36,477 nucleotides of DNA from Terriglobales bacterium. GTDB taxonomy: Bacteria; Acidobacteriota; Terriglobia; Terriglobales; Acidobacteriaceae. Where the stretch lies: assembly GCA_025934025.1 (NCBI GenBank), contig JAICYU010000012.1:1-36477 (forward strand), written 5' to 3'. The notes below the pieces were generated by a model, which was not told the origin of the DNA, searched no databases, and was given only the letters and a program-made list of their open reading frames with translations. Shown piece after piece: positions 1-36,477 of this stretch (positions within the stretch are counted from its first letter, which is position 1; the number at the start of each line of letters is the position of its first letter). The position numbers and the translations under genes are program-made.

Positions 1-82
1 CCATGATGTGCCTGCTTGACGTTATTCCTGGCTGGTGGTTTCGGGGGAAAGCACCCGGCCAGAAAAAATCAGGTCAACGAAA

Positions 83-119
83 AAGGCTTCGGACAACCAT
101 CCGAGGCCTTGTTTCTTTT
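83..119 (+). terminator. Rho-independent terminator-like hairpin
   Basis: An 11-bp stem (83-93 against 100-110, one G-T pair) encloses a 6-nt loop and is followed by a T-rich run (gtttctttt). A-rich sequence precedes it. The form fits an intrinsic terminator for a plus-strand gene ending left of the window. Confidence 0.6.
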
Positions 120-378
120 GCCCAAAGCACGTTGAAGAAATGGTTCGCATTCAGCGCAAGAGCCTTGAATTGTGTCCCCATAAGCTGTGGCCTGCGGAAA
201 CCCGTAACCATTATGATTTTCACTCCGCCGCTCCCACGCACCCAACTGCTGTCATGCTGAGCGGAGCCGAGGCACCCTGAGCTTGTCGAAGGGAACCGAG
301 GCGAAGTCGAAGCACCCCATCAAACTTCAGGATGGCAAGCCAGCATCAGGGAATTCTGGCCACGAACCCATTTGCCTT

Positions 379-445
379 GGAGCGTGGGCACTCCTGCCCG
401 CGGAGAGGTTTTCAGCTTTGTCGCGGGCAAGAGTGCCCGCGCTCC
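379..445. repeat. REP-like inverted repeat
   Basis: Arms of about 25 bp (379-403 and 421-445) pair with two or three mismatches, giving a long hairpin with a 17-nt loop. The core reads 'gggcactc.tgcccgcg'. No T-run follows, so it looks more like an extragenic palindrome than a terminator. Its sequence differs from the palindromes around the RAYT gene at 8943. Confidence 0.65.
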
Positions 446-535
446 AACAAATCCTCATTGAAACTCCCAGCATCACCATGCGGCAAAGACTATCAGCGCA
501 TGTCCCCTCGGAAGCAGGACATTTACGAACCGCGT

Positions 536-1063
536 TTAGAAAATCCCTTCGTCCGCCGAAGGCCCGTAAATGGACGGAACTGGCACGTCATTCAGCCGCA
601 AATAAACCGTCATCTGCCCGCGATGATGAATCAGGTGGTTCAGAATAAAACCGCGCAGCACCGCGATGCGCGGCATCTTGAAAATCTCCTTGTCGCCGGC
701 GCGCAGGGCCCACGATTTCACAAGCTGAGCATCGGTTGCTTTAGCAATCGTCTCGCGCGCGCTGGCAGCATTCTGATCGAACGCTGAAAGCAATTCCTGG
801 CGCGACTTGAGTTCCGAGTTCTTCGGCGCCGTGCTCACGTCAAAAGAATCCGAACTGAAGATGGCCTCTACCCAGTGATTGATGGTAGCTAGATGCGTCG
901 CCAGCGCGCCCATGCTGTAAGACTTGTCGTGCGGCTTCCATGTGAGTTTGTCTTCCGGTACCCGCTCCAGGGTGCGCCGGGTATTTTGCATCTCGTGATC
1001 GAATTCTCCTAAGAGCGCGTGCGTCATCGTGCTGCTGTGGACGATTTCCGATTGCGCTGCCAT
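536..1063 (-). CDS. DinB-family protein
   Basis: A 175-residue protein of the DinB/YfiT-like four-helix-bundle family. Members bind a metal ion through three histidines, and many act as thiol-dependent transferases or have no known substrate. The pattern is visible: a His in 'ALATHLATINHW' near the N-terminal third, and an HxxxH pair in 'NHLIHHRGQ' near the C-terminus, followed by the typical 'RGQMTVYLR'. The start at 1063 is chosen because AAGGAG lies about 9 nt upstream; the frame is open further upstream (to 1153), but that extension is unlike the family. The length is normal. It stands alone with no operon partner. The exact reaction cannot be told from sequence. Confidence 0.85.
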   Translation of the reverse strand: MAAQSEIVHSSTMTHALLGEFDHEMQNTRRTLERVPEDKLTWKPHDKSYSMGALATHLATINHWVEAIFSSDSFDVSTAPKNSELKSRQELLSAFDQNAASARETIAKATDAQLVKSWALRAGDKEIFKMPRIAVLRGFILNHLIHHRGQMTVYLRLNDVPVPSIYGPSADEGIF

Positions 1064-1384
1064 AACGAGTCTCCTTCTGCTGAAGTTTGGGACGGAGAAT
1101 ATTGTACAGGGTACAGCGACCGCACCTTGCGGGCCGAGTGCCTGGACGCGCACTGCTCACAAATCGCCGAAAACTCGCCTTGAAGATGTACCAGAAAAAG
1201 GGGACCGCTCATCACGTCTGAAATCATATCCACCGGTGTGCCGATTTACGGGAGCAGGTCAGTATGCGTAAGGCGATTTTAACTGGTTGGTCACCGGATC
1301 AACCGTCGCCGTCGGTCCTGGAGGCGCTGAGCCGTAACCGTTTGCTACGGTTGGTTCCCAACAATAGCTATTTCTGGTACTCCC
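1064..1384. other. Intergenic stretch with possible coding remnant
   Basis: This is the gap between the DinB gene and the exported protein at 1385. On the minus strand, about 1255-1360 reads as an open, Pro/Gly/Thr-rich stretch ('NGYGSAPPGPTATVDP', ending 'SPYAY' stop). It could be a worn piece of an RHS or similar repeat protein, in keeping with the broken cassettes next to it. It has no start and is too short to assign. No RNA gene was recognised. Confidence 0.35.
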
Positions 1385-1972
1385 TTACGGGGTGTTGCCT
1401 ACTTTGCAGCCCGGGATAGCGCCGACGTCATCGGCAGACTTGAGCACCAACTGCGCAGGTGCCCCATTCAGATGACCAAACCCAGAAATCTCATACGGAG
1501 TTCCTTTTGGATCCATCTTTCTTGAATTTTGCTTAGACCAACGTTCAAACATTCCTGTATATGTAACGGCGATGCATCTGTCTGGCAAGTATTCGCGCAA
1601 TTTTTCCCATTTGGAATCTATTCTCTTCCGTGATTCGCGATCAAAATCAAATGCAACACCATGAATTATAAAAGTCAGATCGCTCGGCATTGTCCATGCA
1701 ATCGTGCTCGGCCAGACCTTTCCCTCAGTAACGAAAATTCCTGGACACTGTTCACCAACAAACCAAGCACCTTCTTCCGTGCCGACTACCCGGTCCCGAA
1801 TTCTTACCATCTTTCCATCGTATTCGGAAGCATGAGAGAGCGCTTCGCAAACACTCAGGGTAGGAATTGAGGCGGTATCTCCTGACCGGCATCGTGCCGG
1901 GAAACCGATGCAAAGGGCGAAACCGACTATGAGGCAAATTACAGACGACCAGTTGTGTTTTTTTCGAAACAC
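1385..1972 (-). CDS. Exported protein of unknown function, copy 1
   Basis: A 195-residue protein with a hydrophobic signal peptide (about residues 9-28, 'SVICLIVGFALCIGFPA') and a mature part opening with 'LSVCEALSHASEYDGKMVRIRDRVVGTEEG'. The 'YDGKMVRIR...V' region suggests a small OB-like beta-barrel, but that is a guess from pattern. It is a close paralogue of the gene at 2163-2783. GTG is the likely start, with GAGG about 9 nt upstream. It begins 11 nt after the stop of a short tip-like C-terminal remnant, the same order as the RHS-tip/partner pairs upstream. This suggests an immunity-type role in the cell envelope. Function is not recognised; the immunity role is inference. Confidence 0.7.
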   Translation of the reverse strand: MFRKKHNWSSVICLIVGFALCIGFPARCRSGDTASIPTLSVCEALSHASEYDGKMVRIRDRVVGTEEGAWFVGEQCPGIFVTEGKVWPSTIAWTMPSDLTFIIHGVAFDFDRESRKRIDSKWEKLREYLPDRCIAVTYTGMFERWSKQNSRKMDPKGTPYEISGFGHLNGAPAQLVLKSADDVGAIPGCKVGNTP

Positions 1973-1983
1973 GATTCAGAACC

Positions 1984-2087
1984 TCAATGATGATGGTGCA
2001 AGCACTCGCTTTTGATTAGGTTGGAATTGGCTTTACTTTGCGCAATACCCTCCGGCGTACTTGAGCTATCCGGGTTGATCCGGGATG
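1984..2087 (-). pseudogene. Remnant C-terminus of an RHS-type tip, copy 1
   Basis: About 34 codons read '...PDSSSTPEGIAQS...LIKSECLHHHH' stop. A second copy with the same pattern ('PDNSITPEGIAQS...LIKSNCLHHHH') lies at 2790-2893. Amino-acid conservation between the copies, with several changes at third codon positions, argues that this was coding. The Cys close to the C-terminus matches the Cys close to the end of all three zincin tips upstream. No start or upstream toxin body remains. I read it as the 3' stub of a displaced tip. Confidence 0.5.
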
Positions 2088-2162
2088 CATCTGGAAACCG
2101 AGGACAGACAGGCTGTCCCGGATTTCCCAGCCAGCAGTGACGGTTTGGGCGTAGTTCGATAA

Positions 2163-2783
2163 TTATTTTGACTGGGTTGGCGTTTTCCACTTCTTTCTAC
2201 ACCGTGGAACTGCGCTGACATCATCAGCAGATTTGAGGACCAGTTGGGCAGGCGCTCCGTTCAAATGCCCGTAACCAGAGATTTCGATCCAACCATCGCG
2301 ATGTGGAATTCTTGAGTTGGCTTTTGACCAGGCTTCAAAGATCCCAGTGTATGTAACAGCTATACATCTGTCCGGGAGGCGTTTGCGAATTTCAAGCCAT
2401 TTCTTTTCCAATCTCTTGCGGGATTCCCAATCGAATTTGAAATCAACAGCAGAACGGATAAACGGTGCGCAAGAGTGCTTGGCGCAATTGGAATCTGGCA
2501 TGGTCCACGCAATCGTGCTCGGCCACACCTTACCCTGAGTAACAAAAACTCCTGGACATTCTTCACCCACAAACCAAGTACCTTCGTCGGTACCGACAAC
2601 ACGATCTCGAATGCGCACCATCTTTCCATCGTATTCGGAAGCATGAGAGAGCGCTTCGCAAACACTCAGGGTAGGAATTGAGGCGGCATCTCCTGACCAG
2701 CATCGTGCCGGGAAGCCGATGCAAAGGGCGAACCCGACTATGAGGCAAATTACAGACGACCAGTTGTGTTTTCGAAACACCAT
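2163..2783 (-). CDS. Exported protein of unknown function, copy 2
   Basis: A 206-residue paralogue of the protein at 1385-1972. The N-terminal 80 or so residues are almost identical, including the signal peptide and the block from 'SVCEALSHASEYDGK' to 'GKVWPSTIAWTMP'. The middle differs: this copy has an insertion 'DSNCAKHSCAPFIRSAV' with two extra cysteines, and the C-terminal end differs. The shared 'HLNGAPAQLVLKSADDV' block returns near the end. ATG at 2783 follows the stop of a tip remnant by only 6 nt. The gene therefore repeats the tip-then-exported-protein order of this locus. Function is unknown; an immunity role is inferred from position only. Confidence 0.7.
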   Translation of the reverse strand: MVFRKHNWSSVICLIVGFALCIGFPARCWSGDAASIPTLSVCEALSHASEYDGKMVRIRDRVVGTDEGTWFVGEECPGVFVTQGKVWPSTIAWTMPDSNCAKHSCAPFIRSAVDFKFDWESRKRLEKKWLEIRKRLPDRCIAVTYTGIFEAWSKANSRIPHRDGWIEISGYGHLNGAPAQLVLKSADDVSAVPRCRKKWKTPTQSK

Positions 2784-2789
2784 AGAGAC

Positions 2790-2893
2790 CTAGTGATGGT
2801 GGTGCAAGCAATTGCTCTTGATTAAGGCGGTGTTTGCCGTACTTTGAGCGATGCCTTCCGGCGTAATTGAATTATCCGGTTTGATCCGGGCGC
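2790..2893 (-). pseudogene. Remnant C-terminus of an RHS-type tip, copy 2
   Basis: This is the counterpart of the 1984-2087 stub, ending 'LIKSNCLHHHH' with a TAG stop. The frame continues a little upstream ('SEAIVRARIKPD') before running into the 3' end of the frameshifted gene at 2905. It has no start of its own. It marks the left boundary of a former toxin-tip cassette whose partner is the gene at 2163. Confidence 0.5.
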
Positions 2894-2904
2894 GCACAAT
2901 TGCC

Positions 2905-3706
2905 TCACTTCTTTTGCTCAGAAACTATCGGTATAGAGCGATTACAAGCCGACCCTAGCTGCGATGGCTTGCAATAATAACTTATCGTCTGCTCATACGT
3001 CCCCCATCCGGGAGGATCTCCTGCCTCAACAAAAGGATTCACATATGGATATGACTCATCGTCTATAAACCACGAGTCTGATCGGATCACGACCTGTAAC
3101 CCACGAGCGGATATTCTAGAACGGAAATAATTGCTGAGTTCATCAGCAGTTGCCGCATTGAGGGTTCCTTCTTCTTCAACTTTTATTGCAATGCTGGGTA
3201 CGATTTCGGGCCGCCGGCTGTGCGGCAAGACTGGGCGAAGGGTCAATTCCAGAAGGTCGTAGCGCTGGCCGCCAACTTGGCCGTGAAATACATTCTCGCC
3301 TAAAATGCGTATTTCTTCCGTTGCGCCTGTTTTCCAACGAATTCGCAAAGTGGCTGAATCTCCAATTTTGACGAGCTCTGCAATCTCTGAGAGCCGGGAA
3401 GAAATATCCGAGTATTGATCGTGCCAGTATTGATATGAGTAGTCAGTTATTCCTTTACCAGAACGCAAAAGAAACACCAGGTCTCGTTCAGTATAGACCG
3501 TCAATTTGGCGACGTGAGCATTCGTGGAATCATCAACAAATGACCTTGCCAGCCGAACCAGATAGTCTTTTCGAGAATTGATCTGCTGAGATCAGGATGT
3601 CTTTTTGCATGGAATCCGACCGATCAATTCGGTAAACCTCTCTTGGTTCGGAACACATGGCTTGAGCACCTACCGCGAGGACAATTGCTAAAATTCTGAG
3701 CATCAT
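2905..3706 (-). pseudogene. Exported partner of RHS tip 3, frameshifted
   Basis: Two open frames join into one gene. The first, from ATG 3706, has a signal peptide ('MMLRILAIVLAVGAQA') and runs 'SEPREVYRIDRSDSM'. The second continues without a gap as 'NSRKDYLVRLARSFVDDSTNAH' and ends '...IPIVSEQKK'. The reading moves by one base somewhere in 3565-3590, and the 802-nt span is one base too long for a single frame. Restored, the product is about 266 residues. The start overlaps the stop of RHS tip 3 as ATGA, with GGAG about 6 nt upstream, so translation was coupled. There are no recognised domains. It could be a true mutation or an assembly error. By position it is the putative immunity partner of tip 3. 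Confidence 0.7.
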
Positions 3707-4584
3707 TGAGTACTCCGGCAATCATTTTTAAGCCAGCTGGAAATATCGGCAGTGCCGGGGTTGTTATGTTGTAAGCCGGCATCAGCAAAATTTGCAAAAA
3801 TTTCCTCGTCATTCCAGAGCGTGTAAGCATGCAGTTCCTCATGAAACAGATCGTTTGCTTCATCCGCCGTACTGAGGCCAAAAAAATTCGCTCCCAATAT
3901 AATCGCGGGATGGTCTCCATTAATTATCGTCACAGCATCGTGAGAATACACAGTTCGATACAGGCTTGTTCCATTCCCGTTTCCGCTCACATCATCTTGA
4001 GTAAAATTCGCGAATGGCGAATTGGGAGAGGGAACATCGTAAATGTTCGTGCTGTTCACGCTTTGAAGGAATTCAGATGAAGAGTAATCCGCGATATGAC
4101 CGGCGAACACCTGGTTGCAGTGAGACTTCTTGAAGTTCTTCAAACGCTTTCTGATCAAGCTGTCAGCATCGAAACTGTCACCATACCCATCCGGCTCCAG
4201 CAGATAGCCGCCGCCAATCTGAACCAAGTCTCCTCGGCGATTGACGAGCTCGCCTTCAAATAACGCAAATTCGTCAAAATTTCCCCATGCATTGGGAAAT
4301 CCCATTCGGTCCAGAAACAGCGTCAGCGCGGTCAGGAATTGGCCGCTGGGATCGTGGTAGTTGATGGGATCATTGGCAACGTAGCTGTACCGATTCAGGC
4401 TTTGCGGGCTGATCGTGCTCCCGGCCAGCGGATCTGGCGCGCTGAAGCGTCCAAGGCGGCTCACGTCGTAGCGCGCCATGGCGTAGTCGTTGCCCGATTC
4501 CGAGTCGCGCTCATGGGTAGTGAATTTCCACTTGGTCGCGCCCGAGTCATACCACATCTCGCCGAAGGGGAAATGCCCCTGCAA
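3703..4584 (-). CDS. Truncated RHS fragment with zincin-like tip 3
   Basis: About 293 residues, starting at a possible TTG. The first 95 or so are RHS core ending in the usual boundary ('GRFSAPDPL', 'SLNRYSYVANDPINYHDPSG'). After 'ALTLFLDR' comes a divergent tip. It carries HEELH at about residues 248-252, the HExxH zinc-binding and catalytic signature of zincin peptidases, with Asp a few residues later ('AYTLWNDEE'). Cysteines occur in 'KSHCNQVF' and near the C-terminus ('NDCRSTQ'). There is no signal peptide and no N-terminal RHS region, so this is an orphan tip rather than a full effector. A core this short, joined 24 nt after the WD40-like gene, indicates recombination. The peptidase activity is predicted from the motif only. 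Confidence 0.75.
   Translation of the reverse strand: MQGHFPFGEMWYDSGATKWKFTTHERDSESGNDYAMARYDVSRLGRFSAPDPLAGSTISPQSLNRYSYVANDPINYHDPSGQFLTALTLFLDRMGFPNAWGNFDEFALFEGELVNRRGDLVQIGGGYLLEPDGYGDSFDADSLIRKRLKNFKKSHCNQVFAGHIADYSSSEFLQSVNSTNIYDVPSPNSPFANFTQDDVSGNGNGTSLYRTVYSHDAVTIINGDHPAIILGANFFGLSTADEANDLFHEELHAYTLWNDEEIFANFADAGLQHNNPGTADISSWLKNDCRSTQ
4294..4582 (-). repeat. RHS core direct repeat, copy in tip 3
   Basis: 289 bp nearly identical to 6316-6603. It encodes 'QGHFPFGEMWYDSG' through 'ALTLFLDR'. Homology stops abruptly at both ends: at 4583, before the WD40-like gene, and at the core/tip junction. Such blocks are natural substrates for homologous exchange of tips. Confidence 0.85.
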
Positions 4585-4608
4585 AAACCCAAGCTTATCC
4601 TAAGTTTG

Positions 4609-5601
4609 TTACTTGTCTAAATCAGAGCGATATGACAGCACATAAAGTCGTTTCCTGTCTTGGATCTTCCAGACGCTCAGTTCTCCGGGATGAGAGGTAC
4701 GGTTTATCAGGTACGCTCCATTTGTGGTGACATACCCAGGTGTGACATCCCAAGTCGAAAACAGCGTCCCGGTCCTTAGGTCCCACTCACGCAAGGTCTG
4801 ATCTTCGCCGACTGAGATTGCGTGCTTACCGTCGTCCAAAACCGTTACGGCAATCACAGAGTCAGTATGTCCTGTAAGCGTGCGTGTGACCCGGCCAGTA
4901 TCCACGTCAAAGATTTTGATCTCGTTCCCGACAGCCGCCACTAAATGATTACCGTCTCTGGCGAACGCGAGATCACTCACAAACGAATTCATATCGCTCA
5001 AGTCGATATCTCGGACTGGCGCGGCAGTAGCGAAGCTCAAAAGGGAGATTCCAGTACCGTTGCTGACGGCGATCAGCTTCCCATCCGGATTGATCGCAGC
5101 TCGAACCAATTCCTGCGGAGTTCTCTTGCTCCAAATAACCTTGCGCGTGAGAATACTCCAGAGATCAATTTGATGTTGGTGGATAGCTAGAACAGAACCA
5201 AAAGAGGGCCCGAACAGCACCTGCTCGATACCGCCGCCTCCCAACTGCTGTAGGATTTGAGGGCTCTTCTGGGGGAGCAAAGGAATCAAGTGGAGTATCC
5301 CTCCTTCATCTCCCAATGCCAGTAGTTTCCTTTCGGAGGAGAAATCTAAAGCGCTCCCTCGGTAGCGATCACAATTTACAACAGGAAACTTTTTGTCATT
5401 TCGGGTATCCCATGCCATTACGGTACCATCTACCGCAGACGCGAACGCCTGGGCCGCATCAGGAGAGACCGTGAAAGCGGTCAATTCGGACCATTGGGAT
5501 CTCTCATGCATTTTCGACGGCACTGAATTCTGGGGACACGCAGCATGTACTCTTGAGAGCAGTAGAAATCCCAGTAACATCGAACTGAGAACGGTTTGCA
5601 T
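4609..5601 (-). CDS. Exported WD40-like beta-propeller, partner of RHS tip 2
   Basis: 330 residues with a signal peptide ('MQTVLSSMLLGFLLLSRVHA') and then WD40/quinoprotein-like blades. The clearest is 'GHTDSVIAVTVLDDG' followed by 'REWDLRTG', with others at 'VDGTVMAWDTRND' and 'NEIKIFDVDTG'. The start at 5601 is chosen because AAAGGA stands about 8 nt upstream; a TTG at 5634 would overlap the RHS stop. It follows RHS tip 2 by 29 nt on the same strand, so the two are probably co-transcribed. Propellers of this kind bind proteins and rarely catalyse. Its place suggests binding and neutralising the tip outside the cytoplasm, but that is inference; it could equally be an unrelated secreted propeller. 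Confidence 0.75.
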   Translation of the reverse strand: MQTVLSSMLLGFLLLSRVHAACPQNSVPSKMHERSQWSELTAFTVSPDAAQAFASAVDGTVMAWDTRNDKKFPVVNCDRYRGSALDFSSERKLLALGDEGGILHLIPLLPQKSPQILQQLGGGGIEQVLFGPSFGSVLAIHQHQIDLWSILTRKVIWSKRTPQELVRAAINPDGKLIAVSNGTGISLLSFATAAPVRDIDLSDMNSFVSDLAFARDGNHLVAAVGNEIKIFDVDTGRVTRTLTGHTDSVIAVTVLDDGKHAISVGEDQTLREWDLRTGTLFSTWDVTPGYVTTNGAYLINRTSHPGELSVWKIQDRKRLYVLSYRSDLDK

Positions 5602-5630
5602 CGAGAATTTCCTTTCGAGCGCAGATGGAA

Positions 5631-6908
5631 TCAATGGTTACAGTGCTCGTTAACGGCATTGGATATCTCAACACTGGCCCCCTGTGGAAGGCCCAATTGT
5701 GTTTCGAGGGCGCTGTCGCTTAGTCCCGTGACATTGTGCATTAGCTCATGTCCTACCGTGCCGACGCCCACGTGACTGTCGAACAAACCCCCGTTTCTAA
5801 AAAATACATTTGGGCCGAGCGGTTGCGCAGCCGCATTGACATTCGGGTTCTGCCGAAAAAAATCACCGACCGACTGGCTCGCGTTGCCTGGATTGTTGTT
5901 TGCTATACCACCTTGCTGAAGAGAAGCTGACGAATCGTTGCCTGAATATGCCTTTTGGTTAATTGCTCCTATGGCAACGAGCGTAGGATCTATGCCGTGG
6001 TTCACAAGGAAGTCAATACAGTCAGTGTTATTACTCAAGTTGCTCAAGAGCTTGGCAAGGCTCTTTAAATATCGGTTCTGATCTCGTGCTTTTAACGGGG
6101 CCAAGCTCCCGCCCGCCTGGTTGATCAGGTAAGAGTTTCCAAACATTGGAAACTCTTTGACCAGTTGAATCTCGCCATCGTCCGCGTCACGCAGCAAATC
6201 GCTGGTGCTGGCGTCTTCAAAGTCGAAAGTTGACCTGTTGGAGCGAAACCAATACAGAGTACCAGTCTGACGAGGTTCCATGAAATGGAACTCATCCCAG
6301 TTTTCACCAAATTGCGGGAAATCCCACCTGTCCAGAAACAGCGTCAGCGCGGTCAGGAATTGGCCGCTCGGATCGTGGTAGTTGATGGGGTCATTGGCAA
6401 CGTAGCTGTAACGATTCAGGCTTTGCGGGCTGATCGTGCTCCCGGCCAGCGGATCCGGCGCGCTGAAGCGGCCCAAACGGCTCACGTCGTAGCGCGCCAT
6501 GGCGTAGTCGTTCCCGGATTCGTCATCGCGCTCATAGGTCGTGAACTTCCACTTGGTTGTGCCCGAGTCATACCACATCTCGCCAAAGGGGAAATGCCCC
6601 TGCTGGCCGGTGATGTTGCCGGAGCTGTCCGTCAACAGACGCGGCGAGAGATGATCTGGGTGGTAGTAGGTCGCGCCGCCGGCGATCTGGGCCAGCAGCG
6701 TTGCGCCGGAATAAACGTATTCGCGCGAGGGTGCGGTGGGCGCAGCGCCGTTCACGTACTCGGCAATCACCTTGCCTCCGGAGAAGATGTAAACCGTGGT
6801 CGTCCCGCCCGAGACCTTTTTTACCCGCAGAGATTTGCAATCGTAGCTGTAGGTCGCGGTTGCGCCGCTCGCGGTGCTGGTTGCATTCAGCCGCTCTCTA
6901 ATTCGCAT
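5631..6908 (-). CDS. Truncated RHS fragment with zincin-like tip 2
   Basis: 425 residues from ATG 6908; a GTG at 6941 is also possible. RHS core runs from 'ATATYSYD' through 'YVYSGATLLAQ' and 'YYHPDHLSPRLLTDSSG' to the 'SLNRYSYVANDPINYHDPSG' boundary. The tip then carries HELMH at about residues 387-391, followed by 'NVTGLSD', which fits an HExxH zincin. Cysteines occur in 'NTDCIDFL' and in 'NEHCNH' at the very end, the same two places as in the other tips. The N-terminal thousands of residues of a normal RHS protein are missing, and the gene starts just after the stop of the preceding propeller gene. It is probably a displaced tip, expressed only by read-through or after recombination into a full RHS gene. 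Confidence 0.8.
   Translation of the reverse strand: MRIRERLNATSTASGATATYSYDCKSLRVKKVSGGTTTVYIFSGGKVIAEYVNGAAPTAPSREYVYSGATLLAQIAGGATYYHPDHLSPRLLTDSSGNITGQQGHFPFGEMWYDSGTTKWKFTTYERDDESGNDYAMARYDVSRLGRFSAPDPLAGSTISPQSLNRYSYVANDPINYHDPSGQFLTALTLFLDRWDFPQFGENWDEFHFMEPRQTGTLYWFRSNRSTFDFEDASTSDLLRDADDGEIQLVKEFPMFGNSYLINQAGGSLAPLKARDQNRYLKSLAKLLSNLSNNTDCIDFLVNHGIDPTLVAIGAINQKAYSGNDSSASLQQGGIANNNPGNASQSVGDFFRQNPNVNAAAQPLGPNVFFRNGGLFDSHVGVGTVGHELMHNVTGLSDSALETQLGLPQGASVEISNAVNEHCNH
6316..6603 (-). repeat. RHS core direct repeat, copy in tip 2
   Basis: 288 bp nearly identical to 4294-4582. Here the flanking RHS core continues further upstream (to about 6890), which shows that the copy in tip 3 is the shorter, more truncated one. 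Confidence 0.85.
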
Positions 6909-6946
6909 GATTCTGAGCTCAACAAGAAGATCACAAGCCACCTACT

Positions 6947-8080
6947 TCATGGATAAACCGAACGGAAGGTGCAGCCATCATCAACCGACTTGGCTACATA
7001 AAAATCAGTTCCCAGATACATTGTGTGCGAATTCTGAGGATCATAAAGCGCGGAATTTACAAACCCTATACGATCCGGTCCAACCTTCAATAAATACCAA
7101 GAGTTTCCCCCATCGTGAGATTGGTACAGCCCCTTGTTCGTAATGAGCAGAACATCGACGGAACTCTCTTTTTGAAATTCAATTTTATATACCTGCAGCC
7201 CTAAAGCCGCGCGGGCTCTCACTGAATCAGGGGAGACATTCAAAGTCTTTGCGGCAGCATCGATTTCATCTGCGCTTGATTGAGCAACAGGACGGCTTAA
7301 AGCATCCTGCTCTCCCACAGGCTTCCATGTGACGCCGCCATCCATTGTTTTAACGACACCATCTTTGGATACCCCAATCATCACCTTGGGATCCGATGGG
7401 CTGATTCCCAGTGAACTGCCAAACACCAGCGCGCCAGAAAAAAGATGCCACGTGTCTCCTGCATCGTAGGACACAAATGTCCCGGGTAACGGGTGCGATT
7501 CTTTAAGGGTTGTGGGATCGCGTTCATCGGGAACATACCAGCCAAAAGAGGCAAATATGGTTCGCGGATCAACAGGATTTACTGAGTCAAGGATGATATA
7601 GAGACGGGCTTTTGAATTATTTGATCTTCTTGCTGCAAACTGCACAGCGCTCAAGTCTTCGATTGTGTAGGCGGGCGTCGCCCAGCTCCGGCCTTGATCG
7701 AGCGATCGCAGATAGACTAAGCCTTCCAGCCTATAAACTACAGAGCCGTCATACGGACTCCTCTCGATTTGGGTGCCGCTTGAAAGATTCGTGCTCATCT
7801 GAGATTGGAGTAGCTGCCAGCTTGAGCCTCCATCGCTAGTTTTCAATACTTTTTTAAAAACAGCAGAGCGACTGTATGAAACGTCGGTAACATACAACGA
7901 CTCGGCCCTCTCATATGTAGAAAAATGCGATACCGTTTTATACGATGAAAGCAGATCTTGAGGGCGAGGCTCGAAGTTCACTCCCCCGGCCCGAAGGTCG
8001 CGACCACATAATCTCGGCGCAGAGGAACTTGGGGTAGAGAACGAACTGAGCAGGAAGACGGCTAGGAATATCAGTCTCAC
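6947..8080 (-). CDS. Exported Asp-box beta-propeller, partner of RHS tip 1
   Basis: 377 residues with a signal peptide ('MRLIFLAVFLLSSFSTPSSSA'). At least six Asp-box (BNR/Ycf48-like) turns are visible: SDGGSSW, SLDQGRSW, SYDAGDTW, TMDGGVTW, SHDGGNSW and SVDDGCTF. This is the signature of sialidase-, Ycf48- and VPS10-type propellers; no sialidase catalytic residues are evident, so a binding role is likelier. The GTG start overlaps the RHS stop as GTGA. A strong ribosome site (AAGGAGG) 6 nt upstream is written inside the last codons of the RHS tip ('KKGGQQ'), which means coupled translation. By position it is the putative immunity partner of tip 1; that role is not established. Confidence 0.8.
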   Translation of the reverse strand: MRLIFLAVFLLSSFSTPSSSAPRLCGRDLRAGGVNFEPRPQDLLSSYKTVSHFSTYERAESLYVTDVSYSRSAVFKKVLKTSDGGSSWQLLQSQMSTNLSSGTQIERSPYDGSVVYRLEGLVYLRSLDQGRSWATPAYTIEDLSAVQFAARRSNNSKARLYIILDSVNPVDPRTIFASFGWYVPDERDPTTLKESHPLPGTFVSYDAGDTWHLFSGALVFGSSLGISPSDPKVMIGVSKDGVVKTMDGGVTWKPVGEQDALSRPVAQSSADEIDAAAKTLNVSPDSVRARAALGLQVYKIEFQKESSVDVLLITNKGLYQSHDGGNSWYLLKVGPDRIGFVNSALYDPQNSHTMYLGTDFYVAKSVDDGCTFRSVYP

Positions 8081-9006
8081 TGCTGCCCTCCTTTTTTATC
8101 ATTTCCGCATTTCTCGTGTATCGCTTGCGAGAATAATGCGGATGCTTTGTTTTCGTTATCCTGACTATCGGGCGTATTCGCCGGGAGTTTATGAGCTGCA
8201 ACGGCAAGCTGAATATCGTTCTCACCATAAGGAAACGTGTGGAATGCTTCATGAAGTAAGGTGTCGGGAACGTCTTCGTCTTCAGGATGATCGACATGCA
8301 CGGTAATGTTGCCCGGGCTTGTCCCAGGATATGAAAATGGGTCTACGTGAGCTGTTACATCTCTTCGTCCGCCAGCTTGGAAATAGGCATCGTGCGAACG
8401 ATCGGGGGTGGGGATGACTATGAGTTTGTCAAAACTATGAAGAAAGTCATCCAAATTGTCCGAGTTTTTTGTCCCAGCCAAGATTTGTTTAAGGAACTGA
8501 GCACAATCTGTGTCACTTAGTTTCGCTCTGGCTTGATTTCGTCCGTCGCTTATCAGATCAGGTCCCCCTCCATAAGGCTCAGGCTCGAAGAGGTATGGCT
8601 CACGCTCGCAGTTGTCCCCGCTTCCCGAATTGACGCAGAACTGCTGAAAGCCTCCAAGAAGATCAAATTCATCCCAACCAGAGCCAAAACTGAAACCTAT
8701 ATCGAGGAACCGGTCGAGCGCGAGAATAAACCTCCCGGCTGGATCGATCGAGTTGATGGGGTCGTTCGCCACGTAGCTGTAACGGTTCAGGCTTTGCGGG
8801 CTGATCGTGCTGGGCGGGTGGCCCACAGTTCCTCGGTCTTGAAAACTTTGATCCCTACTCAAGAAGGATGTCGGGTGCCCTACCCTTTGCGCAGAAGCTG
8901 CCCGGGGTTGGCAGCTTCGAGCAAAAGGGTGGGAGAGCAAGATCATCCAATTTTTACCAGTCCTTTCTCCCCAAACCAGTAATGACGAAAGCTGCTCCAG
9001 CGCCAT
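8077..9006 (-). CDS. Truncated RHS fragment with zincin-like tip 1
   Basis: True RHS sequence begins only at 8811 ('STISPQSLNRYSYVANDPIN'). Upstream of that the open frame runs into the RAYT mobile unit in a non-native frame. About 20 residues of core are followed by a tip that carries HEAFH (DNA 8239-8253) in 'DTLLHEAFHTFPYGEND', an HExxH zincin motif. Cysteines occur in 'SDTDCAQFL' and in 'HEKCGN' near the end. The core/tip boundary motif differs slightly from tips 2 and 3 ('INSIDPAGRF' for 'INYHDPSGQF'). The gene has lost its own start and most of its core, so it is effectively a pseudogene unless transcribed and translated from within the mobile unit. Confidence 0.7.
   Translation of the reverse strand: MALEQLSSLLVWGERTGKNWMILLSHPFARSCQPRAASAQRVGHPTSFLSRDQSFQDRGTVGHPPSTISPQSLNRYSYVANDPINSIDPAGRFILALDRFLDIGFSFGSGWDEFDLLGGFQQFCVNSGSGDNCEREPYLFEPEPYGGGPDLISDGRNQARAKLSDTDCAQFLKQILAGTKNSDNLDDFLHSFDKLIVIPTPDRSHDAYFQAGGRRDVTAHVDPFSYPGTSPGNITVHVDHPEDEDVPDTLLHEAFHTFPYGENDIQLAVAAHKLPANTPDSQDNENKASALFSQAIHEKCGNDKKGGQQ
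8745..8811 (-). repeat. RHS core repeat, shortest copy
   Basis: The core segment shared with tips 2 and 3 around the codons for 'STISPQSLNRYSYVANDPIN'. Homology ends sharply at 8811, where the inverted terminal repeat of the RAYT unit begins at 8812. Confidence 0.7.
8864..8934. repeat. REP palindrome left of RAYT
   Basis: Contains 'ccctaccctttg' and 'caaaagggtggg' arms around an inner hairpin (gaagctgcc...ggcagcttc). The outer 25 bp (8864-8888) are an exact inverted match to 9512-9536. Confidence 0.75.
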
Positions 9007-9449
9007 AGCTCTGGAGAGGTCACTAAGCCACGTTTCACCGGATTGCGGTGCATATACCGCAGCTTTTCAATGTGTTTACGCTGCGTATATACATTGAAGT
9101 CGTAGTAGCGCCTTTGCCAGAAGGCGGGAGTCGGTTCGATTTCCCAAAACAACAGTTGTGTTGTGGTCTTCTTCTTCCGACGACAGCGGCGCGAGACGCG
9201 CTGCTTCAACACCTGCAGTACGAGCGAGGGGCTGCCCACCTTCGGTTCGCTGATCAGGAAATGGAAGTGCTCGGGCATGACGACATAGCCCGCTACAATG
9301 AAGTCGTACTTGGTTCGAACTTCCTCTAAAATCCTCAGGAACAGGTCGCGCCGCCCGGCTGAGCGGAGAAACTGCTGCCGCCGATAGCAGCTGCAGGTAA
9401 TGAAATGCCAGTCGCCACCTCCCCAGATTCGGCGCAGTCCTTTGGGCAT
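8943..9449 (-). CDS. REP-associated tyrosine transposase (RAYT)
   Basis: 168 residues of the Y1/HUH transposase family. These single-strand endonucleases recognise REP palindromes and use one catalytic Tyr. The HUH pair is visible as H61 and H63 in 'VMPEHFHFLI', preceded by the usual 'WHFITCSCYRR' strand. The C-terminal helix 'HIEKLRYMHRNPVKRGLV' holds the candidate catalytic Tyr and the family-typical NPV..GLV motif, and the product ends 'WRWSSFRHYW', also typical. Length and both motifs are complete, so the enzyme looks intact. It is flanked by inverted REP copies that are probably its substrates. Confidence 0.92.
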   Translation of the reverse strand: MPKGLRRIWGGGDWHFITCSCYRRQQFLRSAGRRDLFLRILEEVRTKYDFIVAGYVVMPEHFHFLISEPKVGSPSLVLQVLKQRVSRRCRRKKKTTTQLLFWEIEPTPAFWQRRYYDFNVYTQRKHIEKLRYMHRNPVKRGLVTSPELWRWSSFRHYWFGEKGLVKIG

Positions 9450-9466
9450 CGAAGAGCGTCATTTTA

Positions 9467-9537
9467 TCCCACCCTTTCCCTCGCGGCTGCAAAAATCGCG
9501 CAGCGCTCTGGAAAGGGTAGGGCACCCGACATCCTTC
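9467..9537. repeat. REP palindrome right of RAYT
   Basis: Inverted partner of 8864-8934, with 'cccaccctttccc' and 'gaaagggtaggg' arms. The inner loop sequence differs from the left copy while the arms are kept, as expected for hairpins conserved by structure. Confidence 0.75.
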
Positions 9538-9586
9538 ATCAGGATGATCAGAAACTTTAAGAGTCAGAAAGGTGGGCCACCCGCCC

Positions 9587-10149
9587 TGGGTTGGCAGACA
9601 TTGGCCGGATGGCGGCGACAACTATGGCCGTAAGGACGGCTGAGAGATTGGCCTATTTCGCCGTTGATTCGCGCAACAAAATCGGCGAGAATGGGTTTGC
9701 AATTAAGCCGTCCCAGGACGGGGAAGACAAGATATTTGAAAATAGAAGAGGCAGTACTTGGTATTTAGTACTTGGTACTTGGCTAAAAGCTCTTGGCTCT
9801 TTAGCTATTGGCGACCCTAGCGCAACAAGCAGGCAGATCGGATCTTAACGCTCACACCTGGTCCGCGGCGGTATGTCAACAAAACTCTCCTAGGGAAGTA
9901 AGAATTAAAACGCCCTCAGGCGGCGCTTCCCTTCCGCTGCGATGACTCTGGGATGACGCGAGCTAAACCCTTTAGATTCGGGGATCACGGGGATGACAGG
10001 GGAGGGGTGAACCCTCCTGGGATCGGTTCAGCGGATCATCGGTTCCACCAGGAGATCGGAAACCCGAGCGCCGGATGAATCGCGCTCGTTCCGCCGGGAA
10101 CAATGCCGGTCCATGGAGAAGATTCAAGCCCCCGGGGCACCCCTTATCC
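9587..10149. other. Intergenic stretch between two mobile elements
   Basis: No convincing gene in 563 bp. An open frame at 9591-9848 (plus) lacks a ribosome site and family resemblance. The stretch holds a degenerate tandem repeat (9753-9812) and a short perfect hairpin GGAGGG/CCCTCC at 10001-10017 without a T-run. It may contain the worn remains of whatever lay upstream of the RHS tips before the insertions. Confidence 0.5.
9753..9812. repeat. Degenerate 'ttagtacttgg' tandem repeat
   Basis: Repeats of the form agtacttgg / tttagtacttgg / tacttgg, grading into 'ctcttggctctttagctattgg'. The period is irregular. It resembles in style the heptanucleotide array at 23212 and lies outside any gene. 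Confidence 0.5.
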
Positions 10150-10157
10150 CTCTCCAT
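10150..10157. repeat. Target-site duplication, left (CTCTCCAT)
   Basis: CTCTCCAT directly precedes the left terminal inverted repeat, and the identical 8 bp directly follow the right one (12524-12531). Eight bp is the duplication size known for IS1595-family elements. Confidence 0.88.
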
Positions 10158-10179
10158 GGCAATAATATACTTGACTGAC
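10158..10179 (+). repeat. IS1595-type left terminal inverted repeat
   Basis: 22 bp, GGCAATAATATAC followed by TTGACTGAC, an exact inverted match to 12502-12523. The 'TTGAC' inside it and the A+T-rich stretch may also serve as promoter parts for the transposase, which starts 27 nt downstream. Confidence 0.9.
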
Positions 10180-10205
10180 AGGTGGGATTCGGGTACTCTG
10201 TATGC

Positions 10206-11219
10206 ATGAAAACGCAAGAGCCGAAAACGCTACAGCAAGCAATCGCGCACTTCTCGGATTACGAAAACTGCCATCGTTTCATGGTCGAGCTTCGCTGGAC
10301 GGATGGCAAAGTGAGGTGTCCCCGTTGCGGCTCGGAAGATGTGAAGTGGCTACCGAACGCCCGCGTTTTCAAGTGCTACCAGAAGCATGAAAAGCAGAAA
10401 TTTTCTCTCAAGGTTGGGACGATCTTTGAGGACTCCGCGATTCCTCTTGAGAAGTGGCTCGTTGCTGTTTGGCTCATGGTAAATTGCAAAAACGGGATTT
10501 CTTCTTACGAGATTCACCGCGATCTGGGAGTCACTCAAAAATCAGCGTGGTTCATGGCTCATCGGATTCGCATGGCAATGAAGAATGAATCTCTGGCAAA
10601 GCTAGGCTCTGAAGGTGGGCCAGTGGAAGCGGATGAAACCTTTGTCGGAGCAAGAGCGAGAACCATGCACAAATCCCGCTTAAAGAAAATTCGTGCTGCT
10701 CAGCAGTCCAATGTGATTCCATCCGAGAATCCTTACGTAAATAAAACCGTCGTATTTGGAATGCTTGACCGCGAAGCCCGCAAGGTTCGCGCAATGGTTA
10801 TTCCGAACGTGAAGCGCGCCACTTTGCAAGAGCAAATCCTGAATCACATCCAAGGCGGATCAACCGTCTACACTGACGAATATCCAGCGTACAAGGTTCT
10901 ACTCGCTCAGGATTTCATTCACGATTACGTGAACCACATGGAAGGGTACGCAAAAGGACAAGTTCATACTCAGGGAATCGAAAATTTTTGGTCACTGCTG
11001 AAACGCGGATTGCGCGGAACGTATGTTGCAGTCGAACCCTTCCATCTTGACCGCTATGTGGATGAGCAGGTTTTCAGATTCAATAATCGCGCAACGAAAG
11101 ACAATCCACTGAATGACTCTGACCGTTTCACGCTGGCCATGTCGCAGATTGTCGGCAAGCGTCTGACGTATGAAGAACTCACTGGAAAAACTCAGGATGG
11201 TCGCAGTCAAGCGTTCTAA
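10206..11219 (+). CDS. IS1595-family DDE transposase
   Basis: 337 residues from ATG 10206; an in-frame start at 10182 is possible but adds only 8 residues. An N-terminal zinc ribbon is visible: C38-x2-C41 in 'CPRCGS' and C57 with H61 in 'FKCYQKHEKQKFSLKVGTIFE', the last stretch being strongly typical of the family. The catalytic triad can be placed at D143 ('VEADETFVG'), D224 ('VYTDEYPAY') and E259 ('GIENFWSLLKRGLRGTY'). No truncation or frameshift is seen. It moves the element through the perfect inverted repeats at 10158 and 12502. Its 3' end overlaps the convergent small gene at 11216 by 4 nt. Confidence 0.95.
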   Translation: MKTQEPKTLQQAIAHFSDYENCHRFMVELRWTDGKVRCPRCGSEDVKWLPNARVFKCYQKHEKQKFSLKVGTIFEDSAIPLEKWLVAVWLMVNCKNGISSYEIHRDLGVTQKSAWFMAHRIRMAMKNESLAKLGSEGGPVEADETFVGARARTMHKSRLKKIRAAQQSNVIPSENPYVNKTVVFGMLDREARKVRAMVIPNVKRATLQEQILNHIQGGSTVYTDEYPAYKVLLAQDFIHDYVNHMEGYAKGQVHTQGIENFWSLLKRGLRGTYVAVEPFHLDRYVDEQVFRFNNRATKDNPLNDSDRFTLAMSQIVGKRLTYEELTGKTQDGRSQAF

Positions 11220-11404
11220 GATTTGGGCACCCGGTCGCGCGAAGCGTGGGAGGCGCGCGAAGGTTTAGCGCGCTTCTTATCGCCTGATTTAGCCTGTTGC
11301 ATCACTTCTGATTTCGGGACTGAGATGATCGTTTTCATCGCATTGCGGAATTTCTCAAAGGCCTCTGGCCCTTCTCTCATCTCAGCATTTCGCTTTGTGC
11401 TCAT
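11216..11404 (-). CDS. Small basic IS1595 passenger protein
   Basis: 62 residues, highly charged, with 'AFEKFRNAMKTIISVPKSEV' followed by a Lys/Arg-rich tail. Small proteins with this F..A...I.SVPK pattern are familiar beside many bacterial genes and mobile elements, with no known biochemical role. It lies inside the IS1595-type element, convergent with the transposase and overlapping its stop by 4 nt. It may influence transposition or be a passive passenger. The frame is intact and the start plausible, but no strong ribosome site was noted. Confidence 0.6.
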   Translation of the reverse strand: MSTKRNAEMREGPEAFEKFRNAMKTIISVPKSEVMQQAKSGDKKRAKPSRASHASRDRVPKS

Positions 11405-11432
11405 AGCGCAATCCTAGCACGGTAAACGTATG

Positions 11433-12233
11433 TCAACTGTCAGAATTTCTCCGCAGCCAGTCATTGGGGACATTGACGCTTCTCCATCTGTTGCAGAACT
11501 CATCAATGTAGTCGAGGCCAAGATAATAGCGCGGAGGCCACACAACTGGCGTTCCGTCGCTAGGGAAAAATGGGATAGAGGCGCTGCTCCATTTGTGATC
11601 TTGAGTGAGCCCTGGGAACCTCCCCATGAAGGTGAAGGTGTGGGGGTTCTTCCAGCGAGAGGCAACCACCTGAATACCGAGATGGCCGATGGCGAATGTT
11701 GCAATGTACAACTCGAAACCGTAATTGAAGCTGACTGGTAATCTCCCTAAATGGCTATTGAGCTTGCCTGTTACTCTGTTGGGGGTTTTCATTGAGAACA
11801 GCCACATTTGCACCCCATCTGGAACCTGAAGTGTTTGAGCAAAGTGATAACGCTCTGAAGTTCCAAAATATGGCTGGTCTTTCAGGCCTCCTATCGCATT
11901 AGCAATGACTGTCATTTTGAAGGCCCATGCCGATATAGAAGCTATGGCTTTTGGAAGCAGAGACACAGCTCCACCGTATTGAATCATGCCAGCCATAGCA
12001 GGCTTAGCCTCTTTGTTTTCTAAGTCGCTCATCCATCCGTTATTGCACCCAGCGCAGACAACACGTGCCGTTTGTTGTAAGCCAACCGTTTTCCATTCCG
12101 TGAAATCTCCATGCGGAGTAGTCTTGCGGCGTGTAGTGAATTGGGTATCGGGCGGGATGATGCCATTAATCCAATCAGCCCACACATGTTCCCGCGTGAG
12201 ATTTGTGGAAGGGCAAAAGGCACATTGACGCAT
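11433..12233 (-). CDS. HNH-endonuclease-like passenger protein
   Basis: 266 residues. The N-terminal part has the zinc-knuckle and HNH-like arrangement CxxC (C4, C7 in 'CAFC'), 'NLTREHVWADWI' with the EH pair, and 'CAGCNNGWMSDLE' carrying the second CxxC and the Asn. This layout is typical of small HNH nucleases of the 'EHV' type. The C-terminal 170 residues have no recognisable motif and are rich in aromatic residues. It is the second gene of a two-gene minus-strand unit inside the IS1595-type element, starting 2 nt after the stop of 12236-12475. Nuclease activity is predicted, and the target is unknown. A defence or self-maintenance role is possible but not supported further. Confidence 0.7.
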   Translation of the reverse strand: MRQCAFCPSTNLTREHVWADWINGIIPPDTQFTTRRKTTPHGDFTEWKTVGLQQTARVVCAGCNNGWMSDLENKEAKPAMAGMIQYGGAVSLLPKAIASISAWAFKMTVIANAIGGLKDQPYFGTSERYHFAQTLQVPDGVQMWLFSMKTPNRVTGKLNSHLGRLPVSFNYGFELYIATFAIGHLGIQVVASRWKNPHTFTFMGRFPGLTQDHKWSSASIPFFPSDGTPVVWPPRYYLGLDYIDEFCNRWRSVNVPNDWLRRNSDS

Positions 12234-12235
12234 GA

Positions 12236-12475
12236 CTAACTCTGCTTCTTTTCCATCTCGTCAATCATGGTCTGAACTCGCTGACACAATACACGAATGG
12301 TCGCTCGGTCTACGGCTGGGGTTGGAAATGGCTGGGAGAGCGGCGGGGTTTCCCCCGCTGGATTTGGATTTGTATGAAGAGCTAGGGTTAGACGTTGAAC
12401 ATTCTGGGCCAATACATCAAGTATGCCAGTCATGTCCCGCAGAACCTTCAGGTAAGACAAGTCATTGATTTCCAT
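12236..12475 (-). CDS. Small passenger protein of unknown function
   Basis: 79 residues, with an N-terminal helix-like stretch ('SYLKVLRDMTGILDVLAQNVQRLTLAL'), a Pro-rich linker ('NPNPAGETPPLSQPFPTP') and a C-terminal charged helix ('VLCQRVQTMIDEMEKKQ'). I do not recognise it. It sits 2 nt upstream of the HNH-like gene, so the two are surely co-transcribed. It starts just inside the right inverted repeat of the element, about 27 nt from the repeat, mirroring the position of the transposase at the other end. A partner or regulator of the HNH-like protein is a fair guess. Confidence 0.55.
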   Translation of the reverse strand: MEINDLSYLKVLRDMTGILDVLAQNVQRLTLALHTNPNPAGETPPLSQPFPTPAVDRATIRVLCQRVQTMIDEMEKKQS

Positions 12476-12501
12476 GCTCGAATGGTAAGACTCTGAAATT
12501 C

Positions 12502-12523
12502 GTCAGTCAAGTATATTATTGCC
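12502..12523 (-). repeat. IS1595-type right terminal inverted repeat
   Basis: 22 bp, the perfect inverted copy of 10158-10179. The minus-strand passenger operon begins about 27 nt inside it. Confidence 0.9.
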
Positions 12524-12531
12524 CTCTCCAT
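12524..12531. repeat. Target-site duplication, right (CTCTCCAT)
   Basis: CTCTCCAT, identical to 10150-10157, directly outside the right terminal inverted repeat. Confidence 0.88.
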
Positions 12532-12594
12532 CCCAGGATCTAAAGGACTTAGGCGTGGTGATCCCAGCGCAGCAAGGTTATCCGCGGGTGCGGC

Positions 12595-13875
12595 TTAACT
12601 CACGCTGACGATTCGCATGCCGGTCTCGACGGGGCGGATGGCTTTTCCGTTCTTCGCCGTGACGGTGCAGTTGCGGCCGCGCGACTTGGCGCGATAAAGA
12701 GCTTGGTCGGCAACGCGCAGCACCTCTGCGGGAGCCGAGACTTCCGGGCCGCTGGAAGCCACGCCGATGCTAACCGTCACGCTGGTCTGCCGCTTGCGTC
12801 CACGGCCGGCGCTGTTGGCGCCTCGGCGGCGGTCGCGCCCACGCACCACGAAGTTCGACTGCTCGATGACCTTGCGCATGCGGTCGAGATAAACGAAGAC
12901 TTCTTCCGCCGGACGGCCGGGAAACAGCACGGCAAACTCCTCGCCGCCATAGCGGTAGGACTTGCCGCCACCAGCGATGCGAGCCAGTCGCGAAGCTACC
13001 ATGCGGAGCGCCTGATCGCCGGCTTCATGGCCGAAGGTATCGTTGAACTTCTTGAAGTGGTCCACGTCGAGCATGGCGATGGTGAAGTTCTCGGGCAGCT
13101 TGAGCAGAGCTTCATTCAGCGCGCGGCGGCTCGGAAGTTGGGTGAGTTCGTCGAGATAAGCCATGCTGTAGGAGGTCTCAATCACCGCCACGATCATGGC
13201 CAGCCCGCCGGTGGCAAAGAAGACTCCGGCAAGCGTTGGTCCGGCGCCAATGCGAAAGGCCACGAAAGACGCGATCAGCGCCCACAACAGGCTGCTCTCA
13301 ACGGCGCGGTAGCGGCGGATCAACAGCGCCATCATGACGGCCGTCGAAAGCAGGAACACCGCGAAAGCCGGCTGCGAAAGGCGGCTCCAGGAGGTAAGGA
13401 TCGAAGGCACGAATTCAGTTTGCAGCCGCGCAGCGAGCGTCGCCATCTGCGGCAAGCACAGCGCGGCGACTGCGATGATCTGCACGGCGACTCCCGCCAG
13501 CCGCTTGCGCCCGGAATAGGTGACGATCCCGCGCTCCTTGAAAAACGCCATTGCGACCAGATTCACCGGCAGCAGCAGCGCCATGCCATTCGTCAAGGTG
13601 GCGGCGACCGTTGCGGAAACATGCGGCGCGATGGCGGACAACGCGAGGTCTGCGAGCGTGAGAACCAGCGTAGCGAAGAAGATCCGGCTGCGGCGGAAAT
13701 ATGCCGAGAGCGCCAAGCCGGTGGCGAACACAGCCAAGGGAAAGAACCGCACCAGTTGCGAATTCGGGTCGGCCAGAACGCCAACCTTGATCAGCATGAG
13801 CGAGATTACCAGCAGCAATCCGCCCGGCAGAGTCAGGCGGTAAAGGATCTTGAACACCTTCGATTTCACTGACAA
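12595..13875 (-). CDS. Membrane diguanylate cyclase (GGDEF)
   Basis: About 426 residues from a TTG at 13875 with GGGAG upstream; a GTG at 13869 is also possible. The N-terminal 220 residues hold roughly seven hydrophobic segments, so the sensor part is a membrane domain of no named type. A GGDEF domain follows, with 'DELTQLPSRRAL', the metal-binding 'AMLDVDHFKKFND', 'FGHEAGD' and the active-site GGEEF at residues 310-314. It should make cyclic di-GMP from two GTP. The usual product-inhibition RxxD site just before GGEEF is absent (the place reads AGGG). A basic insertion of about 20 residues ('RGRDRRRGANSAGRGRKR') sits in the second half of the domain. It is divergent from the hydrolase at 14114. 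Confidence 0.88.
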   Translation of the reverse strand: MSVKSKVFKILYRLTLPGGLLLVISLMLIKVGVLADPNSQLVRFFPLAVFATGLALSAYFRRSRIFFATLVLTLADLALSAIAPHVSATVAATLTNGMALLLPVNLVAMAFFKERGIVTYSGRKRLAGVAVQIIAVAALCLPQMATLAARLQTEFVPSILTSWSRLSQPAFAVFLLSTAVMMALLIRRYRAVESSLLWALIASFVAFRIGAGPTLAGVFFATGGLAMIVAVIETSYSMAYLDELTQLPSRRALNEALLKLPENFTIAMLDVDHFKKFNDTFGHEAGDQALRMVASRLARIAGGGKSYRYGGEEFAVLFPGRPAEEVFVYLDRMRKVIEQSNFVVRGRDRRRGANSAGRGRKRQTSVTVSIGVASSGPEVSAPAEVLRVADQALYRAKSRGRNCTVTAKNGKAIRPVETGMRIVSVS

Positions 13876-14113
13876 GGCGCGCTCCCACGGTCTTAAGTCC
13901 CATGCGGGGGCAGGAACTAAGTTGTTGATTTTGAACAGGCTACAGCTCGCCAACGTTTTTGGTGGTGCAAGATATATAACGGCTTCCCGGCCCCGACGAG
14001 AAGATACCAATGGTGCCTTGACCTATTGCCCAGGCCGGGTGCGCTTTCGGGTTCGACTGCCAGGTTTTGCGAAGGGAAGAAGCCCTCGTTTATCCTCACT
14101 GTTCGGAGGAACG

Positions 14114-14818
14114 ATGACGACCCTGCTTCGCGAGAAGATTACTCTGCCAGTTGCAGACGGCAGCGAGATGGACGCTTACGTCTCGCGTCCGGAAGGTTCA
14201 GGCCCAGCGCCAGGACTGATCGTGCTGCAGGAAGCCTTCGGCGTGAACGGCCATATTCGCAATGTGGCAGACCGGTTCGCGGAACAGGGATACTTGACCA
14301 TTGCACCTGAACTCTTTCACCGCACCGCGCGCGGCTTTGAAGGCGACTACAACAACTTCAACTCCGTTACATCGCATATGCGCGCCATGACGCTGGAAGG
14401 AACTGAGGCTGATCTGCGCGCCGCTTTCGCGTGGCTCAAGAACCAGAAAATGGTTCAGTCAGACAACATTTCATCCGTCGGCTACTGCATGGGTGGAAGA
14501 GTTTCGTTTCTGGCAAATGCCATTCTTCCCTTGCGCGCTGCCGTTTCCTACTACGGCGGAGGAATCGCTCCGGCATTGCTCGATAAAGCTGCATCGCTCC
14601 ACGCTCCCATGCTTTTCTTCTGGGGAGAGATGGATAAGCACATTCCGCCGGAGCAACGTGGAGCGATCACTGACGCGTTGAAAGCCGCGGGCAAGCGATA
14701 CGTGAATGTTGAATTCTCTGACGCAGGCCACGGCTTCAATTGTGATGAGCGTGCGTCCTTTGAACCTCGAGCTTCGCGAGAGGCCTGGGCACTGGTGCTG
14801 GAGTTCTTGAAATCCTAA
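14114..14818 (+). CDS. Dienelactone-hydrolase-family enzyme
   Basis: 234 residues of the alpha/beta-hydrolase fold, dienelactone hydrolase type, which open lactone or ester rings. The Cys-Asp-His triad is plain: C125 in 'GYCMGG', D174 in 'GEMDKHIPP' and H206 in 'AGHGFNC'. The family Glu appears in 'VLQEAFG'. The ATG at 14114 has CGGAGG about 4-8 nt upstream; the frame is open to 13850 but without a matching start. There is no signal peptide, so it is cytoplasmic. The MFS exporter begins 60 nt downstream on the same strand, and the two may form one transcript. The substrate cannot be told from sequence; chlorocatechol breakdown genes are not in view. Confidence 0.88.
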   Translation: MTTLLREKITLPVADGSEMDAYVSRPEGSGPAPGLIVLQEAFGVNGHIRNVADRFAEQGYLTIAPELFHRTARGFEGDYNNFNSVTSHMRAMTLEGTEADLRAAFAWLKNQKMVQSDNISSVGYCMGGRVSFLANAILPLRAAVSYYGGGIAPALLDKAASLHAPMLFFWGEMDKHIPPEQRGAITDALKAAGKRYVNVEFSDAGHGFNCDERASFEPRASREAWALVLEFLKS

Positions 14819-14878
14819 GTTCCTACCGTCGCTCCCGCTCGCTTCTTTCATTTCTCATTTAGCATCTCTAGTTAACCG

Positions 14879-16225
14879 ATGGCCGGCCGACCTACAAATA
14901 CAACACCGAAAGAAGACTCCGCCGGTCTGAAGTTTCTATTTCGAGCGCTGCGCCATCGCAACTACCGCCTGTTTTTCGGCGGACAGAGCATCTCGCTCAT
15001 CGGCACATGGATGACGCGCATCGCCACCAGTTGGCTGGTCTTCCGATTGACACACTCCGCCATGCTGCTGGGACTGGTTGGTTTTGCCGGGCAGATTCCA
15101 GTCTTCATCTTCGCTCCATTTGCCGGCGTATGGGTGGACCGCTGGAACCGCCACCGCGTCCTCCTCGCGACCCAAGTGCTGGCAATGTTGCAGTCGTTTG
15201 CGCTCGCAGCCTTGGCGCTCAGCGGACGCATCACCGCCTGGGAGATTCTCTGGCTCAGCGCTTTCCAGGGACTGATCAATGCCTTCGACATGCCGGCGCG
15301 ACAAGCGTTCGTCGTGGAGATGGTGGAAGACCGCCGCGACCTGAGCAACGCCATCGCGCTGAACTCCTCGATGGTCAACATGGCCAGGCTGATTGGGCCG
15401 TCGGTGGCTGGAATCATTATCGCCGCGGCCGGCGAAGGCTATTGCTTTCTGATTGACGGGATCAGTTATATCGCGGTGATCGCTTCTCTGCTCTTGATGC
15501 GTCTAGGAGTGCTCACTCCGTTGCGGCGGCGCGTGAACACGCTCGCCGACCTCAAGGAAGGCTGGCAGTACGTTTCCGGCTTTGCTCCTGTGCGCTACGT
15601 GCTTCTGCTGCTCGCGGTCGCGAGCCTGATGGGCATGCCCTACATGGTGCTGATGCCGATTTTTGCCGGTATCATTCTTCACGGTGGCGCCCACACTCTG
15701 GGTTTTCTCATGGGCTCAACCGGCGTTGGCGCTCTTACCGGGGCCGTCATACTCGCGGCCCGCAAGAGCGTGCTTGGTCTGGGCAAGCTGATTGTGATAG
15801 CCTCGGCGCTTTTCGGCGCAGGCTTGGTGGCGTTCTCTTTCTCACGGATGCTCTGGCTCTCTCTGCTGCTGATGTTCTTTGTCGGATTGGGAATGATGCA
15901 GCACATGGCATCGAGCAACACCATCCTGCAAACCATCACGCCCGATGACAAACGTGGCCGCGTGATGAGCTATTACACCGTTGCGATCGTCGGCATGATG
16001 CCGTTCGGCAGCCTGATCTCCGGGGCTGTGGCCGCCAAAATCGGAGCGCCTGCCGCTCTGGCCATAGGAGGCGCGTGCTGCATCGTTGGCGCAGGATTGT
16101 TCGCGCTTCGATTGGGAAAACTGCGCGCTCTGGTGCATCCGATTTACATGCAGTTGGGAATCATTCCGGAAATCGTTTCCGGCATCAACAGCGCGGCCGT
16201 GCTGACCTCCGCGCCGGAGGACTGA
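14879..16225 (+). CDS. MFS transporter, EntS-like exporter type
   Basis: 448 residues with about twelve hydrophobic segments. Typical MFS_3/EntS features include 'LRHRNYRLFFGGQSISLIGTWMTRIATSWLVF' at the start, 'FAGVWVDRWNRHRVLL' in the first cytoplasmic loop, and 'NAFDMPARQAFVVEMV...LSNAIALNSSMVNMARLIGPSVAG' in the middle. The family exports siderophores, drugs and other small molecules using the proton gradient; the substrate here is unknown. The start has only a weak ribosome site. The 3' end abuts a transposase remnant, so the natural C-terminus may have been altered. It lies 60 nt after the hydrolase gene. Confidence 0.88.
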   Translation: MAGRPTNTTPKEDSAGLKFLFRALRHRNYRLFFGGQSISLIGTWMTRIATSWLVFRLTHSAMLLGLVGFAGQIPVFIFAPFAGVWVDRWNRHRVLLATQVLAMLQSFALAALALSGRITAWEILWLSAFQGLINAFDMPARQAFVVEMVEDRRDLSNAIALNSSMVNMARLIGPSVAGIIIAAAGEGYCFLIDGISYIAVIASLLLMRLGVLTPLRRRVNTLADLKEGWQYVSGFAPVRYVLLLLAVASLMGMPYMVLMPIFAGIILHGGAHTLGFLMGSTGVGALTGAVILAARKSVLGLGKLIVIASALFGAGLVAFSFSRMLWLSLLLMFFVGLGMMQHMASSNTILQTITPDDKRGRVMSYYTVAIVGMMPFGSLISGAVAAKIGAPAALAIGGACCIVGAGLFALRLGKLRALVHPIYMQLGIIPEIVSGINSAAVLTSAPED

Positions 16226-16443
16226 ACTGGCGCCAGGAGTACAACCAGGAGCGTCCGCACAGCAGTTTGGGGTATCGGACTCCGGCCGAGTTCGCAAAAG
16301 ACTGTGGCAGCCAGGGTTATGGAAAAGACGCCAATCGGAAGAGTGAAACCCCGGCTTTCCCGATTGGCTTGGAAATCCCGCCAACCCCGCGGGATTCACA
16401 CTTTTCCACAACCCCGGCTGCTTCTAAACTATGCTCGACCTGA
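16226..16443 (+). pseudogene. IS3-family transposase C-terminal remnant
   Basis: In one plus-strand frame the sequence reads 'NWRQEYNQERPHSSLGYRTPAEFA', the end of an IS3-type integrase-fold transposase (the YN..RPH..LGY.TP motif). About 48 further residues follow before a stop at 16441-16443. The catalytic DDE core and all upstream parts are missing, and the homology begins directly at the MFS stop codon. It is the 3' remnant of an old insertion. The segment 16444-16620 beyond it holds nothing I recognise. Confidence 0.8.
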
Positions 16444-16620
16444 TTCGTAGTTGCCGCTGTGCGAACTTTGGGGGCAGGTCAGAGTATCAGAAAGTACATC
16501 CCGAGAAATCCAATAACTCACGCGCTGGGAACGTTAGCTGCTTGCCTTGAGCGCTCAGGTCAAACTGCCAACATCGTGTGGTTACGCCCTCTACACATTC
16601 CGAGTTGAAGGCGAAACTCC

Positions 16621-17028
16621 CTATGGCTGGTTTTCTCTTCTGTAGAATCCCCCCTTCATTGTTACGAAATCGAAGAATCTGACCCTGTCATTTTCGAAAG
16701 AAATGACAATCGCCTTCGCCAAATCAAACCCTTTAGTCATGACGCCAGGCTCCCAGACCCTATTCTGATACACAAAAACGACCTGCTCGGCCACACGATC
16801 CTCTCCTTCCCAGCGATCGTCGCCCTTTAATATCAGCTCATTTTTGCGTGACTTCAGATCGATATAAATTTCCCGCGTAACAATCCCAATCCCACCTTTA
16901 GGGAGATATTCACTATCAGCAAACATTTTTTTCTCCGGGGTGCTTTGCGGTTTTTTTGCCGATTTGTCAACCTGCTTGGCAGAACAAACCAAGCTGGCGA
17001 GCAAAAGATATATAGCAATTCTGAGCAT
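16621..17028 (-). CDS. Small exported protein, partner of full-length RHS
   Basis: 135 residues with a signal peptide ('MLRIAIYLLLASLVCSA') and a charged mature part ('YLPKGGIGIVTREIYIDLKSRKNELILKGDDRWEG...'). I recognise no domain; the pattern suggests a small beta-rich protein. The ATG follows the RHS stop by 14 nt with GAGG 5 nt upstream, so it is the last gene of the RHS transcript. Its place, size and export signal match what is expected of an immunity protein acting where the RHS tip would be delivered. That role is inferred. The N-terminus 'MLRIA' resembles that of the partner gene at 3706, which may reflect only signal-peptide likeness. Confidence 0.75.
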   Translation of the reverse strand: MLRIAIYLLLASLVCSAKQVDKSAKKPQSTPEKKMFADSEYLPKGGIGIVTREIYIDLKSRKNELILKGDDRWEGEDRVAEQVVFVYQNRVWEPGVMTKGFDLAKAIVISFENDRVRFFDFVTMKGGFYRRENQP

Positions 17029-17042
17029 AAACGCCTCACATT

Positions 17043-20000
17043 TTATGGAGCCGCGAAGTGGCTCGTGTTTACGACAGTTGGAGCTCCGTGAGCAGACGTC
17101 ATTTGTTGATTCAAATGGTAGGGGTTGGCTATGTTACCGCTGTACCACGTTCTTCCATATTCTCGGGCGACTACCGGACCAATTCCATTTGGAAGGCTAA
17201 CTTTGGTCTTAGATGCAACTGAAAGCGCAGCGCTCGTGCACTGTGACGTAGGAGAGTAGTTCGGGGGGTGAGCTTTAAATGTCGAGATCGCATCCACTGC
17301 TGTTTTCATCTGGCTAGAAGAAATTGAAATTTCCCATGTATTTGCATTTCCTGTTAAGGGCCAGTGAATGTTTCCGGGTAAATCTCCATTTTGAAATGCG
17401 CCCTTATTCATGGCGCCAATAGACTCGCCTGGGCCGAAGCTTAGAATAGAGATGATCGTCCCCGAAGCATTCCTCACGTAAACAAAAGTGTGACCGGGGT
17501 CTGCGGCGACATTCACGACATTATTGTTTACGGCCGATTGCGCAGGAGGCTCGATACCGATACCCAGCTTAGCGCTAGATTGCGCCTGTCGAGCTTGTTC
17601 GACCTGCCAAGCAAAAACATAGTTTGACATTAGCGCCAGTTGGCGAGCGGCCGATGTGGTGTTCGGGCCGCCTTCGTTTCCTGAAGAGCCGTCATCTTCC
17701 TTCGTTAGGCTGTCAAATTCATGATTGATGTGCCCGTCGAGGTCCCGTCCCGTGATTGGATTGTTTTCAACATATGCATAAAGATTCAGGGTTTGCGGAT
17801 TCGAAAGGTTGGCATACGGCACCGCTGCAGGGTGCCCGGACCAGTCGGGCGTCAGGAAGCGGCCCCAAGGACTCGAGTAATAGCGCGCGCCGAAGTAATC
17901 CATCTGCGATTCCGAATCCCGTTCTTTGCCGGTGAATTTGTAATGGTTCACCGCAGAGCCACTGACGAGATATTGCGAGCCAAAGGGCGAGTAATCGGAT
18001 TCTTCCTCGATCGTCCCCGTTGAGCTGACGACCATGCTGGTGGAACCGAGATGGTCGGACAGGTAGTAATGAACGGAGCTCCCGGGCTGGTCAATGCGGG
18101 CCACGCGCTGGCCATTGAAGAAGACGTATTCCGATTTCACCGCGCCGGTGAGGTCGGTTTCGGCGATGACCCCCAACGAACTGTACCAGTACAGCGTGCC
18201 AGTGGATCCACTTGATTTCTTGACGCGGTTTCCATCGGCATCGTAGGTGTAAGTTGTTCCAGCAGTCGATGCGAGTCGATTCTCCGCATCGAAGCTGTAG
18301 GTGGTCGCTCCGTTGGCGATCACGTTCCCGGCTGCGTCGTAAGAGAGGCAGGTAGCACGATTATTGGCATCTCCGGCGCACTGCCAGTTGCCGCCGTTCG
18401 CTTTGCCGGCCATGCGCGACATCTGCATATTGCCCCAAGGATCAAGGACGTAATTCTCGCCCCAGGAATATGCTCCGGTATTGCCGCTGGTCCAGCCGGT
18501 GGTGACGCGATTCAAAGCGTCATAGGTAAAGTTCTGGTTGCGAGTCTGGTCGCGGTAATTGGTGACGCTGAACACGTTCCCATTATTGCCCGCCGCATAG
18601 CTAAAGTTATAGCCGCGATCCATCAGATTGCCGTGAACCGCAGCATCGGTGCAGTTGGGCGCTACTGATCCCGAGGTAAACGCGGTTATGCGGCAGAGCT
18701 GAAGACGCGGGTTAAAGATAAAGCTGTTGCTGATGGATGCGCCGGTGGTGAAGCTGGTGAGAGCGCCCGGAGGGTTATAGACAGCAGCGCTGGCATAACT
18801 GGTGCCGTTCGCATCCACTGCCTTGGTCATCTGGCCTGCAGCATTGGGCGTGTAATTCACCACGCGGTTGCTCGGATATGTGACGCTCGTGAGCTGTCCG
18901 GCCTTGTCATAGCCATAGCTCATGGTTTTAGAGACGCCCGAGATAGTGCGCTGTTCGGTCCTGATGCGGCCCATCAGGTCGTAAGTGTAACTGCCGCTTC
19001 CGGCCTGGTCGGTCTGCGAGGTCATGTGGCCCACGCCTTCTGTTCCTGCGTCATAGGCGTAACTAACAACAGGCGTGCTGAGCGGGCACGATTGCGCGGC
19101 GTAGGCTTTGCCCGTAACGCGATGCAGCGGATCGTAGCAGTAGCTGATGGTCTGAGTGGCCGCACCGGTCTGATTGGGAGCTAGCGAGGTCTTCTGGAGT
19201 AGGTTGCCGTCAGCGTCATAGCTGTAGCTGATCATGCCCGATTCCGGATTGTGGGCAGTGAGCAGTTGCAAGAGCGAGTTGTAGGTGAACGAGCGCACGC
19301 GCCACTGGCTTGAGTTGTTCGCCGACGGGTCGCCTTGCTGCGTGACCTGGGTGAGATTGCCCAGAGTGTCATAGCCGTAGAGCGTGACGTAGTAATTGTG
19401 ATCGAGCGAGGGGCCTTCCGGCGGTGCGCCGTTTTCCAGAGTTGTGCCCGAAGAAGTAAACGAAGGCGGAGAGAACGTGGCCTGAGTCTGCGTGCTGCTG
19501 GGCGTGACGCTGACGGTAGTGCCGTCGGCTGTGGCGGAAAGATCGTTCCAGGTAATCGTAATGGAGCCGCCAGAGTTGGTGGCGTGCACGGGAGAACCGG
19601 CGCGATTGAGTCCGGTGCTGCCGGTGCCGACGAGAGCCGAAGCCACAGCGGCAGCCGTGGAGTTTGTGCTCGGGCCGTAAGGCACGCTGGCCGTAAATGC
19701 GGGATTGGAGTTGACGGTTACGGTGACCGTGCCCTGATCGTAGATGGTGTTGGCATTCACGCCGCCGGTAAGTGTGCTTCCGGACTGGCTGACCGGGAAC
19801 GAGGTAGTGCCATTGCCGAAATCAGCGCCGTCAGAGGTTGCAGAACTGGCGCTGAGCGAGTAGTTTGCGCCCGCGTCCACAGCCTTGCTAATGAAAGAAA
19901 CCGTGCTGCCGGAGAGGCTGGGCGTGACCGGTGATCCGGCAGCGAGAAAGCCGTTATAGATGCTTTGGGCAATTCCGGTTAGGCGGCTTCCCTGGCCGTA

Positions 20001-23000
20001 AAACACCTGCACATTGAATCCGTTAATGGAAACATTGACAGAGCCTTCGTCGTAAATGGTGGGGCAGGAGATGAAGCCGTTCTTGAGCGTGACGCAATCG
20101 TCAATATTGGGATCCTGGATACCGCGTTCATTGCCTCCGACGGTGATCCAACCGCTCGCCTGAGTGGCCGAAGAGGTCTGGCTCTTAAGCCCATCGGCGA
20201 GAGTTAGCGTTCCGAAAGGTTCCTGACCGCTGAAGTTGTCCCCCGGCTCGTCTACTTCAATCAAGCGGCCCAGCGCGTCAGAGATGCTGCGCCGCTGGTG
20301 GCCGGCTTCATCGGTGACCGTTACGGTAGTGCCCGAGTAGCTGGTGCAGATGTTCTTGCTTTGACAGTCGGTGGGCGTTGCTCCCGAAGGAAGCGGCGTG
20401 CCGTCCTGCGGCACAACCTGGACCATACGGCCAAGGGCGTCATAGTAGGTGGTGCCGATGCCATCGGTAGCGCTGGCGGTAGCGCGATGGGGATTGCTGA
20501 CGGTGAACTTGCGGCCGAGATTGTCGTATGTGGTATCCACCACGTCGGCGCCCGCAGAGTCGGAATCTAGGCTCGTTTTGGTGACGCGGCCGAGTCCATC
20601 GTAAACCGTGGTGTTGACGATGCTGGGATCCGGCGTGGCGGTTTCAGTCTGCGTGACAGTGAGCGGCAGCGTGTCGCCGTGGTAGCCGTACGTTGTGGAG
20701 CCACCTTCGGCGGTAGTGGCCGTGAGCAGGCGATTCATCAGGTCGTAGGTGAAGGTTGCGCCGGAGCGCCCGGCGCGAATGTCGTTTTCATCGCGCTTGC
20801 TCTGGATCAGACCGCTGCATGAATAATAACTCGCCTGGGTGCGCTGGGTGAGCGCGTTCGTGACCTGCGTGAGGAATGCTTGAGTGTTCGAGCTTGCCGC
20901 AAGGCAGAGCGAATCGGCAAAGCTATCGAGATAGCTGAAACTGGTGGTGTGGCCTCCGGGATCGGTGGTGGAGAGCAGGTTGCCGAGATCGTCGAAAGTG
21001 TTGGTGGTTGGGAGCCAAACGCCGTCAGTGTTGCGCCAGCGGCTGACGGAAGTCAGGTTGCCGCGGACCGTGTTTGAAGTGTTGAAGGCGCAGTAGTCAT
21101 GGTTGGGGACGCCGCCGGTCTGGCAGCTTCCCGTAGAGGCGAGCGTCCCGCCATCGTAGGCGTTCTGGGTTTGTGAGACGACGTTGCCTGCTCCATCGTA
21201 AACCGTGGTGTTGAGCACGCGGTCCACGATGTTGGCGCTGGCGTATGCGGTAACGGCATCATGCTGATAGGTGTAGTCGGTGCGGCGGAGGAGCGGCCCG
21301 GGCGCTCCCTGGCCGAAGCCGAACTCGCGCGTTTCTGTGACGTTGGAGCGGTTGAAAGAGATCTCGCCATTGTTGTCCGGCACCGGATCGTAGTCGGTTT
21401 CCACCCGGCTGACCAAGCCGTTATCTAGGGTGGTGGTGATGCGGATGGGCCGGCTCATGCTCTTTTGAACCTGTGTTGAATCGCCATCGCCCACGTTCAC
21501 TGGAATGGTGGAGTAATCGGTGGCGATAGTTTTCAGCAGGTGGCCTGAAGCGACTGTTCCTTGATAGTACTGCGCCTGAGTCTCAAGCGGTGTGCCGAAG
21601 CCATTCAGGGTAGGTATGAATGTGTGGGTGGTTTGATTACCCTCGGGATCAGCCACGGTTGTGGTCGCCGTCCCGGCGGTCCCATACGAGTAGGTCCAGG
21701 CTTTTTCTGAAGCAGCAGTGCCATCGGCGCTGACGGCGCGCTTGGTTACGCCGCGGCTGCTCACGTCGAGCCCGGGCGTTGGGCCATACTCATAGCGGAT
21801 ATAGCCGCCAGAAGGCAGATCGATGCGGAGCAGTTCGCCGTAATGGCCTGGAGTGGTTCCACTGTCATAAGTGAAGTTGTAGGCCAGTCCGTTGGGAAGA
21901 TCAATCTTGCGCGCAAGGCGCATGCTCCCGCAAAACTCGGTGGTATCCGGATAGCCAAAGTTGGTGCACACAGGAAGAGCGACCCATTCAATGCGGGCTT
22001 TCTGCTGATTGCCACTGGAATCGGTGGCGATCCAGTCTTCATATTGCGCTCCGTCGGGCAGAGTGCCGGTGGCGTACTGAATGGTCCGGCCGAGCGTGTC
22101 AGTCTCTCCAGTGACGGCTCCGGTGGAAGGATTGCCGGCTGCGGTGATCATGTTTCCGTTGGCATCTTTGCGCAGAAAAACAGGAAAGCCGCTCTGGTCC
22201 CCCATGACGCATGTGCCGTCTTTGAGAGTCACAATAGGATGTACGGAATCAGTTACGTCAATTTTCATGCCGCTGCCGTCGAGCGCGTAGCCGGTCAGTT
22301 TGACGTGAACGCATTGCGATTGCACCGGAGTTACCGGGGAAGTGACGACATCGAAAACATGCGGAGTTCCGGTTTCATCCATGTAAGTGTAGTCGGCATC
22401 TTCTTCCTGCTGATGGCCGTTACCGCAGCCGGTTATGTAACGCCGGTTAGTGGAAAATGTCATGGTGTTGTCGGCATATATCCAAAACGGCGGGTCCGGC
22501 GGAGGACACTCGGCAATAGTTGGATCACACGGGGGCAGGCTGTCCTGGAACCAGGTCTTGTTGGTGTGGCTCCAGAACTTCTGGTGGCTGATGCCGCGGC
22601 CGGCGTGGCCGAAGAGCGGAATGCGAACGTCAAGTGCGCCGTTAGCAAAGCCGATCTGATCAATGTCCCCCACCTGATAGGAGCCGAAGGGCTGGTCGCC
22701 GTGCGGATCAGTCATCTGCGCGGGAACGCCGGACGACTGCGCGAGAGCGGCTGTGGGGCTGACCAACAACAGCAGACAGGCGAGACGTAGCAAAGAAGCA
22801 AAGTTACGGAAGCCGCGCAGCAGGGAGAACGCGGTTGCCGCAGTGAGGAAACAGGCGAGCAGGCCCAGCGCAAGCAGCGATTCCCCGCCACTGATTTGCG
22901 ATTGCGCCAGTGAAGAGAACCCGGTCAGCGCGGCCATAAGATAGATGAGAGCGCGTTTGAGTCTTGCCGCGAGAAGCCCACGCCTGGCCGGGAGCAGAAT

Positions 23001-23123
23001 GGCAACCGAGAGCGCCCGGTCGATTCTTGCGGCAGAGAGGAGCATCTGCGCTGTATTTTTTCCCCAAAAAGGCCGTTGCGAGAATCGCCAAACCTCAACC
23101 TGCCGATATGGTAGCCTGCGCAT
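17043..23123 (-). CDS. Full-length RHS-repeat protein with peptidase-like tip
   Basis: About 2026 residues from ATG 23123, chosen for GGAGG 5 nt upstream; ATG 23156 is less likely. Near the N-terminus are three hydrophobic segments, the last looking like a signal peptide ('LACLLLLVSPTAALAQS'). Then come a DPHGDQPFG-type leader, many YD/RHS repeats ('YDALNRVT', 'YTYDADGNRVKK'), and the core boundary 'NHYKFTGKERDSESQMDYFGARYYSSPWGRFLTPDW'. An insertion at about residues 1000-1220 carries two similar beta-domains, each opening 'IYD(E/Q)G'. The tip has H1878 in 'GHTFVYVRN' and C1962 in 'SQCTSAAL', the His-before-Cys order of permuted papain/NlpC-like peptidases. RHS proteins form a shell that holds such tips. 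The activity is predicted. Confidence 0.9.
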   Translation of the reverse strand: MRRLPYRQVEVWRFSQRPFWGKNTAQMLLSAARIDRALSVAILLPARRGLLAARLKRALIYLMAALTGFSSLAQSQISGGESLLALGLLACFLTAATAFSLLRGFRNFASLLRLACLLLLVSPTAALAQSSGVPAQMTDPHGDQPFGSYQVGDIDQIGFANGALDVRIPLFGHAGRGISHQKFWSHTNKTWFQDSLPPCDPTIAECPPPDPPFWIYADNTMTFSTNRRYITGCGNGHQQEEDADYTYMDETGTPHVFDVVTSPVTPVQSQCVHVKLTGYALDGSGMKIDVTDSVHPIVTLKDGTCVMGDQSGFPVFLRKDANGNMITAAGNPSTGAVTGETDTLGRTIQYATGTLPDGAQYEDWIATDSSGNQQKARIEWVALPVCTNFGYPDTTEFCGSMRLARKIDLPNGLAYNFTYDSGTTPGHYGELLRIDLPSGGYIRYEYGPTPGLDVSSRGVTKRAVSADGTAASEKAWTYSYGTAGTATTTVADPEGNQTTHTFIPTLNGFGTPLETQAQYYQGTVASGHLLKTIATDYSTIPVNVGDGDSTQVQKSMSRPIRITTTLDNGLVSRVETDYDPVPDNNGEISFNRSNVTETREFGFGQGAPGPLLRRTDYTYQHDAVTAYASANIVDRVLNTTVYDGAGNVVSQTQNAYDGGTLASTGSCQTGGVPNHDYCAFNTSNTVRGNLTSVSRWRNTDGVWLPTTNTFDDLGNLLSTTDPGGHTTSFSYLDSFADSLCLAASSNTQAFLTQVTNALTQRTQASYYSCSGLIQSKRDENDIRAGRSGATFTYDLMNRLLTATTAEGGSTTYGYHGDTLPLTVTQTETATPDPSIVNTTVYDGLGRVTKTSLDSDSAGADVVDTTYDNLGRKFTVSNPHRATASATDGIGTTYYDALGRMVQVVPQDGTPLPSGATPTDCQSKNICTSYSGTTVTVTDEAGHQRRSISDALGRLIEVDEPGDNFSGQEPFGTLTLADGLKSQTSSATQASGWITVGGNERGIQDPNIDDCVTLKNGFISCPTIYDEGSVNVSINGFNVQVFYGQGSRLTGIAQSIYNGFLAAGSPVTPSLSGSTVSFISKAVDAGANYSLSASSATSDGADFGNGTTSFPVSQSGSTLTGGVNANTIYDQGTVTVTVNSNPAFTASVPYGPSTNSTAAAVASALVGTGSTGLNRAGSPVHATNSGGSITITWNDLSATADGTTVSVTPSSTQTQATFSPPSFTSSGTTLENGAPPEGPSLDHNYYVTLYGYDTLGNLTQVTQQGDPSANNSSQWRVRSFTYNSLLQLLTAHNPESGMISYSYDADGNLLQKTSLAPNQTGAATQTISYCYDPLHRVTGKAYAAQSCPLSTPVVSYAYDAGTEGVGHMTSQTDQAGSGSYTYDLMGRIRTEQRTISGVSKTMSYGYDKAGQLTSVTYPSNRVVNYTPNAAGQMTKAVDANGTSYASAAVYNPPGALTSFTTGASISNSFIFNPRLQLCRITAFTSGSVAPNCTDAAVHGNLMDRGYNFSYAAGNNGNVFSVTNYRDQTRNQNFTYDALNRVTTGWTSGNTGAYSWGENYVLDPWGNMQMSRMAGKANGGNWQCAGDANNRATCLSYDAAGNVIANGATTYSFDAENRLASTAGTTYTYDADGNRVKKSSGSTGTLYWYSSLGVIAETDLTGAVKSEYVFFNGQRVARIDQPGSSVHYYLSDHLGSTSMVVSSTGTIEEESDYSPFGSQYLVSGSAVNHYKFTGKERDSESQMDYFGARYYSSPWGRFLTPDWSGHPAAVPYANLSNPQTLNLYAYVENNPITGRDLDGHINHEFDSLTKEDDGSSGNEGGPNTTSAARQLALMSNYVFAWQVEQARQAQSSAKLGIGIEPPAQSAVNNNVVNVAADPGHTFVYVRNASGTIISILSFGPGESIGAMNKGAFQNGDLPGNIHWPLTGNANTWEISISSSQMKTAVDAISTFKAHPPNYSPTSQCTSAALSVASKTKVSLPNGIGPVVAREYGRTWYSGNIANPYHLNQQMTSAHGAPTVVNTSHFAAP

Positions 23124-23211
23124 AGTTGCCTCCGGTACGTTTAGTCGCTCCTTCATGTGACTGGGTACAGCAACCGCAGGTTCAGCCGTCTGACGAAGAA
23201 AGTTCTGAGCC

Positions 23212-23301
23212 GTTAGCCGTTAGCCGTTAGCCATTAGCCATTAGCCATTAGCCATTAGCCATTAGCCATTAGCCATTAGCGCTTAGCTATTAGCCTTTAG
23301 C
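23212..23301. repeat. Heptanucleotide tandem repeat (gttagcc/attagcc)
   Basis: Three gttagcc units are followed by six attagcc units and then degenerate copies (attagc, gcttagc, tattagcc, tttagc). It lies about 90-180 bp upstream of the chosen RHS start (23123). The homogeneous core suggests replication slippage or recent expansion. Confidence 0.85.
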
Positions 23302-23375
23302 AAAATGCGTCATAGCAGCAGCGCAGGTCTTGGCTCAACGTCGCCTTATCCCCGGAAGAGGTGCGTTCAATTCAG

Positions 23376-23396
23376 CTACTACTCTGGTAGTAGTAG
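23376..23396. promoter_or_regulatory. Short palindrome ctactact/agtagtag
   Basis: Perfect 8-bp arms (23376-23383 and 23389-23396) around a 5-nt loop, between the VWFA and RHS genes. There is no T-run on either side, so it is not a clear terminator; it could be a protein-binding site or chance. Confidence 0.3.
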
Positions 23397-23481
23397 TGCA
23401 TCCTACAAGAAAATCGTTTCAAGATGTCGAAGAAATTTTTCAATATTTCAGAAGCAGCGCTTGACGCCGCATAGCCGACCT

Positions 23482-24495
23482 TCAGCGGTAGTATCCCTGC
23501 TTCGCCTGCACCATCAGGTCCTTCCCTGCTTCGCGCGCGACTTTCACTCTGATGGCGCAAAACTTTCCTGAAGGCTTGGCTCCCGGCGGATGATACGCCA
23601 GGCTGTAGCGCATCCTGATATCGTCAATTACTTTGGCCAGACGTTCGGGCGCATGCTTGCGGTCCGCCTGCACCACCGAGCCGCCGCTGATCTTCGCATA
23701 TTTATTCACATCGCCCGGAGGGTTCTGCATCTCGGCGACCTTGGTGGCAAAGAGGTCCGCCTGCCGGTTTGCCGCTTGCTGCTCTGACATTTCGCTTTGC
23801 TCCAGCAGCGTATAAACCGCGGCATCGGTCCGCAACAACTCTTGCGTCGCTTCCTTCAAGCTATGGAGCGCGGCCTTGCCCAGACTTTGTCCGTAGCGCG
23901 CGCGCACTGTATCGGAAGGAAAGTTCGGCACATCATCCGTAAACCAGATGATTACCCGACGGCTTGCAGGAGCACTGTAGCGTGCCAGCCAATCTGCCGC
24001 CTGATAGATGCCTTCGTTGAAAAAAGCGGCTTCGTCGCTCTTCATCTCGCCAGCCGATCTTACAGCACGCGCGGCCAGCTCGCGATCAGTGGTGAAATCC
24101 TGAGCCATCTGCACCGAGGCGGAATAAGTCATCACGCAGACCCTGTCTTCCGGCTTCAGGTGTTGCAGCGCCTCAAGGGCTCCCTCAGCCAGCGACTTCA
24201 ACACGGGACGCACGCTATCCGTTAGATCAAAAAGCAGCACAACGGAAAGCGGCTGCTCATCCTGGCTGAACGCCGCGATCGGTTGGGGACGTCCATCTTC
24301 CAGCAGCTCAAAATCATCCTGCTTCAGATCGCGAACGGCGCGTCCGGTCTTCTTGTTCACAACTTGCGCATCTACCATCACAAGCTGCGATTTCACCCGG
24401 AACACCCGGGCATCGGAGGTTGGTTGCTGCGCGAAGATTGTGCCGAAAGCGGCGACAATGATCGTTCCGAGCAGCGCTGTCCTGAGGAAAATCAT
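23482..24495 (-). CDS. Secreted VWFA-related protein, acidobacterial type
   Basis: 337 residues with a signal peptide ('LLGTIIVAAFGTIFAQQ'). The N-terminal part has 'VMVDAQVVNKKTGRAVRDLKQDDFELLEDGRPQPIAAF', the conserved lead-in of the acidobacterial VWFA-related family. A von Willebrand A domain follows, with a MIDAS-like 'LLFDLTDSV' (DxTxS in place of DxSxS) and 'FTDDVPN'. It ends '...DLMVQAKQGYYR', matching the family's conserved end. ATG 24495 has GGAGG 8 nt upstream. Members are exported and presumed to bind partners through a metal ion; their role is unknown. This is the best taxonomic marker in the window. Confidence 0.9.
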   Translation of the reverse strand: MIFLRTALLGTIIVAAFGTIFAQQPTSDARVFRVKSQLVMVDAQVVNKKTGRAVRDLKQDDFELLEDGRPQPIAAFSQDEQPLSVVLLFDLTDSVRPVLKSLAEGALEALQHLKPEDRVCVMTYSASVQMAQDFTTDRELAARAVRSAGEMKSDEAAFFNEGIYQAADWLARYSAPASRRVIIWFTDDVPNFPSDTVRARYGQSLGKAALHSLKEATQELLRTDAAVYTLLEQSEMSEQQAANRQADLFATKVAEMQNPPGDVNKYAKISGGSVVQADRKHAPERLAKVIDDIRMRYSLAYHPPGAKPSGKFCAIRVKVAREAGKDLMVQAKQGYYR

Positions 24496-24581
24496 GGCGT
24501 CTTCCTCCTGTGATATGGAAGCATAGTTCTTGAGGCTGGTTGGCGCAATTGCAACGCGACAAAGATGCGGGAGGGCTGCCG

Positions 24582-24827
24582 ATGTTCAAGAAGCTGATTG
24601 CATATCATGATCCGTGGTCCATCACCGTCATTGGGATCACGTTTGTTCTCTTCCTGACGGCGCTTTTCATGAAGGGCATAACGCACGACCTGCTGCTGGA
24701 GTCGGGCATCTTTCTCGTCTCCTTGAAACTCATCATGATGAACCACAAGCAAACCGCTATTTCGGAATTGATGGAGCGGCGGCTGGATGAAATTCGCGAC
24801 CTGCTCACTTCACCGCGGGAACGCTGA
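24582..24827 (+). CDS. Small membrane protein of unknown function
   Basis: 81 residues with two hydrophobic helices ('WSITVIGITFVLFLTALFM' and 'LLLESGIFLVSLKLIMM'), then a charged amphipathic C-terminal helix ('AISELMERRLDEIRDLLTS'). ATG 24582 has GGGAGG about 7 nt upstream; the frame opens at 24540, but that start lacks a site. It is divergent from the VWFA gene with 86 bp between starts, and its 3' end overlaps the convergent MFS gene by 23 nt. No family is recognised. The second half may dimerise or contact a cytoplasmic partner. Confidence 0.7.
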   Translation: MFKKLIAYHDPWSITVIGITFVLFLTALFMKGITHDLLLESGIFLVSLKLIMMNHKQTAISELMERRLDEIRDLLTSPRER

Positions 24828-26034
24828 TCCGCTCTTCTGGCGGCTTCACGTGGCGAAATGAGCGCCACAACAGCAAGTCATAAAGGATCTTCAGCCCGCC
24901 GCCCAGCATCAACGGAGCGGAGAACGCGACATCCTGCATGAAAATCCCCGCAACCGATGATGCGGCAGCCCAACCGCCATTGCGCGTGAGGTTCGTCACG
25001 CCGCTGGCATAGGTGCGTTCGGAAGGTTTGACCACCGCAGCAATGTACGACTGCCGGGTCGGCACATCCATCTCAACCAGCGACTCGCGCAGCAAAAACA
25101 GAATCATGGCCCAGGTGGCGGTTGGCGCCAGCGGCACCAATATCAGAAAAACGCTGGACGGCAGATGCGTGAATATCATCGTCTTCAGCAAGCCAATCCG
25201 TTTCGCCAGGAAAGCCGCGCCGAGATGAGACAGCGCATTGAGTATATGAACGGCAAAGAACAGCGCAGCCAACCCGCTTTCAGTGATTCCGAAGCGCCGG
25301 AAGAACCAGTAGGCCACCAGCGCGTCCACCAGAAAGCCTCCACCGAACGCGTCAATAAAGAACAAGCGGGAGATCCGGCGAACCGTGCTCTTCCCTTCCG
25401 ATGAAATCGCTTCACCCGCAATCTCCGGCAAAGTCGCGCGCGAAATCTCGATGTCCGGCGAGAGCAAAAGATAAATGGCCGCGCTTACCACGTTAATGAC
25501 GGCATAACCAATCAGCAGCACGAAGTAAGAACGCGCCACCTCCACACCCCAGCGATGCTGCGCTAATGCCGGGATTCCGGCCGCGAGAGCGCCCAGCGCT
25601 CCGCTGGAATCGAGCACCAGGCTGTACCAGGCCAGTGTCCAGGTGCGCACCTGATCTGACACCAGGCCCGGAATCACCGCCTGCTCCAGCGCGTAGGCGG
25701 CGCTGCGGTCCGTACCCATGCCGTTCACCATGCCCACAAACGACAGCGCAACCAGCGCCGCGATTGGAAGATTGAAGATCAGCGCGGCGGCCCCGATAGA
25801 AGTGAGAAGTGAGAGCGCCACCAGCGTGCGCTTGCGGCCAATGCGGTCGGCGCGCCAGGTGATAAAAACTGTTCCTGCTGCCGCGCCCGCCAATCCCGCA
25901 GCGATGACAAAGCCGATCTCGGTTGAAGAGAATCCTCGGCGGAACAGAAGAACGCCGAGCACCACTCCGAGAAAGCCGATTCCGAAGGAACGAAGCCATG
26001 CCGCCGCATAGATCAAAAATAGATTGCGACGCAT
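24805..26034 (-). CDS. MFS transporter
   Basis: 409 residues from ATG 26034; a TTG three codons upstream is possible. About twelve hydrophobic segments are visible, with the MFS loop motif 'ADRIGRKRTLVALSLL' between helices 2 and 3. 'NGMGTDRSAAYALEQAVIPGLVS' and 'LFLLRESLVEMDVPTRQSYIAAVVKPSERTYASGVTNLTRN' are typical of a bacterial and archaeal branch of unassigned MFS permeases. The substrate is unknown. It begins 11 nt after the mdh stop on the same strand and so probably ends the icd-mdh transcript, though a metabolic link is not proven. Confidence 0.88.
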   Translation of the reverse strand: MRRNLFLIYAAAWLRSFGIGFLGVVLGVLLFRRGFSSTEIGFVIAAGLAGAAAGTVFITWRADRIGRKRTLVALSLLTSIGAAALIFNLPIAALVALSFVGMVNGMGTDRSAAYALEQAVIPGLVSDQVRTWTLAWYSLVLDSSGALGALAAGIPALAQHRWGVEVARSYFVLLIGYAVINVVSAAIYLLLSPDIEISRATLPEIAGEAISSEGKSTVRRISRLFFIDAFGGGFLVDALVAYWFFRRFGITESGLAALFFAVHILNALSHLGAAFLAKRIGLLKTMIFTHLPSSVFLILVPLAPTATWAMILFLLRESLVEMDVPTRQSYIAAVVKPSERTYASGVTNLTRNGGWAAASSVAGIFMQDVAFSAPLMLGGGLKILYDLLLWRSFRHVKPPEERISVPAVK

Positions 26035-26045
26035 GGCAGCCAATC

Positions 26046-26972
26046 TTACACGCCGATGACTTTCACCAGTTCGGCCACCGCATCCGCGCTCTTGCGCAAC
26101 GCGGCCTGTTCTTCATCGGTCAGCTTGATCTCGATGATCTGCTCCAAACCGTTCGTGCCCAGCTTGCAGGGCACACCAACAAACAGATCGCGGATGCCGT
26201 ACTCCCCTTGCAGGTAGACGGCGCAGGGAACAATCTTCTTCTTGTCTTTCAGAATAGCTTCCACCATTTCCGTCGCCGCTGCCGAAGGCGCGTAGTAGGC
26301 GCTGCCGGTCTTCAGATATTTCACAATCTCGGCGCCGCCATCGCGCGTGCGCTGCACAATTTTGTCCAGGCGGTCCTTGGGAATGAGTTCTGTAATCGGA
26401 ATTCCCGCCACGGTGGAATAGCGCGGCAATGGGACCATGGTGTCGCCGTGCCCGCCGAGCACAAATGCCGTCACATTTTCCACACTGACGTTCAGCTCCT
26501 GAGCGATGAAGGTGCGGAAACGGCTGGAATCGAGAATGCCCGCCATTCCCAGCACGCGATTGCGGGAGAATTTGCTCAGCTTGAATGCCGCTTGCGACAT
26601 CGCGTCCAGCGGATTTGAAACCACAATGAGAATCGTGTTGGGAGAATTGGCCACCACTTTGCTGATCACGTCCTGCATGATCTTGAAGTTCGTGTTCAGC
26701 AGATCATCGCGGCTCATGCCCGGCTTGCGCGCGATTCCGGCTGTGATCACCACGATGTCAGAGTTTGCCGTGTCGGCGTAATCGTTGGTGCCCAGCACGA
26801 AACAATCGCGCTTCTCCACCGGCATGGCCTCAAGCAAGTCGAGACCCTTGCCCTGCGGAACACCTTCCAGCACATCTACCAGCACCACATTGGCCAGTTC
26901 CTTTGCCGCAATCCAATGAGCAGCCGTTGCGCCTACGTTTCCGGCGCCTACAATCGTTACTTTCTTACGCAT
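26046..26972 (-). CDS. mdh: Malate dehydrogenase
   Basis: 308 residues of the lactate-dehydrogenase-like malate dehydrogenase group, which interconverts malate and oxaloacetate with NAD in the TCA cycle. Visible features are the dinucleotide loop '[11 protein letters not shown]', the substrate loop '[17 protein letters not shown]' (with the Arg residues that distinguish malate from lactate use), 'VVSNPLDAM', and the active-site His in '[12 protein letters not shown]'. A Met rather than Gln in the specificity loop is usual for this type. ATG 26972 has AGGAAGGGA upstream. It lies 30 nt after icd, so two TCA-cycle dehydrogenases share a transcript. Complete and normal in length. Confidence 0.95.
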
Positions 26973-27002
26973 GAATTCCCTTCCTCTAAAAAATGATCTT
27001 GT

Positions 27003-28430
27003 CTAAACCGCCGTCTTCTTGCGGCGGTCCACCATGTTGTCAATGATGTTGGTGGCGAACTCGCTGGTCTTTACTTTGGTAGCGCTGGGCATCAACCGCT
27101 CGAAGTCATACGTCACGAGCTTCCGCTGGATGGTGGCTTCCATGGAAGTTTCAATCAGGCGAGCAGCTTCGCTCCAGCCCATGTAGTCCAGCATCATCAC
27201 GCCGGAGAGCATGACCGAGCCGGGATTGATGACGTCTTTATCGGCATACTTGGGAGCCGTGCCGTGCGTGGCTTCAAACACCGCATGCTGGTCGCCGACG
27301 TTCGCGCCCGGAGCAATGCCCAGCCCTCCCACCTGAGCCGCGCAGGCGTCCGAGATGTAGTCGCCGTTGAGGTTGGGCGTGGCCAGAATGTCGTACTCTG
27401 CCGGACGCGTAATCACCTGCTGGAAGATGGAATCGGCAATGCGATCGTTGATCATAATCTTCTTCTTCCATGCGCCGTTTCCGTGCGAGGCGCTAATCGA
27501 ATCCAGCACGCCCTTCACTTCCCCGTAAAGCTCCTTGCGGAAGCCTTCCGGCGCAAACTCCAGGCCAGGCTCGATCATGGCCGCGTTCTGCTCGATTGTC
27601 AGGTTCGAATTCTTGTCTTTATTATCCAGAATCCAACTCTCGCGCTCTGTCACAACGTGCTCGCGGAACTCATCACGCGCCACTTCATATCCCCATTCGC
27701 GGAATGCGCCTTCGGTAAACTTCTGGATGTTGCCTTTGTGTACCAGCGTCACTGAGCGGCGATTATTCTTGATCGCGTGCTGGATGGCCATGCGCACCAA
27801 TCGCTTGGTTCCGGTGATGGAGATGGGCTTGATGCCAATTCCCGAGTCCTCGCGAATGTGCTTTTTCGTCCCCGCGAGCATCTGGTTGTTCAAGAAATCA
27901 ATGACCTTCTTGACCTCCGGCGTGCCTTCCTTCCACTCGATTCCCGCGTACACATCTTCAGTATTCTCGCGGAAGATGACCACGTTGAGCTGCTCCGGAT
28001 GCTTCACCGGCGACGGCACTCCCTGGTAATAGCGCACCGGACGAATGCAGGCATAGAGCTCGAGAATCTGTCGGAGGGCAACGTTGAGCGAACGGATCCC
28101 GCCGCCGACTGGAGTCGTGAGCGGCCCTTTGATGGCGACGTGCAGGTCGCGAATGGCATCCACCGTCTGCTGCGGCAGCCAGTCTTTGAATTTGGTAAAT
28201 GCCTTCTCACCGGCGAAAACTTCAAACCAGTGGATCCGCCGCTTTCCTGAATACGCGCGTTCGACCGCGGAATCGAAGACGCGCACCGAAGCAGCCCAGA
28301 TATCCCGGCCGGTTCCATCGCCTTCGATGTAGGGAATAATCGGGTTGTCTGGAATCTGAAGCTTGCCATTGCTGGAAATTATTGGCTTCCCGCCGCCAGG
28401 CAGCGCAGAGCCATTGTATGAAGACGCCAT
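27003..28430 (-). CDS. icd: Isocitrate dehydrogenase, probably NADP type
   Basis: 475 residues of the bacterial homodimeric isocitrate dehydrogenase family, converting isocitrate to 2-oxoglutarate and CO2. Seen in order: '[13 protein letters not shown]', the substrate loop '[29 protein letters not shown]' (its Ser is the residue phosphorylated by AceK in enterics), '[15 protein letters not shown]', '[19 protein letters not shown]', '[15 protein letters not shown]', and '[11 protein letters not shown]' near the C-terminus. A small stretch is longer than in E. coli, which accounts for the extra length. ATG 28430 has GGAGG 4 nt upstream; the frame is open to 28502 without one. It is the first gene of the icd-mdh run and divergent from 28509. 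Confidence 0.95.
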
Positions 28431-28508
28431 GAATCCTCCACGGAGCAAAATCCGTTCACAGTGCAAACTTCTTAAGGTATCATCCGCTGCGGAGACGCGC
28501 AATTACCC

Positions 28509-29288
28509 ATGAATGCAGTAATCGCATCACGACACACTGATTCCCGATCCAGACCTCGCCGGTTGTTCTCGCTGGCTCTCAGCGCGCTGATTGTGAGCTG
28601 TTGCTCGGCCTCAGCGTTTGCAACCGACACTCCCTACCTCTACAAAGTCACGCTGGTGCAGGCTGCGCCGGGTAAGTTCACAGATCTGGTCGAACTCTAC
28701 AAGGCTCGGGCAAGTGCGTTGCAGGCCGCAGGCGACGAGGCTCCCTTATGGATGCGCCACAGCCAGGGCGATCACTGGGACCTGATGATCCTTTATCCGA
28801 TGGCGAGCTACGCACAGTACTACCAGCCAGAGCGCATCAGCAAACGTTTGAAAGCCGAGCAGCCCACCAGCGAAGCGATGAAAGAGAACATCGCCTGGCA
28901 GGAAGATCTCTTCGTTTATGGGCCGCCGCTGGAAAATCTGCGGAAGGCATTCGGTGATGGCGGCTTCTTCCATGTCGAGATGTTCGTCGCGCTGCCGGGC
29001 CAATTCCAGCAACTCTATCGCGAGCGCGAAATGGAGAATGCCTATGCTCGCGCCCTGAAGCAGCCGGAGAATTTCATCTTTGTGCGAAATCAGGGAGCGC
29101 AATGGGACATCTTTACCATTGGCGTCTATCGCGATCTGAAGCACTACGCCGCCAGCGCCGATGTCCCAGCACAGGACCAGCAAGCCGCGGCCAAGGCAGC
29201 CGGATTCGACTCGCCCAGCCAGATCGGGCCATACCTGCGGCGCTTCATCCGCGAGCATCATGACACTCTGGCGGTGGCGGTCAAATAA
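28509..29288 (+). CDS. Secreted protein with two NIPSNAP-like halves
   Basis: 259 residues with a signal peptide ending near 'SCCSASAFA'. The mature part contains two related halves: 'YLYKVTLVQAAPGKFTDLVELY...QGDHWDLMILYPM' and 'FFHVEMFVALPGQFQQLYREREM...QGAQWDIFTIGVYRD'. The repeated pattern V..V.A.PG.F..L..LY then QG..WD is that of ferredoxin-like dimeric alpha-beta-barrel (NIPSNAP-like) domains, so one chain may form a pseudo-dimer. The function is unknown. The divergent icd start is 78 bp away. No strong ribosome site precedes the chosen ATG, and a later start is possible but would remove part of the signal peptide. Confidence 0.75.
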   Translation: MNAVIASRHTDSRSRPRRLFSLALSALIVSCCSASAFATDTPYLYKVTLVQAAPGKFTDLVELYKARASALQAAGDEAPLWMRHSQGDHWDLMILYPMASYAQYYQPERISKRLKAEQPTSEAMKENIAWQEDLFVYGPPLENLRKAFGDGGFFHVEMFVALPGQFQQLYREREMENAYARALKQPENFIFVRNQGAQWDIFTIGVYRDLKHYAASADVPAQDQQAAAKAAGFDSPSQIGPYLRRFIREHHDTLAVAVK

Positions 29289-29346
29289 GCGCAAATCCTC
29301 TCCTCTGTTCGTGCTGCTAAACTGAATGGTTGGAGGTCCTTCGCTC

Positions 29347-30525
29347 GTGCAGCCTGTGTTCATCCTTTCTGCGGTGCGCACGCCCATTGGCAAATTCGGC
29401 GGCAAACTAGCCGGCCTGACGTCTCCCGATCTCGGCGTTGTCGCCGCGGGAGCCGCGCTCAGCCGTGCCGGAGTTGCGCCCGCACAAATCGAAGAAACCA
29501 TCTTCGGGTCTGCGCGTCAGGCGGGGAACGGCCCGAATCCCGCACGCCAGATCTCCGTCCGCACCGGTGTTCCCAAAGAAGTTCCGGCATATACCGTCAA
29601 TCAGGCTTGCGCTTCGGGCATGAAGGCCATCGGTCTTGGCTTCCAGGAGATTGCTGCCGGCAACATGGAGTGTGTTCTCACGGGCGGGACCGAATCCATG
29701 TCGCGCGTTCCTTATTATCTCGACGGCGGGCGCTGGGGCTATCGGCTGGGCAATCAGGAACTGGTGGACGGCATGTACCGCGATGGTTTCGTCTGCCAGC
29801 TCTGCAAACTGGTGATGGGCGAAACGGCCGAGATCCTGGCCGAGCAGTACAAGATTTCACGCGACGAGCAGGACCAGTTCGCTTTGCGCTCGCAGCAGAA
29901 AGCGGAAGCAGCCATCAAATCAGGCCGATTCCACGATGAGATTGCTCCGGTCACGCTGCCAACCAAAAAAGGTGAAGAACTGTTCGAGCGCGACGAACAT
30001 CCATTCCTGGGAGCAACACTGGAGAAAATGGCCAGGCTTCAGCCCGTGTTTTCCAAAACCGGCAGCGTAACTGCGGCAAATTCTTCCGGTATCACCGATG
30101 GCGCCGCAGCCGTGGTTCTGGCCGGCGAGAGCTTCGTGAAGAAAAGCGGACTGAGGCCTCTTGCGCGCGTTTCCGCCGTGACTTCCGCCGGTGTGGACCC
30201 GCGCACCATGGGCATTGGTCCCGTTCCAGCGCTTGCCAAGATGCAGGAGAAACACGGCCTGAAACTCGCCGACTTTGATTTAGTCGAGTTGAACGAAGCC
30301 TTTGCTGCTCAAGCACTGGCCTGCGATCGCGAGCTGCATTTTGATGGCGAAAAGCTCAACGTGAATGGCGGGGCCATTGCTCTCGGCCATCCGATTGGCT
30401 GCACCGGCGCGCGCATCACGGTCACCCTATTGCATGAGATGCTAAAGCGGAAAGCTAATCGCGGCGTTGCCACTCTGTGCGTCAGCGGCGGAATGGGCAT
30501 GGCCCTGGCGCTGGAGCGCGTGTAA
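29347..30525 (+). CDS. Acetyl-CoA acetyltransferase (thiolase)
   Basis: 392 residues from GTG 29347, with GGAGG about 10 nt upstream; an ATG at 29326 has no site. The enzyme joins or splits acetyl-CoA units. The active-site residues are C88 in '[11 protein letters not shown]', H348 in '[10 protein letters not shown]' and C378 in 'CVSGGMGMA'; '[11 protein letters not shown]' is also present. The start '[15 protein letters not shown]' and the length are standard for thiolase II, biosynthetic or degradative. The CYTH gene follows with a 3-nt gap on the same strand. With the acyl-CoA dehydrogenase at 35279 it may serve fatty-acid breakdown, but the pathway cannot be fixed from here. Confidence 0.93.
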
Positions 30526-30528
30526 GCC

Positions 30529-31101
30529 ATGCCTGCCGAGATCGAGATCAAGTTTTCCATTGATGATGTCTCCATCCTCCCTGGCAAGCTTCACTTGGCC
30601 GGCTTTCGTGGAATCACCGAACGAACCCACGAGTTGAACACCCTTTACGATCAACCTGGAAATCCTTTGCGTTCGAGAGGCGCCCTTCTTCGCTTGCGTC
30701 AATACGGCTCGAAATGGACGCTCACATACAAAGACAAGACCGCCGAATCTGGACGCCACAAGGTTCGGCGCGAGATTGAAACTGCCGTTGAGAACGGACA
30801 GGCGATGTCTGACATTTTGGCTGCCCTTGGATTTGCCCCGACTTTCATCTACGAGAAGTTCCGCAGCGAGTGGAGCGACGGCACGGGGCATGTCGTGGTG
30901 GACGAAACTCCTATCGGCAACTTCGGGGAAATTGAAGGGCCGCCGGAGTGGATTGACGCGACCGCACGGGCCCTGGGAATTTCCGAGCAGCAGTACATCA
31001 AAGATTCTTATGCGGAGCTCTTTGCTTCCTGGAAAAAGCGGACCGGTAGCAAAGCGCAGCACATGACCTTTGCTGCCGTCGAAGATGGAAGTGCGGTCTA
31101 A
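30529..31101 (+). CDS. CYTH-domain protein (class IV adenylate cyclase-like)
   Basis: 190 residues of the CYTH/triphosphate-tunnel family, which act on triphosphates as class IV adenylate cyclases, thiamine triphosphatases or polyphosphatases. The hallmark ExExK motif stands at residues 4-8 ('EIEIK'). Tunnel basic and acidic residues are seen in '[13 protein letters not shown]', 'LTYKDK', 'VRREIET' and 'EKFRSEW', with '[16 protein letters not shown]' near the C-terminus. The 'LDETPIG.F.EIEG' type is typical of the class IV cyclase-like subgroup. The activity cannot be chosen from sequence. The gene is 3 nt after the thiolase stop, so co-transcribed. Confidence 0.88.
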
Positions 31102-31125
31102 ATTCTCCATCCAAGAAGATGCAAA

Positions 31126-31461
31126 CTAGAGTCTTGCTTCATTTTGATTGAGCGGCCGCACACTACGCTCAATCTCAGCCGAGAGCTTATCTTTGGCAAG
31201 TTCCAATTCGTATCCGGCCTGCATGTTCATCCAGAACTCAGGAGTGGTACCGAAGAACCGCGCCAGACGCAAGGCCGTCTCTGAAGTTACAGCGCGGCGA
31301 CCTTTTAAAATTTCACCCATTCGCGTGGCCGGTACGCCCAGCGAGAGCGCCAGACGGTTTACGCTCATTTTGAGCGGTTTCAAGAAATCTTCGCGCAACA
31401 CGTCGCCGGGATGCACTGGAGAAATTTTTCTGGCTTTAGTGATAGTCCGTGATTTCGACAT
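31126..31461 (-). CDS. higA: HigA-type antitoxin
   Basis: 111 residues of the HigA/VapI addiction-module antitoxin family. An XRE-type helix-turn-helix is clear: 'HPGDVLREDFLKPLKMSVNRLALSLGVPATRMGEILKGRRAVTSETALRLARFFGTTPEFWMNMQAGYEL', the last part being a family signature. It should bind and neutralise HigB and repress the operon. It is the downstream gene of the pair and overlaps HigB by 26 nt, the usual toxin-first order of higBA. Normal length. Confidence 0.92.
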   Translation of the reverse strand: MSKSRTITKARKISPVHPGDVLREDFLKPLKMSVNRLALSLGVPATRMGEILKGRRAVTSETALRLARFFGTTPEFWMNMQAGYELELAKDKLSAEIERSVRPLNQNEARL

Positions 31462-31726
31462 CGTATGCTGCTCCCTCTCTCCATCTGAAACAAACCCGCC
31501 ACTGCTGATTGATGCGGATGCTGTATTCGTCTTCCCGGTCGCCGCTCAATTTTTCCAGCCGATTGCCTGGAACCTGCTGCAAGTCGCGCAGTTCCTTGGC
31601 GTGGTCAAGCTGAAAAAGCTTGCGATAGGCCACATCGGCAAAGGCGCGAAATCTTTTGCTGCTCTGCCTCTGTCTGTAGAGCCTTTCGGTTTCTTTGCAG
31701 CGAAACGTCTTTATCAATAGAGCCAC
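31436..31726 (-). CDS. higB: HigB-type toxin
   Basis: About 96 residues of the RelE/HigB mRNA-interferase family, which cleaves mRNA at the ribosome. Visible are 'LIKTFRCKETERLY' at the start and 'FRAFADVAYRKLFQLDHAKELRDLQQVPGNRLEKLSGDREDEYSIRINQQWRVCFRW', with the typical 'GxREDxYSIRIN.QWRVCFRW' core and a closing 'AYDVEITDYH'. The start is uncertain: GTG 31726 or TTG 31717, neither with a strong site. Complete; partner of the overlapping higA. Confidence 0.9.
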   Translation of the reverse strand: MALLIKTFRCKETERLYRQRQSSKRFRAFADVAYRKLFQLDHAKELRDLQQVPGNRLEKLSGDREDEYSIRINQQWRVCFRWREGAAYDVEITDYH

Positions 31727-31760
31727 TATACAACGCTTAACGTTATACGTCACGCGTTGT
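31727..31760 (-). promoter_or_regulatory. Candidate HigBA operator
   Basis: Directly upstream of higB lies a palindrome-like stretch (tatacaacg / acgttata, 31727-31747), and a second pair acaacgc (31730-31736) with gcgttgt (31754-31760). Such sites are where HigA usually represses its own operon. It would also cover the promoter region. Confidence 0.45.
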
Positions 31761-31860
31761 AATAACAGGTCAGATTCTGGCCCCAACGATTTGCTGGTTG
31801 GCACGTCCAACCATTGGCCGGTCCGCGATAGAATGACTCACCCTCACAGGAGCTGCGCGT

Positions 31861-33465
31861 ATGTATGACTACATCATTGTCGGCGCGGGCTCGGCCGGAT
31901 GCGTGCTCGCCAGCCGCTTGAGCGAAGATCCCAAAGTGAAAGTCCTGCTCCTCGAGGCAGGCGGGCCAGACAATCGCAGGGAATGTCACATTCCGGTTGC
32001 GTTTTCCAAACTTTTCAAGACGGCGTGCGATTGGACCTACTACACCGAGCCGGAAGCAAAGCTGGGAAATCGCAGCCTCTACTGGCCACGGGGCAAGATG
32101 CTGGGCGGCAGCAGCTCCATGAATGCCATGATCTATATTCGCGGCCACCGCTCCGACTACGATGGCTGGCGCAATCTGAGTAACCCAGGCTGGGGCTTTC
32201 GCGACGTTCTGCCTTACTTCAAGAGATCCGAGAAGCAACAAAACGGCGCTTCGGAGTATCACGGCGAGGGCGGCCCACTTGCTGTGAGCAATCTGCGCAG
32301 CCCCAATCCGCTTTCGCAGGCCTTCATTGAAGCCGCGGAACAGTGCGGCTTTCCGCGCAACAGCGATTTCAACGCGGAAACACAGGAAGGCTTCGGCTTT
32401 TATCAAGTCACGCAATGTGATGGCAAGCGTTGTAGCACTGCCGATGCTTTTCTCAAGCCTGCCATGTCGCGCGCCAACTTGAAGGTAAAGACCGGCGTTC
32501 AAGTGTTTGACATCATTGTTGAGCGTAAGCGTGCCGTCGCGGTGAGCCTTCAGCAGGACAACGGCAGTGTCCAGGAACACGCTGAGCGCGAGATCATTCT
32601 GTGCGCGGGAAGTATCGGTTCGCCTCACTTGCTGATGCTTGCAGGAATAGGGCCGGCGGAACGGCTGCGTAGCCTCGGCATTCCCGTTCTGCTCGATCTG
32701 CCAGGGGTCGGCGCCAACCTTCAGGACCACCCCGCAGTACCGGTCGCCTATCAATGCACCCAGCCGATCAGCCTGCTGAATGCTGAAGGGCTCTCCGGGC
32801 TGGCGCGATACATGGTGTTCAAAGACGGCATGCTGACGTCGAATGTGGCAGAGGCGGGAGGGTTCCTCCGCATCCGCGACGACTCAGCCGCACCCGATCT
32901 TCAGTTCCATTTCGGCCCGGGCTACTACGTGGACCACGGTTTCCAGAAAAGCAAGTACCACGCGTTTACGCTGGGACCGACGCTCATTCGTCCGCGGAGC
33001 CGCGGCCGCATCACTCTGCGCTCCAGCAATCCATTGGATTCGCCTTTGATTGAGGCCAACTACTTTTCCGATTCGCGCGATGTTGAAGTGATGCTTGAAG
33101 GTGTGAAGCTGGCCCGCAGGATTGCCTCTGCCGATGCATTTGAAAAATATCGTGGTCCGGAAATGCTTCCAGGCACTGACGCCAAGGATGACGGTGCACT
33201 GCGCCAGCACATCGAGAAATATGCGGCTACGCTCTACCATCCTGTCGGAACCTGCAAGATGGGGAATGATCCAACGGCAGTGGTTGATTCCGAGCTTCGC
33301 GTACGCGGTGTGGATGGATTGCGTGTGGTTGACGCTTCCGTGATGCCGGTGATCACCGGCGGGAATACCAACGCGCCGACCATCATGATCGCAGAAAAAG
33401 CTGCTGATCTCATCAGGGGGCGTTCGCTGGCAGGTCAACAGGAAGTTACCGCGGAGCTGCGCTGA
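31861..33465 (+). CDS. GMC-family oxidoreductase (choline dehydrogenase-like)
   Basis: 534 residues of the GMC flavoenzyme family, which oxidise alcohols using FAD. The FAD loop is 'DYIIVGAGSAGCVLASRLSED' (residues 3-23), with 'VLLLEAGGPD' next. 'PRGKMLGGSSSMNAMIYIRGH' is the GMC signature 1 region, and 'ILCAGSIGSPHLLMLAGIGP' is signature 2. The catalytic His is likely H460 in 'LYHPVGTCKMG', with the partner Asn/His region 'GGNTNAPTIMIAEKAADLI' near the end. ATG 31861 has AGGAG 8 nt upstream. The substrate is unknown; choline or another alcohol is possible. It has no signal peptide, so is cytoplasmic. Normal length. Confidence 0.93.
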   Translation: MYDYIIVGAGSAGCVLASRLSEDPKVKVLLLEAGGPDNRRECHIPVAFSKLFKTACDWTYYTEPEAKLGNRSLYWPRGKMLGGSSSMNAMIYIRGHRSDYDGWRNLSNPGWGFRDVLPYFKRSEKQQNGASEYHGEGGPLAVSNLRSPNPLSQAFIEAAEQCGFPRNSDFNAETQEGFGFYQVTQCDGKRCSTADAFLKPAMSRANLKVKTGVQVFDIIVERKRAVAVSLQQDNGSVQEHAEREIILCAGSIGSPHLLMLAGIGPAERLRSLGIPVLLDLPGVGANLQDHPAVPVAYQCTQPISLLNAEGLSGLARYMVFKDGMLTSNVAEAGGFLRIRDDSAAPDLQFHFGPGYYVDHGFQKSKYHAFTLGPTLIRPRSRGRITLRSSNPLDSPLIEANYFSDSRDVEVMLEGVKLARRIASADAFEKYRGPEMLPGTDAKDDGALRQHIEKYAATLYHPVGTCKMGNDPTAVVDSELRVRGVDGLRVVDASVMPVITGGNTNAPTIMIAEKAADLIRGRSLAGQQEVTAELR

Positions 33466-33598
33466 TAATTACAGTCCGGCAGACGCAACCAAATTTGATC
33501 AAAAATGCTGGAGATTCCGCTTTTACGCTCCAGATGCTTGAAAAGACAGCCAATATTCCTGCTCCGGAACTCTGGCCGAGGGCTAGAATGTAAGTATT

Positions 33599-34462
33599 AT
33601 GCGCCGGCTGCTCTCCATTGCTATAGTTGGAGCGGCTGCTCTTCTGCCGCTCTCAGTTCACGCGCAAATGCGTGGTAGTTTCCGCGGCCCTGCTCCCCGC
33701 ATGAGTTCGGGATTTCACTCTGCTCCTTTCGGCGGCGCCCGCACCTTCGCTCCTCCTCCGGGACGTGTCTTCATGCGAGGCCCAATCGCCCGCCCAGGCG
33801 GAAGAGTCTTTATGGGCCGGCCGTTCACACCTGCCGGCGTAGCGCGCACGCGGTTCACAACCTCCGGCACGCGCTTCAGCTTCAACGGCTTCGCCCGTAG
33901 TTGTGGCGGCTTCTTCCCTTGCAATAACCGCTTCTTCTTCAGGCACCGCTTTCATGACCGGTTCCTCTTTTCGTTTGGCACACCATTCTTTGGATTTGGG
34001 TCGCCCTTCTTTCCGGGCTTCATTGGTGCGTCTTACATTCCGGGCTTTTTCCCGGAGGATTATTATGGCGGCTATTCCCCTTACGCCTACCAACCGCCGC
34101 CGGAGGTTGCAAGCAACGACAACGGTGCCGACATCCAACTCGCTCAGCAGATCCAGCGGCTAAGCGATGAAGTGGAAGACTTGCGAGACGAGCAGGCCAG
34201 TGCACAGCGTGAAGCTCGCGAGCCGGCGCCTCCCGGAACTTCGATGTCGGCTGTCAATCCGGCAGTCGCAACCACGTTTGTATTTCGCGACGGACATCGA
34301 GTGACAGCGCAGAACTATGCCATTGCCGGAGAGACTCTATGGATCCTGAACGAGCACGCGGCAAAGAAGGTCCCGCTTTCGGAGATTGACGTCGCGGCTA
34401 CTCAGCAGGTAAATGCTGCGAACGGAGTGGACGTGCGTTTACCCGGCTCACAGAAGAAGTAG
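33599..34462 (+). CDS. Secreted Gly/Phe/Arg-rich protein
   Basis: 287 residues with a signal peptide ('MRRLLSIAIVGAAALLPLSVHA'). Three parts follow. The first is a low-complexity Arg/Gly/Phe/Pro region ('GRVFMRGPIARPGGRVFMGRPF', later runs of 'FFGFGSPFFPGF'). Next is an acidic coiled coil ('IQLAQQIQRLSDEVEDLRDEQASAQREARE'). The last is a short beta-rich end ('TFVFRDGHRVTAQNYAIAGETLWILNEHAAKKVPLSEIDVAAT'). I recognise no enzyme motif. The layout is seen in exported acidobacterial proteins of unknown role, perhaps in the cell envelope. A gap of 133 bp separates it from the GMC gene, and no operon link is clear. Confidence 0.75.
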   Translation: MRRLLSIAIVGAAALLPLSVHAQMRGSFRGPAPRMSSGFHSAPFGGARTFAPPPGRVFMRGPIARPGGRVFMGRPFTPAGVARTRFTTSGTRFSFNGFARSCGGFFPCNNRFFFRHRFHDRFLFSFGTPFFGFGSPFFPGFIGASYIPGFFPEDYYGGYSPYAYQPPPEVASNDNGADIQLAQQIQRLSDEVEDLRDEQASAQREAREPAPPGTSMSAVNPAVATTFVFRDGHRVTAQNYAIAGETLWILNEHAAKKVPLSEIDVAATQQVNAANGVDVRLPGSQKK

Positions 34463-34547
34463 CGTTACCAGCGCCCGTTTGTTCGCACAATTGATTCGCG
34501 CCATGCTATCCTCTGCGGTCTTCCTGTAATCGGAGAAGTCCGCATCT

Positions 34548-35267
34548 ATGAGCCATCTGTTCCTGGTCCGTCACGGGCAGGCCTCATTCCTTGAGAAGAA
34601 TTACGACAAGCTTTCCGCCAAGGGAGAAGCGCAATCGCGCATGCTGGGCGAATACTGGGCACGCATGAACGTCAGGTTTGACGAGGCTTACTCCGGACCA
34701 CGAGTTCGTCAGCAGGAAACTGCGCGCCTTGCCGGAGAACGCTACCAGAGTTCTGGTCTGGAATGGCCCGAGTTGCAGGTGCTGCCCGAATTCGACGAGT
34801 TCCAGGCGGAGCTTGTCATCGAAAGGACGCTGCCTGGACTGCGAGCGTCCGACAGCCACATTCGCGATCTCTACCAGGACTTTCAAAACAGTCAAAATCG
34901 TGCCGAGCAATTCAAGCGTTTTCAGCGCATTTTTGAAGTCATCATAGGTCGCTGGGCGATTGACGAACTCCCTGTTGAAGAGATCGAACCGTGGGACGAC
35001 TTCGTGGCGCGCATAGGTCGCGGCCTGAATAGAATCACGCAGAATGCAGCTCGCGGAAGAAGAATCGTGGTCTTCAGCTCTGGTGGACCGGTCGGCATTG
35101 CCATGCAGCGAGCGCTCAATCTGACCACCGCTGACACGCTCAAGACCGCCTGGAGGATGTGCAACTCCGGCTACAGCTCGTTCGTTTTCTCTGGCGACCG
35201 CTTCACCCTGAGCTCTTATAATTCCGTCCCGCACATCGCAGATCGCGATTTCCTGACGTATCGCTGA
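34548..35267 (+). CDS. Histidine-phosphatase-family protein
   Basis: 239 residues of the phosphoglycerate-mutase-like histidine phosphatase family. The nucleophile motif is clear: 'HLFLVRHGQAS' with H9, and the phosphate-binding Arg in 'YSGPRVRQQETARLAG'. The second catalytic His normally lies in 'SHGG' late in the protein; here that place reads 'VVFSSGGPVGIAMQ', so the His is a Ser. Some family members with an 'SGGP' variant exist, so this may be a subfamily trait rather than damage. Activity could be altered or lost. The acyl-CoA dehydrogenase starts 11 nt downstream, so the two are co-transcribed. Confidence 0.85.
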   Translation: MSHLFLVRHGQASFLEKNYDKLSAKGEAQSRMLGEYWARMNVRFDEAYSGPRVRQQETARLAGERYQSSGLEWPELQVLPEFDEFQAELVIERTLPGLRASDSHIRDLYQDFQNSQNRAEQFKRFQRIFEVIIGRWAIDELPVEEIEPWDDFVARIGRGLNRITQNAARGRRIVVFSSGGPVGIAMQRALNLTTADTLKTAWRMCNSGYSSFVFSGDRFTLSSYNSVPHIADRDFLTYR

Positions 35268-35278
35268 TCGGAGGCGCA

Positions 35279-36477
35279 ATGGATTTTGCCATCCCGGAAC
35301 AGATGCAGCAGACGCTGGATCGCATAGGGCGTTTCATGGAAACCGATGTCTATCCCTTGGAGAGCGAGGTAGCGCAACACGGGTTTCGCGCTGCATTGCC
35401 TAAACTCAAAGCCGCTCGCGAGAAGGTAAAGTCTCTGGGCCTCTGGTGTCCCCAGATTCCCAAGCTGTATGGCGGGATGGGGCTGAACCTGATTGAGCAC
35501 GGCCTAGTAAGCGCGGTGCTCGGGCGGAGTCTGCTGGGTCACTACATCTTCAATTGCCAGGCGCCGGATGCCGGTAACATGGAAATTCTCATTGAGCATG
35601 GCACGCCAGAACAGAAGAAGAACTTTCTGGAGCCGCTGCTTCGGGGCGAAACGCGCAGTTGCTTCGCCATGACTGAACCGGAGCACGCCGGCTCGAATCC
35701 CACCTGGATGGACACGACCGCAACCAAGGACGGCAATGATTATGTCATCAATGGCCACAAATGGTTCACTTCGTCGGCTGATGGCGCCGCTTTTGCCGTT
35801 GTGATGGCGGTCACAACTCCGCAGGCCCCACCGCATCAGCGTGCCAGCCAAATTCTTGTGCCGACGAATACTCCCGGCTTCAACCGAATCAGGAATCTGA
35901 GCGTGTTGGGGCACATAGGCGAAGATCATGCCAGCCACGCCGAAGTTCGATTTGAAAACTGCCGTGTGCCGCAATCCAATCTGCTGGGCAAAGAGGGCGA
36001 AGGCTTTGCCATTGCGCAGGAACGGCTTGGCGCTGGGCGCATTCACCACTGCATGCGCTGGCTTGGCATTGCCGAGCGCGCATTTGAATTGATGTGCAAG
36101 CGCGCCACCCAACGTGAGCTCGCGCCGGGCAAACCGCTTGGCACGCGGCAGATCATCCAGTCCTGGATTGCCGAGAGCCGCGCCGAAATCAATGCCTCGC
36201 GCCTGATGGTGCTGGAAGCGGCGTGGAAAATCCAGAATCTGGGCCAGCGATCCGCGCGCGAAGAGATCTCCTGCATCAAGTTCTTCGTTGCAGATGTGCT
36301 CCTGAAAGTCCTGGACCGAGCCATCCAGACTCACGGAGCAATGGGACTGACTCCGGAGACTCCGTTGGCCGCCTTCTGGGCTGCCGAGCGCGGCGCTCGC
36401 ATCTACGACGGCCCTGATGAAGTTCATAAGATGGTTGTGGCGCGCCAGATTCTGAAGAAGCACGGATTGCAGCTTTC
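35279..36477 (+). CDS. Acyl-CoA dehydrogenase (ACAD10/11-like), 3' end cut by window
   Basis: 399 complete codons are present; the gene runs off the window with no stop. Acyl-CoA dehydrogenases oxidise acyl-CoA to enoyl-CoA with FAD. Seen in order: 'LGLWCPQIPKLYGGMGL', the FAD/substrate stretch 'CFAMTEPEHAGSNP', 'YVINGHKWFTSSADGA', 'LLGKEGEGFAIAQERLGAGRIHHC', and 'AIQTHGAMGLTPETPLAAFWAAERGARIYDGPDEVHKMVVAR'. The likely catalytic base is E381 in 'GPDEVHK'. These features match the ACAD10/11-type branch. ATG 35279 has GGAGG about 4 nt upstream (35270-35274). It lies 11 nt after the phosphatase-like gene. Confidence 0.92.
   Translation, partial: MDFAIPEQMQQTLDRIGRFMETDVYPLESEVAQHGFRAALPKLKAAREKVKSLGLWCPQIPKLYGGMGLNLIEHGLVSAVLGRSLLGHYIFNCQAPDAGNMEILIEHGTPEQKKNFLEPLLRGETRSCFAMTEPEHAGSNPTWMDTTATKDGNDYVINGHKWFTSSADGAAFAVVMAVTTPQAPPHQRASQILVPTNTPGFNRIRNLSVLGHIGEDHASHAEVRFENCRVPQSNLLGKEGEGFAIAQERLGAGRIHHCMRWLGIAERAFELMCKRATQRELAPGKPLGTRQIIQSWIAESRAEINASRLMVLEAAWKIQNLGQRSAREEISCIKFFVADVLLKVLDRAIQTHGAMGLTPETPLAAFWAAERGARIYDGPDEVHKMVVARQILKKHGLQL

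What the first reader, a model, noticed from the sequence alone, without database searches (positions are those of the whole stretch)
3703..8811. Three tips of one zincin family with two conserved cysteines
Aligned by eye, the tips share HExxH, an acidic residue 6-7 positions later, a Cys in (T/S)(D/H)C..(F/V), and a Cys within about 11 residues of the C-terminus (HCNH, KCGN, DCRS). Two cysteines kept in otherwise divergent sequences suggest a disulfide, hence folding or action outside the cytoplasm. I do not know a named family with this exact pattern.
Basis: partly seen in the sequence, partly recalled or inferred. Interest (0 to 1): 0.62.

Follow-up and report, generated by a model that had tools for sequence, protein, structure and literature searches.

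The report
Rhs zincin tips with exported guardians
Three neighbouring bacterial gene fragments each end in a probable zinc-protease toxin of one undescribed family, each followed by a secreted protein that probably protects the producer, which suggests these toxins attack the cell envelope of rival bacteria rather than the inside of the cell.

Summary
The three tips share HExxH, an acidic residue 6-8 positions later, and one Cys on each side. They are one family: a profile built without T1 and T3 finds T1 (E 1.1e-20) and T3 (6.7e-5); one without T2 finds T2 (2.6e-22); best control or shuffle 0.61-0.68. I aligned 33 relatives with them. H, E, H and the C-terminal Cys are invariant in 36 of 36 rows (my filter required that Cys), the Asp in 35, the upstream Cys in 27 of 30 rows called full-length. 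No Pfam or NCBIfam model reaches its cut-off. Strongest new evidence: the gene directly downstream is called exported or membrane-anchored for 34 of 37 tips, against 22 of 53 Rhs tips without HExxH, and partner similarity follows tip similarity (13 pairs; permutation maximum 7). Two window partners are secreted beta-propellers. Best reading: orphan Rhs toxin-immunity modules; an exported zincin toxin folded with a disulfide, acting in the envelope and neutralised there. Structure prediction settled neither fold nor Cys distance, so the disulfide is inferred. Function is untested.

The parts
8080..8703 (-). T3 tip domain; HEAFH 8239-8253, upstream Cys 8503-8505, C-terminal Cys 8107-8109
8704..8811 (-). 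Rhs core remnant before T3, ending at 8811 where an element with an IS200-like (Y1_Tnp) transposase begins
   Evidence: 61 bp at 93.4% identity to the T2 Rhs part; Y1_Tnp in ORF 8946-9449, E 1.2e-14
6947..8080 (-). T3 partner: exported BNR/sortilin-type beta-propeller, 377 aa, overlaps the T3 stop by 4 bases
   Evidence: (BNR 1e-6, Sortilin-Vps10 3e-7)
5634..6323 (-). T2 tip domain; HELMH 5736-5750, Asp 5715-5717, upstream Cys 6018-6020, C-terminal Cys 5640-5642
6324..6941 (-). Rhs core piece carrying T2, no signal peptide by eye (orphan)
   Evidence: TIGR03696 6e-15; 288 bp shared with T1 at 92.4%
4609..5634 (-). T2 partner: exported WD40 beta-propeller; overlaps the T2 stop by 4 bases if the first possible start is used
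   Evidence: WD40 2.1e-14; 28% identity to the partner of the related tip L009, E 1e-26
3706..4311 (-). T1 tip domain; HEELH 3829-3843, Asp 3808-3810, upstream Cys 4117-4119, C-terminal Cys 3718-3720
4312..4584 (-). Rhs core piece carrying T1 (orphan)
   Evidence: TIGR03696 5.1e-16
3533..3721 (-). T1 partner, first piece: signal peptide, then the frame ends (broken gene as assembled)
2905..3504 (-). T1 partner, second piece in another frame; same family as the partners of L074, L075, L090 and L107
   Evidence: (E 9e-11 to the L090 partner)

Best explanation
The three tips belong to one family of zincin metallopeptidase toxin domains carried at the C-terminus of secreted Rhs proteins, and sometimes of other secreted repeat proteins, in Acidobacteriota. 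The carrier leaves the producer by a Sec-type signal peptide and the tip folds outside the cytoplasm, held by a disulfide between a Cys in an early helix and a Cys at the extreme C-terminus. Zinc is held by the two His of HExxH and the Asp about seven residues on. The tip cuts a protein in the envelope (periplasm or surface) of a neighbouring cell. The gene directly downstream encodes an exported or membrane-anchored immunity protein, differing between subfamilies: WD40 propeller beside T2, BNR propeller beside T3, a family without a Pfam match beside T1. The window holds three displaced (orphan) modules of this kind, each with an Rhs stretch through which it could recombine onto a full-length rhs gene. 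Shown here: the family, the conserved residues, the module order, exported partners, tip-partner co-inheritance, exchange between carriers. Inferred: catalysis, zinc ligands, disulfide, toxicity, immunity, site of action.
For: One family: leave-out profiles. Catalytic signature: H, E, H in 36 of 36 rows, Asp in 35 of 36. Zinc ligands: GtgA, a solved zincin, binds zinc by both HExxH His and an Asp 7 residues after the second His (PMC6166728, passages), the spacing of T1 and T2; the best PDB profile match, not significant, is AIP56 with HEIVHHVTGSSD (E 0.034). Disulfide: Cys pair in aligned columns, the only two Cys of the domain in 20 of 30 full rows. Exported carriers: signal peptides on 3 of 5 carrier frames. 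Exported partners: 34 of 37 tips against 22 of 53 Rhs tips without HExxH, Fisher p 6.5e-7; in Rhs genes sampled without regard to tip type, 8 of 8 tips with HExxH plus C-terminal Cys have one. Cognate pairs: 13 locus pairs similar in both tip and partner, permutation mean 1.3, maximum 7, 0 of 2000 reach it; T2 and L009 share tip and WD40 partner across families. Carrier exchange: same domain behind Rhs (L172), Kelch/TIG/Big_2 (L173) and CBM96/TIG (L176). Precedent: the VgrG2b C-terminal zincin is toxic in the periplasm and not in the cytoplasm, and its downstream immunity PA0261 needs its signal peptide (PMC6899460, passages).
Against: No experiment. Predicted models are weak and the one searched matches no solved zincin. 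Export calls use my own hydrophobicity rule, not SignalP, and also catch membrane anchors; three of 37 fail (T1 frame broken; L084 and L085, which I read by eye as exported). Half of the other Rhs partners with an ORF are also called exported (22 of 44), and so are 4 of 5 partners of HExxH tips without the C-terminal Cys, so export is enriched, not unique. Of the 8 unselected tips with the pattern, 4 (L113, L125, L132, L152) are not clear members by profile (E 0.002 to 9). Of 60 locus pairs with similar tips, 47 have partners with no detected similarity; 4 of the 13 co-similar pairs lie within one genome, and relatedness is not corrected. T3 and L056 both have BNR-type partners, yet their tips show no BLAST similarity (E 5.9). 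No exported start was found on carrier frames L175 and L176.
Confidence: 0.74

Rival explanations
1. The tips are zincin toxins that act in the cytoplasm of the target; the exported partners guard only during transit through the producer's periplasm, or do something else.
For: Cysteines near the end are not tied to exported partners among other tips (12 of 22 against 12 of 22); many Rhs toxins known from the literature act in the cytoplasm (recalled).
Against: A cytoplasmic toxin needs a cytoplasmic immunity protein against siblings; partners of this family are called exported in 34 of 37, and a reducing cytoplasm would undo a conserved disulfide.
Confidence: 0.1
2. The domain is a self-processing or tip-releasing protease at the end of the carrier (as proposed for the PVC-metallopeptidase), not a toxin; the partner is an inhibitor or chaperone that times release.
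For: Releasing metallopeptidases exist in polymorphic toxins (PMC3482391, passages); T2 has a sub-threshold match to eCIS_core (E 0.0054, 17.3 bits against a cut-off of 22).
Against: Releasing proteases sit N-terminal to a toxin domain; here the zincin is the last domain, ending shortly after its last Cys in most rows, and it is the exchanged part.
Confidence: 0.08
3. The two cysteines are not bonded: they are independent, or one is a metal ligand or a cysteine switch that blocks the zinc until reduced or removed.
For: Adjacency could not be tested; one member (L073) lacks the upstream Cys yet keeps the other.
Against: In 20 of 30 full rows these two are the only cysteines of the domain; carriers look exported, and Cys counts in other Rhs tips are mostly even (39 of 47 with any Cys), as expected of disulfides.
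Confidence: 0.12
4. These are secreted housekeeping or nutrient-scavenging proteases with an adjacent secreted accessory protein, and no conflict role.
For: Two of the three carriers scanned are Kelch/TIG/Big_2 or CBM96/TIG proteins rather than Rhs.
Against: Displaced tip-partner modules in a row, two of them sharing 288 bp of Rhs DNA at 92.4%, strong tip divergence and co-inherited partners are what toxin-immunity modules look like.
Confidence: 0.1

Closest known systems
Tox-MPTase1-5 (Zhang et al. 2012, PMC3482391, passages)
   Same: Zincin toxin tips behind Rhs repeats; HExxH; MPTase5 is listed with HEELH, the form seen in T1
   Different: None of the 36 members matches a Pfam family of that name at E up to 0.05; the immunity column is '-' for MPTase1-5 in that table, whereas the modules here have an exported partner
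VgrG2b C-terminal zincin with PA0261 (PMC6899460, passages)
   Same: HExxH toxin acting in the periplasm; immunity gene directly downstream, exported, with partly conserved Cys
   Different: T6SS spike carrier, different organisms; homology of the domains was not tested; the disulfide discussed there is in the immunity protein
NleC/GtgA/AIP56 zincins (PMC6166728, passages)
   Same: HExxH plus Asp third ligand, spacing H-x6-D in GtgA; AIP56 is the best PDB profile match (E 0.034, not significant)
   Different: Effectors and a toxin that cleave NF-kB inside animal cells; no immunity protein known to me
Orphan rhs-CT/rhsI modules of Salmonella (PMC3967940, passages)
   Same: Displaced Rhs C-termini with linked immunity genes and a stretch of near-identical rhs DNA (522 bp at 95% there; 288 bp at 92.4% between T1 and T2 here)
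   Different: No full-length parent with this core found in the held genome (nearest core 60% identical); exported partners

Membership tests
Zincin metallopeptidases | HExxH motif on a helix | tested here: met
   36 of 36 rows (HExxH was also a collection filter); helix 121-137 around it in the model of L060:5001-5507
Zincin metallopeptidases | zincin fold | tested here: inconclusive
   model pLDDT 63.0, pTM 0.65; no Foldseek match at E 0.001, best VIA Z 3.3 to unrelated folds
Asp-ligand zincins of the NleC/GtgA/AIP56 type | Asp 7 residues after the second His (position, not coordination) | tested here: met
   exact in T1 and T2; T3 has Glu at +6 and Asp at +8; Asp aligned in 35 of 36 rows, with spacing varying by a residue or two
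Asp-ligand zincins of the NleC/GtgA/AIP56 type | sequence homology | tested here: inconclusive
   AIP56 E 0.034, profile of 36 against PDB sequences
Tox-MPTase1-5 | match to a family profile | tested here: inconclusive
   no such Pfam family at E up to 0.05 for 36 members; whether Pfam holds models of all five was not checked
eCIS_core (PF13699) | score above the curated cut-off | tested here: not met
   T2 17.3 bits against 22; 2 of 36 members match at E up to 0.05
Polymorphic toxins (Rhs type) | variable C-terminal domain behind an Rhs core | tested here: met
   TIGR03696 above cut-off before T1 and T2; T3 has a remnant below cut-off
Polymorphic toxins (Rhs type) | partner gene directly downstream, co-inherited with the tip | tested here: met
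   position and co-inheritance; neutralisation not testable here
Polymorphic toxins (Rhs type) | toxicity of the tip | not testable with these tools
   needs expression assays

The most novel reading that the evidence does not exclude
A whole clade of zincin toxin tips attacks the bacterial envelope and has recruited several unrelated exported scaffolds as immunity proteins, among them complete secreted WD40 and BNR/sortilin-like beta-propellers, which would be a new job for the propeller fold (a decoy or active-site plug for a metalloprotease toxin) and would fill the empty immunity column of the known Rhs metallopeptidase tips.
Probability: 0.5. Interest if true: 0.66.

Novelty: new variant of a known kind. 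Interest (0 to 1): 0.55.

Why it matters
Zincin tips are listed among polymorphic toxins, but the 2012 survey shows no immunity protein for its five MPTase families. Here is a zincin family with a co-inherited partner gene beside the tips, so specificity, site of action and neutralisation become testable. It also gives Acidobacteriota, abundant in soil (recalled), a recurrent and recognisable candidate weapon, and it suggests that several unrelated secreted folds, propellers included, serve as envelope immunity proteins.

Tried and rejected
Pfam, NCBIfam, PHROGs and PADLOC scans gave no tip family. The DppA, MCR-1 and pyruvate carboxylase names are single weak hits that I take as chance. A 71-residue T2 query in 200 genomes of the window's own family found only itself, and a T3 query in 200 relatives gave no tip among its seven weak hits by my pattern scan; the longer T2 query and profiles were needed. 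A genome-contig scan gave only 4 loci of 66 pattern matches; viral contigs gave none of 8. Structure prediction of T2 is too poor to use; the model of the L060 tip found no zincin, which proves nothing either way. Rfam: no match in the window. Rejected: that the C-terminal Cys alone marks the family (28 of 53 other tips have one), and that such a Cys predicts an exported partner. T3 paired with L056 by eye failed BLAST. A first control count with a regular expression for the Rhs core lost most loci and was replaced by match coordinates.

Rows dropped before counts: weak matches outside L009, L010 and L013 (a pattern scan only, some frames read); L050 (not examined); L051 and L052 (frames not tip-like); L078 and L079 (no Cys near the end); exact duplicates (L055, L060-L064, L065, L066, L071, L083, L091 and window copies); a second, shorter HExx frame on L013. 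The control took 70 of 113 Rhs core matches and lost 4 (one running off the contig, three with under 250 bp downstream). L044_773, a second HExxH tip on the L044 contig, is in the partner counts but not in A6. Members were collected with profiles that contained T2, and all three window tips.
Full report
What is there. On the minus strand of 2905-8811 lie three modules in a row, each made of an Rhs core piece, a tip and a partner gene: T3 (tip 8080-8703) with partner 6947-8080; T2 (5634-6323) with partner 4609-5634; T1 (3706-4311) with partner pieces 3533-3721 and 2905-3504. With the starts chosen each partner overlaps the tip's stop by 4 bases (for T1, its first piece). T1 and T2 carry the Rhs-associated core above its cut-off, T3 a remnant below it (TIGR03696); the Rhs DNA of T1 and T2 is 92.4% identical over 288 bp, and T3 keeps 61 bp at 90-93%. 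T3's core ends at 8811, where an element with an IS200-like transposase (ORF 8946-9449, Y1_Tnp 1.2e-14) begins. By eye none of the three frames begins with a signal peptide or a full Rhs repeat region: they look like displaced, orphan modules of the kind described for Salmonella rhs loci (PMC3967940, passages). No full-length parent with this core was found in the held genome of 362 contigs; the nearest core is 60% identical.

One family. Pairwise alignment ties T1 to T3 but not T1 to T2. Searches over genomes of the same class, phylum and two named families brought in 33 further tips; aligned with the window's three (A6) the invariant columns with all rows present are H, E, H and the last Cys, with Asp in 35 of 36 rows. 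A profile built without T1 and T3 finds T1 at 1.1e-20 and T3 at 6.7e-5; one without T2 finds T2 at 2.6e-22; the best of 53 Rhs tips without HExxH and 330 shuffles is 0.61-0.68. Genomes with a profile match: 14 of 349 in the class at E 0.01, 20 of 237 in one family at 1e-3, 1 of 89 in another, 4 of 297 across the phylum; a few of these matches are not tips. The family is Bryobacteraceae, judged by the identity of three of its tips with those of a named Bryobacteraceae record, and the phylum Acidobacteriota by the titles of the records.

The cysteines. Upstream Cys: 27 of 30 rows that I called full-length; two of the three exceptions are short ORFs, one is a true loss, and one of the 27 (L056) looks out of frame there. 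Last Cys: 36 of 36, but collection required a Cys within 25 residues of the end. Exactly two Cys in the domain: 20 of 30. Two results cut against over-reading this. A Cys that near the end is common in Rhs tips without HExxH (28 of 53), and there it is unrelated to whether the partner is called exported (12 of 22 in both classes). In passing, Cys counts of those tips are mostly even (39 of the 47 that have any, p 5.5e-6; 29 of 40 in the last 160 residues, p 0.006), so paired cysteines may be general for Rhs tips of this clade. That fits export: of five carrier frames whose start region was held, three have a Sec-type signal peptide (L172, L173, L174), two show none (L175, L176), and L177 runs off its contig.

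The partners. The gene directly downstream is called exported or membrane-anchored by a hydrophobicity rule in 34 of 37 tips (36 of A6 plus a second tip on the L044 contig). The failures are T1, whose partner frame is broken but begins with a signal peptide, and L084 and L085, which I read by eye as exported. Control: of 113 Rhs core matches in 41 genomes I examined 70 and kept 66. Tips without HExxH have an exported partner in 22 of 53 (22 of 44 with any ORF); tips with HExxH and a C-terminal Cys in 8 of 8; other HExxH tips in 4 of 5, so export is not special to the Cys-pair tips. One of the 8 (L117) was already in A6, and 4 of the 8 (L113, L125, L132, L152) are not clear family members by profile. 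Partner similarity follows tip similarity: of 60 locus pairs with similar tips 13 also have similar partners, of 886 other pairs 8 do; the permutation mean is 1.3, the maximum 7, and none of 2000 reaches 13. Four of the 13 lie within one genome, and ancestry is not corrected. The window's pairs take part: T2 and the tip of L009 share 34% identity and both have secreted WD40 propellers (28% identity, E 1e-26); the second piece of T1's partner belongs with the partners of L074, L075, L090 and L107, two of which (L107, L074) are among T1's five closest tips. T3's partner is a BNR/sortilin-type propeller; L056, in another family of the phylum, also has one, but their tips are not similar by BLAST and the partners only weakly (E 0.001). 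Over 44 partner proteins Pfam finds WD40 in 2, BNR in 2 and CarboxypepD_reg in 4 at E 0.01.

Carriers. The same domain ends an Rhs protein (L172), a Kelch/TIG/Big_2 protein (L173) and a CBM96/Fn3_assoc/TIG protein (L176), so it moves between large repeat carriers, as polymorphic toxin tips do.

Mechanism. The conserved candidates for catalysis are HExxH and the Asp about 7 residues on. In GtgA that Asp, at the spacing of T1 and T2, is the third zinc ligand (PMC6166728, passages); the best PDB profile match, AIP56, has the same arrangement but is not significant (E 0.034). The nearest working precedent is VgrG2b, a zincin toxic in the periplasm and not in the cytoplasm, neutralised by a downstream immunity protein that needs its signal peptide (PMC6899460, passages). 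I therefore propose a zincin toxin of the envelope with exported immunity. Shown: family, residues, module order, exported partners, co-inheritance. Inferred: zinc binding, disulfide, toxicity, immunity, target site. The substrate is unknown.

Structure. T2 modelled at mean pLDDT 41.7. A better-supported relative (L060:5001-5507) reached 63.0 with pTM 0.65; HExxH lies in helix 121-137, the upstream Cys 26 in helix 24-35 and the last Cys 166 in helix 156-167. Coordinates are not exposed, so the Cys distance could not be read, and Foldseek and VIA-align found no zincin. This is inconclusive.

Known or new. No Pfam or NCBIfam family covers the tips. The 2012 survey of polymorphic toxins lists Tox-MPTase1-5 without immunity proteins (PMC3482391, passages). 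Searches for Rhs zincins, propeller immunity and Acidobacteria listed no paper whose title or abstract start describes this family or propellers as its immunity; only open-licence PMC papers are held, and I read passages of five. A 2026 paper on Teneurin-like proteins (PMC13018210, passages) reports a further gene directly downstream of almost all such genes, in six phyla including Acidobacteriota. I rate this a new variant of a known kind.

Noticed in passing
53 Rhs tips without HExxH among loci L092-L160: Cys counts are mostly even: 39 of 47 tips with any Cys (p 5.5e-6), as if disulfides were general in Rhs tips of this clade, whether or not the partner is exported.
   Followed up: partly
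window 8811-9600: IS200-like (Y1_Tnp) element with what look like inverted ends inside the Rhs core before T3, cutting T3 off from any Rhs parent.
   Followed up: partly
window 3533-3721 and 2905-3504: T1's partner gene is split over two frames as assembled: a broken immunity gene or an assembly error.
   Followed up: partly
window 1385-1972 and 2163-2783: Two similar proteins of about 200 aa, exported by eye, in tandem after T1's module, without a Pfam family above cut-off; perhaps further immunity-like genes.
   Followed up: no
window 16621-23156: A long Rhs gene (2037 aa) with a different, unrecognised tip, followed by a small protein that looks exported: the same layout with another tip.
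   Followed up: no
L173 and L176: The zincin tip ends Kelch/TIG/Big_2 and CBM96/TIG proteins instead of Rhs.
   Followed up: partly
L100, L105, L120, L138, L142; own genome C127 (L167): Other Rhs tips with HExxH that lack a Cys close to the C-terminus; probably further zincin tip families.
   Followed up: no
L044 and L071: Identical tip sequence in two genomes that the tool assigns to different families (G257, G888): recent transfer or binning error.
   Followed up: no
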